The notes beneath the pieces are model-generated. The model saw only the letters and a list, made by a program, of their open reading frames with translations. It ran no database searches and had not been told where the DNA came from. Positions 1 to 64,000 of a stretch of DNA of 64,000 nt are shown one piece after another (the stretch's first letter is position 1; each line of letters opens with the position of its first letter). The position numbers were made by a program, and so were the translations under genes. Source of the DNA: Phascolarctobacterium sp. ET69 (GTDB lineage: Bacteria > Bacillota > Negativicutes > Acidaminococcales > Acidaminococcaceae); contig NZ_JAMBLR010000002.1 in assembly GCF_023336935.1 (NCBI RefSeq), positions 248,001 to 312,000 on the forward strand, in the 5' to 3' direction.

Positions 1-2
1 CC

Positions 3-245
3 TACTTTGTTGGCAAGCCGAACCCGCTGATGATGCGCACCGGTCTGCGCCTTTTGGGTGTGCACAGCGACGAAGCTGCCATGATTGGCGACCGCATGGA
101 CACCGATATTGTTGCCGGTATGGAAAGCGGACTGGAAACGGTGCTGGTGCTCAGCGGCGTAACCACGCGCGAAAACATGCAGGTGTTTGCTTACCGTCCG
201 CGCCATATTTTAAACGGCGTCGGCGATATTGTACCGAAAGAATAA
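3..245 (+). CDS. HAD-IIA family hydrolase, C-terminal part (5' end outside window)
   Basis: An open frame enters from the left edge and ends at TAA 243-245. The 80 visible residues carry the C-terminal signature of NagD/AraL-type HAD-IIA phosphatases: a GKPNP motif (the motif III lysine), then [10 protein letters not shown] with the acidic pair of motif IV that binds Mg2+, then a conserved tail ending in a VLSGVT-like block. Known members dephosphorylate small sugar phosphates or nucleotides in the cytoplasm. The substrate cannot be told from this fragment. A strong inverted repeat follows 58 bp downstream, so this is the last gene of its unit. Confidence 0.85.
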
Positions 246-302
246 CGCGTTCTAGTACTGCAAAAGCAATAAACGAAAAAGTAAATAACTCAACCTAAAC
301 AA

Positions 303-340
303 CAGCCCTTCCGTGCCTTTATGGTGCGGAAGGGCTGGTT
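303..340 (+). terminator. Intrinsic terminator after the HAD-IIA gene
   Basis: Perfect 11-bp arms CAGCCCTTCCG (303-313) and CGGAAGGGCTG (327-337) with a 13-nt loop. The T tract that follows is short and broken (GGTTTGCGTGTTT), so termination may be partial. Confidence 0.6.
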
Positions 341-377
341 TGCGTGTTTATACACTGAGATTCTTGATAAAACTGGT

Positions 378-1814
378 TTATTTTTGTTTTATTAAAACAA
401 AGTTTGATGTCTGATTACAAATATCGTATTCAAATTTTAAATTAGAAAGTTCTTCTTTGTTAATTATGAGATAACTATTCTTATTTTTTATAAAAGCATC
501 AATACCGCCATGTTCGCCTATCATATCTCCATAAAGTTCAATGGCTAAAAAACTGCTTTGAGGCCAATTGCCTTTAGTTTTTTTATCCCAGAAATATACA
601 GTTTTCATATTATATTTTTCGTTTCTGCTTAACAAAACTTGGATATGATCTGCTGGAACATTATCTGTATGCACCTTTGCTATCATTTTAATATTTTTAA
701 AAGAAAAAATTGAGATACAACATATAACAATTATTAATAAAGCAGTTCTTATCTTTGGTAACATTAATACCTTATTATATAATAAACTAAATCCATAACC
801 AGCTAAAATACACATTAAAGGGTAAGTACCCCAAACATACCATGGAAATTTAGATTTAACAATGGAAAATAATATAAATGGAATTAAAATAGCGATTATG
901 CACGGTTTTAAGTTTATTTTTTTGATATCATATTTTTTACAAAGAATTATAAAACTCATTAGAAAAGGAAAAATAACAAAAGCAAATTTACTATTAAAAA
1001 ATTGTCTTACGTAAAATAATGGCCCGCCGACATGCCCTTCAATAGTTTTAGTGCTTCTTGCTATTACATCATAAAAAATCATTTGTTCTAAAAATTTAGG
1101 CCCATCGGCTATATATCGTGAAACAGCCCATATTGCAATAGGCGTAACAGCAAAAATAAAACAAGTTAATATTTCTTTTATAGTAAGTTTTTTTATAAAA
1201 CTACTTCCAAAAATAACAATAAAAATGCATACAACAAATATTCCTGCATGAGTTGCTTTAGCCAAAAAACTTAAAGCACAACAGAAGCATGCTAAATATA
1301 GAAATTTTTTATTTTTCTCTATCATACATAAACTTAATGTAGCTATGACATAAAGCATTATGAAAAAGCTATCTGCATCGCCATACCTAACATAATGCGA
1401 ACCATAAAATGTTTTCCAAGCGACAAAAGCATATAAAGTAAAAATAGCAGAAAGTTTTCCTAAATACTTTTTAGAAAAAGAAAAACAGATAATAACAGTA
1501 ATGAGGTGAGATAACGCCGAATAAATTCTTAAACCTAAAGTGTTAAAACCAAAAATTTTATAACCTAATATGATTAACCATTCGCTTAAAGGCGGTTTTA
1601 AATTCCAATAATCATTTTTATAGCCATAAGTGGTTATAAGCCAATTATCATTTTTCAGGAGTTCATAAGCATTAACGCCGTGCCGCGCTTCATCCCAATC
1701 TTTTATAGAACTTACATCAAGTTTATAGAATGTTAAAAAGATAATGAGTAAAAAGCCAATTATACTTAGGACTTTAAATAATATTGGTTTATTATTTTCA
1801 ATAAAATATTTCAT
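378..1814 (-). CDS. ArnT/PMT-like membrane glycosyltransferase (GT39 family)
   Basis: A 478-residue polytopic membrane protein. After the first membrane segment comes a loop with DWDEARHG, the acidic catalytic motif of ArnT/PMT-type (GT-C) enzymes, followed by LKPPLSEW as in bacterial members. About ten further hydrophobic segments and a soluble tail follow. Such enzymes move a sugar from an undecaprenyl-phosphate carrier to a cell-surface acceptor outside the inner membrane. It lies 21 bp downstream of a GtrB-like glycosyltransferase that would make the lipid-linked donor, so the two probably work as a pair. Codon use is markedly AT-rich compared with the gcv operon, which suggests horizontal acquisition. 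The sugar and acceptor are unknown. Confidence 0.82.
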   Translation of the reverse strand: MKYFIENNKPILFKVLSIIGFLLIIFLTFYKLDVSSIKDWDEARHGVNAYELLKNDNWLITTYGYKNDYWNLKPPLSEWLIILGYKIFGFNTLGLRIYSALSHLITVIICFSFSKKYLGKLSAIFTLYAFVAWKTFYGSHYVRYGDADSFFIMLYVIATLSLCMIEKNKKFLYLACFCCALSFLAKATHAGIFVVCIFIVIFGSSFIKKLTIKEILTCFIFAVTPIAIWAVSRYIADGPKFLEQMIFYDVIARSTKTIEGHVGGPLFYVRQFFNSKFAFVIFPFLMSFIILCKKYDIKKINLKPCIIAILIPFILFSIVKSKFPWYVWGTYPLMCILAGYGFSLLYNKVLMLPKIRTALLIIVICCISIFSFKNIKMIAKVHTDNVPADHIQVLLSRNEKYNMKTVYFWDKKTKGNWPQSSFLAIELYGDMIGEHGGIDAFIKNKNSYLIINKEELSNLKFEYDICNQTSNFVLIKQK

Positions 1815-1835
1815 TTTAACAAAATCTCCAATATA

Positions 1836-2801
1836 TTATTTGTGCCCAGTTCTATCGCTGATAATATATCTTGGACGGCTTTTTACTTCCATATAGGTTT
1901 TACCAACATATTCTCCAATCATCCCTAAACAAATTAATTGGATACCGCCCATAAAGCAAACAATACAAATGGTGCTTGCCCAACCTGCTACAGTACGTCC
2001 GCTGAATTCAGATAATACTGCCCATAAAGCGCCTATAAAACTTAATATTGATACTACAAGTCCTAATGCTGTAATAATTCTTAATGGTTTTATGCTTAAA
2101 CTGGTAATGCCGTCAATAGCTAAACTTAACATTTTTGACAATGGATAATGGCTTTCGCCGGCAATACGTTCAAATCTTTCAAAATAAACATTAGTATGCT
2201 TAAAACCTACCAATGGAATTAGTCCGCGGAGAAATAAATTTACTTCTTTAAAATTTGCAAATTCTTGTAATACTTTAGACGAAAGTAATCTATAATCAGC
2301 ATGATTAAATACGACATCCGCTCCCATAAATTTTAAAAATTTATAAAATGATTCCGCTGTGAAACGTTTAAAAAATGTATCTGAAGTTCTTTTTTCTCTA
2401 ACGCCATATACAACGTCAAAATTATGATTAGTATATGCGTCTATCATTTTATCCATGGCATTAATATCGTCTTGACCATCACAATCGATTGAAATGGTTA
2501 TATCACATATGTCCTTAGCTTCCATTAATCCTGCCAAAACACTGTTTTGATGACCACGATTCCTGCTCTGACAAATACCCATATAATGTTCGTCTTTATG
2601 AGATAATTCTTTGATAATATCCCATGTTTTATCACTGCTGCCATCATTAATAAACAAAATTCTGCTTTTTGGAGAAATTTTATTATCATTAATTAACTGA
2701 TTTAGTTTAGCTAAAAATTTTGGGGCTGTAATAGGTAATACTTCTTGTTCATTGTAGCAAGGGATAATTATATATAATATAGGGTTATTTTCAGAAAACA
2801 C
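1836..2801 (-). CDS. GtrB-like polyprenyl-phosphate glycosyltransferase (GT2)
   Basis: 321 residues. The N-terminal GT-A domain has IIIPCYNEQEVLP, an FINDGSSD nucleotide-sugar motif and SIDCDGQDD, the variant DXD block of DPM/GtrB enzymes. The C-terminus has two membrane helices and ends with the GEYVGKTYMEVKSRP block typical of GtrB/YfdH and ArnC relatives. Family members load a sugar onto undecaprenyl phosphate on the cytoplasmic face. The start is GTG at 2799-2801, with a GAGGTG ribosome site just upstream. It is first in a two-gene unit with the GT39-type transferase, the usual donor-maker plus transferase arrangement for O-antigen, teichoic acid or glycoprotein decoration. AT-rich like its partner. 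Confidence 0.85.
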   Translation of the reverse strand: MFSENNPILYIIIPCYNEQEVLPITAPKFLAKLNQLINDNKISPKSRILFINDGSSDKTWDIIKELSHKDEHYMGICQSRNRGHQNSVLAGLMEAKDICDITISIDCDGQDDINAMDKMIDAYTNHNFDVVYGVREKRTSDTFFKRFTAESFYKFLKFMGADVVFNHADYRLLSSKVLQEFANFKEVNLFLRGLIPLVGFKHTNVYFERFERIAGESHYPLSKMLSLAIDGITSLSIKPLRIITALGLVVSILSFIGALWAVLSEFSGRTVAGWASTICIVCFMGGIQLICLGMIGEYVGKTYMEVKSRPRYIISDRTGHK

Positions 2802-2885
2802 TTAATTTCACCTCAATATCTAATTTCAAGGAGAAAAAACTACCTGACTAAAAAGTGTACTTTTTGTATTTAGCATTACTGTTTT

Positions 2886-2913
2886 ATTATATCATCAAAA
2901 ACTTTATTTTCAA
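2886..2913 (-). promoter_or_regulatory. SigA-type promoter for the glycosyltransferase pair
   Basis: On the minus strand TTGAAA (2913-2908), a 16-bp spacer and TATAAT (2891-2886), 85 bp upstream of the GTG start. The near-palindrome AAAAAGTGTACTTTTT (2859-2874) lies just downstream of the -10 and could be an operator. Confidence 0.55.
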
Positions 2914-3069
2914 GATTTCAACAGTGCTTAAAAGTCCCTAAAATCTGTTTGCTACAAAGTACAAATTTCTGCAAAAAAACACTTCTGCAAGAATATTGTA
3001 CTTTTTATTGTTTTAGGTGTCATTCCGGCAATTTTAAATTAAGGCTGATTACCATACGATATTTGCTGA

Positions 3070-3107
3070 AAGCAAAATAAAAAAGCTCTCTCTAAAACGG
3101 GAGCTTT
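3070..3107 (-). terminator. Orphan terminator-like hairpin
   Basis: Arms at 3082-3090 and 3099-3107 pair (one G-T), and the minus-strand product continues into TTTATTTT. No minus-strand gene lies upstream to be terminated. It may be left over from the decayed insertion sequence next to it. Confidence 0.4.
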
Positions 3108-3157
3108 CAGTTTGTCAGCAAAGTAGCCAAACGGCGGTTTTGTTGTTATCATAGATA

Positions 3158-3670
3158 TTGATGAAAATGTTAGCAAAAGAAAAATCCGAAAGAAACCTTT
3201 TAAAATTTGTAAATATAGAAAATTTAGTACCACAAAACCATATCTTACGGAAAATAGGCAACGCAATAAACTTCAGCGAAATCTACCCAATAGTAAATGA
3301 ACTCTATTGCAACGACAACGACAGGACGAGCATCGCCCCTGTAGTCCTCTTTAAAATCGTGCTCATCCATCACATTTATGGCATGCCTTCGCTGCGCCGC
3401 ACACTCAAAAGATATACCAAAGAATTTCTGAAAGAGATAAATGAAATAAAGTAAGACTAAAACAAAAAGCCATTTGATGGTAACAGCGGCAGGGAAAAAG
3501 AAACCTTTGTATTAACTGCAGATCTGGAAAGTGGCATTTCCCATAAAGGTAAACACAAGAAATGCTTTGCTTACGAAGCACATACAGCGTGCAGTATGTA
3601 TAACTTTATACTGACAGCAGAAGTAACAACAGGCATAAAAACTTGCCGTTTTTGTACGTTAGGGCAGTAA
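3158..3670 (+). pseudogene. Decayed IS1182-family transposase
   Basis: The first 98 codons read like the N-terminal DUF772 region of IS1182-type transposases (NLVPQNHILRKI, then SIAPVVLFKIVLIHHIYGMPS). The frame then hits TAA at 3452 and TAA at 3458 but continues in the same phase with recognisable mid-protein pieces (KKPFDGN, LESGISHKGKHKKCFAYEAHTA) to a stop at 3670. Two in-frame stops, missing segments and no C-terminal catalytic part make it non-functional. No clear terminal inverted repeats were found. The remnant lies between the AT-rich glycosyltransferases and the gcv operon. Confidence 0.8.
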
Positions 3671-3768
3671 TGATTTATACATTGAATAAAAGGTAAACAT
3701 TATTTTATTTACAAGCGGAGTGAAAAAATGTAAGCTTTATACTGTAAATTTTTAAAATAAAGTTTTCA

Positions 3769-3798
3769 TTGAAGCTTGTCCATCTAATAGTATATAAT
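3769..3798 (+). promoter_or_regulatory. Probable promoter of the gcv operon
   Basis: TTGAAG (3769-3774), an 18-bp spacer and TATAAT (3793-3798), 55 bp before gcvT. A 7-bp inverted repeat (ATAACTA 3814-3820, TAGTTAT 3830-3836) between -10 and start is a possible operator. No tandem glycine riboswitch is visible in this short leader. Confidence 0.5.
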
Positions 3799-3853
3799 GG
3801 AACTATATACCGGATAACTACCGGATTATTAGTTATAAAGGAGCATTGTTTTG

Positions 3854-4936
3854 ATGGAACTGAAAACACCTCTTTATGATTGCCATGTTGCGGCCGGTGG
3901 TAAAATTGTGCCTTTTGCAGGGTATCTCCTGCCGGTGCAGTATACGGGCGTTATTAAGGAACATATGGCAGTACGCACTGCCTGCGGGCTTTTTGACGTA
4001 TCGCACATGGGCGAATTTTTAATTAAAGGCGCTGATGCGCTTAACAATGTGCAGAATTTGTTCTGCAACGATTTTGAAAATATGTATGACGGACAGGTAC
4101 GTTACAGCCCGATGTGCAACGAGCGCGGCGGCATTGTTGACGATGTTTTGATTTATAAAGTAAACGGCGAAGAATATCTTTTGGTTGTTAACGCCGCTAA
4201 CCGCCATAAGGATGCGGAGTGGGTCAAGGCGCATCTTTTTGGCAGCGCTTCTTTTGAAGATATTTCCGATTCCGTTGCCCAGCTGGCACTTCAGGGGCCG
4301 AAATCCAAGGAAATTGCGGCTAAAATTGTACCGGAAGACGGCATACCCAAAAAATATTACAGCTTTGTAAAAGATGTGGACGTGCAGGGCATTAAGTGCA
4401 TTGTTTCGCGTACCGGCTATACCGGCGAATTTGGCTACGAGTTTTACTGCGCTGCCGCAGACGGCCCGAAGCTGTGGGATATTTTGCTGGAAGCAGGCAA
4501 AGAGTTTGGCCTTATTCCCTGCGGCCTTGGCGCGCGCGACACTCTGCGCCTGGAAGCTGCCATGCCTCTTTACGGGCATGAACTGACCGACGATATTACC
4601 CCGCTGGAAGCAGGGCTGGACTTTTTCGTAAAACTCGGCAAAGACCGCTTTATCGGCATGGACGCCATTTTAGCCAAGGGTGACCCGAAGGTAATCCGCG
4701 TGGGCTTAAAAATTACCGGCCGCGGCATTGCGCGCGAGCACTGTGATGTTTACAGCGGCGAAGAAAAAATCGGCATTGTAACAAGCGGCACGCACTGCCC
4801 GTACCTTAACGCGCCCGTTGCCATGGCAATGGTGCCCGCTTCTTATTCCGAACCCGGCACCAAAGTGCAGGTGGATGTGCGCGGACGCAGAATTGACGCC
4901 GAAGTAGTACCCCTGCCGTTTTATAAACGCGCTTAA
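3854..4936 (+). CDS. gcvT: Aminomethyltransferase, glycine cleavage T-protein
   Basis: 360 residues, the normal family length. T-protein takes the aminomethyl group from lipoylated GcvH, transfers the C1 unit to tetrahydrofolate to give 5,10-methylene-THF, and releases ammonia. Visible marks are the N-terminal [20 protein letters not shown] block, [22 protein letters not shown] and the C-terminal GIVTSGT block of the OB-like domain. ATG 3854 lies 10 nt after AAGGAG (3838-3843). An in-frame TTG at 3851 would be 7 nt after it and cannot be excluded. First gene of the operon, 30 bp before gcvH. Confidence 0.97.
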
Positions 4937-4966
4937 AATAAAATCAATTTAAGGAGGCTATTTATT

Positions 4967-5350
4967 ATGAACATTCCTAACGACGTTTGCTACACCAAAT
5001 CCCACGAGTGGGTAAAATTTGCCGAGGACGGCAGCGCAACGGTAGGCCTTACCGATTATGCACAGAACGAATTGGGCGACCTGGTTTTTGTTAACCTGCC
5101 CATGCCGGGCGATACCTTTGCCGCAGGCGATACTTTCGCCGATGTGGAATCCGTAAAAGCTGTATCTGACGTTTACAGCCCTGTTACCGGCACCGTTGCC
5201 GAAGTGAACGAAGAACTGGCCGACGCTCCGCAGACCATTAACGAAGCTCCTTATGATGCCTGGCTGGTACGTTTTGACGAAATTACCGATCAGGAAGATT
5301 TGCTGACTGCCGAAGAATACGAAGCATTTGTAAAAGAAGAACAAGCATAA
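4967..5350 (+). CDS. gcvH: Glycine cleavage system H-protein
   Basis: 127 residues, full length. H-protein is the lipoyl shuttle among P, T and L proteins. The lipoyl-lysine motif ESVKAVSD places the modified lysine at residue 64, inside a beta-sandwich-like sequence ([16 protein letters not shown] before it, VYSPVTG after it). AAGGAGG sits before the ATG. The neighbouring lplA and lpdA supply lipoylation and reoxidation of this protein. Confidence 0.98.
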
Positions 5351-5362
5351 AGGAGGGCGCCT

Positions 5363-6676
5363 ATGGGAAGCTATATCCCCTCTACCAAAGAAGAACGGCA
5401 GGAAATGCTTGCCGCAGCAGGCTACGGCAGTATCCGCAGCCTGTTTAAAGACGTGCCTGCCGAAGTTTACCTTGATAAGCCGCTGAACCTGCCCCAAGGC
5501 ATGAGCGAACTGGAAGTGCGTGCCAAAATGCAGGAGCTGGCCGGCAAAAATACCGTGTTCCGCACAATTTTGCGCGGCGCAGGCGCTTATGACCACTACA
5601 TTCCTTCCATTGTTAAATACATTACCTCCAAAGAGGAGTTTGTAACCAGCTACACGCCGTACCAGGCAGAAATGAGCCAGGGCATTTTGCAGTCCATCTT
5701 TGAATATCAGACGATGATTTGCGATTTGACCGGCATGGACACTGCTAATGCTTCCGTGTATGACGGCGCTTCTGCCGCTGCCGAAGCCGCTGCCATGTGC
5801 CGCGACCGCAAACGCAGCGTGGCGCTTGTAAGTGCTGCCGCTAACCCGGACGTTATTGCCACCATGCAGACTTACTGCTTCGGTGCAGGTACTGAACTGC
5901 GCCTTGTGCCTGCCAAAGACGGCAGAACCGACCTTGACGCGTTAAAAGCAATGCTTACGCCTGATGTTTGCTGCGTTTATGTGCAGCAGCCCAATTTTTA
6001 CGGTCAGTTTGAAGAAGCAGAAAAGATTGCTGAACTTACCCACGCAGGCGGTGCCAAATACATTATGGGCGTAAACCCCATTGCTCTTGCCATTATGAAA
6101 ACCCCGGCCGAATGCGGCGCAGACATTGCCGTTGGCGAAGGGCAGCCTTTGGGCCTGCCGCTGGGCTTCGGAGGGCCGTACCTTGGCTTTATGGCAGCAA
6201 CCGGCGCTATGATGCGCAAGCTGCCGGGGCGCATTGTTGGTGAAACTGTTGACGCTGACGGCAACCGTGCCTATGTTTTAACTTTGCAGGCGCGCGAGCA
6301 GCACATCCGCCGCGAAAAAGCCAGCAGCAACATCTGCTCCAACGAGGCGCTGTGCGCTTTAACAGCTTCCGTTTATCTGGCAGCGGTAGGGCCGCAGGGC
6401 TTAAAGCAGGCGGCAACGCTGTGTCTTTCCAAAGCGCACTACCTGGCGCAGGAGCTTACCAAAATCGAAGGCGTAAACCTTGTTTACGGCGGCGAATTTT
6501 TCCACGAATTTGTTACCACTCTGCCTAAGCAGGAGGAAGTGCTGGCCGCACTTGCCAAAGAGGGCATTCTCGGCGGGCTGCCGGTTAAAGAGGGCGTGCT
6601 GTGGTGCGTAACCGAAAAAGCCACCAAAGAAGCACTTGATAAGGCGGTTGCCATTGTGAAGGAGGTGTGCGCATAA
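5363..6676 (+). CDS. gcvPA: Glycine dehydrogenase (decarboxylating) subunit 1
   Basis: 437 residues, matching the N-terminal half of single-chain GcvP as found in two-subunit P-proteins of Bacillota and archaea. P-protein decarboxylates glycine and loads the aminomethyl group on lipoyl-H. It has a fold-type I aminotransferase-like sequence (SYTPYQAEMSQGILQ, NASVYDGASAAAEA, GEGQPLGLPLGFGGPYLG, REQHIRREKASSNICSNEAL). This half lacks the PLP lysine, which is in GcvPB. The stop TAA overlaps the ATG of gcvPB by one base, so the two subunits are probably translationally coupled. Confidence 0.97.
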   Translation: MGSYIPSTKEERQEMLAAAGYGSIRSLFKDVPAEVYLDKPLNLPQGMSELEVRAKMQELAGKNTVFRTILRGAGAYDHYIPSIVKYITSKEEFVTSYTPYQAEMSQGILQSIFEYQTMICDLTGMDTANASVYDGASAAAEAAAMCRDRKRSVALVSAAANPDVIATMQTYCFGAGTELRLVPAKDGRTDLDALKAMLTPDVCCVYVQQPNFYGQFEEAEKIAELTHAGGAKYIMGVNPIALAIMKTPAECGADIAVGEGQPLGLPLGFGGPYLGFMAATGAMMRKLPGRIVGETVDADGNRAYVLTLQAREQHIRREKASSNICSNEALCALTASVYLAAVGPQGLKQAATLCLSKAHYLAQELTKIEGVNLVYGGEFFHEFVTTLPKQEEVLAALAKEGILGGLPVKEGVLWCVTEKATKEALDKAVAIVKEVCA

Positions 6677-8085
6677 TGGAATTGTTGTTTGAAAAAAGCA
6701 CTCCCGGGCATGGCTGCGATATTTTTCCGGCCTGCGATGTGCCTGTAACTTCACTGCCGGAGGCTTTGGCGCGCAAGAGCGCTTTGCCGCTGCCGGAACT
6801 TTCCGAAACGGAAATCAGCCGCCATTATACTGCGCTTGCAAACCGCGCGCACGGCGTAAACAACGGCTTTTACCCGCTGGGCAGCTGCACCATGAAATAC
6901 AACCCGCGCATTAACGACGAGATGGCAAACCAGGCAGGTTTTGCCGCCGTTCACCCGCTGCAGCCCAAAGAAACCGTACAGGGCTGCACGGAAGCGCTGG
7001 AACTTTTAGATAAATACCTGTGCGAAATTACCGGCATGGATAAGATGGACTTTCAGCCGGCAGCAGGCGCACACGGCGAATTTACCGGGCTTTTGCTGAT
7101 AAAGAAATATCATGAAGCCAACGGCGATACCAAACGCACCAAAATTATCGTTCCGGACAGCGCGCACGGCACTAACCCGGCAAGCGCTGCCATGGCGGGC
7201 TTTACCACGGTTAACGTGCCCTCCAATGCGGATGGCTGCGTAGACCTTGACGCACTGCGCGCCGCTGTTGACGATACTACCGCCGGTTTAATGCTGACGA
7301 ACCCGAATACCGTCGGCCTGTTTGACAGCAATATTCTGGAAATTACCAATATCATCCACGAAGCGGGCGGCCTGTGCTATTACGACGGCGCTAACTTAAA
7401 CGCCGTTATGGGCATTGCGCGCCCCGGCGATATGGGCTTTGATGTTGTGCATCTTAACCTGCATAAAACCTTTTCCACTCCGCACGGCGGCGGCGGCCCG
7501 GGCGCAGGCCCTGTCGGCTGCAAAGCCCTGCTTGAGAAGTTCCTGCCAAAATCCGCACTGGGCGATGGTGCAGGCGAAGGGCATTTGCAGATGCGCGCGT
7601 TTTACGGCAACTTCCTTGTTTGCATGAGGGCTCTTACTTATGTGCTGACCCTCGGCGCGGAAGGCGTGCGTGAAGCCAGTGAAACGGCAGTGCTGAATGC
7701 CAACTACATGATGCACAAATTAAAAGATACTTACGATATGGCTTATGACCATACCTGCATGCACGAATTTGTTATGAGCCTGGAGGAACTGAAAAAAGCC
7801 ACCGGCGTAACGGCGCTGGATGTTGCCAAGTCCCTGATTGACCGCGGTATTCACCCGCCGACGATGTACTTTCCGCTGATTGTACACGAAGCGCTGATGC
7901 TGGAGCCTACAGAAACCGAAGCGCGCAGGACGCTGGACGAAGCAGTGCAGGCACTTTTGGAGCTGTACGAGCTGGCGCATACCGACGCGGAATATATGCA
8001 TAACGCTCCGCACCATGCGCAGATTAAGCGCCCGGACGAAGTACAGGCGGCACGCAAACCTGTTTTAAAATATGTACACAAATAA
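6676..8085 (+). CDS. gcvPB: Glycine dehydrogenase (decarboxylating) subunit 2
   Basis: 469 residues, the PLP-binding half of the split P-protein. The Schiff-base lysine is in LNLHKTFSTPHGGGGPG at residue 264. Other family blocks are GSCTMKYNPRIN, AHGTNPASAAM and a conserved FVMSLEELK region. ATG 6676 overlaps the gcvPA stop and follows AGGAGG. An in-frame GTG at 6667 lies inside gcvPA and is less likely. The 3' end overlaps lplA by 14 bp. Confidence 0.97.
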   Translation: MELLFEKSTPGHGCDIFPACDVPVTSLPEALARKSALPLPELSETEISRHYTALANRAHGVNNGFYPLGSCTMKYNPRINDEMANQAGFAAVHPLQPKETVQGCTEALELLDKYLCEITGMDKMDFQPAAGAHGEFTGLLLIKKYHEANGDTKRTKIIVPDSAHGTNPASAAMAGFTTVNVPSNADGCVDLDALRAAVDDTTAGLMLTNPNTVGLFDSNILEITNIIHEAGGLCYYDGANLNAVMGIARPGDMGFDVVHLNLHKTFSTPHGGGGPGAGPVGCKALLEKFLPKSALGDGAGEGHLQMRAFYGNFLVCMRALTYVLTLGAEGVREASETAVLNANYMMHKLKDTYDMAYDHTCMHEFVMSLEELKKATGVTALDVAKSLIDRGIHPPTMYFPLIVHEALMLEPTETEARRTLDEAVQALLELYELAHTDAEYMHNAPHHAQIKRPDEVQAARKPVLKYVHK

Positions 8086-9061
8086 AGTTCCGGTTTCCTG
8101 TTATATTACCGGCTGCACCGAACCTTACCGCAACCTTGCCGTGGAGCGTTACCTTTTGGAACACACCCCGGCAGGCAGCGTAACGCTGTATTTATGGCAG
8201 AACAAAAATACGGTGGTCATCGGGCGCAACCAAAATCCATGGGCCGAGTGCAATATGGCGCAGCTGCGCAGGGACGGCGGGCATCTGGTCCGCCGTCTTT
8301 CCGGCGGCGGTGCCGTGTACCACGACAGCGGCAATTTAAACTTTACTTTTTTAACGGACGCGCGCACCTACAATCTTGCGCGCCAGCTGGAGGTTATTAC
8401 CGGCGCGCTTAAAAGCCTCGGCATTAATGCCGTAAAAAGCGGGCGCAACGATATTCTGGTAGACGGGCGCAAGGTATCGGGCAACGCTTTTTATACCAGT
8501 GGCGGCAAAAAGTACCATCACGGCACGCTTTTAATTGACGTTAAAACGGACGAAATGGCAAAATACCTTACCGTATCGCCGCTTAAATTACAGGCTAAAG
8601 GCGTAAGTTCCGTTAAAAGCCGCGTGCTGAACTTAAAGGAAGTTTGCCCTTCTTTAACGGTGCCGGTGCTGCAAAACGCGCTTGTACATTCCTTTGCGGA
8701 AATTTACGGCAGCGAGCCTGTGCAGCTTACGGAAGCTGATTTTAACGCGGCGGAAGTTGCACGCTATGAAGTGGTGTTTAAAAGCGACGCCTTTCGCCTC
8801 GGCACGCGCCTGCCGTTTACCTGGCAGGCAGAAGCGCGCTTTGAATGGGGCAGCTTTACGCTGGCGTGCCGCGTTGACGGCGGTAATGTGCAGGACGCGG
8901 CAGTTTATACCGACGCTATGGACTGGAAGGCGCTTGCCGGTGCAGGGCAGTTTTTTAAAGGCTGCGCGTTTACGCCGGAGGCACTGGCGCAGGCAGCACA
9001 AAAAATTGCCGGACAGGCAGGAAACGACGTCAGTAAATTTTTAGCACAACTTACAATATAG
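8072..9061 (+). CDS. lplA: Lipoate-protein ligase A
   Basis: 329 residues. It activates lipoate with ATP and transfers it to the lysine of lipoyl domains, here most likely GcvH. The catalytic domain shows RRLSGGGAVYHDSGNLNF and NDILVDGRKVSGNAFY, the latter holding the conserved lysine that binds lipoyl-AMP. A C-terminal accessory domain follows. The ATG lies inside the last codons of gcvPB with no separate strong ribosome site, so translation is probably coupled. Its position in the operon suggests the cell salvages lipoate for glycine cleavage; no lipA/lipB is in the window. Confidence 0.95.
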   Translation: MYTNKVPVSCYITGCTEPYRNLAVERYLLEHTPAGSVTLYLWQNKNTVVIGRNQNPWAECNMAQLRRDGGHLVRRLSGGGAVYHDSGNLNFTFLTDARTYNLARQLEVITGALKSLGINAVKSGRNDILVDGRKVSGNAFYTSGGKKYHHGTLLIDVKTDEMAKYLTVSPLKLQAKGVSSVKSRVLNLKEVCPSLTVPVLQNALVHSFAEIYGSEPVQLTEADFNAAEVARYEVVFKSDAFRLGTRLPFTWQAEARFEWGSFTLACRVDGGNVQDAAVYTDAMDWKALAGAGQFFKGCAFTPEALAQAAQKIAGQAGNDVSKFLAQLTI

Positions 9062-9075
9062 AAAGGCATACAACC

Positions 9076-10467
9076 ATGCAATACGATTTAATTGTTATCG
9101 GCGCAGGGCCGGGCGGCTATGTGGCGGCTATCCGTGCGGCGCAGCTGGGGCTGAAAACTGCCGTTGCGGAACGTGCGGAAGTTGGCGGCACCTGCCTGAA
9201 CCGCGGCTGCATACCTACCAAAACCTTAATGCACAGCGCCAATTTGTACCGCGAAATCGGCGAAGCCGGTAAAATGGGCGTTAACGTAACCGGCGCAGAG
9301 GCAGATTTTAAAGCCATGCATGCACGCAAAGCGCAGGTAGTGGAACAGCTCCGCGGCGGTGTGGCGCAGCTTTTAAAGGGTAACGGCATTGATGTGCTTG
9401 AAGGTGAGGCGGCTTTTGCTTCGCCGGAAAGCATTACCGTCGGCGGCGAAAACTATACCGCAAAAAACTTTATTATCGCCACCGGCAGCAAACCGGCAGT
9501 ACCGCCCATTCCCGGTTCGGATTTTCCCAATGTTGTTACCAGCGACGAAATGCTTGATACCGACAGCTGCGATTATAAGGAGCTTGTAATTATCGGCGGC
9601 GGCGTTATCGGCGTGGAAATGGCGGGCGTTTATAACGGCATAGGCCGCAAAGTTACCATTATTGAAGCACTGGAGAGGATTTTAGCGAATATGGACCGTG
9701 AAATTTCGCAGAACCTTTCCATGATACTGAAAAAACGCGGCGTTGCGGTTAACACCGGCGCCATGGTAACCGGCATTACGCAAGAAGGCGGCCGCCTGAC
9801 CTGCACTTTTGAGCGCAAGGGTAAAACTGAAAGCGTCAGCGCCGACGGCGTACTGATTTGCGTAGGGCGCCGCGCCGTTACCGAAGGGCTGAACCTTGAA
9901 GCTGCGGGCGTGGAAAGCGAACGCGGGCGCGTAAAAGTAGGCGAGGGCTATAAAACCAACGTGCCGCATATTTACGCCATCGGTGACGTTACCGGCGGCA
10001 TTCAGCTGGCGCACGCTGCCGAAGCGCAGGGCATTGCCTGCGTGGAAGGTATCTGCGGGCTTGCGCCGACGGTTGACGCAAACCTTGTGCCTTCGTGCGT
10101 ATATACTTCGCCCGAAATTGCCACGGTTGGCATTACGGCAGACGAAGCCAAAGCGCAGGGACGCGCCGTTATTACCGGCAAATACGTTATGAGCGGCAAC
10201 GGCAAATCCATTATCGAAAATGAGGAACGCGGCTTTATTAAGCTGGTGTTTGACGCAGAAACGGAAAAACTCATCGGCGCGCAGCTGATGTGCGGCCGCG
10301 CTACCGATATGATTGGCGAAATGGTTACGGCTGTAAGCGCAGGGCTGACCAAAGCGCAGCTGGCAATGGCGCTGCACCCGCACCCAACCTTCTGCGAAGG
10401 CATTACCGAAGCGGTACACGCCGCAGACGGCCACAGCATACACACCATGCCTCCGCGCAGGCGGTAA
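9076..10467 (+). CDS. lpdA: Dihydrolipoyl dehydrogenase (L-protein)
   Basis: 463 residues, full length. This flavoprotein reoxidises dihydrolipoyl-GcvH with NAD+. It has an N-terminal FAD site (VIGAGPGGYVAAIRAAQ), the redox disulfide GGTCLNRGCIPTK, an NAD site (IIGGGVIGVEMA), the second FAD block YAIGDVTGG and the C-terminal catalytic HPHPTFCE with the His-Glu pair. A GAAAGG site precedes the ATG. Last gene of the gcv operon, followed by a strong terminator. Confidence 0.97.
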   Translation: MQYDLIVIGAGPGGYVAAIRAAQLGLKTAVAERAEVGGTCLNRGCIPTKTLMHSANLYREIGEAGKMGVNVTGAEADFKAMHARKAQVVEQLRGGVAQLLKGNGIDVLEGEAAFASPESITVGGENYTAKNFIIATGSKPAVPPIPGSDFPNVVTSDEMLDTDSCDYKELVIIGGGVIGVEMAGVYNGIGRKVTIIEALERILANMDREISQNLSMILKKRGVAVNTGAMVTGITQEGGRLTCTFERKGKTESVSADGVLICVGRRAVTEGLNLEAAGVESERGRVKVGEGYKTNVPHIYAIGDVTGGIQLAHAAEAQGIACVEGICGLAPTVDANLVPSCVYTSPEIATVGITADEAKAQGRAVITGKYVMSGNGKSIIENEERGFIKLVFDAETEKLIGAQLMCGRATDMIGEMVTAVSAGLTKAQLAMALHPHPTFCEGITEAVHAADGHSIHTMPPRRR

Positions 10468-10480
10468 CACTGCATAACAA

Positions 10481-10512
10481 AAAAGCAGGCTTAACGCCTG
10501 CTTTTATTTTTT
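10481..10512 (+). terminator. Terminator of the gcv operon
   Basis: Perfect 10-bp arms AAAAGCAGGC (10481-10490) and GCCTGCTTTT (10496-10505), loop TTAAC, then a T-rich run. Confidence 0.9.
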
Positions 10513-10531
10513 ATATTTATATATTCAATTT

Positions 10532-10771
10532 TCACTGCATTTGTTTGATAATCTGCATAATTTCTTCAACGCCTGGCACATTGCCGCCTGCCACAACTTT
10601 GCCGTCGATAACAAGCGCCGGTAAAGTCATTACACCGTAGGCCATAATGCGGCGCAGTTCGCTCACGCGTTCAAATTTTGCAGGGCATTTTAACTTTTTA
10701 GCGGCCACGGCAGCATTTTGGAACAATACCTCCACCTGTTTTGTCATTGGCCCTAAAACTTTAATTTGCAT
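10532..10771 (-). CDS. Thioredoxin-fold protein (MTH895-like) lacking the CXXC motif
   Basis: 79 residues. The sequence aligns along its length with the small thioredoxin/glutaredoxin-like family (redox-active disulfide protein 2, MTH895 type): IKVLGP at the start, YGVMTLPALVIDGKVV with the cis-proline TLPA, and VPGVEEI at the end. In the family GP is followed by a CXXC active site. Here it is GPMTKQV, so both cysteines are gone; the only cysteine is C29, outside the active-site loop. The protein cannot do dithiol chemistry in the usual way. It stands alone between the gcv terminator and the leftward gene cluster. The fold assignment is firm; the role is unknown. Confidence 0.8.
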   Translation of the reverse strand: MQIKVLGPMTKQVEVLFQNAAVAAKKLKCPAKFERVSELRRIMAYGVMTLPALVIDGKVVAGGNVPGVEEIMQIIKQMQ

Positions 10772-10895
10772 ATCATCTCACCTTCGTTTCTGTATTTGCT
10801 GCACCTTTATCATAACAAAAGGCTTTGGCTAAAGTAAGTACAAACGGTGAACTATTTGCAAATTTTATTACATTCAAAATAAGATGTATTTTTAT

Positions 10896-11171
10896 TTAGC
10901 ACTTTGGGTAGCTTTTATCCTTCCAATACCACCATTTCAGCTTTTCGGGGTCCGGGCTTTCGGTGTCGGCATAATACACTGCCATGCGGAAAACATACAG
11001 CTGGCACAAATCCTCCTGCCGTCCTTTAAATTCGCAGTCCATGCGGTAAAGTTCTTTCGGGTCTTTGCCTTTTAAATCGGCAATGCGGCGGATGCCGATA
11101 TTTAATAAATCCTGCTCTATGTTTGGGCCAATAAACGGTATTTTGCGCAGTTCGCTTTTGTTTTTATTCAT
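10896..11171 (-). CDS. Helix-hairpin-helix protein of the Cdd1 (pathogenicity locus) family
   Basis: 91 residues. FIGPNIEQDLLNIGIRRIADL is a helix-hairpin-helix-like segment. The C-terminal block (LYRMDCEFKGRQEDLCQLYVFRMAVYYA ending WWYWKD, described here in parts) matches the small Cdd1 family. Members are DNA-binding-like proteins of unknown role; the name comes from one clostridial locus and implies no virulence. The start overlaps the stop of the upstream TIGR04076-like gene by 8 bp, so it is the last gene of a four-gene leftward unit. Confidence 0.8.
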   Translation of the reverse strand: MNKNKSELRKIPFIGPNIEQDLLNIGIRRIADLKGKDPKELYRMDCEFKGRQEDLCQLYVFRMAVYYADTESPDPEKLKWWYWKDKSYPKC

Positions 11172-11430
11172 CTTTTACCACTTCAATCTTAAAAACATTG
11201 ATGGTATCAACATCGGGGCAGCAAAATACTGCCGTGCCGGGTTCTGCACCGGGAATTGAACCGCCGTAGCGTAGAATGTCGATATAGGGAAAGGCAACAT
11301 GCATTGCCATTGGGCACAGCTTGCCGCGTTCCGTGTCAAAATCAAAGCTGTCGCCCGGTTTATGCCCGCGGTGGCAGCCGCAGGGGCCTTTGCGGCCGAT
11401 AACGGTTATTTTAATTTTCGGTTTTTGCAT
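11164..11430 (-). CDS. TIGR04076-like small cysteine-rich protein
   Basis: 88 residues. It shows the conserved spacing of this uncharacterised family: an ITVIGRKGPCGCHRGHKPGD start, then LCPMAMHVAFPYI, LRYGGSIPG and FCCPD. The conserved cysteines and histidine suggest metal or cofactor binding, but no function is established. It overlaps the genes on both sides (8 and 20 bp) within the leftward unit. Confidence 0.78.
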   Translation of the reverse strand: MQKPKIKITVIGRKGPCGCHRGHKPGDSFDFDTERGKLCPMAMHVAFPYIDILRYGGSIPGAEPGTAVFCCPDVDTINVFKIEVVKDE

Positions 11431-12100
11431 TGCTGCCGCCTCCGTAATTTTTTATAACAGCCGCAGCCCAGTTTAAAAGCAGCCCGGAATAAGCGCTGAA
11501 TTCCGCGGGGCTGATTTTTGTTTTAAACTGCGCCGGGCAGGTGAGTATTTTAAAATCTTCACCCTGCAATTTATTGGCAAGGTCTTTTCTTTTGGCAATA
11601 TAAGCGCCGGTTTCAAGGTAATGTTTTGCCTGCAAAGCAAAAAAGGCTGATTTGTAAAGCATTTTTAAAACTTCCGCGCTTTCTTCATGCACAAAATTGT
11701 GTACGCAGGCGTGGTAAATATTGCATGCCGCCGTGTGCAGCGCACGTTTGGCATCAGCTTCGCCTGTTAAAAAAGCAATAAACTCCAAATCGCCGTAAAT
11801 GGCTTTGGTGTCGCGGCAAAACTGAAATAAATCTGCCTTGTCCCACGCTTTCAGTTCTTCGGTGCCGCTTACAAAGCCGCATATTTTTGTGCGTTCTTCT
11901 AAACTAGCAATGGCGTTTTTGTAAAGGGTTAAGTCATCAAGCGTAAGGCTGTTTAAAATTAAAACAACGTCAATGTCGCTGCCTTCGTGCGCTTCGCCGC
12001 GCGCATAGCTGCCTTGCAGCCCGATAAACACAATCCTTGCGCCAAACGCCGCGTCCACGGCTTCTATGTATTTATCAAGCCAGCGGTCTAAATTAAACAT
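11411..12100 (-). CDS. Nucleotidyltransferase-domain protein with HEPN-like C-terminus
   Basis: 229 residues. Residues about 22-48 hold the minimal nucleotidyltransferase core: GLQGSYARG followed by the GSDIDVVLI metal-binding pair. The C-terminal half is helical with a YHACVHNFVHEESAEVLKM region resembling HEPN domains that partner these enzymes. As a single-chain MNT-HEPN-like protein it could modify a nucleic acid or protein. It is not in the two-gene toxin-antitoxin arrangement. Overlaps both neighbours, so it is co-translated with the Nudix-GNAT protein upstream. Confidence 0.72.
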   Translation of the reverse strand: MFNLDRWLDKYIEAVDAAFGARIVFIGLQGSYARGEAHEGSDIDVVLILNSLTLDDLTLYKNAIASLEERTKICGFVSGTEELKAWDKADLFQFCRDTKAIYGDLEFIAFLTGEADAKRALHTAACNIYHACVHNFVHEESAEVLKMLYKSAFFALQAKHYLETGAYIAKRKDLANKLQGEDFKILTCPAQFKTKISPAEFSAYSGLLLNWAAAVIKNYGGGSNAKTEN

Positions 12101-13025
12101 TGCCTGCTCCGTTTCTGCCGCTTTTTTGCGGCTTTTTCAGTATGTAAATAAGGTGCGGCATTTCTTTGCCTTTGTAGGTTTTTACAAAACTGCCGCTTAT
12201 TGCCATGCCAAGCCTTTCCGCCACGCGGCGGGATTTTTTGTTTTCCGGGCGGATTTCCGCGATAACTTCTTCTGCACCAAGCGCGCCGAAAGCATAATTG
12301 ACGCTTGCCTGCGCTGCTTCAGTGGCGTAGCCCTTGCCCCAGCAGGATTTGTTAAAGATATAGGCCACGCCCATGCGGCGCTCGCCGTTTATGGTTTCTA
12401 TAAGCGGTCCGCACACGCCCAAAAATTTGCCGCTGCATTTTTCGGTTACGGCGTAAAAGCTAAAGCCGTCTGCCTTGTAGCGGCGCAGGTTTTCAGTAAG
12501 CCATGCCGTAACTTCCGCATCTGTAAACGGCGCTTCCCAGGCGTACATTACTTCTTTATTCTGCAAAAAGGTTTTCAGTTCCGCTTCGTCACCGGGCGTA
12601 AGTTCACGCAGGTAAAGGCGTTCGGTTTGTATTTTGGCGTTTGCCTGTGCCGCAATTTTAGCAACTATTGCTTTATCTGCCGGGCAAAAGTCATAGGCGG
12701 TTATGTTTTGGGGCAGTATCCACGCCAGTTCGCTGTGCTCCAGGCGCTGCGGCTCGTCCTGCGTGGTGCAGTTAAACAGCGTTAAGTGTATCGTAATATC
12801 GGGGTAGGTGTGCGTTACTTCATAATAAACGCTGCCGGGCACAACGGTTATGCCCAGTTCTTCGCGGCATTCGCGCACCAGCGCCTGTTGTTTTGTTTCG
12901 CCTGCTTCCACCTTGCCGCCGGGAAACTCCCATAACAGCGCCCTTGCCTTGTTTGCCGGGCGGCGGCAGATTAAAATTTTATCTTCGCGCCATATCAGCG
13001 CGGCCACAACCTGTGTTATTTTCAT
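12093..13025 (-). CDS. Nudix hydrolase-GNAT acetyltransferase fusion
   Basis: 310 residues in two domains. Residues 1-128 are MutT-like, with the Nudix box from GGKVEAGE to REELGI (about 36-59), as in enzymes that hydrolyse oxidised nucleoside triphosphates. Residues about 134-305 are a RimJ-like N-acetyltransferase (TERLYLREL at the start, CWGKGYATEAAQ as the acetyl-CoA loop, NKKSRRVAERLGM at the end). The longer frame reaches 13106, but ATG 13025 follows AAGG with 7-nt spacing and gives a standard MutT N-terminus. First gene of the leftward four-gene unit. What links the two activities is unknown. Confidence 0.85.
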   Translation of the reverse strand: MKITQVVAALIWREDKILICRRPANKARALLWEFPGGKVEAGETKQQALVRECREELGITVVPGSVYYEVTHTYPDITIHLTLFNCTTQDEPQRLEHSELAWILPQNITAYDFCPADKAIVAKIAAQANAKIQTERLYLRELTPGDEAELKTFLQNKEVMYAWEAPFTDAEVTAWLTENLRRYKADGFSFYAVTEKCSGKFLGVCGPLIETINGERRMGVAYIFNKSCWGKGYATEAAQASVNYAFGALGAEEVIAEIRPENKKSRRVAERLGMAISGSFVKTYKGKEMPHLIYILKKPQKSGRNGAGNV

Positions 13026-13112
13026 AAATATACCTTGCTTTCTTAAATAAACGGCAGAATAAGCCGCTTCTGCCCTAATATTAACATAAGTAAAAGTGCG
13101 CGGCAATAAAAT

Positions 13113-13141
13113 TTGCCGTTTTAAAAGCTATGATGTATAAT
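13113..13141 (+). promoter_or_regulatory. Promoter of sRNA 1 (holin-like toxin locus 1)
   Basis: TTGCCG (13113-13118), 17 bp, TATAAT (13136-13141). It reads toward the convergent toxin gene. Confidence 0.7.
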
Positions 13142-13147
13142 AAGAAA

Positions 13148-13240
13148 AGAGAGATAATCTGATGTTGGTGCGTCAGTCCTCTCCTTGAATATTTTCAGTA
13201 TTGAAAGAAAGGCTGTCCGCGACCGTTGGGACGGCCTTAT
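13148..13240 (+). ncRNA. Antitoxin sRNA candidate, locus 1
   Basis: About 93 nt from the promoter to a hairpin-terminator (arms 13210-13219 and 13229-13238, then ATTTCATTT). Its 5' end GAGATAATCTGATG (13151-13164) is identical to the 5' end of the toxin mRNA, which carries it in inverted orientation at 13371-13384. A pyrimidine block (CCTCTCC) downstream could pair with the toxin GGAGG ribosome site. The two transcripts converge and overlap only at their 3' ends, as in known txpA/ratA and par type I systems. RNA boundaries are inferred. Confidence 0.6.
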
Positions 13241-13255
13241 TTCATTTCCGCGTTA

Positions 13256-13333
13256 TTAACGCCGGGCAGAAATAATGGCAGCTACCAGAATACCGAAAGC
13301 TACCATTAAAGATAACGTTTCATAGGTACTCAC
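13256..13333 (-). CDS. Holin-like small membrane toxin, locus 1
   Basis: 25 residues from GTG 13333. The N-terminus MSTYETLSLM matches the conserved start of the putative holin-like toxin family, followed by one hydrophobic helix and a basic tail ending ARR. A GGAGGTGG site lies 7 nt upstream and can be sequestered by the preceding TCTCC. Family members are thought to damage the membrane when overproduced and are silenced by an sRNA. Homologues in this window are at 43441 and 48026. Confidence 0.75.
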   Translation of the reverse strand: MSTYETLSLMVAFGILVAAIISARR

Positions 13334-13393
13334 TGGTTCACCACCTCCATTTTAAGGGAGAGAAGCCGACCATCAGATTATCTCACGAAGGGT

Positions 13394-13422
13394 ATTATAC
13401 CATAAATACAACTTACATAAAA
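13394..13422 (-). promoter_or_regulatory. Promoter of holin-like toxin 1
   Basis: Minus strand TTTTAT (13422-13417), 17 bp, extended -10 TGG-TATAAT (13399-13394). Locus 2 has the same -35 hexamer and spacing. Confidence 0.55.
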
Positions 13423-13424
13423 GC

Positions 13425-13458
13425 AAACAGCCGGTAAAGAAAATACCGGCTGTTTTTT
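13425..13458. terminator. Bidirectional terminator between gltS and toxin locus 1
   Basis: 12-bp arms AAACAGCCGGTA (13425-13436) and TACCGGCTGTTT (13444-13455) with T runs on both sides, stronger on the plus strand. A related CAGCCGGT hairpin sits in the same place at toxin locus 2 (43607-43640). Confidence 0.8.
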
Positions 13459-13479
13459 AGTATAAGCATTAAAATTAAG

Positions 13480-14706
13480 TTACAGCGTTATCATCCACGT
13501 TATGATGATGGCGTTGGTAAAGTCAATTAAAAACGCGCCGACGAGCGAAACTATCATCCACGCTTTGGGGGAGAAGCCGTATTTATCGGAAAGCGACTGC
13601 ATGTTGGCAAGGCCGTTGGCGGTTGCGCCCATGGCAAAGCCGATGCCGCCTACCGCGAGCATTACAGAGTCGTAATCCTTGCCGAACATTAAGAAGTATA
13701 CGCCCCAGGCGAAGGCCACCATTAAAAGGGTCTGAATGATGAGAATAACAATCAGCGGCAATGCCAGGTTAATAAGCTCGTACAGTTTAAGGCTGTTAAT
13801 GGCCATGGTTACATAAAGCACCAGCGAAATATCGGCAATGCAGTCCATGCCGACGCCTTCAATTTTGTACGCTTTGCTGAAGTCGCCGATGTTGCGGATA
13901 ACTGCGGCGATAAGCATACTGCCGATATATACCGGCAGCGTAATAAACTGGCCGAGGTAGGTGCTTAAAATACTGCCCAGCCCCATGGCGATAGCGACAA
14001 AGCCCAGCGCTTTTAAAATTTCCGCAGCAGCCGCCGGTGCGGGAATGAGGTTTTCGCCGGTAACGGTGGTTTCCGTTTCGTCAATTTCTTCCAGCGGAGC
14101 ATCCTCTTTAGCTGCTTTAGGGGTTTTGAGCTTATATTTTTTAATCAGCTTTTCGCCGAAAGGGCCGCCGATAATGAGCGCCGTTGCCATACCGAAGGTA
14201 GCGGCCGTAATGGCAACCGTTGTTGCGCCGGTAACGCCGTAGTTCTGTTCAAAAAACGGGCCGAAGGCGGCGCTTGTGCCGAGCCCGCCCATCAGTGCCA
14301 CGGCGCCGGCAAGAATGCCGTAGAATTTGTCAATGCCCATCAAGCTGCAAACGCCCATGCCGATGGCGTTCTGCAAAATGCCGAGTATTGTTGAAGTGAA
14401 CCAGAAGCCTACGAGAAGCAGGCCGCCTTTTTTAACAAGTTTTAAGCTTGCCATCATGCCGATGGTGGTAAAAAAGCACAGCAGCGCTACTTTTTGCAGC
14501 GTGTCGTCAAAGGTAAAATCGGCGATGCCGTAAATTTTCAGCAGCGAAAATACCAGCGCAAAAGGCAGGCCGCCTATTACCGGCGCTGGAATGCTGAACC
14601 TTTGCAGGGCGGCGCTGTGGCTTTTTATCCACGTGCCGATGTAATAGCTGACTATGGCGAGGGCAACCGACTGCACCATATCAAGATGAATGGTTGTAAT
14701 TTCCAT
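13480..14706 (-). CDS. gltS: Sodium/glutamate symporter
   Basis: 408 residues, a typical GltS length, with about ten membrane helices in two inverted halves. Diagnostic blocks are the N-terminal LDMVQSVALA, PAPVIGGLPFAL, ALMGGLGTSAAFGP and, in the second half, GGIGFAMGATANGLANMQ. A charged cytoplasmic loop (residues about 200-240) is longer than in Escherichia coli GltS. The protein imports glutamate with sodium. That fits an amino-acid-fermenting anaerobe and the nearby glutamine synthetase. GGAGG precedes ATG 14706. Promoter at 14778-14806. Confidence 0.95.
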   Translation of the reverse strand: MEITTIHLDMVQSVALAIVSYYIGTWIKSHSAALQRFSIPAPVIGGLPFALVFSLLKIYGIADFTFDDTLQKVALLCFFTTIGMMASLKLVKKGGLLLVGFWFTSTILGILQNAIGMGVCSLMGIDKFYGILAGAVALMGGLGTSAAFGPFFEQNYGVTGATTVAITAATFGMATALIIGGPFGEKLIKKYKLKTPKAAKEDAPLEEIDETETTVTGENLIPAPAAAAEILKALGFVAIAMGLGSILSTYLGQFITLPVYIGSMLIAAVIRNIGDFSKAYKIEGVGMDCIADISLVLYVTMAINSLKLYELINLALPLIVILIIQTLLMVAFAWGVYFLMFGKDYDSVMLAVGGIGFAMGATANGLANMQSLSDKYGFSPKAWMIVSLVGAFLIDFTNAIIITWMITL

Positions 14707-14777
14707 ATTATAACCTCCGGTTATTTATTAACAGATGTCTGCATTTTAGTGTGAGCCTTTCAATATCAGACTTGTAT

Positions 14778-14806
14778 ATTATAGACTTTTTTTAATAAAT
14801 TTACAA
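14778..14806 (-). promoter_or_regulatory. Promoter of gltS
   Basis: Minus strand TTGTAA (14806-14801), 17 bp, TATAAT (14783-14778), 72 bp before the start. Confidence 0.65.
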
Positions 14807-14832
14807 TACTGTTTTCAATTTGCAAACTAATG

Positions 14833-14882
14833 TATAATAAACGCCGCTGCGGTAAATTTTCCGTCAGCGGATAATTTTTATT
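14833..14882 (+). other. Intergenic -10-like box followed by a terminator-like hairpin
   Basis: The 452-bp gap between gltS and nrdD holds TATAAT (14833-14838) and, directly after, a hairpin with CCGCTG-CGG arms (14844-14852) and CCG-CAGCGG (14861-14870) followed by ATAATTTTTATT. It could give a very short RNA, but no convincing -35 is present. The rest (14883-15061) is AT-rich with no recognisable gene. Confidence 0.25.
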
Positions 14883-15061
14883 AAAAAACTGCGAAAAAAC
14901 AAGATAACCAAAGTAAAAACCGAAAAATTACTGTTAAAAGAAGGCGCACGGGCTTGACAAAAACAAACTTTGCCGGGGCGTAAACAGATGGAACAAAAAC
15001 TGTAAAGCACAAAATATTGTTAACATAAAAATTAAATTAACAATATATGGTGGTGTTTTGC

Positions 15062-15090
15062 TTTACTTTGATATTAAAGTATGGTATTAT
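15062..15090 (+). promoter_or_regulatory. Promoter of nrdDG
   Basis: TTTACT (15062-15067), 17 bp, extended -10 TGG-TATTAT (15085-15090), 68 bp before nrdD. Confidence 0.5.
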
Positions 15091-15158
15091 GGTTAGGAAT
15101 TATTTTGTAAAAGCGATGACTTTACGTTAAATATTTAAACACGGAAAGAGGGAGGACA

Positions 15159-17285
15159 ATGAAGGTAATCAAGCGCGATGGCTCTACGGTTGACTTTGAC
15201 CGCAGCAAAATAGTTGTAGCCATCCAGAAAGCCAACAATGCTGTTGATGAAAGTGAACGCATTGCCGAAGACAGAATTGAAAACATTGCACATTATGTAG
15301 AAAGCCGCAACCGTATGCGCCTTTTGGTAGAGGATATTCAGGATATGGTAGAGCATCAGCTGATGCAGGAGGGCAAATTCGACCTTGCCAAAGCCTATAT
15401 CATTTACCGCTATACCCGTGCGCTGGTGCGCAAGGCAAATACTACGGACGAAAGCATTCTGTCTTTAATCCGCAACAGCAATAAAGACGTTATGGAAGAA
15501 AATTCCAACAAAAACGCCGTTATGGCTTCCACTCAGCGCGATTTGATTGCCGGCGAGGTTTCCAAAGACTTAACCCGCCGCATTATCCTGCCTGAAGAAA
15601 TTTCCAAAGCGCATGACGAAGGCGCAATCCATTTCCATGATGCCGATTATTTTATTCAGCCTATTTTTAACTGCTGCTTGATTAATATCGGCGATATGCT
15701 GGACAACGGCACGGTTATGAACGGCAAACTTATTGAAAGCCCCAAGAGCTTCCAGGTTGCCTGCACCGTTATGACGCAGATTATCGCCAGCGTTGCCAGC
15801 AGCCAGTACGGCGGCCAGTCGGTGGATATCCGCCATTTGGGCAAATACCTGCGCCGCAGCTACAACAAATTTAAAAAAGCCGTGCTTGACGAAGTGGGCG
15901 ACAGCCTGCCTGCCGAAACGGTGGAACGCCTTGTGCAGGCTCGCTTAAAGAGCGAACTGCAAAGCGGCGTGCAAACCATTCAGTACCAGATTAACACTTT
16001 AATGACCACTAACGGGCAATCGCCGTTTGTAACCATCTTCCTCAACTTACAGGAGGACGACGAATATTTGAAAGAAAACGCCATGATTGTGGAAGAAATT
16101 CTGCGCCAGCGTTTGCAGGGCATTAAAAACGACAAGGGCGTTTATGTAACCCCTGCCTTCCCGAAACTGGTTTATGTTTTGGATGAACACAACTGCTTAA
16201 AAGGCGGCAAATATGATTATATTACCAGGCTTGCCGTTAAATGCAGCGCCAAACGCCTGTATCCGGATTATATTTCCGCCAAGAAAATGCGCGAAAACTA
16301 CGAAGGCAACGTATTTTCGCCGATGGGCTGCCGCAGCTTCCTTGCTCCGTGGAAGGACGAAAACGGAAACTACAAATTTGAAGGCCGCTTCAATCAGGGT
16401 GTTGTTTCCATCAACCTGCCGCAGGTGGCAATTATTGCCAAGGGCGACGAGCAGAAGTTCTGGAAGCTTTTGGATGAAAGGCTTGAGCTTTGCTACAAGG
16501 CTTTAATGTGCCGCCACAACGCGCTGATGGGCGTTAAGAGCGACGTAAGCCCTGTGCACTGGCAGTACGGCGCCATTGCCCGCCTGAAAAAAGGCGAAAC
16601 CATTGATAAATACCTTGTTGGCGGTTACAGCAGCATTTCGCTCGGGTATATCGGCGTGTACGAAATGACCAAGCTGATGAAGGGCGTAAGCCATACCGAC
16701 CCCGTGGGCGAAGAATTTGCGCTGCGCGTAATGCGCTACCTGCGCGCCAAATGCGATAAATGGAAACAGCAGACCGGCATCGGCTTTGCCTTGTACGGCA
16801 CTCCGGCTGAAAGCCTGTGCTACCGTTTTGCCCGCATAGATAAAGAACGCTTCGGCACTATTGACGACGTTACCGATAAAGGCTACTACACCAATTCCTA
16901 TCACGTTGACGTGCGCGAAAATATCGACGCCTTCAGCAAATTTGCCTTTGAAAGCCAGTTCCAGAAAATTTCCAGCGGCGGCGCCATCAGCTACGTGGAA
17001 ATTCCGAACATGCGCCACAATACCGAAGCGCTGGAAGATGTAGTGCGCTTTATTTACGATAACATTCAGTACGCAGAGTTCAACACCAAGAGCGACTACT
17101 GCCATGTGTGCGGCTTTGATGGCGAAATTATCATCAACGACGATTTGGAATGGGAATGCCCGAACTGCGGCAACAAAGACCATAACCTGATGAACGTAAC
17201 CCGCCGTACCTGCGGCTATCTGGGCGAAAACTTCTGGAACGTGGGCAAAACCAAAGAAATTAAATCCCGCGTTCTGCATCTGTAA
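15159..17285 (+). CDS. nrdD: Anaerobic ribonucleoside-triphosphate reductase
   Basis: 708 residues. It makes dNTPs by an oxygen-sensitive glycyl radical mechanism. The N-terminal 90 residues form an ATP-cone regulatory domain (KVIKRDGSTVDFDRSKI). The barrel holds IFNCCLINIGDML. The C-terminus has a CHVCGFDG plus CPNCGNKD zinc site and the glycyl radical loop RRTCGYLG, with the radical glycine at about residue 686. GGGAGGA precedes the ATG. It is 12 bp upstream of its activase nrdG. Confidence 0.98.
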   Translation: MKVIKRDGSTVDFDRSKIVVAIQKANNAVDESERIAEDRIENIAHYVESRNRMRLLVEDIQDMVEHQLMQEGKFDLAKAYIIYRYTRALVRKANTTDESILSLIRNSNKDVMEENSNKNAVMASTQRDLIAGEVSKDLTRRIILPEEISKAHDEGAIHFHDADYFIQPIFNCCLINIGDMLDNGTVMNGKLIESPKSFQVACTVMTQIIASVASSQYGGQSVDIRHLGKYLRRSYNKFKKAVLDEVGDSLPAETVERLVQARLKSELQSGVQTIQYQINTLMTTNGQSPFVTIFLNLQEDDEYLKENAMIVEEILRQRLQGIKNDKGVYVTPAFPKLVYVLDEHNCLKGGKYDYITRLAVKCSAKRLYPDYISAKKMRENYEGNVFSPMGCRSFLAPWKDENGNYKFEGRFNQGVVSINLPQVAIIAKGDEQKFWKLLDERLELCYKALMCRHNALMGVKSDVSPVHWQYGAIARLKKGETIDKYLVGGYSSISLGYIGVYEMTKLMKGVSHTDPVGEEFALRVMRYLRAKCDKWKQQTGIGFALYGTPAESLCYRFARIDKERFGTIDDVTDKGYYTNSYHVDVRENIDAFSKFAFESQFQKISSGGAISYVEIPNMRHNTEALEDVVRFIYDNIQYAEFNTKSDYCHVCGFDGEIIINDDLEWECPNCGNKDHNLMNVTRRTCGYLGENFWNVGKTKEIKSRVLHL

Positions 17286-17297
17286 CGGAGGCCTGCC

Positions 17298-17846
17298 ATG
17301 AACTACGCGGCAATTAAAACACATGATGTCGCCAACGGGCCGGGCGTGCGCGTATCGCTGTTTGTAAGCGGCTGCACGCATTACTGCAAAGGCTGCTTTA
17401 ACCAGGAAGCCTGGGATTTTGACTACGGCCGGCCGTTTGACGCAGCGGCGGAAGAAGAAATTTTAAACGCTTTAAAGCCGCCGTATATTAAAGGCTTCAG
17501 CCTTTTGGGCGGCGAGCCGTTTGAACCCGCCAACCAGAAAGCCCTGCTGCCCTTTATGCAGCGCCTGCGCAAAATGTACCCCAATAAAACCGTATGGTGC
17601 TACACCGGTTACGACCTTGAAAAAGACCTGTTAACCGGCCGCCTGTGCGACTATGAAATTACGCGCGCCCTTTTGGACTGCATTGACATACTGGTAGACG
17701 GCGAATTTGTGGAAGTAAAAAAAGACCCCAACCTGCGTTTCCGCGGCAGCAGCAACCAGCGCGTTATCCGCCTTGCGGAAACCTTAAAAGAAGATAAAAT
17801 AGTTTTGTGGGACGACAACGAAGGTTTGTTTGAACCGGGGAAATAA
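17298..17846 (+). CDS. nrdG: Anaerobic ribonucleotide reductase activating protein
   Basis: 182 residues, a radical SAM enzyme that installs the glycyl radical on NrdD. The CTHYCKGCF motif supplies the three cysteines of the 4Fe-4S cluster, and LLGGEPFEP is the SAM-binding GGE motif. GGAGG precedes the ATG. Transcribed with nrdD and followed by a terminator. Confidence 0.97.
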   Translation: MNYAAIKTHDVANGPGVRVSLFVSGCTHYCKGCFNQEAWDFDYGRPFDAAAEEEILNALKPPYIKGFSLLGGEPFEPANQKALLPFMQRLRKMYPNKTVWCYTGYDLEKDLLTGRLCDYEITRALLDCIDILVDGEFVEVKKDPNLRFRGSSNQRVIRLAETLKEDKIVLWDDNEGLFEPGK

Positions 17847-17858
17847 TTGAAAAACAAA

Positions 17859-17893
17859 AACGCACTCAGATTTTATCTGTGTGCGTTTTTTTA
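17859..17893 (+). terminator. Terminator of nrdDG
   Basis: ACGCAC-CAGAT (17860-17871) pairs with ATCTG-GTGCGT (17875-17886), followed by seven T. Confidence 0.85.
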
Positions 17894-17910
17894 GTATATA
17901 TTTATTGATT

Positions 17911-18660
17911 TTATTTTACTTCAATATTTAATTCAATGCCATGAGGTATATTTGGATTCATAGCTTCTTTTAAATTTTCTGGAGTAGTTTGCAGATCTAC
18001 ATTGTTACGTACTTCAACTTCAAAATTTGTTCCGGCTGGATACTCAATATTTGTACCTTTCATAAAGAGGCCGCCAACTAAGCTTACTGCTGCTGCAACA
18101 GCGACTGCGCCTCCATCTGTTTTTCCTTTACCTTCTAAGCCTTTTTTTAGTGGTACAGTTATGTTATTTAAAGTTTTGATTTCTTTACCGGCTATTCTTA
18201 ATACACCTTTGCGTCCAAAACCGCCAGCTTTTTGTACTTCGTAAACATAGCCGATGCCTATGGTATCTTTTGGAATAACAATAACTCCATTTATAATTAA
18301 GTTTTCGACCATTTTAAATTCAACGAGTTGATTTTTCTTTAATTTTTTAGATGTAGCCATTTCCAATAATTCTACATTTAGCTTTGTTCCTTTTGGAATA
18401 TAAATATGCCCGTTTTCAACACCTTCAATAATTTGTTTTTTATTTTTATTTTTTTCTTCCTCCATAATTTTTGCAACTCGTTGTTTCATAGTTAGATTTT
18501 CTGGCTCTTTAGTAGTTTCTTCGTCAGCAAAAGGGTCATAATTTTCATTGACTACAACTTGTTTGTACGTAGCTTCGCTTGCAAAAACTACGGGCATATA
18601 TGTACTATTAATTAAAAAATTAGCACATAATATTGCTGAAAATAATTTTTTGTAATTCAT
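17911..18660 (-). CDS. Exported protein of unknown function with two PxGTxxxVEV-like motifs
   Basis: 249 residues from ATG 18660, which lies 10 nt after GGGAG; GTG 18669 and TTG 18663 are in-frame alternatives. The N-terminus (NYKKLFSAILCANFLINSTY) is a likely signal peptide ending near FASEA. A charged linker follows, then a beta-rich domain in which IPKGTKLNVEL (about residue 90) and YPAGTNFEVEV (about residue 215) look like two copies of one strand-turn-strand unit, with a glycine/alanine-rich segment between. This resembles beta-barrel domains of TrbI/VirB10-like or cell-envelope proteins, but no family can be named. Codon use is AT-rich compared with nrdDG. Confidence 0.65.
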   Translation of the reverse strand: MNYKKLFSAILCANFLINSTYMPVVFASEATYKQVVVNENYDPFADEETTKEPENLTMKQRVAKIMEEEKNKNKKQIIEGVENGHIYIPKGTKLNVELLEMATSKKLKKNQLVEFKMVENLIINGVIVIPKDTIGIGYVYEVQKAGGFGRKGVLRIAGKEIKTLNNITVPLKKGLEGKGKTDGGAVAVAAAVSLVGGLFMKGTNIEYPAGTNFEVEVRNNVDLQTTPENLKEAMNPNIPHGIELNIEVK

Positions 18661-18838
18661 CAATAACACTCTCCCATAATTATGATACTATATTAAAAAT
18701 ATTATATCATAATTAGTAACCTTTCGGAATGTTATAATATAATTTTGACAAGAGCTGCTATAAATAATAGTTGATTATAATATTTGATTTTTAAACATAA
18801 AAATTTAGTACTGATAATAAGAAAATTTGCTATTCCCT

Positions 18839-18864
18839 CATTCTTTTGATTACTCAAAAGAATG
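18839..18864. repeat. Hairpin of the interspersed repeat tail
   Basis: Perfect 11-bp arms CATTCTTTTGA and TCAAAAGAATG with loop TTAC. A near copy is at about 27190-27213, and a partial one (AAAGAATGAACATGAA) at about 39582. All are followed by purine-rich AT sequence. Probably the end piece of the larger interspersed repeat. The rest of 18670-18930 is AT-rich with no gene seen. Confidence 0.5.
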
Positions 18865-18937
18865 AGGATGAAAGAAAAAATTGATAATGCATAATTAAAG
18901 CCGCAACGTAAACAAAAACAAATAATAAATCCATAGT

Positions 18938-18966
18938 TTGCATTTGCAAAATACTTGTGCTATAAT
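18938..18966 (+). promoter_or_regulatory. Promoter of the 19-kb antitoxin sRNA
   Basis: TTGCAT (18938-18943), exactly 17 bp, TATAAT (18961-18966). The sRNA promoter of toxin locus 3 has the same two hexamers and spacing. Confidence 0.75.
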
Positions 18967-18972
18967 AACCTT

Positions 18973-19052
18973 ACAAATGGATAGAAGTGCTATCGAAATC
19001 AATTTGGTGCACGCAAAAACAAAAAACCGGGAGTTGCCGCTCCCGGTTTTTT
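18973..19052 (+). ncRNA. Antitoxin sRNA candidate of the 19-kb locus
   Basis: About 80 nt from the promoter to a strong terminator (ACCGGGAG 19026-19033, CTCCCGGT 19040-19047, then T6). Its 5' half (18977-19012) is a diverged direct copy of the plus-strand sequence over the toxin start region (19138-19170). It shares ATGGATAGAAG, ATCAATTT and CAC in the same order. The RNA is therefore partly antisense to the toxin ribosome site and start codon although transcribed 100 bp away. The direct-repeat logic is known from par/fst-type loci. Confidence 0.65.
19021..19052. terminator. Shared bidirectional terminator of the 19-kb toxin locus
   Basis: 8-bp GC-rich hairpin flanked by A6 and T6, so it ends both the plus-strand sRNA and the minus-strand toxin mRNA. 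Confidence 0.85.
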
Positions 19053-19076
19053 AATTGTGCTGGCTGTGAGTCGAAT

Positions 19077-19160
19077 TTATCTGTCCAGCCACTTGCAAAT
19101 ATAATACGAAATTACACTTGCTATGACAGATACAATTATGGATAGAAGAACATCTATCAA
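19077..19160 (-). CDS. Small hydrophobic type I toxin-like peptide
   Basis: 27 residues from TTG 19160, 9 nt after AGGAGG. It begins MIDVLLSIIVSVIAS, a single membrane helix, and ends with a polar KWLDR tail. Short peptides of this shape are toxins of type I systems. It is unrelated in sequence to the holin-like peptides elsewhere in the window. Promoter at 19204-19232; the convergent sRNA lies downstream. Function is inferred from size, hydrophobicity and locus architecture. Confidence 0.65.
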   Translation of the reverse strand: MIDVLLSIIVSVIASVISYYICKWLDR

Positions 19161-19203
19161 TTTAGCACACCTCCTTCCTGCCGGAAAGAGTCACAGCTTT
19201 TCT

Positions 19204-19232
19204 ATTATGCCTGTAAAATAAAATTTTGTCAA
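19204..19232 (-). promoter_or_regulatory. Promoter of the 19-kb toxin mRNA
   Basis: Minus strand TTGACA (19232-19227), 17 bp, CATAAT (19209-19204): near consensus. Confidence 0.75.
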
Positions 19233-19249
19233 TCTAACATTAAACAAAT

Positions 19250-19277
19250 AAAAAACGCCGCTGTTAAGGCGGCGTTT
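19250..19277 (-). terminator. Terminator of purC
   Basis: 9-bp arms AAACGCCGC (19253-19261) and GCGGCGTTT (19269-19277), followed on the minus strand by TTTTTTATTTG. Confidence 0.85.
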
Positions 19278-19279
19278 AA

Positions 19280-19319
19280 TCTGTACATCTGTACATCTGC
19301 ATATTTGCATATCTGCGCA
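19280..19319. repeat. Five tandem 8-bp units
   Basis: TCTGTACA, TCTGTACA, TCTGCATA, TTTGCATA and TCTGCGCA lie end to end between the purC stop and its terminator. A short imperfect microsatellite. Confidence 0.8.
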
Positions 19320-19331
19320 AGCAGGGTTATT

Positions 19332-20042
19332 TTATTTCCCTTCACCCGTTAAGCGGCGGATTACTTCGTGGTAGGCTTCTTCAACATTGCCCATGTCGCG
19401 GCGGAAACGGTCTTTATCCAGCTTTTCGTTGGTGTCCCAGTCCCACAGGCGGCTGGTGTCCGGAGTAATTTCGTCGGCAAGGATGATGTTGCCTTCGCTG
19501 TCGATGCCGTATTCGGTTTTAAAGTCAATCAGGCGTACTTTGCGCTGTGCCAGGAAGTCTTTTAATACGGCGTTGATTTTGAGCGCCATTTCGCGGATTT
19601 TTGCAATCTGTTCATCGGTTGCAAAACCAAAGGCTTCGCCGTAGTCGGGGCTGATCATCGGGTCATCAAGTGCATCGCTTTTGTAGTAAAATTCTACCAG
19701 CGGGCGTTTAAGCACATAGCCTTCTTCAACGCCCATTTTTTTGGCAAGGCTGCCTGCGGCAATGTTGCGGCATACAACTTCAACCGGAATGATTTTTACT
19801 TTTTTGCAAAGCTGTTCGCGGTCGCTGAGCTTTTTAATAAAGTGGTGTTCAACACCGTTTTTGCCGAGCAGGTCAAAAAAGAAGCTGGTAATGGTGTTGT
19901 TCATAATGCCCTTATCAACAATGGTGCCTTTTTTGGCGCCGTTTAAGGCAGTGGCGTCATCTTTATAATAGATAACTACTTCGTTGGGGTCGGCGGTGGC
20001 GAAAACTTTTTTGGCTTTGCCTTCGTATAACATTTCAGCCAT
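19332..20042 (-). CDS. purC: Phosphoribosylaminoimidazole-succinocarboxamide synthase
   Basis: 236 residues, normal length. It joins aspartate to CAIR with ATP in purine synthesis. Signature blocks are LYEGKAKKVF at the start, PVEVVCRNIAAGS, LIDFKTEYG and ADEITPDTSRLWD. It is alone rather than in a pur operon. The 5' UTR carries a hairpin (ATGCCCGG 20072-20079, CCGGGCAT 20087-20094) close to the start, without a following T run on the coding strand. Confidence 0.97.
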   Translation of the reverse strand: MAEMLYEGKAKKVFATADPNEVVIYYKDDATALNGAKKGTIVDKGIMNNTITSFFFDLLGKNGVEHHFIKKLSDREQLCKKVKIIPVEVVCRNIAAGSLAKKMGVEEGYVLKRPLVEFYYKSDALDDPMISPDYGEAFGFATDEQIAKIREMALKINAVLKDFLAQRKVRLIDFKTEYGIDSEGNIILADEITPDTSRLWDWDTNEKLDKDRFRRDMGNVEEAYHEVIRRLTGEGK

Positions 20043-20123
20043 GTGTTAAAACCTCTTTCTTTTATTAAGTAATGCCCGGCGTTTTTCCGGGCATCCTGGT
20101 TAACTTGTGTTTTTGATGTAAAT

Positions 20124-20152
20124 ATTTTAGAACTTTTAAAAGTGCTTGTCAA
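20124..20152 (-). promoter_or_regulatory. Promoter of purC
   Basis: Minus strand TTGACA (20152-20147), 17 bp, TAAAAT (20129-20124). Confidence 0.65.
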
Positions 20153-20233
20153 TTGTTTTTACAGAAATTTGTCTAATACATACGGCACAAAATCCACTAA
20201 ATTTTCAGAAAATAAAAACATTTACCTGAAGGC

Positions 20234-20262
20234 TTTACAAAATGTGTAAAGGGGGCTATAAT
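20234..20262 (+). promoter_or_regulatory. Promoter of glnN
   Basis: TTTACA (20234-20239), 17 bp, TATAAT (20257-20262). A start near 20269 would put the attenuator at the very 5' end of the transcript. Confidence 0.7.
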
Positions 20263-20270
20263 TACAGCAT

Positions 20271-20322
20271 AAGCAACAGCGAAGTTGCAGAACCATTTAA
20301 ACTTCGCGCGTTGCTTTTTTTA
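20271..20322 (+). promoter_or_regulatory. Attenuator in the glnN leader: terminator versus hexaloop hairpin
   Basis: A strong terminator is formed by AAGCAAC/GTTGCTT (20271-20277, 20310-20316) and GCGAAGTT/AACTTCGC (20279-20286, 20300-20307), followed by a T run, only 30 bp before glnN. An exclusive alternative hairpin GCAAC-AGCGAA-GTTGC (20273-20288) uses the same bases. Its six-base loop AGCGAA has A at position 1 and G at position 4, the rule for RNA hairpins bound by ANTAR antiterminators. Those normally bind two such hairpins; only one is seen here. Confidence 0.6.
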
Positions 20323-20352
20323 TTTTGTTTTTATTTTGAGGGGGACTAAAAA

Positions 20353-22434
20353 ATGACGAGTGTTCCGAAACTTTTTGGCAGCGAGGTTTTTAACGAAACT
20401 GTTATGAAGGACCGTCTGCCAACCGCTACTTACAAGGCTTTTAAAAATGCGGTTTTAAAGGGCGAGCTGTTGGATTTGCCTATTGCCAATATCATTGCCA
20501 ACGCTATGAAGGACTGGGCGCTGGAGCATGGCGCAACGCATTTTACGCACTGGTTCCAGCCGATGACGGGCATTACCGCCGAAAAGCACGAAAGCTTCAT
20601 CACGCCTACGGCGGACGGGCGCGTTATTATGGATTTTTCGGGCAAGGAACTGGTACAGGGCGAGCCTGATGCTTCGAGCTTTCCTTCCGGCGGGCTCCGT
20701 GCTACTTTTGAAGCGCGCGGCTACACTGCCTGGGACCCGACAAGCTATGCTTTTATTAAAGACGGCTGCCTGTATATTCCGACGGCGTTTTGCTCTTACA
20801 CGGGCGATGTGCTTGACAAGAAAACTCCGCTTCTGCGCAGCATGTGCTGTGTAGACCGTGCGGCAAGGCGCATTTTAAAACTGTTTGGCGAAAGCACCGA
20901 AAAGGTTATTACAACGGTTGGGCCGGAGCAGGAATACTTTTTGGTTGATAAAGATATGTACGATAAACGCCGCGATTTGAAGTTTGCCGGCCGTACGCTG
21001 TTCGGCGCAATGCCGCCGAAAGGGCAGGAGCTTGAGGACCATTATTTCGGCATTATCAAACCACGCGTTAAGGCGTTTATGAAAGAGCTTGACGAAAAAC
21101 TGTGGGAACTGGGCGTGCTTGCCAAAACCGAGCATAACGAGGTTGCACCTGCCCAGCACGAGCTGGCGCCGATTTTTGCAGGCACCAACATCGCAACCGA
21201 CCATAACCAGCTTACTATGGAACTTATGCAGAGCGTGGCACGCAAGCATAATCTGGTGTGCCTGCTGCACGAAAAACCTTTTGACGGCGTAAACGGCAGC
21301 GGCAAGCATAACAACTGGTCGCTGGGCACGGTTGAAGGTGAAAACCTGCTCAACCCTGGGGCAGAGCCGTATAAAAACCACCGCTTCCTGCTGTTTTTGG
21401 CAGCCGTTATTAAAGCGGTTGACGAATATCAGGACCTTCTGCGCATAAGCGTTGCCAGCGCAGGCAATGACCATCGCCTGGGCGCCAACGAAGCGCCGCC
21501 GGCGATAGTATCAATGTTTTTGGGCACCGAGCTTACCAATGTGCTGAAAGCCATTGAAGCAGGTGTTGAATATAAACCCGCAGACGAAGGCGAATTGAAG
21601 CTGAGCGGCAATGTGCTGCCTGCTTTGAAAAAAGACAATACGGACAGAAACCGTACTTCGCCGTTTGCATTTACCGGCAACAAGTTTGAGTTCCGCATGG
21701 TTGGTTCTGCCGCCTCCATTGCCGGGCCGAACGTTATTTTAAACGCCATTGTTGCCGAAGCTCTGGAGGAGTTTGCCGATAAATTAGAAGCAGCGGCCGA
21801 TTTTGATGCCGCAGTGGTAGAACTCGTCAGAGAAACCGTAATCGCGCATAAACGCATCATCTTCAATGGTGACGGTTATACCGATGCATGGGTTGAAGAG
21901 GCCAAATCGAGGGGGCTGCTCAATCTCAAATCCACTCCTGAAGCGTTGCCTTACATGGTTAAAGAGAAAAACATCAGCCTGTTTGTAAAACACGGCATCT
22001 TTACCGAAGCGGAAGTCCGCAGCAGGCTGGAAATTTCGCTTGAAAATTACAGTAAGGCAATCCGCATTGAAGCGCTGGCAATGCTTGATATGCTGTTTAA
22101 AGACATTTTGCCCGCCGCAGCACTTTACACTGCCGATTTAACGGCGGCAGCAAAGAGCAAAAAAGAGCTTGGCATTGCAGGCAGCTTCGAAACGGAGCTT
22201 GCTTCCAAAATTGCAACGCTCAGCAGCCTGCTTTACACAGATGCAGAAAAATTAAAAGCAGGGCTTGGTGACGTTGTAAAAACATCTGCACAGGCAGAGG
22301 CAGATTATTACCATGACGTTATTTTAAAAGACATGGGCGCTTTGCGCGAAGCCGGCGACGAACTGGAAAAACTGATGGGCGGCAAATACCTGCCGTACCC
22401 GACTTACAGTGAATTGCTGTTTGGAGTATATTAA
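20353..22434 (+). CDS. glnN: Glutamine synthetase, type III
   Basis: 693 residues, the length of GSIII (about 700) rather than GSI (about 450). It makes glutamine from glutamate, ammonia and ATP. GSIII signatures are HWFQPMTGITAEKHESF, SSFPSGGLRATFEARGYT, TVGPEQEYFLVD, AQHELAPIFAGTN and GSGKHNNWSLGT. It stands directly before amt and glnB, and ammonium supply and PII control fit this position. Transcription is probably governed by the attenuator in its leader; a terminator follows. Confidence 0.97.
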   Translation: MTSVPKLFGSEVFNETVMKDRLPTATYKAFKNAVLKGELLDLPIANIIANAMKDWALEHGATHFTHWFQPMTGITAEKHESFITPTADGRVIMDFSGKELVQGEPDASSFPSGGLRATFEARGYTAWDPTSYAFIKDGCLYIPTAFCSYTGDVLDKKTPLLRSMCCVDRAARRILKLFGESTEKVITTVGPEQEYFLVDKDMYDKRRDLKFAGRTLFGAMPPKGQELEDHYFGIIKPRVKAFMKELDEKLWELGVLAKTEHNEVAPAQHELAPIFAGTNIATDHNQLTMELMQSVARKHNLVCLLHEKPFDGVNGSGKHNNWSLGTVEGENLLNPGAEPYKNHRFLLFLAAVIKAVDEYQDLLRISVASAGNDHRLGANEAPPAIVSMFLGTELTNVLKAIEAGVEYKPADEGELKLSGNVLPALKKDNTDRNRTSPFAFTGNKFEFRMVGSAASIAGPNVILNAIVAEALEEFADKLEAAADFDAAVVELVRETVIAHKRIIFNGDGYTDAWVEEAKSRGLLNLKSTPEALPYMVKEKNISLFVKHGIFTEAEVRSRLEISLENYSKAIRIEALAMLDMLFKDILPAAALYTADLTAAAKSKKELGIAGSFETELASKIATLSSLLYTDAEKLKAGLGDVVKTSAQAEADYYHDVILKDMGALREAGDELEKLMGGKYLPYPTYSELLFGVY

Positions 22435-22460
22435 AACCGAATTTGAGTTTTGCTGCACAA

Positions 22461-22500
22461 CGGGGTGTATCTTAAAAGGTACACCCCGCTTTTGTTTTAG
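22461..22500 (+). terminator. Terminator between glnN and amt
   Basis: 9-bp arms CGGGGTGTA (22461-22469) and TACACCCCG (22480-22488), then CTTTTGTTTT. No promoter was recognised between it and amt, so amt may depend on readthrough or an unseen promoter. Confidence 0.85.
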
Positions 22501-22520
22501 TTACAGAAAAGAGGGCTAAT

Positions 22521-23921
22521 ATGAGGGGATTAATACATGGTTTACTGGCGGCAGGCGTGCTTTTGGGCATTCCGGGCACGGTGCTTGCCGCAGAAGGAGC
22601 GCCGGCAGTTGATACCGGCGACACGGCGTGGGTATTGATAAGTGCTGCGCTTGTAATGCTGATGACACCGGGGCTGGCGTTTTTTTACGGCGGCATGGTG
22701 CGCAGCAAAAACGTACTGACGACAATTATGCAGAGCTTTTTTATTGTGGCAATGGTAAGCGTGCAGTGGGTGCTGTTCGGCTTCAGCCTTGCCTTCGGGC
22801 CGGATATTAACGGCGTTATCGGCAGCTTGAGCTGGGCAGGGCTTACCGATATGGCGCTTTTTGCCGCTCCTTACGAAGATTATTCCGCAACGGTGCCGCT
22901 GTTTGCCTTTGCGGCATTCCAGTGCATGTTTGCGGTAATTACGGCGGCGCTTATTACCGGCGCTTACGCCGAACGCTTTAAATTTGGCGCGTTTGTGCTG
23001 TTTACCTTTTTGTGGACTACGTTTTTGTACGACCCCATGGCGCACTGGGTATGGGGCGTTGGCGGCTGGCTGCGCGATTTAGGCGCGCTCGATTTTGCGG
23101 GCGGCACGGTTATTCATATTTTAAGCGGCGTCAGCGGTTTGGTAGCCTGCATTATGCTTGGCAAACGCAGCGGCAAGGGTGTTGTGCCCATGCTGCCGCA
23201 CCATTTGCCGATGACGGTGCTGGGCGCAGCACTTTTGTGGTTCGGCTGGTTCGGCTTTAACGCAGGCAGCGCGCTTGGCGCTAACGGCCTTGCAGCCGGT
23301 GCGTTTGTGGTAACGCAGGCAGCGGCGGCAGCGGCAACCTTATCGTGGGTTGGCGCAGAATGGCTTGTAAACGGGCACCCCACCATGCTTGGCGCAGCAA
23401 GCGGCTGCATTGCCGGGCTTGTTGCCATTACCCCGGCGGCAGGCTTTGTAACTGTTGTGCCGGCCGTTTTAATCGGGCTTATCGGCGGCGTGCTGTGCTT
23501 TGCGGCAGTGGCCATTGTTAAGGCAAAACTCGGGTACGACGACGCACTTGACGCATTCGGCGTACACGGCGTTGGCGGCACCTGGGGCGCACTGGCAACC
23601 GGGCTTTGGGCAACAAAAACCGCAAACTCCGCCGGTGCGGACGGGCTTTTTTACGGCAACGCGCACCAGCTGTATGTACAGGCGGTAACGGTAGTGGTTG
23701 CCATTGTGCTGGCCGTTGTTGGCACCTACATAATTTTAAAAATAGTGGGCGCAGTTACAACCCTGCGTGCTGATGCTGCCGAAGAAGAAAGCGGGCTTGA
23801 CATTGTTGAACACGGCGAACGCGCTTACCGCCAGAGCATTATAAACGGCACGCCGCTTACTAACCTTGCCGTGCAGGAAGCACCGGCCTTTGCCGCCAAA
23901 CCGGCACCGGCGGGCAAATAA
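22521..23921 (+). CDS. amt: Ammonium transporter
   Basis: 466 residues: a signal-like first helix (LIHGLLAAGVLLGIPGTVLA) followed by eleven membrane segments. FFYGGMVRSKNVL is the Amt family start. The two pore histidines lie in DPMAHWVWG and FGVHGVGGTWGAL. It conducts ammonium under nitrogen limitation and is normally blocked by PII. glnB follows 15 bp downstream, the standard amt-glnB pair. Confidence 0.97.
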   Translation: MRGLIHGLLAAGVLLGIPGTVLAAEGAPAVDTGDTAWVLISAALVMLMTPGLAFFYGGMVRSKNVLTTIMQSFFIVAMVSVQWVLFGFSLAFGPDINGVIGSLSWAGLTDMALFAAPYEDYSATVPLFAFAAFQCMFAVITAALITGAYAERFKFGAFVLFTFLWTTFLYDPMAHWVWGVGGWLRDLGALDFAGGTVIHILSGVSGLVACIMLGKRSGKGVVPMLPHHLPMTVLGAALLWFGWFGFNAGSALGANGLAAGAFVVTQAAAAAATLSWVGAEWLVNGHPTMLGAASGCIAGLVAITPAAGFVTVVPAVLIGLIGGVLCFAAVAIVKAKLGYDDALDAFGVHGVGGTWGALATGLWATKTANSAGADGLFYGNAHQLYVQAVTVVVAIVLAVVGTYIILKIVGAVTTLRADAAEEESGLDIVEHGERAYRQSIINGTPLTNLAVQEAPAFAAKPAPAGK

Positions 23922-23936
23922 TTTACGGAGGCAGTT

Positions 23937-24299
23937 ATGAGACCGATTACCAAAATAGATATTATAACCAGAACCGAAAAACTGGACGAACTGAAAGTTG
24001 CTTTTGCGGAAATTGGCGTTACCGGCATGACGGTAAGCCAGGTGTTTGGCTGCGGTTTGCAGAAGGGGCATAAGGAAGTGTACCGCGGGCAGGCTTACGA
24101 TATTAACCTTGTGCCGAAGGTTAAAATAGAAACCGTTGTCTGCGAAGTCCCTGTGGACGAAGTTTTGCGCGTAGCCCAGAAAGTCCTTAAAACCGGTCAG
24201 CCCGGCGACGGCAAAATCTTTATCTACCCGCTGGCCAATGCAGTTAAAATCCGCACCGGCGAACAGGGCGAGGCAGCCATTATCGACGACCATAAATGA
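23937..24299 (+). CDS. glnB: Nitrogen regulatory protein PII
   Basis: 120 residues. It senses 2-oxoglutarate and ATP/ADP and controls Amt. The T-loop reads QKGHKEVYRGQAYDINLVPK; Y54 corresponds to the tyrosine uridylylated in enterobacterial PII. The B-loop TGQPGDGKIF and the C-terminal RTGEQGEAAI follow. The sequence around Y54 (AYDINLV) departs from the classic EYMVDFL, so modification is uncertain. GGAGG precedes the ATG. The stop codon touches repeat R2 copy A. Confidence 0.95.
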   Translation: MRPITKIDIITRTEKLDELKVAFAEIGVTGMTVSQVFGCGLQKGHKEVYRGQAYDINLVPKVKIETVVCEVPVDEVLRVAQKVLKTGQPGDGKIFIYPLANAVKIRTGEQGEAAIIDDHK

Positions 24300-24398
24300 G
24301 CGCCGCTTAGTGCCGGGTGATAGATACGGCAATAAGCGTAACGTAAAAGCCGTGCAAATTTCGCGATTGAATAAAGAGCGAAGTTTACGGTCCTTAAC
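24298..24398 (+). repeat. Two-hairpin repeat R2, copy A
   Basis: Hairpin 1 pairs CGCTTA-G-TGCC (24304-24314) with GGCA-A-TAAGCG (24328-24338), with a 13-nt loop. Hairpin 2 pairs AAATTTCGC (24356-24364) with GCGAAGTTT (24378-24386), with a 13-nt loop GATTGAATAAAGA. It starts at the last bases of glnB. Stem bases differ from copies B and C in compensating pairs. Confidence 0.8.
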
Positions 24399-24545
24399 AT
24401 CGCCCAATATAAGCGATCCTTTGGCGAAGCTTAGATTTTTAAATAATAACCAGCATAGACTGATAAACAGTAACGGCGGAGCTTATACAGATATAAAAAC
24501 ACAGCACGCCGTTATATAAAAACCCCACAGTCATCACCTTTCATT
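24399..24545. other. Intergenic stretch after R2 copy A
   Basis: No gene recognised. It contains a weak AACGGCG/CGCCGTT inverted repeat (about 24471-24512) of unclear meaning. Confidence 0.3.
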
Positions 24546-24581
24546 GCACTGCGTGCCCAAAGCGCCGCAGTGCGCTTTTTT
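24546..24581 (+). terminator. Terminator downstream of amt-glnB
   Basis: GCACTGCG (24546-24553) and CGCAGTGC (24566-24573), then GCTTTTTT. Confidence 0.8.
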
Positions 24582-24585
24582 AGCT

Positions 24586-24687
24586 GAGTCGCCACTTAGT
24601 GCCAAACAGAAGCGCAGGCAATAAGTGTGCCAGCGAAGCTATGCAAATTTTACGATTGAATAAAGAGTAAAATTTGTAATCCTAAAT
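24586..24687 (+). repeat. Two-hairpin repeat R2, copy B, plus a truncated start of another copy
   Basis: Hairpin 1 is CACTTA-G-TGCC (24593-24603) with GGCA-A-TAAGTG (24617-24627); hairpin 2 is AAATTTTAC (24645-24653) with GTAAAATTT (24667-24675). Both loops are 13 nt; loop 2 is identical to copy A. Immediately after, 24688-24705 repeats the first 18 bases of the element (GAGTCGCCACTTAGTGCC) and stops, as if a second copy was truncated. Confidence 0.8.
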
Positions 24688-24739
24688 GAGTCGCCACTTA
24701 GTGCCAAGCCTCTCATTACAAACCTTCCTGCCAAAAGTT

Positions 24740-24768
24740 TTATCAAACATCCATGAGTATGTTATAAT
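24740..24768 (+). promoter_or_regulatory. Probable promoter of crcB
   Basis: TTATCA (24740-24745), 17 bp, TATAAT (24763-24768), 38 bp before the ATG. The leader is too short for a fluoride riboswitch. Confidence 0.45.
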
Positions 24769-24806
24769 TAAAAATGCTTTTAAAATCATCAGCAGGGAGT
24801 TAAGCC

Positions 24807-25181
24807 ATGAACCTTTTATACATCGCCGTTGGGGGCGCGTTTGGCGCAGTGCTGCGTTACCTTGCAGGTAATGCCGCCGTAAAATATTTTAACCCGCAGC
24901 TGCCGTACGGAACTTTTATTATTAACATCAGCGGCTGCTTTTTAATGGGGCTTTTGATGACGCTGATTGTGGATAAAGGCCTTCTGCCGCCGGTTTGGCG
25001 TTTGTTTTTGTGTGTAGGTGTTTTGGGCGGGTTTACCACGTTTTCATCCTTCGGGTATGAAGTATATACGCTTTTTGCGGAAGGAAACCTTGCCTGCGCT
25101 TTGTTATACGCAGCGTTAAGCTGCCTTTTGGGCGTGCTTGCGGCGGCTTTCGGTGTTTTGGCAGTAAAAATTTTAATATAG
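24807..25181 (+). CDS. crcB: Fluoride ion channel CrcB/FluC
   Basis: 124 residues, four membrane helices, normal length for a homodimeric Fluc channel. Signatures are VGGAFGAVLRYLAG, YGTFIINISGCFLMG with the conserved Asn, and GGFTTFSSFGYE with the phenylalanines lining the pore. It exports fluoride to protect enolase and other enzymes. Single gene between R2 copy B and a terminator. Confidence 0.95.
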   Translation: MNLLYIAVGGAFGAVLRYLAGNAAVKYFNPQLPYGTFIINISGCFLMGLLMTLIVDKGLLPPVWRLFLCVGVLGGFTTFSSFGYEVYTLFAEGNLACALLYAALSCLLGVLAAAFGVLAVKILI

Positions 25182-25194
25182 CTTTTGCATGTTT

Positions 25195-25226
25195 AAAGAG
25201 GGCAGTGCTGCTCTCTTTTTTTATTT
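25195..25226 (+). terminator. Terminator of crcB
   Basis: AAGAG-GCAG / CTGC-CTCTT hairpin (25196-25217) followed by T7 and TATTTT. Confidence 0.8.
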
Positions 25227-25245
25227 TGTGCATGAAGGGATATAG

Positions 25246-25322
25246 TTTACTGCTTACGGCACTATCTCGGCCTGGAGATAGTGCCTGTTTTGCGTGGGCA
25301 TTTTTGGGTTTTACTGCTTACG
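25246..25322. repeat. 13-bp direct repeats around a perfect 11-bp hairpin
   Basis: TTTACTGCTTACG occurs at 25246-25258 and 25310-25322. Between them GGCACTATCTC (25258-25268) pairs perfectly with GAGATAGTGCC (25275-25285). Nothing coding is seen. From 25286 to 25640 there is only a repeated GAACAAGGTAA (25339, 25379), a TATAAT at 25358 and a purine-rich tract (about 25404-25453). Confidence 0.5.
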
Positions 25323-25640
25323 TACGGTAGTACTTAGGGAACAAGGTAAATTATATATATAATCTTTGAATTACTTAAGAACAAGGTAAGAACGTAATAC
25401 GGCAAAGAAAAGATAAAGAGAAAAAACAAGAAAAAAGAGAAAAGAAAAGAAACTCACCCATATAAACAGCAAAACAGGGGCAAAAATTAACCATGCGCAA
25501 AAAAATTGCCAAAAAATTTTTACGGGCGGAAAAATAAAAAAATTTTACAGGCAGGTAAATTTTTAAGGCATAAAATCCGTTTATATGGGTGTAAGGGCAA
25601 ACGCAAAAAACAAACAGCCCAAGGAAAGGAGCATGCTAAA

Positions 25641-25868
25641 ATGGCAGCAGCAAAAACAGTGTTATCTCAAACAATGTCTATCAACGTGGAGGATGGCTTC
25701 GATGGCGAAGGTACAGCGCAGACCAAGGCGCACACCTACTCGGGCATCAAAAAAGACGCGGGTGCTGATGAGCTTGTTAAAGCTGGTACGGCGCTGGGCA
25801 GCCTGATGGAAAACGAAGTTGTGAACATTGTTGTAACCGAAAAAGCGGAAGTGGCGGAAGCCGAGTAA
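25641..25868 (+). CDS. DUF1659 domain protein
   Basis: 75 residues from ATG 25641; the open frame begins further upstream but GGAAAGGAG sits 12 nt before this ATG. Blocks such as TKAHTYSGIKKDAGADEL and the C-terminal strand VVNIVVTEKAEV match the small DUF1659 family of Bacillota, whose function is not known. First of three tiny genes whose products (DUF1659, DUF2922, YvrJ) are often found together. Confidence 0.8.
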   Translation: MAAAKTVLSQTMSINVEDGFDGEGTAQTKAHTYSGIKKDAGADELVKAGTALGSLMENEVVNIVVTEKAEVAEAE

Positions 25869-25890
25869 TTAACCGAAGGGAGATTGAAAA

Positions 25891-26103
25891 ATGGAAAAAG
25901 TATTACAGCTTGTATTTAAAAAGGCCGACGGCAAACAGAAGGTGCTTAACGTAACCGACCCGCGCGAAAATGTTACGGCGGAAGAAGCGCGCACCGCCAT
26001 GCAGAGCATTGTAGACAGCGGCGTATTTAATGCCGACGGCAACGCGCTTGCCGAAGTTGTGGAAGCGCGTGTGCGTACTACCGAAGTGAACGTGCTGAAA
26101 TAA
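25891..26103 (+). CDS. DUF2922 domain protein
   Basis: 70 residues. VLQLVFKKADGKQKVLNVTDPRE and TAEEARTAMQSIVDSGVF, described in parts, are the conserved halves of DUF2922. The function is unknown. It is 22 bp after the DUF1659 gene, with an AAGGGAG site, and 12 bp before the yvrJ-like gene. Confidence 0.82.
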   Translation: MEKVLQLVFKKADGKQKVLNVTDPRENVTAEEARTAMQSIVDSGVFNADGNALAEVVEARVRTTEVNVLK

Positions 26104-26115
26104 GGCGGCTAAGCG

Positions 26116-26268
26116 ATGGACGCGGAACTTATCTTCAGCCAGCTGGCTAATTTCGGGTTTCCGGTAATGCTTTCGTGGTATTTATTAATACGCATGGAAA
26201 GCAAGCTGGATAAACTTACCGAAAGCATCAGCGCACTGACGGCAAATATCGCGCAAGGCGTAAATTAG
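26116..26268 (+). CDS. YvrJ family membrane protein
   Basis: 50 residues: ATG 26116 to TAG 26268. FSQLANFGFPVMLSWYLLIR is one membrane helix with the NxGFP motif of YvrJ proteins, followed by an amphipathic MESKLDKLTESISAL coil. The function is unknown. It closes the DUF1659-DUF2922-YvrJ unit. Confidence 0.82.
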   Translation: MDAELIFSQLANFGFPVMLSWYLLIRMESKLDKLTESISALTANIAQGVN

Positions 26269-26479
26269 CACGAAAAGCCGTGCAGGCTAAATGCTCATTC
26301 TTTCCGCCGCTGCAAAATGCTGCGGCTTCTCCGTTAACGGTCAGGCTTCGCAGCTGACCTTGCGGAGTTTAAAACTAAAAATTTCAGCCGCCGCAGTTTT
26401 GCCTTTGCGCCGGAAATTATAAACATTTAGCCTGTTATATAACTTAAAACTTCATTACTTGCCAAACTTTTATAAGCAC
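26269..26479. other. Structured intergenic stretch after yvrJ
   Basis: No gene. It contains nested inverted repeats: CTCCG...CGGAG enclosing GGTCAG...CTGACC (about 26331-26370). It could be a 3' UTR structure. Confidence 0.3.
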
Positions 26480-26524
26480 AAAACCAGCCCGATGCTGTTA
26501 TGCAAAGGGCTGGTTTTTCTTTTC
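26480..26524 (+). terminator. Terminator after the yvrJ unit
   Basis: 10-bp arms AAACCAGCCC (26481-26490) and GGGCTGGTTT (26507-26516), then TTCTTTTCC. Confidence 0.85.
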
Positions 26525-26587
26525 CTTTTTATAATAGTTATAGTCATTGTAATTAGTTATTATATCTTTATTTACTTTATTATTCAT

Positions 26588-27235
26588 GTTACTTTTTATG
26601 GGCTAAAAAGTAACCAAAAAGCCTTCGCTCCTCCAAAAATTATACGGATGACTGTATCAAATTCGTATAGCACTTGCTGCGCCTGCGGAACTCGTTTGCT
26701 GCGCAAACTCAAACAGTCCTCGGCAAACGCTGCAAGTGCCTTAATTATGGTTTGCCTATTTTTTGAATGTCGCGGCTTCGCCCAAATTCGTAGTTTGATA
26801 ATTCTTTTCTAAAATTTAACTTGTTGCCGCACTGCTAAAAATTTATTGAGTTCCGATTTCATTGCTGAAAAGTAAGGAATAATTAGTTTATCAGGTAATT
26901 TAATAGATAGAATGTCAGTATACAAATTTATGGCTGATGGCTATAATAATATTTTTTATTATCGTTTATTATGTATTTTCGTCTAATTAAAAAATTAAAA
27001 GTACGAGTTAAATGCAATCGCGGCATTAAAAATTTAGCGGCATTTACTAAAAAGCAATAAAAATTTTCCGGTGTTTGAGCGCAGCGAGTTCCGTGGAAAT
27101 TTTTATTGGTTGCGGTGTGCCGCGTGCGGATTTTTTGCTTTAGCAACAAAATTCGTAAATTTTTGCTAGCCGCGTGACTTTTCTTGCTTCGTTCTTTTGG
27201 TCAGTCAAAAGAATGAAGATGAATAATAAAGTAAA
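26588..27235. repeat. Interspersed non-coding repeat R1, copy 1
   Basis: About 650 bp, paired with a second copy at 38961-39600. Most alike are 26588-26812 and 27001-27111. The first core has GCACTTGCTGCG (26670-26681) facing CGCTGCAAGTGC (26728-26739) around a GTTTGC-TGC-GCAAAC hairpin. The second has AAATTTTCC facing GGAAATTT around GAGCGCAGCGAG. The short frames that cross it are not conserved as proteins. It ends with the TTCTTTTG/CAAAAGAA hairpin. Confidence 0.75.
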
Positions 27236-27372
27236 TATAAAATATTAAATGTACATGCAAAGGAGCAAAGCAAAATGAAAAATAAGATGAATAAAAAAGT
27301 AAATTAAGATATACTAACGTAAATACAAAGATAAAACCAAAATTAAAAAATCCAAACTCCACATTAAGGTAA

Positions 27373-27409
27373 TAAAAAATGGCACGATTTACACCGCGCC
27401 ATTTTTTAT
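27373..27409. terminator. Terminator of the tautomerase gene
   Basis: AAAAAATGGC... (27374 on) pairs with ...GCCATTTTTT (to 27407) with one mismatch. It abuts the stop codon of the minus-strand gene. Confidence 0.75.
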
Positions 27410-27612
27410 TACTTCTTCTTCCTAAGCTCCGTTACCGGCACGCCGCCAATGCCCCAGTTATCGGTGTCAACTTCGTCGATAACCACAACCGTGGTGGCGG
27501 TGTTTTTGTTCAGCACGCGGTGCAGAAGCTCCGTTGCTCCTTCGATAAGCTGTTTTTTCTGCTCCGGCGTTACGTTGCCTTCGCGGGTAATTTTAATGTT
27601 AACGTATGGCAT
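27409..27612 (-). CDS. 4-oxalocrotonate tautomerase family enzyme
   Basis: 67 residues from ATG 27612, 8 nt after AAGGAG; this start leaves Pro-2 (the catalytic amino-terminal proline after Met removal) in MPYVNIKIT. TPEQKKQLIEGATELL and TTVVVIDEVDTDNWGIGG are the family's helix and active-site strand. Such small tautomerases act on enol/keto substrates; the physiological substrate here is unknown. Single gene downstream of repeat R1. Confidence 0.92.
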   Translation of the reverse strand: MPYVNIKITREGNVTPEQKKQLIEGATELLHRVLNKNTATTVVVIDEVDTDNWGIGGVPVTELRKKK

Positions 27613-27661
27613 GGGCGTCACTCCTTTTTGTTTTATTATAACACGGCATTAAAAATTTTAC

Positions 27662-27690
27662 TTGCTATTTAAAATCCGTTGTGCTATTAT
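27662..27690 (+). promoter_or_regulatory. Promoter of the pantothenate operon
   Basis: TTGCTA (27662-27667), 17 bp, TATTAT (27685-27690). Confidence 0.6.
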
Positions 27691-27696
27691 TTATCT

Positions 27697-27893
27697 GCAT
27701 TCAGATGCCTTAGGGCAGCATCCGCAGGAGCTGTACCATATAAAGGGCATTAATGCAAAAACAAGGTCGGTAAAACGCTTGGACTTAATTGCCGGGACGT
27801 GACGGAATAGTGCATTTATGCGTATTTTGGCGTACTCTGCCCGGAGTGCGCTTTTTTTATGCTTCCGGTTAATCCTTGCAGAAAGGAGTTGTT
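27697..27893 (+). promoter_or_regulatory. Structured leader of the pan operon with internal terminator
   Basis: About 195 nt of untranslated leader. It has small hairpins (GCAT-TCAG-ATGC 27697-27708; CGGTAA...TTGCCG around 27760-27795) and then a clear intrinsic terminator: GCGTACTC (27830-27837) with GAGTGCGC (27844-27851), T7 following, 35 bp before the first gene. This is the layout of a riboswitch or attenuator. The pan RNA motif is a known candidate riboswitch before panB/C/D genes; whether this matches its consensus was not tested. Confidence 0.55.
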
Positions 27894-28763
27894 ATGGATT
27901 TATCTTTTGGCGTTGCAGGCCCGGGGCGCGTTGGCAGTTCGCTTGCTATGTCGCTTGGCGGAGCAGGCTTAAGCTGCGCCGGTGTTTACGGCGGCACCCA
28001 TGCCAAAGCAAGGGCGGCTGAACTTGGTGTGCGGCATTTTAATGAGCCTTTGGGGCTTGTTGCCGCGGCAGACGTTATTTTTATCTGCGTGCCGGACAGG
28101 TTTATTAATGAGGCGGCAGAGAGCATGGCAAAGGCTGCTGCACAAGCCGGGCTTGATGTGCGCGGCAAGTATTTTTACCATGTGAGCGGCAGCGCCGGGC
28201 TTGATGAACTTGCTCCGCTTAAAGCGCTGGGCGCGGAAACAGGTAGCCTGCACCCGCTTCAGAGTTTTGCTGCGCCGGTAAAAAGCCTTGCGGGAATTGG
28301 CATGGCGGTGGACGGCAGCGCAAAGGCGCAGGAGCTCGGTTTTAAGCTGGCGCGCCTTTCAGGGGCGGCTGCCTTTAAAGTGCCGCCGCAGGAGCGGGAG
28401 CTGTATCACGCGGCGGCGTGCTTTTGCAGTAATTTTACGGTAACGGTTACGGCCCTTGCCGAAAAGCTGCTTTTACGCTGGACTGATGACGAAGAAACCG
28501 CGCACAGGCTGCTTGTGCCGCTTTTAGCCGGTACGGCGGCAAATCTTGCTTCGGCAGAAAATGCGGGCGCGGCGTTAACCGGCCCGATATCGCGCGGGGA
28601 CGCGGTTACTGTTGCCGGGCATTTAAAAGTTTTGCCGCAGGAGTTTGTGCCTGCTTACTGCGCGCTGGGGCTGGCAACGGTTAAGCTGGCACGCGAAAGC
28701 GTGCGCATTACAGAATCCGCAGCGGCGGAAATGACGGAATTATTTACGGAGGCAAATAAATGA
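27894..28763 (+). CDS. Rossmann-fold/DUF2520 protein, probable ketopantoate reductase substitute
   Basis: 289 residues. The N-terminal half is a Rossmann domain (VAGPGRVGSSLAMSLGGAG, then VIFICVPDRFI). The C-terminal half is DUF2520 (GSLHPLQSF, YHAAACFCSNFTVTVTAL, GPISRGDAVTVAGHL). The architecture resembles 6-phosphogluconate dehydrogenase-like reductases such as ketopantoate reductase. There is no classical panE in this operon, and this gene is first in it, overlapping panB by four bases (ATGA). The pathway role is inferred from position. AAAGGAG lies 6 nt before ATG 27894. Confidence 0.85.
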   Translation: MDLSFGVAGPGRVGSSLAMSLGGAGLSCAGVYGGTHAKARAAELGVRHFNEPLGLVAAADVIFICVPDRFINEAAESMAKAAAQAGLDVRGKYFYHVSGSAGLDELAPLKALGAETGSLHPLQSFAAPVKSLAGIGMAVDGSAKAQELGFKLARLSGAAAFKVPPQERELYHAAACFCSNFTVTVTALAEKLLLRWTDDEETAHRLLVPLLAGTAANLASAENAGAALTGPISRGDAVTVAGHLKVLPQEFVPAYCALGLATVKLARESVRITESAAAEMTELFTEANK

Positions 28764-29599
28764 AACAAATTACAACAGCTGTAATAAAGCAAATGAAACA
28801 AAACGGCGAGTCGGTAACCATGGTTACGGCATACGATTACGCCATGGCCAAAAACGTATGCGAGGCCGGTATTGAAATGATTTTGGTGGGCGATTCGCTG
28901 GGCAATGTGGTGCTGGGTTATAACAGCACCGTGCCGGTAACGATGGACGAGATGATTCACCATACCAAAGCCGTTATGCGCGCGGCGCAGGGCAGCGGCA
29001 CAATGGTTGTGGGCGATATGCCTTTTATGAGCTATCAGGCAAGCGTGGTGGACGGCATGTACAACGCTGCCCGTTTTTTGAAGGAAACCGGCTGCGCGGC
29101 AGTAAAGCTGGAAGGCGGCGCGGAAGTGTGCGGACTGGTGCAGAAACTTACGCAGGCAGGCATACCGGTTGTGGGGCATATTGGGCTTACGCCGCAATCT
29201 GTAAACCAGCTGGGCGGTTTTAAAATACAGGGCAAAAGCGCAGAGGCGGCGCAGAAGCTTTTGGACGACGCCCGCGCACTGGAACAGGCAGGCGCATTTG
29301 CCATTGTGCTTGAATGTGTGCCCGAAGCACTGGCGGCAAAGGTTACGGAAAACCTTAAAACGGCGGCAACTATCGGCATCGGCGCTGGCAAATACTGCGA
29401 CGGGCAGGTGCTGGTATGCAACGACCTTTTAGGCTATACCGATGGTTTTTGCCCCAAATTTGTTAAGCGCTACGCCGATTTGCACAGCGTAATGACGGCG
29501 GCGTTTAAAGCCTATGCGGCAGATGTAAAATCCCGCAGCTTCCCTGCGGCGGAGCATACTTTTAAAATAGACGACGAAGTTTTGGAAAAACTGTACTGA
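28760..29599 (+). CDS. panB: 3-methyl-2-oxobutanoate hydroxymethyltransferase
   Basis: 279 residues. It adds a one-carbon unit from 5,10-methylene-THF to 2-oxoisovalerate, giving ketopantoate. VTAYDYAMAKNVCEAGIEM, LVGDSLGNVVLGY and the C-terminal IGIGAGKYCDGQVLV are family signatures. The methylene-THF it uses is the product of the glycine cleavage system encoded upstream. The start overlaps the preceding stop. Confidence 0.97.
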   Translation: MKQITTAVIKQMKQNGESVTMVTAYDYAMAKNVCEAGIEMILVGDSLGNVVLGYNSTVPVTMDEMIHHTKAVMRAAQGSGTMVVGDMPFMSYQASVVDGMYNAARFLKETGCAAVKLEGGAEVCGLVQKLTQAGIPVVGHIGLTPQSVNQLGGFKIQGKSAEAAQKLLDDARALEQAGAFAIVLECVPEALAAKVTENLKTAATIGIGAGKYCDGQVLVCNDLLGYTDGFCPKFVKRYADLHSVMTAAFKAYAADVKSRSFPAAEHTFKIDDEVLEKLY

Positions 29600-29615
29600 T
29601 AAAGGAGAACGCAAA

Positions 29616-30473
29616 ATGAAACTTTGCAGAACAACCGCGGAACTCCGCGAAGAAATTGCGCTTGCCAAAGCGGCAGGCAAAACCATCGGCCTTGTGCCGA
29701 CTATGGGCGCGCTGCACGAAGGGCACGCTTCGCTTATTAAAGCGGCGGCAATGGAAAACGAACTTGTTGTGGTAAGCGTGTTTGTAAACCCCACGCAGTT
29801 TGGGCCTAACGAAGATTTGGACGCCTACCCCCGCACGCTTGACGCCGACTGCAAACTGGCGGAAAGCTGCGGCGCGGACATTGTTTTTGCACCCACGCCA
29901 GCCGAAATGTACCCCAGCGAGGATATGACCTGGGTAGAAGTTACCGGCGACATTACCAAAGTGCTGTGCGGGCGCACAAGGCCCATTCATTTCCGCGGCG
30001 TAACAACGGTTGTTGCCAAGCTGTTTAACCTGGCCCAGCCTGACCACGCTTATTTTGGGCAGAAGGACGCCCAGCAGGCAGAGGTTTTAAAACGCATGGT
30101 TAAAGATTTGTTCTTTAACGTAAAGCTGCGCATTATGCCCATTGTGCGCGAGGCGGACGGGCTTGCCAAATCTTCGCGCAACACATATTTATCAAAAAGC
30201 GAGCGTGCGGCGGCGGTAATTTTAAACAGCAGCCTCGAAACCGCCTCCATGCTTTTTAAAGCGGGCGAGCGCAGCAGCCAGAAACTGGTGGAGGGCGTTA
30301 AAAAACTCATCGGCGACGAGCCCATGGCACAGATTGACTACGTGGAAATATACGCACTGCCGGGGCTTACGCCTGCGCCGGAGGTTTTAACCAAGGGGCA
30401 GTATCTTTTGGCGCTGGCCGTAAAATTTGGCACCACACGCCTTATTGACAACGTAATTTTGGAGGTAGAATAA
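29616..30473 (+). CDS. panC: Pantothenate synthetase
   Basis: 285 residues. It condenses pantoate and beta-alanine with ATP. GLVPTMGALHEGHASLI contains the HxGH nucleotide motif, FVNPTQFGPNEDL and DHAYFGQKDAQQ are further signatures, and EADGLAKSSRNTYLS is the KMSKS-like region. AAAGGAG precedes the ATG; the stop directly abuts panD. Confidence 0.97.
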   Translation: MKLCRTTAELREEIALAKAAGKTIGLVPTMGALHEGHASLIKAAAMENELVVVSVFVNPTQFGPNEDLDAYPRTLDADCKLAESCGADIVFAPTPAEMYPSEDMTWVEVTGDITKVLCGRTRPIHFRGVTTVVAKLFNLAQPDHAYFGQKDAQQAEVLKRMVKDLFFNVKLRIMPIVREADGLAKSSRNTYLSKSERAAAVILNSSLETASMLFKAGERSSQKLVEGVKKLIGDEPMAQIDYVEIYALPGLTPAPEVLTKGQYLLALAVKFGTTRLIDNVILEVE

Positions 30474-30857
30474 ATGCTTTATACGATAATGCACGGCAAA
30501 ATTCACCGCGCAACGGTAACGGAAGCCAACCTTGAATACATGGGCAGCGTTACAATCGACAGCGAACTTATGGAAATGGCAGGCATTTTGCCGGGCGAGC
30601 GCGTGCAGATTGTAGACAACAATAACGGCGCGCGCCTTGAAACCTACACCATTGCGGGTGCACCGGGCAGCGGCGTAATTTGCCTTAACGGTGCGGCAGC
30701 ACGCCTTGTGCAGCCGGGCGACAAGGTTATTATTATGGCTTACGCGCAGATGACGGAAGAAGAAGCGCGCCGCTGCGAGCCAAAGGTTGTAATGGTGGAC
30801 GAAGCCAACAAACCGCTGAAAGTGCGCGGCACGGAGCTGGAAAGAGAAATTGGCTGA
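30474..30857 (+). CDS. panD: Aspartate 1-decarboxylase
   Basis: 127 residues. It makes beta-alanine. The proenzyme self-cleaves at Gly24-Ser25 (EYMGSVTID) to form the pyruvoyl group. [15 protein letters not shown] and [18 protein letters not shown] are conserved. Last gene of the pan operon. Confidence 0.97.
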
Positions 30858-30918
30858 CGGCGCTTTGCCATTAAGTAATAAAACAAGGAAATATATAGCA
30901 GAAAAATAAAACCCCAAA

Positions 30919-30975
30919 CGGGCTGCGGCGTAGGCAGTTTTGGTTAACTGCCTTGCGGTGCAGCCTGTTTTGTTT
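30919..30975 (+). terminator. Nested hairpin terminator of the pan operon
   Basis: GGGCTGC/GCAGCCT outer arms enclose GGCAGTT/AACTGCC, then GTTTTGTTT. From here to 31217 the sequence is AT-rich with no gene seen. Confidence 0.65.
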
Positions 30976-31230
30976 AAACTTTAAACCATGTTTTTATTAA
31001 AAATAATATAAAGTTTAAGTTAACACTAAAATTAGATTGACAAAAAACTTAAAATTAAATATCTTATAAGTAAGAATTGTGCAAAATATTTTTCACATAA
31101 GTAAATCACCTTTGAAGATTGTTTTATTTTAATAATAAATTGCAGATTTTATTAATAGAAGTATCAAAATAAAATCATTGTTATATTAAAAATTTTAAAG
31201 CATCGCTTTAAAAGCGCAAAGGAAGTGGAA

Positions 31231-34200
31231 ATGATGGCAAAGACAGTAGTCTTTATTGATTCTGAGGTTGGCATTGCCGATAAGAAAATTTATGACCTTG
31301 GAGCAATACGTGACAGCAATGTTTGTTTTCATTCCGCTTCGATAAATAATTTTTGCGATTTTATAAGCGGTGCTGATTTTTTGTGCGGGCATAATATAAT
31401 TCATCATGACCTAAAATATATTGAAGCTGCTGCCGGAAGAAAGATAAGCTGCAAAGTAATAGATACGCTCTATCTTTCGCCGCTGCTTTTTCCTAAACGG
31501 CCGTATCATGCTTTATTAAAAGATGATAAATTACAGACAGATGAAATAAACAATCCTTTAAATGACAGCAAAAAAGCACAGCAATTATTTTATGATGAGG
31601 TAAATGCTTTTATTGCCTTGTCATTAAAAATGAAGCAGATTTTTTATTGTCTGCTGCATGAAGCAGTGGAATTTGAAGCTTTTTTTGAATACATAGATTT
31701 TTACTGTGCCGTTAATGACGCAGAAACTTTGATTAAGAGTGAATTTGCCGGGAAAATTTGTGAAAATGCAGACCTTAAAACGCTTATTGCAGGAAATAAA
31801 ATAGAACTTGCGTATGTGCTTGCGCTGATTTCTTCCGATGACTATCATTCTATAACTCCGCCATGGCTTATGCATAATTTCCCGAAAATTGAAAATGTAA
31901 TTAAGTTATTGTGCAATACTCCATGTTCTGAAGGCTGTGGCTATTGCCAAAACAAACTCAACATTCATAAAAGTTTAAAAGAAATTTTTGGTTATGACAG
32001 TTTCAGAACTTATAATGGTGAGCCGCTTCAAGAAATGGCGGCACAGGCGGCTGTGGACGGTAAATCACTATTGGCGGTGTTTCCTACCGGCGGCGGTAAG
32101 TCTATAACTTTTCAGCTTCCGGCACTTATGGCGGGCAAAGCTGTACATGGTTTAACTGTTGTTATATCGCCGCTGCTTTCTTTAATGAAAGACCAGGTTG
32201 ATAATTTATATAATACCGGCGTACTTGAAGCCGTAAGCATTAACGGGCTGCTTTCACCGGTAGAAAGAGCGGATGCCATTGAACGTCTGGCTGACGGTTC
32301 GGTAAATATTTTATATATTGCACCGGAATCTTTGCGTTCACGCACAATAGAAAAAATACTTCTTAAACGTAATATTGTCCGTTTTGTAATTGATGAAGCC
32401 CATTGCTTTTCTGCTTGGGGGCAGGATTTCAGGGTTGATTATTTATATATAGGCGAATTTATAAGTGAACTCCAGCGCCAGAAAGTTTCACAGATGCCCA
32501 TACCTGTTTCCTGTTTTACAGCAACGGCAAAACCTAAAGTAATAAGTGATATTTGCGATTATTTTAAGAAAACTCTGGATTTGGACCTTGTTCTTTACGC
32601 ATCATCGGCAACGCGTGAAAATTTACAGTATACGGTTTTATATAAAGAAACGGATGAAGAAAAATATAATGCTCTGCGCAGGCTTTTGGAACAAAAAAAT
32701 TGCCCTAGCATAGTTTATGTTTCCAGAACAAGGCGTACAAGAGAATTGGCTGAGCGTCTTTCAAAAGACGGGTTTCCGGCATGCCCTTTTAACGGTAAGA
32801 TGGACCCGGCTGATAAAATCGCCAATCAGGAAGCGTTTATAACTAATAAAATACAGGTAATTGTAGCAACGTCTGCTTTTGGCATGGGCGTTGACAAAAA
32901 AGACGTTAAACTCGTAGTTCATTATGACATATCAAGTTCACTGGAAGATTATGTTCAGGAAGCCGGCCGTGCCGGCCGCGACCCTTCCATGCAGGCAGAT
33001 TGCTATGTTCTTTATAATGATAGTGATTTGGACAAGCATTTTATTTTGCTGAACCAGACCAAGCTCAGCATTAGTGAGATACAGCAGGTATGGAAAGCCA
33101 TTAAGGATATGACAAAACTTCGCCCGCGCGTTTGCTGCTCGGCACTGGAAATTGCCCGGCAGGCAGGGTGGGATAATTCCGTTACTGATGTTGAAACAAG
33201 AGTAAAAACAGCAATTTCTGCGCTTGAAAATGCTGGTTATATTAAACGCGGCAAAAATATGCCGCGCATATACGCAACAAGTATTTTGGCAAGTGATATG
33301 AATGAAGCTGCCAGGCGTATAGAAGCTTCTCCGCTTTTTACAGAACCGCAGCGCTTAAATGCCAAACGCATAGTTAAGTCGCTTATTTCAAGCAGAAGCA
33401 TTGCCAAAGCCGGTAACGACGATGCGGAATCGCGTGTCGATTATCTTGCCGATATTCTTGGTTTGACCAAAGAAGAAGTAATTACTGCCGTTAATTTAAT
33501 GCGGCGTGAAGGCATTTTAGCCGATACGCTGGATATGTCTGCCTATATTTTGGCGACCGAAAAAGAAAACAGGGCTGTCAGTTTGCTTGAACGTTTTGCA
33601 AAACTGGAATTATTTTTTGTGGAACAGCTAAAAGACGATGTGTGCGAATTTAACCTTAAAGAATTAAACGAACAGGCAGAGCAGCGGCGGCTGGCGGGGG
33701 CAAACGTAAAAAATTTCCGCACGCTTATTTATTACTATACAATTAAAAAGTACATTCAAAAAAATGAATGGAAAGCTGCACAGGCAGTACAAATACTGCC
33801 GCTTATCAGCGTTGAAAAATTAAAAGATAAAATTGATACCAGAATAGATATTTGCAGGTTTGTATTAAAAGAACTTTTTGCTAAAGCAGCAAAGCCTGTC
33901 TATGACGGTGAAGAAATGAAACCGGTAGAGTTTTCGCTTGTCGGTTTGTTTAATGCGTATAAAGAACATCAGCAAATGGACTTAACTGCTAAAGAAGTAT
34001 CTCTGCATGATGTTGAGGACGCATTGCTGTACCTTTCAAAAATAGAAGCATTAAGGCTTGAAGGCGGCTTTTTGGTTCTTTACAACAGTATGGAAATTGA
34101 ACGCTGCATAATGGATAATAAAATAAAGTATAAAATTGCCGATTACCGTTATCTTGATGAATTTTACAAACAAAGAATTCAGCAGATTCATATTATAGGT

Positions 34201-36039
34201 GAATATGCCAATTTGATGGTGCGTGATTATAAATCTGCACTGCAATTTGTAAAAGATTATTTTCAGATAGATTTTCAGAAGTTCATTAAAAAATATTTTG
34301 CCGGTGAACGTGAAAATGAAATAAACCGTAATATTACGCCTAAAAAATACAGGCAATTATTTTACGGTTTATCTGCTGTGCAGTCGCAAATTATTAATGA
34401 TGCCGATTCTCCGTATATTGTTGTGGCAGCAGGTCCTGGCAGCGGCAAAACACGAGTTTTAGTACATAAACTTGCTTCACTGATAATATTGGAATCCGTA
34501 AAATCGGAGCAGCTTTTAATGCTGACATTTTCAAGAGCTGCGGCTACGGAATTTAAAAAACGCCTTGTTGAATTAATAGGCAATGCAGCAAATTATGTGG
34601 AAATAAAAACTTTTCATTCATATTGTTTTGACCTTCTTGGAAAAATCGGCAGGCTTGAGGGCGCAGACAATATTGTAAAAAATGCCGTGGAATTAATCCG
34701 CAGCGGCGAAGTTGAACGAAGTAAAATCAGCAAAAGCGTGCTTGTAATTGATGAAGCACAGGACATGGACGAAAATGAATTTAACCTGGTACGCGCTTTA
34801 ATAGATAATAATGACAATATGCGTGTGATAGCGGTAGGAGATGATGACCAGAATATTTATGAATTCCGCGGTTCAAATTCCGAATATCTGAAATCTTTAA
34901 TAAAAGATTATGGTGCCGTGAGATATGAAATGGTGGAAAATTACCGCAGTAAACCGGCAATTGTGGAACTTGGCAACGCTTTTGCGGCAACGATACATAA
35001 CAGGATGAAAAATTCGCTTATTCATTCTGTGCAAAAAGAAAAAGGCAGAGTTGTTATTACGCATCATAGCGGCAGAAACATGGAAGAAGCAGTAGTGAAG
35101 CAGATTGCAGAAACACGCGGCAACGGCAGGTGCTGTGTGCTGACTAATACAAATGATGAAGCATTACAGCTTTTGGGAATGCTTCTGAAAAAGGGTATCA
35201 GGGCTAAACTTATACAATCAATTGATGGATTTTATCTTTATAATTTGGCGGAAATACGTTACTTTTTAAAACAAATAGAAAATGCTGCTCCGCATGCCGT
35301 TAAAATTTCTGACACGGTTTGGGAAAAAGCGGCAGATAAGTTATTTAAAACTTATGCAGGCAGCAGTTGCCTTGAAATTTGCAGAAACCTGCTCCGTGAT
35401 TTTGAAACGGTTAATCCGGATAAGTATTACAATGATTTGTTGGAGTTCATCAAAGAATCAAGTTATGAAGATTTTTATGATGACGAAACAGAAGCTGTGT
35501 ATGTATCTACTATCCATAAAGCCAAAGGCAGAGAGTTTGATACTGTTTACATGATGCTTAACGGCAATAATGCTTCAACTGATGAAGAAAAGCGCATTTT
35601 GTATGTTGGCATGACAAGGGCTAAAAATGAACTGTATATTCATAGCAATACGAAATTATTTTCTGCATATAATTTACCTGATATAGAGCATTGCTATGAT
35701 AAAGTTGTTTATAGTAAACCCTTGGAAATTTCATTGCAGATGACACATAAAGATGTGTTCCTTGATTATTTTAAGAATAAAAAGCAGTTTATTTTTAAAC
35801 TCCGCAGCGGCAGTAAACTTTTAATTAACGGCATGTATCTCTGCGCGCAAATTGAGGGGAAAAATATGCCTGTTGTAAAATTTTCCAAAGCATTTTTTGA
35901 AAAAATACAAAATTTGCAGAAGAAAGGTTATATGCCTTATGCTGCTGAAGTTCGGTTTATAGTTGCATGGATGGGCAAAGAAGATACTGAAGAAACAGCA
36001 GTTATTTTGCCTGATATTTATTTAAAACGAAACAAATAA
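31231..36039 (+). CDS. Giant helicase: DEDD exonuclease-RecQ-UvrD fusion
   Basis: 1,602 residues from ATG 31231 (7 nt after AAAGGA). The N-terminus looks like a DnaQ/DEDD 3'-5' exonuclease (VVFIDSEVGI, then CGHNIIHHDLKYI). A cysteine cluster CSEGCGYC follows near residue 240. Then a RecQ helicase has Walker A PTGGGKSITFQLP (about 287), DEAH (about 390) and AGRAGRDPSMQADCY; a long middle part follows. A C-terminal UvrD/Rep helicase has GPGSGKT (about 1070), DEAQDMDE (about 1175) and YVGMTRAKNELYIH (about 1459). RecQ and UvrD both move 3'-5', so the enzyme may unwind and trim DNA in repair or in defence against foreign DNA. It stands alone, more AT-rich than its neighbours, between terminators; a mobile-gene origin is plausible. 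Confidence 0.88.
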   Translation: MMAKTVVFIDSEVGIADKKIYDLGAIRDSNVCFHSASINNFCDFISGADFLCGHNIIHHDLKYIEAAAGRKISCKVIDTLYLSPLLFPKRPYHALLKDDKLQTDEINNPLNDSKKAQQLFYDEVNAFIALSLKMKQIFYCLLHEAVEFEAFFEYIDFYCAVNDAETLIKSEFAGKICENADLKTLIAGNKIELAYVLALISSDDYHSITPPWLMHNFPKIENVIKLLCNTPCSEGCGYCQNKLNIHKSLKEIFGYDSFRTYNGEPLQEMAAQAAVDGKSLLAVFPTGGGKSITFQLPALMAGKAVHGLTVVISPLLSLMKDQVDNLYNTGVLEAVSINGLLSPVERADAIERLADGSVNILYIAPESLRSRTIEKILLKRNIVRFVIDEAHCFSAWGQDFRVDYLYIGEFISELQRQKVSQMPIPVSCFTATAKPKVISDICDYFKKTLDLDLVLYASSATRENLQYTVLYKETDEEKYNALRRLLEQKNCPSIVYVSRTRRTRELAERLSKDGFPACPFNGKMDPADKIANQEAFITNKIQVIVATSAFGMGVDKKDVKLVVHYDISSSLEDYVQEAGRAGRDPSMQADCYVLYNDSDLDKHFILLNQTKLSISEIQQVWKAIKDMTKLRPRVCCSALEIARQAGWDNSVTDVETRVKTAISALENAGYIKRGKNMPRIYATSILASDMNEAARRIEASPLFTEPQRLNAKRIVKSLISSRSIAKAGNDDAESRVDYLADILGLTKEEVITAVNLMRREGILADTLDMSAYILATEKENRAVSLLERFAKLELFFVEQLKDDVCEFNLKELNEQAEQRRLAGANVKNFRTLIYYYTIKKYIQKNEWKAAQAVQILPLISVEKLKDKIDTRIDICRFVLKELFAKAAKPVYDGEEMKPVEFSLVGLFNAYKEHQQMDLTAKEVSLHDVEDALLYLSKIEALRLEGGFLVLYNSMEIERCIMDNKIKYKIADYRYLDEFYKQRIQQIHIIGEYANLMVRDYKSALQFVKDYFQIDFQKFIKKYFAGERENEINRNITPKKYRQLFYGLSAVQSQIINDADSPYIVVAAGPGSGKTRVLVHKLASLIILESVKSEQLLMLTFSRAAATEFKKRLVELIGNAANYVEIKTFHSYCFDLLGKIGRLEGADNIVKNAVELIRSGEVERSKISKSVLVIDEAQDMDENEFNLVRALIDNNDNMRVIAVGDDDQNIYEFRGSNSEYLKSLIKDYGAVRYEMVENYRSKPAIVELGNAFAATIHNRMKNSLIHSVQKEKGRVVITHHSGRNMEEAVVKQIAETRGNGRCCVLTNTNDEALQLLGMLLKKGIRAKLIQSIDGFYLYNLAEIRYFLKQIENAAPHAVKISDTVWEKAADKLFKTYAGSSCLEICRNLLRDFETVNPDKYYNDLLEFIKESSYEDFYDDETEAVYVSTIHKAKGREFDTVYMMLNGNNASTDEEKRILYVGMTRAKNELYIHSNTKLFSAYNLPDIEHCYDKVVYSKPLEISLQMTHKDVFLDYFKNKKQFIFKLRSGSKLLINGMYLCAQIEGKNMPVVKFSKAFFEKIQNLQKKGYMPYAAEVRFIVAWMGKEDTEETAVILPDIYLKRNK

Positions 36040-36041
36040 AT

Positions 36042-36076
36042 AAAAACGCCTGTGTAATTAATATACAGGCGTTTTT
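36042..36076. terminator. Bidirectional terminator
   Basis: 12-bp perfect arms AAAAACGCCTGT (36042-36053) and ACAGGCGTTTTT (36065-36076), shared by the helicase and the leftward MFS gene. Confidence 0.9.
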
Positions 36077-36088
36077 GTTATTATTAAG

Positions 36089-37504
36089 CTATTTTTGAAC
36101 AGATAAATTTGGTGTATTTACTGTATGGCTTTTGCCATTTAAAAGGTATAAATTACAAAATAAAATTACTGCTGTAAATACTGCAAGCAGTACCAGCGCA
36201 TGGGCGGTGCCGGTCTGCGTGCCTGCCGCTCCGGCAGATGTGTTTTGCGCTGCTGCAACAATGCTGGCGCATATTGATGTGCCAAGGGCGCCGGAAAGCG
36301 GCTGCAGGGTATTAATTACGGCGTTGCCGGAGGCAGAATCATCTGCTGATAGGCAGCGGATAGCGCAGAGCGTAACGGTAGGTATCGAAGCAGCCTGCCC
36401 AAAGGCAAAAAATGTGTACAGCACGGCAAATAAAGTGTTGCTGATATCGGGCGTAAGCCACGCCATGGCTGAAACGGAGCCTAACATTAAAAAGCTGCCG
36501 CCCAAAACCGGCAGTGCGGCTCCGCAGCGGTCAAGCACACGCCCGGCTGATGGTGTTACCAAAATGCCAAGTATGCAGCCCGGCAGCAGCAGGCAGCCTG
36601 CTGTAAAAGCATCGGCGCCGAAAACAAGCTGGGCATAGTTGGAAATTAAAAAGCCAAGCCCGAGTACCGTAAAATAAATAAAAACCATAGCGGCGGCACC
36701 GCTGTTAAAACGGCCGCTGCGGAAAATTTTTACGTTTATTACAGGAGTAGGGCTTGTAAGCGAGCGGCGGTAAAATAAAGCAAGCAGCACAGCGCTTATA
36801 AGAAGCGGAACTGTTACCGCAGTACTTAACCAGCCTGCCTGTGTATGCGCAGTGGCTGTAATAAACAGTGCAAAACCAACAGCCATTAAAAGGTAATTGC
36901 TCCATTCAAAGCGGGTGTGTTTAAGCTGCGGATTTGCAGGTACGGTTAAAAGCCCGGCTATCAGCGAAAGCAGCAGCAAGGGCAGCATAAACACAAAAAT
37001 AAGCCGCCAGCCCCACAATGTTATAATAAGCCCGCCAGCAAAAGGGCCCACTACCGGTGCCATGGCAGTTATCATGCAGGCAACGCCCATCATAAAGCCG
37101 GTTTTTTGAGCAGGTACTTCTTCAAAAACCAGGTTAAACATCAGCGGCAGGGCTATGCCTGTGCCAAGCCCTTGTACTATGCGGCCGGTAAGCAGCAGGG
37201 CAAAGCTGGGAGCGGCGCAGCATAACACAGTGCCGGTTATAAAAAAGGCTTCTGCCGCTATAAAAAGCCGCTTATGGCTGAAATTATTTTTTAACCAGCC
37301 GGATGCAGGCACAATTATGGCAAGCATCAGCAGATAACCTGTGGTAAGCCACTGCACGGCGGCAGTACCAATGCCAAATTCACGCATTAGCGTTGTAAAG
37401 GTAATGTTCATGGCGGTTTCGGCAACCACTCCGGCAAAGGCCATAATACCGGCAGAAATTATTGCCGTTACAAGCTTGGGCGTTAATTGTTTATCTTTTT
37501 GCAT
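36089..37504 (-). CDS. MFS drug transporter, DHA2/EmrB type
   Basis: 471 residues, about 14 membrane helices. Motifs are WLTTGYLLMLAIIVPASGWL, GRIVQGLGTGIALPL (motif B-like) and VVGPFAGGLI (motif C, PxxGP, of antiporters). It probably exports hydrophobic drugs or toxic metabolites by proton antiport. ATG 37504 follows GAGG by 8 nt; the upstream GTG 37513 overlaps the ribosome site. A MarR regulator lies directly upstream. Confidence 0.93.
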   Translation of the reverse strand: MQKDKQLTPKLVTAIISAGIMAFAGVVAETAMNITFTTLMREFGIGTAAVQWLTTGYLLMLAIIVPASGWLKNNFSHKRLFIAAEAFFITGTVLCCAAPSFALLLTGRIVQGLGTGIALPLMFNLVFEEVPAQKTGFMMGVACMITAMAPVVGPFAGGLIITLWGWRLIFVFMLPLLLLSLIAGLLTVPANPQLKHTRFEWSNYLLMAVGFALFITATAHTQAGWLSTAVTVPLLISAVLLALFYRRSLTSPTPVINVKIFRSGRFNSGAAAMVFIYFTVLGLGFLISNYAQLVFGADAFTAGCLLLPGCILGILVTPSAGRVLDRCGAALPVLGGSFLMLGSVSAMAWLTPDISNTLFAVLYTFFAFGQAASIPTVTLCAIRCLSADDSASGNAVINTLQPLSGALGTSICASIVAAAQNTSAGAAGTQTGTAHALVLLAVFTAVILFCNLYLLNGKSHTVNTPNLSVQK

Positions 37505-37530
37505 GTATGTCACCTCGAAAATTACGCATA

Positions 37531-37592
37531 ATAATTACCTAAAGTAACTATACTGGTAATTATATAGGCATTGACGTATATTGTCAATGCCT
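37531..37592 (-). promoter_or_regulatory. MFS promoter with two inverted-repeat operators
   Basis: Minus strand TTGACA (37587-37582), 17 bp, TATAAT (37564-37559). One perfect 10-bp inverted repeat, AGGCATTGAC/GTCAATGCCT (37566-37592), covers the -35 and spacer. Another, ATAATTACC/GGTAATTAT (37531-37563), covers the -10. Both are good candidates for binding by the adjacent MarR protein. Confidence 0.7.
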
Positions 37593-37600
37593 GCTGCAAT

Positions 37601-38050
37601 TTAGGGTTTGGGCGGCTCGCTGTTTTTTAAAGCTGCATAAAAGCTGCGTATCGTTTTAGCGGCGCAGATAAGGTCATCGGGCTTAATGCCTGTTAACTGC
37701 CTGCTTACCCAGTTGTGGTAGCGTTTAACATAAAAATCGCAGCAGCTTTTACCTTTATTTGTAAGGGCAACGTAAGTAACACGCCCGTCGGTAGCGCTGC
37801 CGGCTTTTTGGGCATAGCCTGCGGCGGCAAGCTCTGATACAAGCCGGGTAATGCTTGGGCGCGTTACGTGCAGCGCAGTGCTGATGTCGCTTATTTTAAC
37901 CAGCCCGTTTTTTTCTTCGAGCTGGGAAATGGTGTCGATAATCTGTATATGGCGCGGTGTTAAACCCTGCGGCAGCGGCGGCAAAAGTTCCAGTATTTTT
38001 TTAGCGTCGCGGCAGCAGTCGAAAAAATCTTTAATTAAAGCGGTATCCAT
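37601..38050 (-). CDS. MarR family transcriptional regulator
   Basis: 149 residues from ATG 38050 (after GGAGGG); the longer open frame upstream is not used. A winged helix is visible: LTPRHIQIIDTISQLEE, ISDISTALHVTRPSITRLVSEL (recognition helix region) and the wing SATDGRVTYVALT. It probably represses the MFS pump 96 bp downstream and may control itself. Known relatives release DNA when phenolic or drug ligands bind. Confidence 0.93.
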   Translation of the reverse strand: MDTALIKDFFDCCRDAKKILELLPPLPQGLTPRHIQIIDTISQLEEKNGLVKISDISTALHVTRPSITRLVSELAAAGYAQKAGSATDGRVTYVALTNKGKSCCDFYVKRYHNWVSRQLTGIKPDDLICAAKTIRSFYAALKNSEPPKP

Positions 38051-38156
38051 CAGAAACCCTCCGTAATTGTTTGTAAAAATTATATAACAAAAGGCGCTGC
38101 AAGGCAATTTGCGCCGCTGATTTAAACGCTGTATAATAATTTTCGGAGGGGATTTT

Positions 38157-38825
38157 ATGCAGTACGAACTGGTGCGCAGCAACAGGCGCACTTTGGCAAT
38201 AACAATAGACGGCAGCGGCAGGTGCGTGGTGCGCGCGCCCATGCGGATGCCTATGGCGGAAATAAAAAAATTTATCGAAGAAAAGCGCAGCTGGATTGAA
38301 AACAAGCTGTGCGAAATAGAGTTAAAAACAGAGCTTGCCCCGCGTGAACCGGAGTTTAAAGAAGGCGCGGAGTGGGTGATAGCAGGCAATCGCGTGCGCA
38401 TTAAATTTATTGCAGGCGCTGCGAAGGACTATGCGAAGCTTGCGCCGGACGAATTTATTTGCAGCAAAAAACTGGGGCGCCCCGGGCTGATTAAGTTTTT
38501 GCGCGGCTTTGCCAGGGATTTGTTTTACTGGCGCGTTGATAAATATGCACCGGTAATTGACGTAAAGCCGCTGGGGGTAAAGGTATCGGAAGCACAGGCA
38601 AGATGGGGCTCGTGCAGTGCGCAGAACGTGCTGAATTTTTCGTGGCGGCTTATTTTTGCACCGCCCGCGCTGATAGATTACGTGGTGGTACACGAACTGT
38701 GCCATATCGGCTGCATGAACCACAGCCCTGCCTTTTGGCAGAGAGTGGCGGCTGTAATGCCGGATTATAAACAGCGCAGACAGGCATTAAAGCAGCATGG
38801 GTATTTGCTGAAGTGGTTCAGGTAG
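38157..38825 (+). CDS. YgjP/SprT-like metallopeptidase-domain protein (M48-type)
   Basis: 222 residues. The N-terminal beta-rich half (YELVRSNRRTLAITIDGSG) and the C-terminal LIDYVVVHELCHIGCMNHSPAFW with the HExxH zinc motif and downstream histidine define the YgjP (DUF45) family. KVSEAQARWGSCS is the conserved middle block. It is a putative zinc-dependent hydrolase of unknown substrate. Divergent from the marR gene, with GGAGGGG before its ATG. Confidence 0.92.
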   Translation: MQYELVRSNRRTLAITIDGSGRCVVRAPMRMPMAEIKKFIEEKRSWIENKLCEIELKTELAPREPEFKEGAEWVIAGNRVRIKFIAGAAKDYAKLAPDEFICSKKLGRPGLIKFLRGFARDLFYWRVDKYAPVIDVKPLGVKVSEAQARWGSCSAQNVLNFSWRLIFAPPALIDYVVVHELCHIGCMNHSPAFWQRVAAVMPDYKQRRQALKQHGYLLKWFR

Positions 38826-38960
38826 GGTTCTTTTGTTTTGATTTGGGTTTAGTCTTTGTAGTTACGTTAGTATATCTTAATTTACTTTATTATTCATCTT
38901 GTTTCCAATTTTTTCGTCTTTGTATATAGTTTTTATATTTTAATTTACCTTTTCATTCAT

Positions 38961-39600
38961 CTTACTTTTTGTGGGCCAAAAAGTAACAAAAAGCCTTCGC
39001 TCCTCCAAAAATTATACGTATGACTGTATCAAATTTGTATAGCACTTGCAGCGCCTGCGGAACTCGTTTGCTGCGCAAACTCAAACAGTCCTCGGCTATT
39101 GCTGCAAGTGCTTTTTGATAGGAAGTCAGCATCCTATTTTTGGAAAGTCGCGGCTTCGCTCAAATTCGTACTATGATAATTTTTTATGAGCAATAGTAAT
39201 GTTGCCGTAGGTTTTAATAGTGCAAAATCATTAGTTGCATATCTTTGAATAATAAGCAGTTGTAAAATACGATACAAAGCAAGTATATACTAAATTAAGC
39301 AGTTAAAAAGTACGGGTTAAGTGCAATCGCGGCATTAAAAATTTAGTGGTATTTACTAAAAGAAAATAAAATTTTCCCGGTGTTTGAGCGCAGCGAGTTC
39401 CGTGGAAAATTTTATTTTTATCTAAAGTGCCGCGTTAAAAATTTTTTCAGCCGCGTGAGTTTGGGCTGAGTCGCCAATTAGTGCCGAGTGGTAGCGAAGG
39501 CAATAATTGTGCCAGCGAAGCTACGCAAATTTTGCGATTGAATAATGAGCAAAATTTACGGTCCTTAATATATTTTGGTTACAAAGAATGAACATGAATG
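38961..39600. repeat. Interspersed non-coding repeat R1, copy 2, with R2 copy C inside
   Basis: 38961-39188 and 39310-39420 closely match R1 copy 1 (26588-26812 and 27001-27111), including the core GCACTTGCAGC (39042-39052) facing GCTGCAAGTGC (39101-39111). After CAGCCGCGTGAG the copies part: here a complete R2 element occupies the position where copy 1 continues with its tail hairpin. The 1-kb gap between the YgjP-like gene and gtrA holds no gene. 39601-39785 is AT-rich with degenerate AACGTAAATA units. Confidence 0.75.
39468..39570 (+). repeat. Two-hairpin repeat R2, copy C
   Basis: Hairpin 1 is CAATTA-G-TGCC (39475-39485) with GGCA-A-TAATTG (39499-39509); hairpin 2 is AAATTTTGC (39527-39535) with GCAAAATTT (39549-39557). 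Both loops are 13 nt. Stems stay paired although the bases differ from copies A and B. Confidence 0.8.
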
Positions 39601-39785
39601 ATAAAATAAATGAAAAATAATTAAAGTGCCATCAAAGACGAAACGTAAATAAAAATACAATAACGTAAATACAAAAACCTAACCCAAAATCAAAAAAATA
39701 TAAGTAAATTTAAACATAATTTCAAAAACCAAACGTAAAATTAAAAATAATAAAACTTCATAATATAAAAATCTTAAAATCCCGC

Positions 39786-39814
39786 TTTAACTAAAATATA
39801 AAAAATGCTATAAT
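39786..39814 (+). promoter_or_regulatory. Promoter of the gtrA operon
   Basis: TTTAAC (39786-39791), 17 bp, TATAAT (39809-39814), 22 bp before the ATG. Confidence 0.55.
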
Positions 39815-39836
39815 TATACGTCAAGGAGTTTGTAAA

Positions 39837-40250
39837 ATGTCTAAAAAGGTTTTGTTTGGTTTTGATTATACAAACAACGAATTTGTAAAAATAATTTTAT
39901 ATTTGTTTGTCGGCGGCAGCGCCGCGCTGATTGAGTGGGCGTTTTTTTACGTTTTCTCGGAGGCGGCGGGCATAAATTATCTGGCGTCGACGGCGTGCGC
40001 TTATTTTTTATCAACGTTGTACCATTATTTTATGTGCAATATTCTGGTGTTTACAAGCGGCGTGCGCTATGGCAAAGCCAAAGAAATAAGCCTTGTGTTT
40101 TTGGTAAGCGGCATGGGGCTTTTATTTAATCTTATATTAATGTATGTTTTTGTTGGGCTTTTTGCACTGCCGGGGCTGCTTTCAAAAATTGCCGCTACCT
40201 GCATTGTGGTGGTATGGAACTATCTGGCGCGCAAAAAGTGGATTTTTTAA
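39837..40250 (+). CDS. GtrA-like membrane protein
   Basis: 137 residues with four membrane helices (LYLFVGGSAALIEWAFFYVF at the start; the KIAATCIVVVWNYLARKKWIF end is typical). GtrA proteins are proposed flippases or accessory proteins for lipid-linked sugars in surface polymer synthesis. AAGGAG precedes the ATG. It begins a three-gene unit with a lipid kinase and an LtaS-like enzyme. Confidence 0.9.
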   Translation: MSKKVLFGFDYTNNEFVKIILYLFVGGSAALIEWAFFYVFSEAAGINYLASTACAYFLSTLYHYFMCNILVFTSGVRYGKAKEISLVFLVSGMGLLFNLILMYVFVGLFALPGLLSKIAATCIVVVWNYLARKKWIF

Positions 40251-40262
40251 GGTGTGATAAAA

Positions 40263-41204
40263 GTGGAAACCAACGGCGTTGAAATTAAAAATTTTAAAAA
40301 GGTTGTTATTATTTACAACCCCAATTCCGGCAAGCAGATTTTTGTGAGCATGCTCTCGAGAGTGCTCGATTTAAAGCGCCGCCTGACGGCGATTATTGGC
40401 CCGAACAGGGTGGAGCTTACGGAGCTGCGCGAGTTTAAAAAGCTGACGGACTGGGCCGATAAAATTAAGGAAGAAAAGTACGACTGGGTAATTGTAGCCG
40501 GCGGCGATGGTACTTTGCGCGCCATGATTGCCGAGCTTGACCGCAACGGCTATGTGCCGTACATCAGCGTGTTCCCCGCAGGCACGGTAAACCTTGTTGC
40601 CAAGGAGTTTGACATGCCTGCCGACCCGGTACGCTGGATTCAGCGTGTGCGCAAAGGGCGCATTAAACCGGTGCGCATCGGCAAGGCCAACGGGCATATC
40701 TTTTTAACCGTTGCCGGTATCGGGTTCGATTCCAAAGTTGTGGACAGCGTATCAAGCCTCGAAAAGCGTTTCCTGTCCTCTTTTGCCTATGTTGTGCAAA
40801 GCGGCGAGCTGGTGCGCAAGGAGCTTTTGTTAAGCAACTGGCGTTACAGGTTCCGCGTTAAGTTTGACGGCGACCCCGAGTGGTACGAGGCTTCTTCCGT
40901 TATCATCGGTAAAAGCCGCTATTATGCAGGGCGTTACAGCCTGTTTAAGGGCGCTGCCATTACCAACGATTATTTTGACGTGGCGCTGTTTACCGGCTGC
41001 AAGCGTGCGGACTTTTTAAAATATGCCGCCATGATTTTAATGGAATCGCTGGAGGGCGAGCAGGGCGTTATTGTTAAAAAAGCGCATACGCTTACCATTG
41101 AGTGCAATGTGGACGGCTTTCCGGCGGAACTGGACGGCGACGTGGTTACTGCAACGCCGCTTTTGATAGAGATGTATTCCCAAACGGTTAACTTTCTGGC
41201 GTAA
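40263..41204 (+). CDS. Diacylglycerol/lipid kinase family protein
   Basis: 313 residues from GTG 40263 (AAGG 10 nt upstream); GTG 40254 is in frame but too close to that site. The catalytic domain has IIYNPNSGKQ at the start and the VIVAGGDGTLRAMIAEL nucleotide loop, with FPAGTVNLVAKEF next, as in DgkB/YegS. It phosphorylates diacylglycerol or a related lipid. Beside an LtaS-like polymerase, whose reaction releases diacylglycerol, a recycling role is likely, as for DgkB in lipoteichoic acid synthesis. Confidence 0.9.
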   Translation: METNGVEIKNFKKVVIIYNPNSGKQIFVSMLSRVLDLKRRLTAIIGPNRVELTELREFKKLTDWADKIKEEKYDWVIVAGGDGTLRAMIAELDRNGYVPYISVFPAGTVNLVAKEFDMPADPVRWIQRVRKGRIKPVRIGKANGHIFLTVAGIGFDSKVVDSVSSLEKRFLSSFAYVVQSGELVRKELLLSNWRYRFRVKFDGDPEWYEASSVIIGKSRYYAGRYSLFKGAAITNDYFDVALFTGCKRADFLKYAAMILMESLEGEQGVIVKKAHTLTIECNVDGFPAELDGDVVTATPLLIEMYSQTVNFLA

Positions 41205-41216
41205 GGCGGGGAGAAG

Positions 41217-43250
41217 ATGAGAAAACGTTACTGGCTGCTTGTGTTTATGGTTATTGCCTTTGCGGCCGAATATTTTTTATCGTGGAAATTTTACAGAAGC
41301 ATAGTGCCTTTCCCGGAAATGGAGTTCTGGTATACAGCAATAAGCAGCTTTTTGCGCGACGTGCTGCTTTTGGGCGTGGCAGGGCTTTTGTATCTGCGCC
41401 GCACGCGTATCCGCGACAGGGTGAAGCGTTATTTTCCGGTAGTTGTAACCGGCGTTTTGTACCTTGGCGTAACGGTGTTTATGGTGCATCAGCTGCGGCT
41501 GGACGGCGGCGTTGTAACGGCGCTGGCAATACTTGCCGGGCTTAACAACAATATTTTTGCGGTGCTTGTAACTGCCATGTGTTACCACAAATGGGCAGGG
41601 CGCACCATGAAAACGGTGTATTTTGCCGTTTATTTTTTGTCGGCAGTTATTGTAATTTTTGACGCCTTTTATTTTTGGCAAACCAGCATGCACGTGCAGA
41701 GCGTGCTTTTTGCCAACCTTAATATATATGCCGTTAAGGGCGTGCTGGCCAGCATGGGCGCGCTTAAACTTGCGCTTATCGCCGCGGGGCTTCTGCTGCT
41801 TGTGCTTTTGTTCCGCGTAAACAAGCCCACCAAAAAGAAACCGAACTTTGTATGGTCGCTGATGTGCGTAGCAGCGTTTTCGCTGGCGCTGAACATTGGC
41901 TACATGATGATGGGCAGCCTGAACGGTTATGTAATGAAAGAATACATGGGCATGTGGACGGAGGTTGAAAGCGAAAAAACGCGCGAAGCCTACCGCGATA
42001 TGCTTACCGTGCCCGTAAACGTAAATTTTTTTGGCAAAATGCTGTTTAATACCGATAAAATCGTCAGCCGCAGCCATATTGAGCAGCGCCCGCTGACGGT
42101 GAAGGATGAGCAGGTTTTGCAGGAGCTGGGCATTATGCGCAAGAGCGAAGAAAAGGCGGAGCCGAAAGCAAGCTACGACCGTATTGTAATGCTGGTGCTG
42201 GAATCCGTACACCGCGATTACATGCATTATTACAACGAAAACATACCGGCGGAGGCAACGCCTTACCTTGACAGCCTGCTTGAAAAATACCCGCACCTTG
42301 ACCACTACTATTCTTCGGCAGTGCCTACAACGCAGGGGCTTAACGCAACCTTCCGCTCGCACTTAATTTATGACCCCGACCTGCCGGGCGAAGCGCAGCC
42401 TTCCATCTTCCGCAGCGTGCAGCAGGCAGGCTGGCGCGGCATATTTATGAACGCCAGCAGCCAGTATTACAACAACGAGCTGCACGAATACCCCACGCAG
42501 TTTGGCATGGAGGAATACTACGCCAAAGAATACCTTGAGGACGCAGGCTACACCGGCGCCAGCGGCTGGGGCTACCACAACGATGTTATGTATGCCGAAG
42601 CGCTGAACCTGCTTGAAAAAGGGCAGAAAAATAACGATAAAATGCTGCTTGTTGTTAAAACGCTGGATATGCATCAGCCGTATCCGTACTACGGCACTGC
42701 CTACGGCGATATGCCGGAAGGCGTGCGCGACAACAAATACGTTACCGTGCGCGGCATTTACTGGGTAAACCTCACCATTCAAAACTTCTTTAAAGAAGCA
42801 TCACGCCGCGGGCTGATGGATGATCGCACGCTGTTTGTAATAACCAGTGACCATAATCCGCACAGCGGCGGCGAATATATGGAACTGGTTACGGATGAAC
42901 GCTCGCGCCGCAGCATTGCGCCGATACCCTTGATTTTTATAGGCAAAAATTTAGCGCCGTTTGCACTTTTAGACGAAGAACAGTACGCTTCGCAGATTGA
43001 CCTTGCGCCGACGCTTTTGGCCTTGGGCGGCATTACGGTGCCGGAAGAATTTATGGGACGCAACTTTTTGCAGTATGCACCCTTGCCGTATGCGCTGGGC
43101 TATTTTGGCGGCAAAGCGTATTATTACAACGAAGATTTTTCGTTTGAGGACAAAATGGACGAGCCGGAGCAGGACCGTTACTGCGACGCGCTTACCAATT
43201 ATATTATTCATGAATATGCAGACCGCCATTTAAAATACGGCGGGCAGTAA
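41217..43250 (+). CDS. LtaS-like membrane sulfatase/phosphoglycerol transferase
   Basis: 677 residues. Five or so N-terminal membrane helices lead to an extracellular sulfatase-fold domain. MLVLESVHRDYMHYY carries the metal-binding Glu, SSAVPTTQGLNATFRS the catalytic threonine region, and VITSDHNPHSGGEY the metal-binding Asp-His. The family includes lipoteichoic acid synthases and phosphoethanolamine or phosphoglycerol transferases, so the exact product is uncertain. The gtrA and lipid-kinase genes upstream support a role in glycerol-phosphate decoration of an envelope polymer. GGGGAG precedes the ATG. Confidence 0.88.
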   Translation: MRKRYWLLVFMVIAFAAEYFLSWKFYRSIVPFPEMEFWYTAISSFLRDVLLLGVAGLLYLRRTRIRDRVKRYFPVVVTGVLYLGVTVFMVHQLRLDGGVVTALAILAGLNNNIFAVLVTAMCYHKWAGRTMKTVYFAVYFLSAVIVIFDAFYFWQTSMHVQSVLFANLNIYAVKGVLASMGALKLALIAAGLLLLVLLFRVNKPTKKKPNFVWSLMCVAAFSLALNIGYMMMGSLNGYVMKEYMGMWTEVESEKTREAYRDMLTVPVNVNFFGKMLFNTDKIVSRSHIEQRPLTVKDEQVLQELGIMRKSEEKAEPKASYDRIVMLVLESVHRDYMHYYNENIPAEATPYLDSLLEKYPHLDHYYSSAVPTTQGLNATFRSHLIYDPDLPGEAQPSIFRSVQQAGWRGIFMNASSQYYNNELHEYPTQFGMEEYYAKEYLEDAGYTGASGWGYHNDVMYAEALNLLEKGQKNNDKMLLVVKTLDMHQPYPYYGTAYGDMPEGVRDNKYVTVRGIYWVNLTIQNFFKEASRRGLMDDRTLFVITSDHNPHSGGEYMELVTDERSRRSIAPIPLIFIGKNLAPFALLDEEQYASQIDLAPTLLALGGITVPEEFMGRNFLQYAPLPYALGYFGGKAYYYNEDFSFEDKMDEPEQDRYCDALTNYIIHEYADRHLKYGGQ

Positions 43251-43256
43251 AAATGC

Positions 43257-43293
43257 AATAACCCCTTGCTGGTTTTTAGCAGGGGGTTATTAT
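43257..43293 (+). terminator. Terminator of the gtrA operon
   Basis: AATAACCCC-TTGCT (43257-43270) with AGCAGGGGGTTATT (43278-43291). Confidence 0.85.
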
Positions 43294-43306
43294 TGCCGTA
43301 TGTAAT

Positions 43307-43334
43307 TTGACAAGAAAATTAACTTTGGTATAAT
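43307..43334 (+). promoter_or_regulatory. Promoter of sRNA 2 (holin-like toxin locus 2)
   Basis: TTGACA (43307-43312), 16 bp, extended -10 TGG-TATAAT (43329-43334). Confidence 0.75.
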
Positions 43335-43340
43335 ATAAGA

Positions 43341-43433
43341 AAGAGATAGCTGGTAATGGGTACACCGGCTCTCCCCTGATGAATTAAAAATTCGACGGAA
43401 GGCCGTGTAACCGCAAGGTTATGCGGCTTTTCT
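43341..43433 (+). ncRNA. Antitoxin sRNA candidate, locus 2
   Basis: About 93 nt ending at a hairpin (GCCG-TAACC 43402-43412, GGTTA-CGGC 43417-43427, T run). The 5' GAGATAGCTGG (43343-43353) is repeated in inverted orientation at 43558-43568, the 5' end of the toxin mRNA. The middle CTCTCCCC could pair with the toxin GGGGGTG site. Same architecture and size as locus 1. Confidence 0.6.
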
Positions 43434-43440
43434 CATGCCG

Positions 43441-43518
43441 TTATTTGCGGAATGAAAGAATGAGTACTACTAAGGTTGCAAACATTACCGCAAACGATAA
43501 CGCTTCAAACACTGTCAT
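43441..43518 (-). CDS. Holin-like small membrane toxin, locus 2
   Basis: 25 residues from ATG 43518. It begins MTVFEALSFAVMFATLVV and ends in SFRK: the holin-like pattern of acidic N-terminus, one helix and basic tail. A CCCACTC/GAGTGGG hairpin in the mRNA leader runs into the GGGGGTG ribosome site and probably limits translation. Its promoter (43578-43606) matches that of locus 1. Confidence 0.75.
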   Translation of the reverse strand: MTVFEALSFAVMFATLVVLILSFRK

Positions 43519-43577
43519 AGTATCACCCCCACTCTTTTTGGAGTGGGAAAGCCAAGTCCAGCTATCTCATGAAAAAG

Positions 43578-43606
43578 ATTATAACACAAAAACATATTTA
43601 ATAAAA
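43578..43606 (-). promoter_or_regulatory. Promoter of holin-like toxin 2
   Basis: Minus strand TTTTAT (43606-43601), 17 bp, TATAAT (43583-43578), as at locus 1. Confidence 0.55.
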
Positions 43607-43640
43607 GCAAACAGCCGGTGAATTTTCACCGGCTGAAATT
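43607..43640. terminator. Hairpin upstream of toxin promoter 2
   Basis: CAGCCGGTGA (43611-43620) pairs with TCACCGGCTG, followed by AAATTTTTTGC. It resembles the hairpin at 13425-13458 next to locus 1 and insulates the toxin promoter. 43641-43785 holds nothing recognisable. Confidence 0.7.
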
Positions 43641-43785
43641 TTTTGCTGGGGTTTATGCTTGTGGGTGATAGTTTTATTATAAACATATACCATCGTTTTA
43701 TCGGGAACTATGTAAAAATGATGGAAGTAATTGATAAAAAGTTGAATTCAATTAAAACTTAATTAAGTGCAATAAATAATAAATA

Positions 43786-43814
43786 TTGATTAAAACTCAA
43801 AAGAATGATATAAT
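43786..43814 (+). promoter_or_regulatory. Promoter of the 43.9-kb hypothetical gene
   Basis: TTGATT (43786-43791), 17 bp, TATAAT (43809-43814). Confidence 0.65.
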
Positions 43815-43864
43815 TAAAACAGGCAGTAACAGATATTGTGTTTGTAAAGAAGGGGGCGGAAATT

Positions 43865-44137
43865 ATGCTGTTTACTTTTGAGGACGCTTTACAGATTCAC
43901 CATGCCAAATGTGAGAAGATTGAGGTTTATAAACTGGCAAACCCGGCGGAAGCATGGGCCGGTTTTGGCGTAACGGCTATTTGCCCTACTGATGATTTTT
44001 ACAGCGACGATGAGCTGGTGGCTTTCGATTCTTTCGACCGCACGGCTTACGAAGAAAAAATCAGCAAAGGCCCTTCCGCCTTGCCGGATAAGGCTTTTCC
44101 CGTGCTTGTGATTGTAAGGGCAGAACGTGAAGGTTAA
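43865..44137 (+). CDS. Uncharacterised 90-residue acidic protein
   Basis: ATG 43865 follows AGGGGGCGG; the frame itself opens slightly earlier. The product is soluble and acidic (FTFEDALQIHHAKCEKIEVY at the start, a cluster of Asp/Glu around CPTDDFYSDDELVAFDSFD, and a hydrophobic FPVLVIVRAE end). It has its own good promoter and a terminator shared with tetR. No family was recognised. Single gene between toxin locus 2 and tetR. Confidence 0.65.
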   Translation: MLFTFEDALQIHHAKCEKIEVYKLANPAEAWAGFGVTAICPTDDFYSDDELVAFDSFDRTAYEEKISKGPSALPDKAFPVLVIVRAEREG

Positions 44138-44156
44138 GTTAATATGGCATAATAAA

Positions 44157-44186
44157 AACTCCGCGGCTTTTGCTGCGGAGTTTTGC
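44157..44186. terminator. Bidirectional terminator between the hypothetical gene and tetR
   Basis: 10-bp arms AAAACTCCGC and GCGGAGTTTT. Confidence 0.85.
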
Positions 44187-44200
44187 TGTTGCGCTTAAAT

Positions 44201-44923
44201 TTATTCTGCTTTGGCGGCGTGGCCGTTTAAAAAGTAATCTACTATTATCGAGGTCAGCTCCGTGTTATCCATGGTGCTGTTTATTACGTGGAACACGCCG
44301 TTGGCAATGCCTGCAAACAGGTGGTAGGCGCCAAAAATTGCTTCGGATGTTAATTTACTCGTCGGGTCGGGCACGGTAAATATCTGCTGCGAAGGGGTAT
44401 ATTTTAAATAGCCGCTTTCCTGCCCGTCCTGCAAAATTGCTGCCAGTACGTAAACTTCCTCCCACAAAATTTTGTAGTAACGCAAAAGGCGTTCTTCCTC
44501 CGGTTTGGGCAGCGGGTCGCCGTAAAGGGAGGTTAATATCCAGTTGCCGTTTTCGTCAAAATCGGGGTGTATGCCCTGGTGTGCTGCGTTAAGCTCGTAC
44601 CATACAATCAGCCACAGGCCTTTATTGGTGCGCAGAAATTTTAACATGCAGTTAAGGTAGGCCTGCAGCTTGCCGCGGATATCGGGCTGCTGTGCCGTTA
44701 AGGAATGCAGCTCATCCATTAAATGGCTGTGCTTTTCTTCTATCAGCGTGTAAAAAAGGTTATCTTTATTGCCGAAGTATTTATAAAGTGTGCCTTTGCC
44801 GGTATCGGCCAGGGCAATTATTTCATCAAGCGTGGCTTTGGTGTAGCCGCGGCGCGAAAAAACATCTTCCGCGGCAATGAGGATACGTTCTTTTTTTGGC
44901 AGTGAAGCATCTATGGCAGTCAT
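44201..44923 (-). CDS. TetR/AcrR family transcriptional regulator
   Basis: 240 residues. The N-terminal helix-turn-helix (KKERILIAAEDVFSRRGYTK, TLDEIIALADTGKGTLYKYF) is standard TetR. The C-terminal ligand domain, about 185 residues, is unassigned and resembles YcdC-type C-domains only loosely. It is divergent from korDABC, and a perfect 12-bp AT palindrome (TATAAATTTATA, 44963-44974) lies between them. Control of korDABC is therefore plausible but not shown. GGAGG precedes the ATG. Confidence 0.9.
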   Translation of the reverse strand: MTAIDASLPKKERILIAAEDVFSRRGYTKATLDEIIALADTGKGTLYKYFGNKDNLFYTLIEEKHSHLMDELHSLTAQQPDIRGKLQAYLNCMLKFLRTNKGLWLIVWYELNAAHQGIHPDFDENGNWILTSLYGDPLPKPEEERLLRYYKILWEEVYVLAAILQDGQESGYLKYTPSQQIFTVPDPTSKLTSEAIFGAYHLFAGIANGVFHVINSTMDNTELTSIIVDYFLNGHAAKAE

Positions 44924-45054
44924 GGCGGCCTCCGTAAAACAATTTCATCATTAAAATATATTTATAAATTTATACCATTATATCATTTTTGGGCATTATG
45001 TGCAATTTGCACGGTTTATCCAAATATTTTGCGGGTATCATCCAAAAAATAAAT

Positions 45055-45082
45055 TTGACTAATGAACTGTATCAATTATAAT
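45055..45082 (+). promoter_or_regulatory. Promoter of korDABC
   Basis: TTGACT (45055-45060), 16 bp, TATAAT (45077-45082), 74 bp before korD. Confidence 0.7.
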
Positions 45083-45156
45083 TATTATAGAGGTAGTATG
45101 TGCTTATTTGAGCATGAGAAATATTTTTAAAGAGGCAGGTTAAAGGAGGTTTAATA

Positions 45157-45354
45157 ATGAGCTTAAAAATTTATACCGAGCGCTGCAAAGGCTGCGGCAT
45201 TTGCGCTGCGTTCTGCCCCAAAAAGGTTCTGGCGGTAAGCGAACTTGAAAAGATTGAAGCTGTTGCGCCCGAAAACTGCATTCAGTGCGGCCAGTGCGAA
45301 CTGCGCTGCCCGGATTTTGCCATTTTTGTACATAAAGAAGGAGATGAGAAGTAA
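45157..45354 (+). CDS. korD: 2-oxoacid:ferredoxin oxidoreductase, ferredoxin-like delta subunit
   Basis: 65 residues with two 4Fe-4S motifs: CKGCGICAAFCP and CIQCGQCELRCP. It passes electrons from the TPP enzyme to ferredoxin. AAAGGAGG precedes the ATG. The stop overlaps the korA start by one base (TAATG). Confidence 0.95.
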   Translation: MSLKIYTERCKGCGICAAFCPKKVLAVSELEKIEAVAPENCIQCGQCELRCPDFAIFVHKEGDEK

Positions 45355-46496
45355 TGTCCAAGGTTTTATTATTGCAAGGCAACCAGGCTGTTGTTGAAGG
45401 TGCAATTGCAGCCGGTGTAAAATTCTTTGCGGGTTACCCCATTACTCCTTCCACGGAAGTGGCGGAATCCCTGGCTGAAAAGCTGCCGAAAAACGGCGGC
45501 AAATTTATTCAGATGGAAGACGAAATTGCTTCCATGGGCGCTGTTATCGGTGCGTCCTTAACCGGCAAAAAGGTTATGACGGCTACCAGCGGCCCGGGCT
45601 TTTCGTTAAAGCAGGAACTTATCGGTTATGCCTGCGCTGCGGAAATTCCTCTGGTAATTGTTAACGTGCAGCGTGTGGGCCCGTCTACCGGCCAGCCTAC
45701 CAGCCCTTCACAGGGCGATGTTATGCAGGCACGCTGGGGCACCCACGGTGACCACTGGCTGATTGCCCTTACTCCTGCAAGCGTTCCCGAATGCTTTGAG
45801 CTTACTCTGCGCGCTTATGCGCTGAGCGAAAAATACCGTGTGCCGGTAATTCTTTTGATGGATGAAGTTATCGGCCATATGCGCGAAAAAATTGAACTGC
45901 CTGATGATTACAGCGATTTTCCGCAGGCAGAACGCAAACAGCCGGACTGCGCACCGGAAGATTTTAAAGCTTATGCCACGGACGAAAGCCTTGTTCCGGC
46001 AATGCCTGCTTTCGGCAGCGGCTACCGCTGGCATGTAACCGGCCTTGTTCATGACGAAACCGGTTTCCCGAAAGGCACTCCGGCAGCTACTCTTGCTGCT
46101 GCCAACCGTCAGCGCGCTAAACTTGAAAACAACCTTGACGATATCGTACAAGTTGAAAACTACCGTATGGAAGATGCCGATTTTGCCGTTGTAGCCTTTG
46201 GCGGCGCTGCCCGTACCGCTTACGAAACGGTTGACATGGCCCGTGCGGAAGGCCTTAAGGTTGGCCTTGTACGCCCGGTTACCATCTGGCCGTTTGCCGA
46301 AGCGCAGATGAAGGAACTGGCCGGCAGGGTAAAAGGCATTTTGGTGCATGAGCTGAACTGCGGCCAGTATGTTCACGAAGTTGAACGTGCCGTTAACGGC
46401 AAGGTGCCTGTAAGCCTGTACGCAAAATATGATAACGAACCTGCAACTCCGGCCCAGCTTTTGGAAGAAGTTAAAAAAGCTATGGCGGCCCTGTAA
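45354..46496 (+). CDS. korA: 2-oxoacid:ferredoxin oxidoreductase alpha subunit
   Basis: 380 residues. GYPITPSTEVAESLAE is the pyrimidine-domain start of KorA/VorB-type alpha subunits; TATSGPGFSLKQELIGYA and VNVQRVGPSTGQPT (with the conserved Arg and Thr of the substrate site) follow. Together the four genes most resemble 2-oxoglutarate:ferredoxin oxidoreductase, but a branched-chain 2-oxoacid enzyme (Vor) cannot be ruled out by eye. In a glutamate fermenter it would link amino acid carbon to ferredoxin and CoA thioesters. Confidence 0.93.
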   Translation: MSKVLLLQGNQAVVEGAIAAGVKFFAGYPITPSTEVAESLAEKLPKNGGKFIQMEDEIASMGAVIGASLTGKKVMTATSGPGFSLKQELIGYACAAEIPLVIVNVQRVGPSTGQPTSPSQGDVMQARWGTHGDHWLIALTPASVPECFELTLRAYALSEKYRVPVILLMDEVIGHMREKIELPDDYSDFPQAERKQPDCAPEDFKAYATDESLVPAMPAFGSGYRWHVTGLVHDETGFPKGTPAATLAAANRQRAKLENNLDDIVQVENYRMEDADFAVVAFGGAARTAYETVDMARAEGLKVGLVRPVTIWPFAEAQMKELAGRVKGILVHELNCGQYVHEVERAVNGKVPVSLYAKYDNEPATPAQLLEEVKKAMAAL

Positions 46497-46514
46497 GGAA
46501 AGGAGACTATATTT

Positions 46515-47342
46515 ATGAATATGGAAGAAATGATCAATAAATATTTCCGTCCGGGCCGTTTGCCGCATATCTGGTGCCCCGGCTGCGGCAATGGCGTTGT
46601 TACCGGCAGCGTTGTTAAAGCTATTGCCAAACTCGATCTTTCCAAAGACGATGTGGCTGTAATTTCCGGTATCGGCTGCTCCAGCCGTGCTTCCGGCTAT
46701 CTTGATTTTAATACCGTTCATTCTGCTCACGGCCGTGCTATTCCGGTTGCAACCGGCGTTAAACTGGCAGAGCCTAAACTGAATGTTATTGTTCTTACCG
46801 GTGACGGCGATGCTACCGCTATCGGCGGCAACCACTTCATTCATGCGTGCCGCCGCAATATCGACCTTACCGTTGTTGTTTACAACAACAGCATTTACGG
46901 CATGACCGGCGGCCAGTATTCGCCGATGACTCCGTATCACAGCAAGGCAACCACCGCGCCTTACGGCATGATTGAACCTGATTTTAACCTTGCCGAGCTT
47001 GCCAAAGCAGCAGGCGCAACCTTTGTTGCACGCTGCACAACCTTCCATGCGCAGATGCTGAGCGACCTTATCGTTAAAGGCATTCAGCACAAAGGCTTCA
47101 GCCTTATTGAAGCAGTATCTGCCTGCCCGATTTCCTTCGGACGCCAGAACAAAATGGGCGGCCCTGCCGAAATGATGATGTGGCAGCGCGACCACGCCGT
47201 TCCGGTTGCAGCCTGGGATAAACTGCCGGAAGAAAAACGCGAGGGCAAATTCCCGATTGGCGTTTTGTATCAGGTAGAAGGCAGAAAAGAATACACCGAA
47301 GCCTATGATGAACTTATTGCCATGGCGCAGGGAGGTAAATAA
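46515..47342 (+). CDS. korB: 2-oxoacid:ferredoxin oxidoreductase beta subunit
   Basis: 275 residues. LPHIWCPGCGNGVVTGS is the conserved start. TGDGDATAIGGNHFIHACRR is the TPP-binding GDG(X)n motif and NNSIYGMTGGQ its end. AAGGAG lies before the ATG. It forms the catalytic core with KorA. Confidence 0.95.
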   Translation: MNMEEMINKYFRPGRLPHIWCPGCGNGVVTGSVVKAIAKLDLSKDDVAVISGIGCSSRASGYLDFNTVHSAHGRAIPVATGVKLAEPKLNVIVLTGDGDATAIGGNHFIHACRRNIDLTVVVYNNSIYGMTGGQYSPMTPYHSKATTAPYGMIEPDFNLAELAKAAGATFVARCTTFHAQMLSDLIVKGIQHKGFSLIEAVSACPISFGRQNKMGGPAEMMMWQRDHAVPVAAWDKLPEEKREGKFPIGVLYQVEGRKEYTEAYDELIAMAQGGK

Positions 47343-47343
47343 T

Positions 47344-47871
47344 ATGAAACATGAATTACGTTTATCCGGCACCGGCGGCCAGGGCCTTATCCTTGCCGGC
47401 ATTATCTTAGCCGAAGCAGCACTTTTGGACGGCAAGCTTGCTATCCAGTCGCAGTCCTACGGCCCGGAAGCACGCGGCGGCTCCTCTAAATCGGAAGTTA
47501 TTATTTCCGAGGACGCCATTCACTTCCCCAAGGTTACAAAACCCGATTTGCTGCTTGCCATGAGCCAGGAAGCTGCCAATAAATATTCTCATGACCTTAC
47601 CAAAGACAGCGTAATGATTACTGACAGCCTGTTTGTAAGCGAAGTACCCGATTTTGGCGGCAAAGTTTACGAACTGCCGATTACCCACAGCGCACGCGAA
47701 GGGCTTGGCAAAATTTTATTTGCCAACATTGTTGCCCTTGGCGCACTGGTTAAATTAACCGGCGTTGTAAGCGCAGAAAGCCTTGAAAAAGCAGTTTTGA
47801 ACCGCGTACCGAAAGGCACCGAGGACAAAAACCGCAAGGCTCTGCAAATTGGCATGGATTTAATTAAATAA
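47344..47871 (+). CDS. korC: 2-oxoacid:ferredoxin oxidoreductase gamma subunit
   Basis: 175 residues from ATG 47344, one base after the korB stop; the frame extends upstream but GGAGG in the korB end fits this ATG. ELRLSGTGGQGLILAG and QSYGPEARGGSSKSEV are the CoA-binding gamma domain signatures. Last gene of the operon, with a terminator following. Confidence 0.95.
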   Translation: MKHELRLSGTGGQGLILAGIILAEAALLDGKLAIQSQSYGPEARGGSSKSEVIISEDAIHFPKVTKPDLLLAMSQEAANKYSHDLTKDSVMITDSLFVSEVPDFGGKVYELPITHSAREGLGKILFANIVALGALVKLTGVVSAESLEKAVLNRVPKGTEDKNRKALQIGMDLIK

Positions 47872-47889
47872 TTCAGTTCGAGCAAAAAT

Positions 47890-47921
47890 AAAACCCGTCC
47901 ATTTTTATGGACGGGTTTTGT
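47890..47921 (+). terminator. Terminator of korDABC
   Basis: 11-bp perfect arms AAAACCCGTCC (47890-47900) and GGACGGGTTTT (47909-47919). Confidence 0.9.
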
Positions 47922-48025
47922 GCGTTTATATTGCTTTTTTTGATATTAGCCTGTTAAAATATACAAGCACGATAAAGTACCTATGCAGTCGGTTTTTCCA
48001 CTCTTGAATGGGTGGGGGTGGTGCT

Positions 48026-48100
48026 ATGACCACATACGAAGCATTGTCTTTGATGATAATGTTTGCTATGTTAATAGTATCCATTTTTCGTCATAAATAA
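48026..48100 (+). CDS. Holin-like small membrane toxin, locus 3
   Basis: 24 residues from ATG 48026. It starts MTTYEALSLMIMFAMLIV and ends FRHK, clearly related to the peptide at 13256. A strong GGTGGGGGTGG ribosome site is preceded by CCACTC, which can pair with GGGTGG and hide part of it. The mRNA 5' region carries AAAGTACCTATGC (47974-47986), shared with the convergent sRNA. Its promoter is weak: TATACA at 47960 with a poor -35. Confidence 0.78.
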   Translation: MTTYEALSLMIMFAMLIVSIFRHK

Positions 48101-48106
48101 TGTAAC

Positions 48107-48201
48107 GAAAAAAACCGCTTAACGCGCGGTTAAACGGCTTTCTCTCAAACTATAAATTTGTACGGGAAAGACCGACGCCGCCACGCATAGGTACTTTCGT
48201 G
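48107..48201 (-). ncRNA. Antitoxin sRNA candidate, locus 3
   Basis: About 95 nt on the minus strand, from the promoter at 48207-48235 to a terminator hairpin (48113-48123 with 48129-48140, then T7 on this strand). Its 5' sequence AGCACGAAAGTACCTATGC matches the toxin mRNA 5' end (inverted DNA repeat 48185-48197 versus 47974-47986), then both continue GTCGGT and a T-rich CTTTCC or TTTTCC block. Confidence 0.65.
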
Positions 48202-48206
48202 CTTTT

Positions 48207-48235
48207 ATTATACAACGTTAAGCTGCGTTATGCAA
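48207..48235 (-). promoter_or_regulatory. Promoter of sRNA 3
   Basis: Minus strand TTGCAT (48235-48230), 17 bp, TATAAT (48212-48207). The -35 overlaps the last codons of the HAD gene. Confidence 0.75.
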
Positions 48236-48896
48236 GTTTGTTTTGCCCGCAGATAAGTTTTACAACATCCTGCGGCGCAGTACAGATAAAATCGGCGCCT
48301 GCTTCTTCAAGTTCGCCGGGCGCAGCATAGCCGTAACGCACGCCAATGGTTTTAAGGCCGCATTTTTTAGCGCCGGTAATATCCTGGCTGCGGTCGCCTA
48401 TCATCAGTGCCTGCGCTTTGGCAGTGCCTGCCAGCCCAAAGTGTTTCAGGGCATCGGCAATAACATCGGCCTTGGTGGGCAGCGAGCCGTTAAAATCCGG
48501 CCCGGTAATATAAGTAAAGTATTGGGTTAAATTAAAATAATCCGTTACGCGGCGGGCAAATTCCACGGGCTTGCTGGTGGCAACGGCAAGCGTAAAGCCG
48601 TTTGCTTTAAGCCGGGCAAGCATTTCCGGCACGCCGGGGTAAACTTTGTTTTCGTAAATGCCGGTGTCTTTAAAACGCTCACGGTATTTGGCGGTGCATA
48701 AACGGGCTTCTTCTTCCGTCATGCCGTAAAATTTCATAAAACTTTCAATTAAGGGCGGGCCAATAAAGGGGCGCAGGGTGTTTAAATCCGGCACCTTAAT
48801 GCCGCGCGATTCAAGAGCGTACTGCACGCATTTGGTTATGCCTTCGGCAGAATCGGTGAGAGTACCGTCCAAATCGAAGAAAATATATTTAAACAT
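48228..48896 (-). CDS. HAD hydrolase, phosphoglycolate phosphatase-like
   Basis: 222 residues. FFDLDGTLTDSAEGI is motif I with both catalytic aspartates, VATSKP motif II, and MIGDRSQDITGAKKCG motif IV. The cap domain type (RPFIGPPLIESFMKFYG) matches Gph/PpaX-like enzymes. It may act on phosphoglycolate, pyrophosphate or another small phosphate. AGGAG precedes ATG 48896. Divergent from the AlaX-like gene. Confidence 0.9.
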   Translation of the reverse strand: MFKYIFFDLDGTLTDSAEGITKCVQYALESRGIKVPDLNTLRPFIGPPLIESFMKFYGMTEEEARLCTAKYRERFKDTGIYENKVYPGVPEMLARLKANGFTLAVATSKPVEFARRVTDYFNLTQYFTYITGPDFNGSLPTKADVIADALKHFGLAGTAKAQALMIGDRSQDITGAKKCGLKTIGVRYGYAAPGELEEAGADFICTAPQDVVKLICGQNKLA

Positions 48897-48972
48897 GAAA
48901 TTACTCCTTTGCTATTTTTACAAGAGTAATTATAATATAAGCATAGATTGTTTTACAAGTGAGGGGTTTAAA

Positions 48973-50157
48973 ATGACAGAAAAATTATTTGAAAACGATG
49001 CTTATTTATGGGAATGTGAGGCTGTGGTTACCGCCTGTGAACCCTGCAAAAACGGGTTTGCCGTTGAGCTTGACAAAACGGTGTTCTTCCCCGAAGGGGG
49101 CGGGCAGCTCAGCGACCGCGGCAAGCTGGGCGAGGCTGCCGTTACGCACGTGGCGGAAGAAGGCGGGCGTATTCTGCACTTTTGCGATAAGCCGCTTGCC
49201 GTTGGCAGCACTGTTAAAGCCGTGGTTGACGGCGTGGTGCGCCTTGACCATATGCAGCAGCACTGCGGCGAACATATTTTGTCTTACGCGGCGTGGGAGC
49301 TGTTTGGCGCAAATAATATCGGCTTTCATATGAGCGAAGGGCTGGTAACGATTGACCTCGACAAAGAACTGACGCCGGATGAGCTGGCACAGACGGAGGA
49401 TTTTGCCAACCGTGAAATCTGGCTGGATAAGCCCATCAGCGTAAGCTATGTTCCGCATACCGCTTTAGATAACTACACCATGCGCAAAAAGAACACCAGG
49501 CTTACGGGTACGCTGCGTTTGGTAAGCGTGGAAGGCGGCGATATCTGCACCTGCTGTGGCACGCACCCAAACAGAACGGGCGCGGTGGGCAGCATTCGCA
49601 TTATAAGCGCGGAAAAACATAAACAGGGGCAGCGCATAAGCTTTTTGTGCGGGCGCTGGGCGCTGGAGGATGCACGCCGTAAAAATGCCGCGCTGCGAAA
49701 AACAGGGCAGATGCTTTCGGTTAAAACGGAGCAGGTCCCTGACGCAGTGCAGCGTTTAAAAGGCGAAATTGCCGAGCTTAACGCACGCCTTAAAGAAAAA
49801 ACAATGGCGCTTTATGACGCGCAGCTGCCGCAGTTTTTAAGCACGGCGCGCGTATTGCCGGACGGCAGCCGTTTTGTTGTGGTAACGCCTGAAGATACCG
49901 GCGCAGCGGAAGCCAAATTGCTGCTGCAAAAGGTTACTGCCATGGAAAACCTGCTGGTAGGCATAGTTTACGAGGCAGGCGGCAGAGTAAACTATATGTT
50001 CGGCCACTCGGACGGCGTTAACGCCGACTGCCGCGAATACTGCAAAAAAGCAAACGAAATTTTTAACGGGCGCGGCGGCGGCAAGCCCGATTTTGCACAG
50101 GGCAGCGGCAGCAGCACGGAGGACTGGCAGCAAAAAGCACATACTTTATTGATGTGA
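48973..50157 (+). CDS. Alanyl-tRNA editing protein (AlaX-L type with DHHA1)
   Basis: 394 residues from ATG 48973 (GAGGGG upstream); the frame opens earlier, across the divergent promoter. The N-terminal half is the second additional domain: FFPEGGGQLSDRG, the zinc motif DHMQQHCGEHIL and DICTCCGTHPNRTG. A coiled-coil segment follows (residues about 250-285) and then a DHHA1 domain ending NGRGGGKPDFAQGSG. It hydrolyses mischarged Ser- or Gly-tRNA(Ala) in trans. Confidence 0.93.
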   Translation: MTEKLFENDAYLWECEAVVTACEPCKNGFAVELDKTVFFPEGGGQLSDRGKLGEAAVTHVAEEGGRILHFCDKPLAVGSTVKAVVDGVVRLDHMQQHCGEHILSYAAWELFGANNIGFHMSEGLVTIDLDKELTPDELAQTEDFANREIWLDKPISVSYVPHTALDNYTMRKKNTRLTGTLRLVSVEGGDICTCCGTHPNRTGAVGSIRIISAEKHKQGQRISFLCGRWALEDARRKNAALRKTGQMLSVKTEQVPDAVQRLKGEIAELNARLKEKTMALYDAQLPQFLSTARVLPDGSRFVVVTPEDTGAAEAKLLLQKVTAMENLLVGIVYEAGGRVNYMFGHSDGVNADCREYCKKANEIFNGRGGGKPDFAQGSGSSTEDWQQKAHTLLM

Positions 50158-50175
50158 AAATAAAATAAAACAATT

Positions 50176-50210
50176 AACGGGGCATAATCAAAAGTTATGC
50201 TCCGTTTTGG
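50176..50210 (+). terminator. Terminator of the AlaX-like gene
   Basis: AACGGGGCATAA (50176-50187) pairs with TTATGCTCCGTT (50195-50206) with one wobble, then TTGGTTT. Confidence 0.8.
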
Positions 50211-50272
50211 TTTATAAAGGCGGTTAAAAAACTTTTTACCTCTTTTTTTCACTATTTTGTCAAAAAAGGTAC

Positions 50273-50300
50273 TTGCATTTTTACAAATAACGGATATAAT
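50273..50300 (+). promoter_or_regulatory. SigA promoter of groESL
   Basis: TTGCAT (50273-50278), 16 bp, TATAAT (50295-50300), just upstream of CIRCE. Confidence 0.8.
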
Positions 50301-50311
50301 AATAATTGTAG

Positions 50312-50338
50312 TTAGCACTCGAAGAAAGTGAGTGCTAA
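50312..50338 (+). promoter_or_regulatory. CIRCE operator (HrcA binding site)
   Basis: Perfect consensus TTAGCACTC-N9-GAGTGCTAA located 11 bp after the -10, so HrcA would repress groESL at normal temperature. hrcA itself is not in the window. Confidence 0.97.
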
Positions 50339-50391
50339 CAAGATAAAACGAAATTAATACTAACGTAACTATATTGAAAGGGGAATTACAA

Positions 50392-50676
50392 ATGTTAAAA
50401 CCATTAGCAGACCACATTGTTGTAGAAATTACTACTAAAGAAGAAAAAACTGCCAGCGGTATTTACCTTCCCGATACTGCTTCCAAAGAACGCCCGCAGA
50501 CCGGCAAAGTAATTGCTGTCGGCGCAGGCCGCGTGCTTGATAACGGCACCCGCGTTGCTCCGGAAGTTAAAGTTGGCGAAGAAGTTGTTTTTGCAAAATA
50601 TTCCGGAACCGAATTTAAACTGGACGGCAAAGAATATTTGATTTTGAGCGAACGCGACGTACTTGCCGTACTGTAA
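50392..50676 (+). CDS. groES: Co-chaperonin GroES
   Basis: 94 residues from ATG 50392 (GAAAGGGG upstream). [10 protein letters not shown] at the start, the mobile loop [14 protein letters not shown] and the [16 protein letters not shown] end are standard. It caps GroEL and is co-transcribed with groEL 31 bp downstream. Confidence 0.98.
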
Positions 50677-50707
50677 TTGATAAAGAATTTAAAGGAGTGC
50701 ATTTTAA

Positions 50708-52333
<1,626 letters not shown>

Positions 52334-52400
52334 TGACATTTAGCTGAACTTCAGCTAAAATACATCCTTTCAAACTTTTCATAGAACTTCCCCTTACAAC

Positions 52401-52436
52401 AAAACCCCGTGGTTTTTACCGCGGGGTTTTTGCTGT
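52401..52436 (+). terminator. Terminator of groESL
   Basis: AAAACCCCG (52401-52409) and CGGGGTTTT (52422-52430), with an inner GG/CC. Confidence 0.85.
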
Positions 52437-52459
52437 TTATGTGGTTTTAATTTAATGTT

Positions 52460-53188
52460 TTAAATTTCCCTTATAATCTCACGTGCTTTGCCGCACAGCA
52501 GGGGGTAGCTTACTTTACTGGTAAAAAGGCGCTGGCGCACAATGCTTTCGGCGGTTGTTACTGCGGCGACTGCAGGATCGATAACCGGTAAGCCAAGCAC
52601 GCGGCTTAAAGGCTCTGCCAGCCCCAAAAAGGAAAGGCAGCCTAAAACAATGGCTTCGGTGTGCGTTTCACGCATCATTTTCTGACCGCAGGCCAGCAGC
52701 TTTTTAAAGGTGGTTTCTCTGTCCGCCCAGGGCGAGATGCCACTTAAATTAACGGCGGCAATTTGCCCGATGCGTTCCGGGCTTACGCCGAGCGTACGCA
52801 GGAACAGTTTTTTCTCCGGCAGGCGTGCTTCGTCTGCCAGTATTACGCCAAAGCTGCGGCATACATTAAGTGCTGCCAGGCAGGAGGCCTGCGCCCCGCC
52901 GATAACGGGAATGCGCAATGCTTCGCGGCAGGCGTCGATAACAGGGTCGCTGAAGCAGTACAAAACAATGGCGTCAAAACCGGCGTTCTGCCCGTCTGCC
53001 GCAAGCTGCACAATTTCGGGTGCGGCAAGCACAACATCAAGGGCAGAGTTAAGCTCCACACCGGAGTTTTGCGGGCACACCATGGCAAGCTGCGTATCGG
53101 GCGCCGTGTATTCTTCCAGAATGCGGCAGCGCAAAGCCATTTCTTCCTGAGTCATGCCGTAATCTGGGTTGATAATTAAAATTTTCAT
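52460..53188 (-). CDS. Asp/Glu/hydantoin racemase family protein
   Basis: 242 residues from ATG 53188 (GAGGCAG upstream). MKILIINPDYGMTQEE starts the first half; the two catalytic-type cysteines are in IVLYCFSDP and IVLGCLSF, with GGAQAS and PVIDPAVAAV as in hydantoin and allantoin racemases (PF01177). It is the last gene of a six-gene leftward operon with two CE4 hydrolases and an ABC importer. That favours a hydantoin- or imide-type substrate over glutamate racemisation. The substrate is unproven. Confidence 0.85.
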   Translation of the reverse strand: MKILIINPDYGMTQEEMALRCRILEEYTAPDTQLAMVCPQNSGVELNSALDVVLAAPEIVQLAADGQNAGFDAIVLYCFSDPVIDACREALRIPVIGGAQASCLAALNVCRSFGVILADEARLPEKKLFLRTLGVSPERIGQIAAVNLSGISPWADRETTFKKLLACGQKMMRETHTEAIVLGCLSFLGLAEPLSRVLGLPVIDPAVAAVTTAESIVRQRLFTSKVSYPLLCGKAREIIREI

Positions 53189-53196
53189 AAGCTGCC

Positions 53197-53922
53197 TCAC
53201 GATAAAATGGTGGATAAAAATTTACGCGCGCGTTCCGTTTTGGGATTCGCAAAAAATTCCTGCGGCGGCGCACTTTCAATTAAATAGCCTTCGTCCATAA
53301 AATGAATAACATCCGAAACATCGCGGGCAAAGCCCATTTCGTGCGTTACCAGCACCATGGTAATGCCAGTGTTGGCAAGCCCTTTAATAACGTCAAGCAC
53401 TTCTTTTACCATTTCCGGGTCGAGTGCGGAGGTAGGTTCGTCCAAAAGCAGCACTTCTGGTTCCATGGCCATGGCGCGGGCAATGGCAACGCGCTGTTTC
53501 TGTCCGCCGGAAAGACGGCTGGGGTACTGGCCCGATTTATCGCCAAGGCCTACTTTTTCCAGCAGCTTCTGCGCTTTGGCTTCGGCGTCGGCACGGCTCA
53601 GCCCGTTAACAATGCGCGGCGCATAAGCCACGTTTTGCAGCGCCGTCATGTTGGCAAACAAATTAAAATGCTGAAAAACCATGCACGCATTTTTACGGAT
53701 GCTTTCAATTTTTACTTTGCCGCTTAAAATATCGGTGCCGTCAAAAATAATTTTGCCGCTGTCAGGGCGTTCAAGCAGGTTTAAGCAGCGCAGAAGCGTC
53801 GATTTGCCGCTGCCCGAAGGGCCGATAATGGTTACGACTTCGCCTTTATTAATGCTGAGCGAAATATCTTTTAAAACTTGCAGTGTGCCGAAGCTTTTGG
53901 CAAGATGTTCAACTTTAATCAC
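53197..53922 (-). CDS. Polar amino acid ABC transporter, ATP-binding protein
   Basis: 241 residues, GlnQ-like. GPSGSGKSTLLRCLN is Walker A, RLSGGQKQRVAIARAMAM the ABC signature, VLLLDEPTSALDP Walker B and VTHEMGFARDV the H-loop. GTG start at 53922, overlapping the permease end by 8 bp. It powers uptake with the permease and lipoprotein upstream. Confidence 0.96.
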   Translation of the reverse strand: MIKVEHLAKSFGTLQVLKDISLSINKGEVVTIIGPSGSGKSTLLRCLNLLERPDSGKIIFDGTDILSGKVKIESIRKNACMVFQHFNLFANMTALQNVAYAPRIVNGLSRADAEAKAQKLLEKVGLGDKSGQYPSRLSGGQKQRVAIARAMAMEPEVLLLDEPTSALDPEMVKEVLDVIKGLANTGITMVLVTHEMGFARDVSDVIHFMDEGYLIESAPPQEFFANPKTERARKFLSTILS

Positions 53923-54571
53923 TTACGCGCACCTTCCTTTCAAGGTATGCGCCCAAAAGGTTGAGCAGCATTACCAGCACATAATAAACTGCGGCGGCCA
54001 CAATAAAGGCTTCAAACGCGCGGAAGGTTTTGGCCTGAATCAAATCCGCCCAGCGCAGGGTGTCGGCCACTCCGATAACGGAAACAAGGCTGGAATCCTT
54101 CAAAAGCATAATGCTTTCGTTAACGAGCGAGGGCAGTGCGTTTTTAATTGCCTGCGGCAGAATAACGTCAAGAATAAAGCGGTGCGTAGGCACGCCCAGC
54201 GACATGGAGGCTTCCCACTGGCCGCGGTCTACGGAAAGGATGCCGCCGCGCAGCGCTTCGGAGATATAGGCGGCGGAGTTCAGCCCGAAGGAAAGCACGC
54301 CTGCTTCCAGCGCGCTGATGGTATAGCCCGTAAGCTGCGGCGTAGCAAAATAGATGAGCATAAGCTGAACCAGAAGCGGCGTGCCGCGGAAAACGGAGAT
54401 GTACGCTTTGGCAAGGAAGGAAAATACCTTGTTGTGCGAAAGCGTGATAAGCGCTAAAATAAAGCCCCCCAAAAAGCCGATAAGGGTGGAAAAGAACGTA
54501 AATTTAATGGTAATCCATACGGCTGAGGCTAAAAGCGGCAGGTATGGGTCAAGTACGGAAAAATCAAGCAT
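53915..54571 (-). CDS. Polar amino acid ABC transporter, permease
   Basis: 218 residues with about five membrane helices. It carries the family's FRGTPLLVQLMLIYF block and the EAA loop EASMSLGVPTHRFILDVILPQA that docks the ATPase. AAAGGAG precedes ATG 54571. A hairpin at 54594-54619 separates it from the binding-protein gene. Confidence 0.95.
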   Translation of the reverse strand: MLDFSVLDPYLPLLASAVWITIKFTFFSTLIGFLGGFILALITLSHNKVFSFLAKAYISVFRGTPLLVQLMLIYFATPQLTGYTISALEAGVLSFGLNSAAYISEALRGGILSVDRGQWEASMSLGVPTHRFILDVILPQAIKNALPSLVNESIMLLKDSSLVSVIGVADTLRWADLIQAKTFRAFEAFIVAAAVYYVLVMLLNLLGAYLERKVRVSD

Positions 54572-54593
54572 AATGTTGCTCCTTTAAGTTAAA

Positions 54594-54619
54594 GCCCGGC
54601 AGTACAGCGCACTGCCGGG
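54594..54619 (-). terminator. Intra-operon hairpin between binding protein and permease
   Basis: Perfect 9-bp arms CCCGGCAGT (54595-54603) and ACTGCCGGG (54611-54619) with little T run. Such hairpins usually stabilise the binding-protein mRNA or cut readthrough, so the binding protein is made in excess. Confidence 0.6.
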
Positions 54620-54625
54620 TTGGTT

Positions 54626-55462
54626 TTATTTTGCAATCTCGAGTTTGGCAATGGCTTCTTCATATTGTTTGGTAGCCGTTTCGCCAAGGTGCTTAACCAG
54701 AATTTTGTGCATTTCGCCGTTTTTCTGCATTTCTTTTAAAATGCCGTCCACCGTGGCAACATCTTTAGAGCCTTTCGGCAGCGCAATGGCAAAAGTATCG
54801 GCGTAAACAATCGGCAGGTTTAAGGTGTGCATTTCCAGTTTATCGTTCTGGCTGATGAATACGGCGGCCTGTGCTGCGTCAAACAAGCCAGCGGCAAGGC
54901 GTCCGTTTAAAATGTCCTGCACAACCAGCGGCGTGTTGTCAAGTTCCACAACTTCAATGCCGCCTGCGTCTTTCAGCTCCTGTACATAGGTGGTGCCCAT
55001 GGAAGCGCCTGCTTTCTGGCCTTTAAGTTTTTCAAAGCTGTCGTAGCCTGCGCCTTTCTGGCAGATAATGGCTTTCATCGGGTAGTAGTAAGGTTCGGTA
55101 AAGTCAAGCACTTCTTTGCGCTCGTCCGTGGGGCTGATGGCCGATACAATCATATCGGCGCGGCCGCTTTGCAGAGTGGGCACAAGGGAAGCGAATTTCA
55201 TGTCGGTGAAGGTAACTTCTTTGCCGAGCTTCTGTCCGATATAACGGGCAATATCAATATCGACGCCGACATAATCGTGCGTACCCTCCTTAACGCTTTC
55301 AAATGGCGGGAAGGTGGCGTTAATGGCAATGGTAAGCTTGCCGTTTGCCGCTTCCTTCGGAGCGTCGGCCTTATCGCTGCCGCCGCAGCCGGCTGCTGCC
55401 AGTGCAAGCATTGCTGCCGCACCTAAAGCTAATAATTTTTTGGTAAGTTTTTTGCTGAACAT
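54626..55462 (-). CDS. Amino-acid-type ABC transporter substrate-binding lipoprotein
   Basis: 278 residues. The signal peptide ends in a lipobox (LALAAAGCGG) and is followed by a periplasmic binding protein type 2 domain: INATFPPFES, VGVDIDIARYIGQKLG, MIVSAISPTDERKE and a GASMGTTYVQEL hinge. Such proteins bind glutamine, cystine or other polar amino acids; here the ligand may be an N-modified or cyclic amide given the neighbours. GAGGGG lies before the ATG. Confidence 0.93.
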   Translation of the reverse strand: MFSKKLTKKLLALGAAAMLALAAAGCGGSDKADAPKEAANGKLTIAINATFPPFESVKEGTHDYVGVDIDIARYIGQKLGKEVTFTDMKFASLVPTLQSGRADMIVSAISPTDERKEVLDFTEPYYYPMKAIICQKGAGYDSFEKLKGQKAGASMGTTYVQELKDAGGIEVVELDNTPLVVQDILNGRLAAGLFDAAQAAVFISQNDKLEMHTLNLPIVYADTFAIALPKGSKDVATVDGILKEMQKNGEMHKILVKHLGETATKQYEEAIAKLEIAK

Positions 55463-55512
55463 TTTTTAAACCCCTCTCATCTTTTTATTTATTGCAGGCG
55501 CAAGCGCCCAAA

Positions 55513-56334
55513 TCAGGCAAATTCGGTAAAGCCGTTCTGCGCCAGCACCCAGCGTGCGGCCTGTTCGTCGGTGCAAATCCAGGCGCCGTTGTCCCTGGCG
55601 TAGCGTATAAAATCGCGCAGGGCGCGCACATAGCCGGGGCGGCCAATAAACTGCGGGTGCATTACAAAATTCATCATGCGTCCTTCGTCGGCAAGCCCGT
55701 CAAATTCTTCCATCCAAATGCCGGTCATTTCGCGCCCGCTGCGCAGGTAGTGGTGTTCCGGCGCCTGAATGGTGTACATATCGTAGCTGGTGTCATCCAC
55801 TATGCCGTCTTTGGGCAGTTCCACAATGGGCACGGTTTTGCCGTTTATTTTGTGCAGGAACGGCCCGTCGTTATCGCGCCAGTTGGAGGAATAAATATAT
55901 CCCCTGTCCAGCCACAGCTGAAGGTGAAAATCGTATATAAAGCCGTCTGGGGAACGCTGGCCAACCATCTGCCTGCCGGTAAGGCCTTTAATGATGTTTT
56001 CGGCCTTTGCCATCAGCGCGTTTTCTTTTTCGTAAGTATCGTAAACTTCGTGCAGGTAGCCGTGGTAGGCAATTTCGTGCCCGCAGGCGGCAATGCATTT
56101 AATAACTTCCGGGTGAAGCTCCGCAGTGTAGGCCGTGGTAAAAAATGTGGCGTGCTGATTTTCTTCTTCCAGCATCCGCAAAATGCGGGGAATGCCCTGC
56201 TTTACGGAATACAGCCCGCGGCTTAGGTTGGCGGGGTGGTTTTTGTTGATTTCGTTGCGCGTAAGCCACAGCGTTTCGGCGTCGATATCGAAAGAAAGCA
56301 TCAGCGCAAGGCGTTTGTTATTTGGCCACAGCAT
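55513..56334 (-). CDS. CE4 polysaccharide deacetylase-fold hydrolase, HpPgdA-like, second copy
   Basis: 273 residues from ATG 56334 (AAAGGAGG upstream, inside the end of the first copy; 17-bp overlap). LALMLSFDIDAETLW supplies the catalytic and metal Asp, EIAYHGYLHEVY the metal His pair, and VGQRSP the third motif. NLSRGLYSVKQGI and the C-terminal NFVMHPQFIGRPGYV match HpPgdA-like enzymes, a group that includes cyclic imide hydrolases. Lacking a signal peptide, it is likely cytosolic, which argues against peptidoglycan as substrate. Paralogous to the gene upstream. Confidence 0.87.
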   Translation of the reverse strand: MLWPNNKRLALMLSFDIDAETLWLTRNEINKNHPANLSRGLYSVKQGIPRILRMLEEENQHATFFTTAYTAELHPEVIKCIAACGHEIAYHGYLHEVYDTYEKENALMAKAENIIKGLTGRQMVGQRSPDGFIYDFHLQLWLDRGYIYSSNWRDNDGPFLHKINGKTVPIVELPKDGIVDDTSYDMYTIQAPEHHYLRSGREMTGIWMEEFDGLADEGRMMNFVMHPQFIGRPGYVRALRDFIRYARDNGAWICTDEQAARWVLAQNGFTEFA

Positions 56335-57184
56335 CGGCGTCAGCCTCCTTTCCGTTTTGCGCCAGCACATAGCGCGCAACTTCTTCGCAGCCGGCAATCC
56401 ACGCACCGTTTTGGCGCATGTAAAGCACCAGTCGCTCCAGCATGCGGATGCGGCTTGAGCGCCCAATCAGCTGCGGGTGCAGCTTAAGGCACATAATTTT
56501 GTCGCCCTCGTTTGCCAGTTCGTCAAAGGCGTCCTTCCACATGTTGTAAACATATTCTGCCGGGTAGCTGCAGGTAATGGTGTGCGCATCGGCGTACGAA
56601 AAATAAAAGAACGAAAAATCGTCAAAGCCGGGTTCGGTAGGCAGCTCCACAACAGGGTGTTCACCTTCGTGGATATATGCCCAGTCGCAGTCTTTTAAGG
56701 TGCTGCTGTATAAATAACCGCGTTTTTGCATCAGCTTAACGCCGTAAGTCTGCAAGGTATCAAGCGGGGCGCGGTGGCCAACTACTTTTTTGCCGCTGAT
56801 GGCTTCAAGAATGGCTTCCGCTTTTGCCATATTGGCTTCTTCTTCCGCTTCTGATATGCCGGGGCGCGCGTCGTGCGCATAGCCGTGGTAGGCAAGCTCG
56901 TGCCCTGCGGCGGCAATTTGTTTTACTTCGTCCGCGTATTTTTCGGCAACAATACCGGGCACAAAAAACGTGGTTTTAATGTTCTGGCGCGCCAGCATGT
57001 CAAGGCAGCGCTTTAAGCCTTCGTGCGGCCCGTACTGCCCGCGCGAAATATCCGAAAAGCCGAGCGTACTCTGCCCGGTTACGGAATAACGCAGGTATTC
57101 GGCGTCAAAATCAAAGGTCAACAAAACGGCAATGCGCTTGCCGTGCGGCCATTTGATACCGTCACCGTTTTTTAAGGTAATCAA
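56318..57184 (-). CDS. CE4 polysaccharide deacetylase-fold hydrolase, HpPgdA-like, first copy
   Basis: 288 residues. TTG 57184 is chosen because AGGAGG lies 8 nt upstream; the frame extends to 57226 but that region holds the ribosome site. IAVLLTFDFDAEYLRYS, ELAYHGYAHDARPG, KKVVGHRAPLDTL and LKLHPQLIGRSSRIRML correspond block by block to the second copy. First gene of the operon, with a promoter at 57253-57281. No signal peptide, so cytosolic action on an imported compound is likely. Confidence 0.87.
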   Translation of the reverse strand: MITLKNGDGIKWPHGKRIAVLLTFDFDAEYLRYSVTGQSTLGFSDISRGQYGPHEGLKRCLDMLARQNIKTTFFVPGIVAEKYADEVKQIAAAGHELAYHGYAHDARPGISEAEEEANMAKAEAILEAISGKKVVGHRAPLDTLQTYGVKLMQKRGYLYSSTLKDCDWAYIHEGEHPVVELPTEPGFDDFSFFYFSYADAHTITCSYPAEYVYNMWKDAFDELANEGDKIMCLKLHPQLIGRSSRIRMLERLVLYMRQNGAWIAGCEEVARYVLAQNGKEADADAVAK

Positions 57185-57252
57185 TTTTATTTCCTCCTGC
57201 TTGTTACAGGTGCATTTTAAAAACATGCTGCTGTATTTTTATTAATAGTAAA

Positions 57253-57281
57253 ATTATATCACAAGCATTTGCAATAAACAA
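57253..57281 (-). promoter_or_regulatory. Promoter of the CE4/ABC/racemase operon
   Basis: Minus strand TTGTTT (57281-57276), 17 bp, TATAAT (57258-57253). Confidence 0.6.
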
Positions 57282-57324
57282 TTTAATATATAATTGATTT
57301 AATTTTTTGATAATATTATTCAAA

Positions 57325-57357
57325 TAAAAAATCCCGCTTGTTTGCGGGATTTTTTAT
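57325..57357. terminator. Terminator of the MATE gene
   Basis: AAAAATCCCGC and GCGGGATTTTTT arms (57327-57355), with T runs on both strands. Confidence 0.85.
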
Positions 57358-57384
57358 TGAAATTTTGAAACTGCTTTTATTTTT

Positions 57385-58737
57385 TTAGGTATGTTTCTGC
57401 TTCGCTTTTGCAAGCAAATCCTTGCTGAAGCGTTTGATAATTATAACGGAAAGCACGGCGCAGACTATTGCCGTCAGCGGGTAGTTAAGCCATAAGCCGT
57501 CAAGCCCGAGCGGAAAAAGCACAATAAGTATCAGCGCGGGCGCGGCAAACGCTGTAACAACGGAAATAACCGAAGCCTGCAAGTATTTGCCAACCGCCGT
57601 CATGTAGCTTTCGGTTGCCAGTGAAACCCAGCGTGCCAGATACGCTACTGCAAATATGGGTACGGCAGCAGCGGCAAGGGTTAAAAGCCTGCTGTCGCCA
57701 TCGGGCACAAAAAACTGGGTAATTTTAAGCGGAAACAGTATCATCACCGCTGCCGATATAAGTGATACGCCGGCCGCCGTTCCGTAGCAGTAGCGCTCTA
57801 TCTGGCTGATGCGCCGCGAATTGCCAGCACCCCAGTTGTAGCCAACCGCAGGCTGCAAGGCGTCGCACATGCCGTATAAAAACTCCGTAATAAAGCTGTC
57901 GGCGTACATTAAAACGCCGTATACCGAAACCGCCGTGGTGCCGCCGAAGCGCAGCAGCAAAAAGTTCATCATTATCGAAGTTAAGCGCCCGGAAACATTG
58001 TTTAAAAATATCGGGCAGCCGCATACAAAAATATTGGCAATCATCGCCGCTGAAAAACTGGGACGGCAGAATTTAAGCTGCAAATATCCCCGCCAAAACG
58101 GATACAGCGATACAGCTGCTCCTGCCATCATGGCAAGGCTGGAAGCAAAAGCCGCTGCCCAAATGCCCCAGCCGAAAACGGCAAGAAATAAAAATTCCAG
58201 CACAAAGCTGATAACCGCCATGCCTATATTAAGGAACATACTGGTGCGTATTTGCCCGCAGATGCGCAGGTAGCTGTCTGCGCCGAAAACAATGGTGGTA
58301 ACAGGTGCCGTTAATGCATAAACCCGCAGGTAGCTTAACGCCAGCGCATGCAGCTCGCCCTTTGCGCCCAACAGCGAAAGCAGGTATGGCCCGCCAAAAT
58401 ACAGCAGCGCGCCCACGCCGATACTTGTTAAAAAGGTAAGCACGCAGGAGCAGGTAAAAATATTGTTGGCGGTGTGGTTCTTTTTTTCGCCAAGCTTAAT
58501 GGCAATAGGCACGGAAGAACCGACGCCGATTAAATCAGACAGCGAAAAATTAATGATTACAAACGGCAAAGCAAGGTTCAGCGCGGCAAACGCCGTTTCA
58601 CCAAGATAGCGGCCTATAAAAATGCCGTCTACCATGTAAAACAGCACCGAAGCCAGCATGCCCACCGCTCCCGGCCCGGCCGTAATTAAAAACAGCCTGC
58701 CCGGCGGCATATGCGTAAATAAAAATCTGGTGTTCAT
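57385..58737 (-). CDS. MATE family efflux transporter
   Basis: 450 residues, twelve membrane helices in two halves. MLASVLFYMVDGIFIGRYLG and the second-half YGVLMYADSFITEFLYGMCDALQPAVGYNWGAG, described in parts, carry the family's conserved Asp and GYNxGA motif. It exports cationic compounds with sodium or protons. GCGAGG precedes the ATG. Single gene with its own terminator. Confidence 0.94.
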   Translation of the reverse strand: MNTRFLFTHMPPGRLFLITAGPGAVGMLASVLFYMVDGIFIGRYLGETAFAALNLALPFVIINFSLSDLIGVGSSVPIAIKLGEKKNHTANNIFTCSCVLTFLTSIGVGALLYFGGPYLLSLLGAKGELHALALSYLRVYALTAPVTTIVFGADSYLRICGQIRTSMFLNIGMAVISFVLEFLFLAVFGWGIWAAAFASSLAMMAGAAVSLYPFWRGYLQLKFCRPSFSAAMIANIFVCGCPIFLNNVSGRLTSIMMNFLLLRFGGTTAVSVYGVLMYADSFITEFLYGMCDALQPAVGYNWGAGNSRRISQIERYCYGTAAGVSLISAAVMILFPLKITQFFVPDGDSRLLTLAAAAVPIFAVAYLARWVSLATESYMTAVGKYLQASVISVVTAFAAPALILIVLFPLGLDGLWLNYPLTAIVCAVLSVIIIKRFSKDLLAKAKQKHT

Positions 58738-58910
58738 AAAAACCTCGCTTAAAGTATGGTAACGGTTTAAAATTTATAAATTTACAATTTTATTATATTA
58801 TTGCCAAAAGGGCGCGGTCAATCTCCGCCGCGATATTTTACAAAACTGCATTTAACGCCGCATTGCTCTGTGCTATACTTATTACAGAAGGTTATAAAAG
58901 GAGCATCAGC

Positions 58911-59537
58911 ATGAAACAGGTAATTTTATCATGCCCAACACTAAAAAAAGAAATACTGCATTTAATTGATGAACTGAATCTCGATACGCCGGTGTATTTT
59001 CTGCCGAAGCGCCTGCACAGCAATCCGCAGGAGCTGGCAGAGTATTTGCAGAACACCATCGACAGTTTTGCCAACGTAGACCGCATTTTAATCTGCGTAA
59101 GCGGCTGCGGCGGCGGAACGGCAAAGTTAAGGGCAACTACGGCAGAACTTGTAATACCCAAAACGCGCGACTGTGTGGATATTTTGCTTTCCAAAACGGA
59201 TATAAAAAGCATTAACCGCGCGCCCAAAGGCATTTTTATGACGGAAAGCTGGCTTGATTTTATGCGCAGCGGCAGCCTGAACCTTGAAACGCAGATTGCC
59301 GAAAAGGGTGAGGAAGAAGGCAAGGCTTACCTGCGCAAAATGTTTAAGGGCTTTGAGCATTTTTACGTTGTGGATACCGGCACTTACAATACGCAGGCTG
59401 TTGTTGACGAACTGAAGCCGCTTGTAGATGTGCTTGACGGCACGATTGAAGTTGTTGGCGGCGGTTACAGCATTTTGCGCAAGCTGCTTACGGGCGATAT
59501 TGACGGCGATTTCCGCGTTATTGCCAAAGAAGGGTAA
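58911..59537 (+). CDS. DUF1638 domain protein
   Basis: 208 residues from ATG 58911 (AAAAGGAG upstream). VILSCPTLKKEILHLI, ILICVSGCGGGTAKLRATT and a YYVVDTGTYN-like late block fit DUF1638, a family often found beside corrinoid methyltransferases. No such partner is nearby, so the role is open. Single gene between MATE and guaA. Confidence 0.82.
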   Translation: MKQVILSCPTLKKEILHLIDELNLDTPVYFLPKRLHSNPQELAEYLQNTIDSFANVDRILICVSGCGGGTAKLRATTAELVIPKTRDCVDILLSKTDIKSINRAPKGIFMTESWLDFMRSGSLNLETQIAEKGEEEGKAYLRKMFKGFEHFYVVDTGTYNTQAVVDELKPLVDVLDGTIEVVGGGYSILRKLLTGDIDGDFRVIAKEG

Positions 59538-59651
59538 ACAGCCTGTAAACCCTTGCAAAAGCGGGCATTTTGTTTGCTTTTTTACACTTAATATTGTAAA
59601 ATTAAAAGATAAAGAAAAACGTAAAAAACTTTACAGGAGGATGAAGCCGTT

Positions 59652-61205
59652 ATGAAAACCGACAACCAGGAAATGATTTTAGTAATTGACTTCGGCGGCC
59701 AGTACAACCAGCTTATCGCCCGCCGCGTAAGGGAAAGCGGCGTTTACTGCGAAATTGTGTCTTACAGGCAGAGCCTTGAAAAAATTAAAGCCAAAAACCC
59801 GAAGGGCATTATTTTTACCGGCGGCCCCAACAGCGCTTATTTAGAGGATTCGCCCACGATTGATGCGGAAATTTACAGCTGGGGCGTGCCTGTTTTAGGC
59901 ATTTGCTACGGCAGCCAGCTGATGATGCACATGCTGGGCGGGCATGTTTGCAAAGCGCCGGAACGCGAATACGGCAAAACACTGGTTGACTTTGATACGG
60001 AAAGCCTTCTTTTTAAAGATATACCGGCCAAAAACGTGTGCTGGATGAGCCACAACGACTATATTGAAACGGCAGCACCCGGCTTTAAAATTACCGCGCA
60101 CACCCCCAACTGCCCGGTAGCGGCGGCAGAGGACGCAAGCCGCGGGCTGTACTGCGTGCAGTTCCACCCCGAAGTGCTGCACACCGACAACGGCACCAAA
60201 ATGCTGAGCAACTTTGTATATAATGTATGCGGCTGTGCCGGAACCTGGAAAATGGACAGCTTTGTTGAAGAAACCGTTAAAGAGCTGAAAGAACGCATCG
60301 GCAGCGGCAAAGTACTGTGCGCATTAAGCGGCGGCGTAGACAGCAGCGTCTGTGCGGCAATGCTTGCCAAAGCCATCGGCAAACAGCTTACCTGCGTATT
60401 TGTAGACCACGGCCTGCTGCGCAAAAACGAACGCGAAGAAGTATGCTCCGTATTCGGCGAAGGCGGCCTGTTTGACATTAACTTTGTATGCGTAGACGCA
60501 CGCGAACGTTTTTACAGCAAACTGGCAGGCGTAACTGCGCCGGAAGCCAAACGCAAAATTATCGGCGAAGAATTTATCCGTGTGTTTGAAGAAGAAGCTA
60601 AAAAAATCGGCGCAGTCGATTATCTGGCACAGGGCACCATTTACCCGGACGTTGTTGAAAGCGGCCTCGGCGGCGAATCGGCAACCATTAAGAGCCACCA
60701 CAATGTAGGCGGCCTGCCCGATTTTGTAGACTTTAAAGAAATTGTTGAGCCTCTGCGCGATTTGTTTAAGGACGAAGTGCGCCAGTCCGGCAGAGAGCTT
60801 GGCCTTCCGGAATATCTGGTAACCCGCCAGCCGTTCCCGGGACCTGGGCTTGCCATCCGCATTATCGGCGAAGTAACGGCAGAAAAAGTTGCCATTGTGC
60901 AGGATGCCGATTACATTTATCGTGAAGAAGTGGACAAACTGCCGCTGGCAGAGCGCCCCAGCCAGTATTTTGCGGCGCTGACCAATATGCGCAGCGTAGG
61001 CGTTATGGGCGACGAACGCACTTACGATTACGCCATTGCCCTGCGTGCCGTAACCACCACCGACTTTATGACGGCGGAAGTTACCATGCTGCCCCCTGCA
61101 ACAATTACCACCGCAGCCAACAGAATAGTAAACGAAGTAAAACATATCAACCGCGTGCTGTTTGACTACACAACCAAACCGCCTGCAACGATAGAGTTTG
61201 AGTGA
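59652..61205 (+). CDS. guaA: GMP synthase (glutamine-hydrolysing)
   Basis: 517 residues, full length. The glutaminase half has the catalytic triad C85 (GICYGSQ), H172 and E174 (VQFHPEV). The synthetase half starts with the PP-loop [16 protein letters not shown] near residue 226, and the C-terminal dimerisation domain ends with [10 protein letters not shown]. It converts XMP to GMP. CAGGAGG precedes the ATG. Its last 230 bp recur diverged at 61858-62088. Confidence 0.98.
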
Positions 61206-61276
61206 GATTTAAAATTTTAAGATCACTAAGCTGTGGCTGATGTTGCTCTGAGAGGTTTTCGATTGGAGGAACCGTT

Positions 61277-61810
61277 ATAAAAGAAAAAATTAATGTTCCT
61301 GAATATGCAGGCAAAATTATAGAAGCTTTACCCAAAGGCATCCTTTTAAATTCGAAACATACAAAGTTTAACAGTATGGTAATTGGATGGGGCGGCCTTG
61401 GAACTGTATGGGGAAAACCTGCGTTTACAGTATATGTTAGGGAACACCGCTATACAAAAGCACAGCTTGATGCAACGGGAGAATTTACGGTCAGCATTCC
61501 CATGGAAGGGGTAATTCCTTCTATTGTTAAAATATGTGGCTGGCAATCCGGTTACGATATTGACAAAGAACCGGCAGCGCATTTAACCTTGGAAGCGCCG
61601 GAAGTAATTCATGTGCCCGGAATTAAGGAATATCCGTTAACTTTGGAATGTAAGGTTCTGTATTCCCAAAAGCAGGATTTAGAAAAAATCCCTGAAGACA
61701 TAAGAGCGAAAATGTATCCACAGGATGTTGACGTAACCTACTGCATGGCAAATCGTGATGCGCATACCGCATATATCGGAGAGATTGTTGCGGCGTATAT
61801 TATTAGGTAA
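61277..61810 (+). CDS. Flavin reductase-like (FMN split-barrel) protein without a canonical start codon
   Basis: The frame reads continuously from a perfectly placed ribosome site (GGAGGA at 61265-61270) through ATA 61277, then KEKINVPEYAGKIIEALPKG, a normal family N-terminus, to TAA 61810. No ATG, GTG or TTG in frame exists before ATG 61376, which would remove 33 conserved residues. So either ATA/ATT initiation is used or the start has mutated. Later blocks are NSMVIGWGGLGTVWGKPAFT, FTVYVREHRYT and FTVSIPMEG, typical of FMN-binding split-barrel flavin reductases. It sits between guaA and a duplicated guaA 3' end. Confidence 0.75.
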   Translation: MKEKINVPEYAGKIIEALPKGILLNSKHTKFNSMVIGWGGLGTVWGKPAFTVYVREHRYTKAQLDATGEFTVSIPMEGVIPSIVKICGWQSGYDIDKEPAAHLTLEAPEVIHVPGIKEYPLTLECKVLYSQKQDLEKIPEDIRAKMYPQDVDVTYCMANRDAHTAYIGEIVAAYIIR

Positions 61811-61857
61811 GGTTAAAAAGAACATATCGCATTGGCAAATAGTTGTGTATGCTTTAA

Positions 61858-62088
61858 GCGGCGTTGACCAACATGCGTAATGTAGATGTTATGGGCGACG
61901 AATATACTTGCGATTACGCCATTGCCCTGCGTGCCGTAACCACCACCGACTTTATGACGGCGGAAGTTACTATGCTGCCTCCTGCAACAATTACCACCGC
62001 AGCCAACAGAATAGTAAACGAAGTAAAACATATCACTAGAGGTTTAATTACACAATAAAACCTCTAGTAATGATAGGGTTTGATTGAG
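61858..62088 (+). pseudogene. Duplicated 3' end of guaA
   Basis: 61858-62034 aligns with guaA 60972-61148 without gaps (offset 886). The central 121 bp (61914-62034) differ at only about three positions, while the flanks have diverged more. The match continues weakly to the guaA stop region (GATAGGGTTTGATTGAGAT). No start or full domain is present. The 886-bp duplication brackets the flavin reductase gene. Confidence 0.9.
62035..62068. repeat. Hairpin inside the guaA duplicate
   Basis: Perfect 11-bp arms ACTAGAGGTTT (62035-62045) and AAACCTCTAGT (62058-62068). The corresponding part of guaA does not form it, so the hairpin arose in the copy. Confidence 0.7.
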
Positions 62089-62096
62089 ATAAAAAA

Positions 62097-62138
62097 ATAA
62101 GGAGCATCTAAATTTTTATTTAGATGCTCCTTATTTTT
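62097..62138. terminator. Long terminator hairpin
   Basis: 18-bp arms AATAAGGAGCATCTAAAT and ATTTAGATGCTCCTTATT separated by about 3-4 nt, then T5. It marks the border before the AT-rich island; 62139-62283 is AT-rich with no gene. Confidence 0.85.
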
Positions 62139-62283
62139 TTGTTATTTTGCTAATTAAATAATTCAATATTAAATTAGTGATGTATGATTTTGCATTGTTT
62201 GACAATAAAATAACATGTATTATTAAAACATAATGAAAAAAGAAACTATAAGAAAAGAAATATTAATGAAAGGAGAAGGTGTT

Positions 62284-62742
62284 TTGAGAAGTACAGAGAT
62301 TTTATTAGAAAATTTAAAGCATTATTACTCATTAACTTCTAATAGAGCAATTGCTAAGAAACTTAATTTATCTGAAGCTGTTATTTTAAATTGGTCAGCT
62401 GGTAGAAGTTCGCCGAGTGTTGCGCAAATTAATGAAATTGCTTATATGATAGGTATAGATGTTTCGCAATTAATAATTCCTAATAATAGATTTGATGTAT
62501 ATACTCCTATTTGGAGAGATAAAATAAAAGAAACTATAATAAATAATTTAAAAAGATTAAAATTGGAACTAGATATACATGAAAGTAATTTTTATACGGA
62601 ATTTTATGATAAAGAAAAAATGAGTTATAGAACTTTTTTACGGTATATTAATGGACAAAATAAAAATTTGAATTTAAAAAATTTAGATAAATTGGCTAAT
62701 ATATTATCAGTAAAGACATATGAATTATTAGAAAGAGAGTGA
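62284..62742 (+). CDS. XRE-type HTH regulator, probable controller of the adjacent methyltransferase locus
   Basis: 152 residues from TTG 62284, which has AAAGGAG 8 nt upstream; ATG 62233 is in frame but lacks a ribosome site. The N-terminal helix-turn-helix reads YSLTSNRAIAKKLNLSEAV, then ILNWSAGRSSPSVAQINEIA. The C-terminal 80 residues (YDKEKMSYRTFLRYINGQNK, LDKLANILSVKTYELLE) look like a second HTH. It is 4 bp before the methyltransferase and probably controls it, as C-proteins do in restriction-modification loci. Very AT-rich. Confidence 0.78.
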   Translation: MRSTEILLENLKHYYSLTSNRAIAKKLNLSEAVILNWSAGRSSPSVAQINEIAYMIGIDVSQLIIPNNRFDVYTPIWRDKIKETIINNLKRLKLELDIHESNFYTEFYDKEKMSYRTFLRYINGQNKNLNLKNLDKLANILSVKTYELLERE

Positions 62743-62746
62743 AATT

Positions 62747-64000
62747 ATGAGAAAGAAAATATCTACAACAGAAATTGCAAATAAGATAGCTAATGTTTTA
62801 AAAGATACGCCAAATACAATTTCGCGGGATATTAAAGAAACTTATACATTTAAAGGTAGAAAATCACCGGAAATAATAGAGAAAGTTCTATTAGCGTTTA
62901 CTAAAGAAGGTGATTTAATTCTAGATCCTTTTTTGGGAAGTGGAATGACGATATTAGCAGCGCAAAAAGCTAATAGACGATTATTTGGAATAGAATTAGA
63001 TAATTATACTTATTATGTTAACAAGTCTTTGTTTGAACGTGTTAACATTAATTTATTAGAAGAATATTATAAGTTAGTTGAAAATGATGTTAAAGAAAAG
63101 ATTCTTTATTTGTATCAAACTAAATGCTGTGGAAAGAAAAATTTTATAAAAAAAATATTATTTGATCCACAAAATGGCAAAGAAGGTTATTTTAATCCGC
63201 AGGCAAATAGAGAAATTCAAGATAATAAAAATGTAAAGTTATTACAACAATGTCCTGTTTGTAAATGTTTTGCTAAAAAATTTGATGATGTAGATTGGGA
63301 AAAGGTGTTGGAAGTTGATAAAATTGATGCATCAGATTTTCCTAAGGATATATATATTGTAAATAGTCGTATTAATATTACTGCTTCTACTGGTGCGCAT
63401 AAGTATAATGCTATATTTACACATAGAAATCAGGTTGCATTGATGTTATTACAAAAATCTATTTCTAAATTACCTTATTCTAAAGAAAAAGAATTTTTGC
63501 AGCAAGTTTTAGTTTCATCTTTGAGCTTGGCTAGAGTAGCAATGTATGGAAGTTCTACTGATATTTTATATCATGTAGTAAATGAAAAAGCTCAAGATAT
63601 GAATGTTTGGGAATTATTTGCGTCAAAATATAAGAAGTTTTCTAGATTTCAACAAAATTATAAATTAGTATTATCAGATGATTTTTCAAATAACAATCAA
63701 TATTCTGTTATTAATGATGATTACTATAATTATTTAAATAAACATCCTAATTTAATATTTGATGCAATTATTACGGATTTCCCTTATACAGATCAAGTTC
63801 CATATTTGGAAAGAAATCAGATGTTTAGAATATGGCTAAATCATTTTGCTGATAATAGTACTCGATTTGATTTAACTAAAAGTATGTTAAAAAGTGAAAT
63901 GGTTGTCACTAATGCTGATGAAAGACAAGATAAGAATTTAGAAAATTACTATAAAGATATTGATAAGATGTTTAAGTGTTTTTCTGAACATTTGAAAGAG
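62747..64000 (+). CDS. DNA methyltransferase (amino-methylating), 3' end outside window
   Basis: 418 codons are open to the window edge. Motif I LDPFLGSGMTILAAQKA (residues 59-75) binds SAM, followed by RLFGIELDN. A target-recognition-like insert holds cysteine clusters at 127-128 and 169-174 (CPVCKC), perhaps zinc-binding. The catalytic motif IV is TDFPYTDQVPYLE (D344), a variant of DPPY. The order I-insert-IV resembles alpha-class N6-adenine enzymes. With the upstream HTH gene it looks like a restriction-modification or defence locus; the nuclease is presumably beyond the window. AT-rich, hence likely acquired. Confidence 0.8.
   Translation, partial: MRKKISTTEIANKIANVLKDTPNTISRDIKETYTFKGRKSPEIIEKVLLAFTKEGDLILDPFLGSGMTILAAQKANRRLFGIELDNYTYYVNKSLFERVNINLLEEYYKLVENDVKEKILYLYQTKCCGKKNFIKKILFDPQNGKEGYFNPQANREIQDNKNVKLLQQCPVCKCFAKKFDDVDWEKVLEVDKIDASDFPKDIYIVNSRINITASTGAHKYNAIFTHRNQVALMLLQKSISKLPYSKEKEFLQQVLVSSLSLARVAMYGSSTDILYHVVNEKAQDMNVWELFASKYKKFSRFQQNYKLVLSDDFSNNNQYSVINDDYYNYLNKHPNLIFDAIITDFPYTDQVPYLERNQMFRIWLNHFADNSTRFDLTKSMLKSEMVVTNADERQDKNLENYYKDIDKMFKCFSEHLKE

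Follow-up and report, generated by a model that had tools for sequence, protein, structure and literature searches.

A probable ANTAR-dependent transcription attenuator with a single hexaloop in the glnN leader of Phascolarctobacterium sp. ET69

In Phascolarctobacterium sp. ET69, glnN encodes a type III glutamine synthetase (GSIII) and is preceded by a short leader that can fold into a hairpin with an ANTAR-type hexaloop. The locus raises the question whether one hexaloop, rather than two, can make a leader an ANTAR-dependent transcription attenuator. The analysis of a 64-kb stretch of the genome that contains glnN (64,000 nucleotides, hereafter referred to as the window), of the remainder of the genome and of GSIII leaders from other Bacillota makes this reading of the glnN leader probable, at roughly 0.83.

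A first-pass annotation had described a good promoter, followed by a leader in which either the hairpin GCAAC-AGCGAA-GTTGC or a strong terminator forms from the same bases. Folding analysis agreed with the mutual exclusion of these structures (Table 1). The promoter matched the consensus at 11 of 12 positions and, based on this consensus, transcription is predicted to start near position 20269. The stem of the hexaloop hairpin (GCAAC/GTTGC) begins 10 nt past the -10 box and encloses the loop AGCGAA (20278-20283), with A at position 1 (A1) and G at position 4 (G4). Its predicted folding energy was -4.7 kcal/mol. The bases of this hairpin also constitute the 5' arm of the terminator, whose whole stem (-19.0 kcal/mol) is followed by seven T residues. 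Minimum free energy (MFE) of the leader was -22.6 kcal/mol (z -3.5), a stability equalled by none of 200 shuffled sequences. Folding of the growing transcript predicted presence of the hexaloop from approximately nt 20 to nt 38 and dominance of the terminator from nt 41, so that the hexaloop would have about 20 nt of synthesis before competition sets in. A perfect inverted repeat, CTTTACAAAATGTGTAAAG (20232-20250), spans the -35 box of the glnN promoter; it is retained within the genus, absent in other genera and a possible operator for a second regulator.

Table 1. Coordinates of features at the glnN locus (window numbering) and of loci with a switch-linked non-coding RNA in other genomes.
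Feature	Position	Strand	Remarks
Sigma-70-type promoter, TTTACA-17-TATAAT	20234..20262	+	consensus match; spacing from -10 box to stem kept in relatives
Intrinsic terminator, mutually exclusive with hexaloop	20271..20321	+	arms 20272-20286 and 20300-20315, then U-run
Single ANTAR-type hexaloop hairpin (putative antiterminator)	20273..20288	+	conserved in relatives
glnN, type III glutamine synthetase, 693 aa	20353..22434	+	Pfam GSIII_N, Gln-synt_C
Second single hexaloop, TGCAC/AACGGG/GTGTA (A1, G4), glnN-amtB gap	22454..22469	+	same element in relatives
Terminator overlapping second hexaloop	22461..22494	+	arms 22461-22471 and 22478-22488; U-run; MFE z -4.4
amtB, ammonium transporter	22521..23921	+	PF00909; downstream in presumed operon
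P-II nitrogen regulatory protein gene	23937..24299	+	PF00543; downstream in presumed operon
Non-coding RNA loci	L176, L177, L179, L180, L181, L184, L174, L178; e.g. G014:C1:159510-159665		

A full site description, consisting of A1, G4, a C-G-closed stem of at least five pairs and an overlapping terminator, matched three times in the window, as compared to a mean of 0.5 and a maximum of 3 in 60 dinucleotide shuffles. These matches were located in the glnN leader, in the gap between glnN and amtB and, at 24848, within an open reading frame; the last of these was rejected as probably due to chance. Window counts alone are not fully sufficient, and exclusion of chance for the glnN site is based on comparative evidence. 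When the organism's own genome was searched for further sites by model and by pattern, a second R1 match (C3:237829, E 0.6) was rejected because it lay in or near coding sequence and the layout was absent. The pattern CAACRNNGNNGTTG, with 28 matches versus 14 for a reversed control, was too unspecific.

Comparative evidence was first sought close to the window's genome, where a family search identified glnN in 30 of 61 genomes. A near set of 29 GSIII leaders from the family and class, from which one marginal match of 30 was left out, was scanned for six-base-loop hairpins overlapping a terminator, which were collected blind to the letters of the loop. Such a hairpin was present in 28 of the 29 leaders. 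Conservation of the hexaloop bases in related glnN leaders had been named in the first-pass annotation as a refuting test; the diagnostic positions 1 and 4 were kept and positions 3, 5 and 6 vary freely. Its proposed hallmark of A1 plus G4 stood with respect to G4 only, position 1 being a purine: 33 of 34 near sites combined G4 with a purine at position 1 (22 A, 11 G), and other species of the same genus carry the loops GACGAA or GACGAG, in which position 1 is G and G4 is kept. Other families of the class contributed two leaders (L028 and L030), with GAGTC or GGGTC as stem. Within the family alignment the hexaloop stem varies too little for its covariation to be informative, differences being seen only across groups. 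The outer stem of the terminator carries compensatory changes at four pairs, with a covariation score that was reached by none of 500 shuffles.

The same blind scan was applied to a distant set of 79 GSIII leaders from Lachnospiraceae, Oscillospiraceae, Ruminococcus and others, and yielded 51 sites in 39 leaders, 47 of which had A1 and G4. In this set, control scans with five- and seven-base loops gave 6 and 9 sites, respectively, versus 51 for loops of six; for both sets, these control lengths yielded 5-9 sites per set versus 51 and 34. The layout in these distant leaders was like that in the window: TTGACA-17-TATAAT, an immediate hexaloop, a small hairpin and a terminator. Among 69 distinct sites G4 was invariant, position 1 was A in 62 and G in 7, position 2 was mostly A, and positions 3, 5 and 6 were free. 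The closing pair was always C-G and pairs 2-4 occurred as A-U, G-C, C-G, G-U and U-A; since these 69 sites were selected for pairing, and the amtB sites among them also for purine 1 and G4, stem pairing across groups is not independent evidence, and blind selection applies to the loop statistics of the leader scan only. A predicted single-hexaloop switch precedes glnN in many gut and rumen Bacillota.

These comparisons bear on the possibility that the window's leader is unregulated, its terminator being constitutive and its hairpin fortuitous. Terminator-like inverted repeats do yield many small alternative hairpins. Conservation against chance of loop length six and of letters 1 and 4, while the other loop letters change, as well as the compensatory changes in the terminator stem, leave this possibility a negligible probability.

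Some leaders hold additional elements. A single gene is preceded by two full hexaloop-terminator switches, one after the other, at L011, L013, L100, L108, L132, L137, L139, L145, L154 and L165. The second tandem switch in genus g17, GTGC-AACGAA-GCAC, is located about 115 nt 3' in L011 and about 90 nt 3' in L013. Longer glnN leaders (L011, L013, L016, L018, L020) show an extra hairpin, GGGGTTAC...GTAACCC, between the switch and the glnN start. A GAGGGG loop like that of this hairpin was also seen at G000:C3:14912 and in a non-coding RNA discussed below.

Search of the genome for an ANTAR response regulator had been set beforehand as a refuting test of the first-pass annotation. The genome (1.88 Mb, 11 contigs) was found to encode exactly one ANTAR domain (PF03861), in a 193-aa REC-ANTAR protein whose gene is located directly 3' of a HisKA_2 histidine kinase gene. 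The ANTAR domain scored 77.6 bits, as compared to a curated cut-off of 27.3, and the Response_reg domain 91.3 bits. Best matches among solved structures were Rv1626 (1s8n, E 1e-59) and EutV (6wsh, E 7.6e-44), with the latter alignment spanning the full length. Four residues of EutV that contact the hexaloop, Arg142, Lys149, Glu160 and Tyr164 (PMC8934654), have identical counterparts in the REC-ANTAR protein when it is aligned to 6wsh_A, with an inferred offset of 2 between the numbering of that chain and that of the publication. The kinase-ANTAR pair is not close to glnN in this genome.

A classic dual-hexaloop ANTAR site, the first hairpin of which was missed, for example because transcription starts farther upstream, would be in line with the two hairpins found in all experimentally studied antitermination targets (PMC3369931, PMC8934654) and with the occurrence, in some distant leaders, of two hexaloops 65-80 nt apart. 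However, where a promoter could be recognised (60 leaders), the distance from the -10 box to the start of the stem was 7-15 nt in 55 leaders, 17-22 nt in four and 31 nt in one. With a transcription start about 7 nt past the -10 box, the 7-15 nt spacing leaves no room for a first hairpin, which bears out the earlier view that only one hexaloop is visible and that the transcript is too short for another. A second A1/G4 hairpin 5-16 nt upstream was found in none of 80 distant leaders, and the glnN-amtB gap, in which there is room for a first hairpin, lacks a conserved one. The paired hexaloops in distant leaders were ruled out as P1 and P2 because each has its own terminator, which identifies them as tandem switches. 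The CTTTACAAAATGTGTAAAG palindrome was also rejected as a first hairpin: it has no hexaloop, lies 5' of the predicted start and is not kept beyond the genus. A missed first hairpin is therefore unlikely. Held against the published dual-hexaloop definition (PMC3369931), the glnN leader shows the A1/G4 hexaloop and the mutual exclusion with a terminator, and has one hairpin where two are defined; it is thus a variant, not a member, of the published class of ANTAR antiterminators.

For EutV and eutP, antitermination in vivo depends on the first hairpin; in the systems studied both hairpins were needed, and an altered linker length broke induction (PMC3369931). A single hexaloop should consequently fail, unless protein or kinetics differ. 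The EutV-RNA structure shows one dimer on one hexaloop, by which the minimal binding site was redefined as one hexaloop; the first hairpin was kept as a time-gaining recruitment site for antitermination in vivo, and the same 2022 paper raised the question where single-hexaloop sites occur (PMC8934654). Most glnN-type leaders contain a small non-hexaloop hairpin between the hexaloop and the 3' arm of the terminator, at the top of the latter, in place of which the window's glnN leader has a similarly long unpaired stretch. By delaying the 3' arm, such an extra hairpin may buy time and thereby replace the first hairpin. This proposal fails for the amtB-type site, in which the terminator 3' arm follows the hexaloop closely.

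In the proposed single-hexaloop mechanism, RNA polymerase would start about 4 nt 5' of the hexaloop hairpin, which would emerge before any other structure and is predicted to remain folded until approximately nt 38. The active two-component ANTAR regulator, presumably phosphorylated by the adjoining HisKA_2 kinase, would bind the loop through its position-1 purine and G4. The bound hairpin would be held, so that the terminator's 5' arm is blocked and glnN is transcribed; with no protein bound, the terminator would form at nt 41-47 and transcription would stop. Binding, activation and phosphorylation by the kinase, read-through as the bound, active state and nitrogen shortage as the signal are steps that we infer. 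ANTAR proteins may also bind a hexaloop and promote termination, or be titrated by it, and EutX/rli55 and mycobacterial targets indeed need not be antiterminators (PMC8934654). For the glnN leader such a role is improbable: because hairpin and terminator exclude each other, stabilisation of the hairpin should favour read-through, and the sites precede genes for biosynthesis and uptake, a placement shared with known antitermination.

An ANTAR gene was present in 28 of 28 sampled genomes with a hexaloop leader versus 14 of 22 without one (50 genomes, p 0.0006), and glnN and ANTAR genes were jointly absent from genera g12 and g15 of the family (37 genomes, p 0.0006, ancestry uncorrected); both p-values are optimistic, since relatives share ancestry and sequence counts are not independent. 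When three borderline leaders were moved to the positive class, the first comparison became 31 of 31 versus 11 of 19. At nine distant loci, all with hexaloop leaders (L104, L108, L116, L117, L121, L123, L125, L143, L168), an ANTAR gene is located 5' of glnN, on the opposite strand and within 4 kb. Genus g16 (L080:4792-5376) encodes, divergently from glnN, an ANTAR protein that has diverged strongly and in which no receiver domain was convincingly matched; genomes of this genus also retain an ordinary ANTAR regulator. Genus g13 has its kinase-ANTAR pair clustered with glmS, glnN, carBA, purF and an amtB-PII fusion, with single-hexaloop switches before glmS (GCAAC-AAAGAC-GTTGT), purF (TGTC-AAAGCA-GACA) and amtB (AGAC-ATCGGC-GTCT).

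An RNA element that serves another factor, be it an antiterminator protein of another kind or a metabolite sensed by the RNA itself, deserves consideration because leader switches of nitrogen genes in other phyla include riboswitches. Against it, neither the window nor any of 12 distant loci contained an Rfam family scoring above the gathering threshold, an aptamer would require a larger element, the conserved letters coincide exactly with those of ANTAR sites, and the element tracks ANTAR genes. Another factor is hence very unlikely. Of the two options left by the first-pass annotation, a minimal ANTAR version or a different antiterminator, leader conservation and the association with ANTAR genes favour the former. 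Sequence and comparison establish the anatomy of the leader and its conservation, the presence of only one hexaloop, and the link of the element to ANTAR genes and to nitrogen genes.

The second hexaloop in the window, for which the same gap carries the same element in approximately 18 relatives, would constitute a second switch, controlling the genes for the transporter and P-II. Some amtB-type sites have G at position 1.

Single-hexaloop switches were additionally observed before a gene for an LL-diaminopimelate/aspartate-type aminotransferase (L186, G028:C21:63872-63929) and 5' of glmS (L175, G033:C24:2651-2703). These sites suggest a wider amino-nitrogen regulon. In genera g8, g10 and g17, the glnN-leader model identified a switch directly 5' of a non-coding RNA that is conserved and about 130-180 nt long, and a sequence related to this RNA occurs in genus g6. 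The RNA has its own terminator, the core AAGCGGCCAAATGAGGGGA and a closing stem GCGTGAC/GTCACGC, and often adjoins purC. It has no Rfam match, and no copy was found in the window's own genome. Its position downstream of a single-hexaloop switch makes it a candidate ANTAR-controlled small RNA.

The closest known system is the dual-hexaloop EutV system of the Enterococcus faecalis eut genes (Ramesh et al. 2012, PMC3369931; 6WW6, PMC8934654), which shares with the glnN switch an A1/G4 hexaloop with a C-G closing pair, overlap with an intrinsic terminator, a REC-ANTAR protein with a HisKA_2-type kinase, and nitrogen-related genes. The eutP P1 and glnN hexaloops even have the same A-U/C-G top pairs. 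In contrast, eutP has two hairpins, separated by a 5-12 nt linker and both needed in vivo, while glnN has one at the 5' end of the transcript, in glnN-type leaders usually followed by the small non-hexaloop hairpin atop the terminator. The NasR-nasF and AmiR-amiE leaders likewise combine ANTAR antitermination, which for glnN is predicted, with nitrogen-acquisition genes, but both have P1 and P2 (PMC3369936). Covariance-based ANTAR target families have also been described for Actinobacteria (PMC8164766) and Mycobacteria; the searches and the curation behind these required two stem-loops, and many of the targets overlap ribosome binding sites instead of terminators. In contrast to the two-component pair of the glnN system, NasR contains a NIT sensor domain, and AmiR a pseudo-receiver. 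A NitR-type ANTAR regulator adjoins glnA of Clostridium saccharobutylicum, another link between ANTAR and glutamine synthetase in Bacillota, with a different type of the enzyme.

ANTAR target searches in the open-access literature demanded two stem-loops (PMC3369931, PMC8164766). We lean towards the view that the leaders represent a widespread ANTAR class of Bacillota, undescribed in that literature, in which one hexaloop at +1 is enough and which would control GSIII, amtB, glmS, purF and a small RNA. If true, such a class would overturn the rule that a moving polymerase needs a first 'recruitment' hairpin. The glnN leaders provide abundant natural single-hexaloop sites at a gene central to nitrogen assimilation in bacteria of the rumen and gut, and make it testable whether one hexaloop is sufficient and whether a delay hairpin can take the place of P1. 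Since covariance searches for two hairpins would miss single-hexaloop leaders, ANTAR regulons in Bacillota are probably underestimated.
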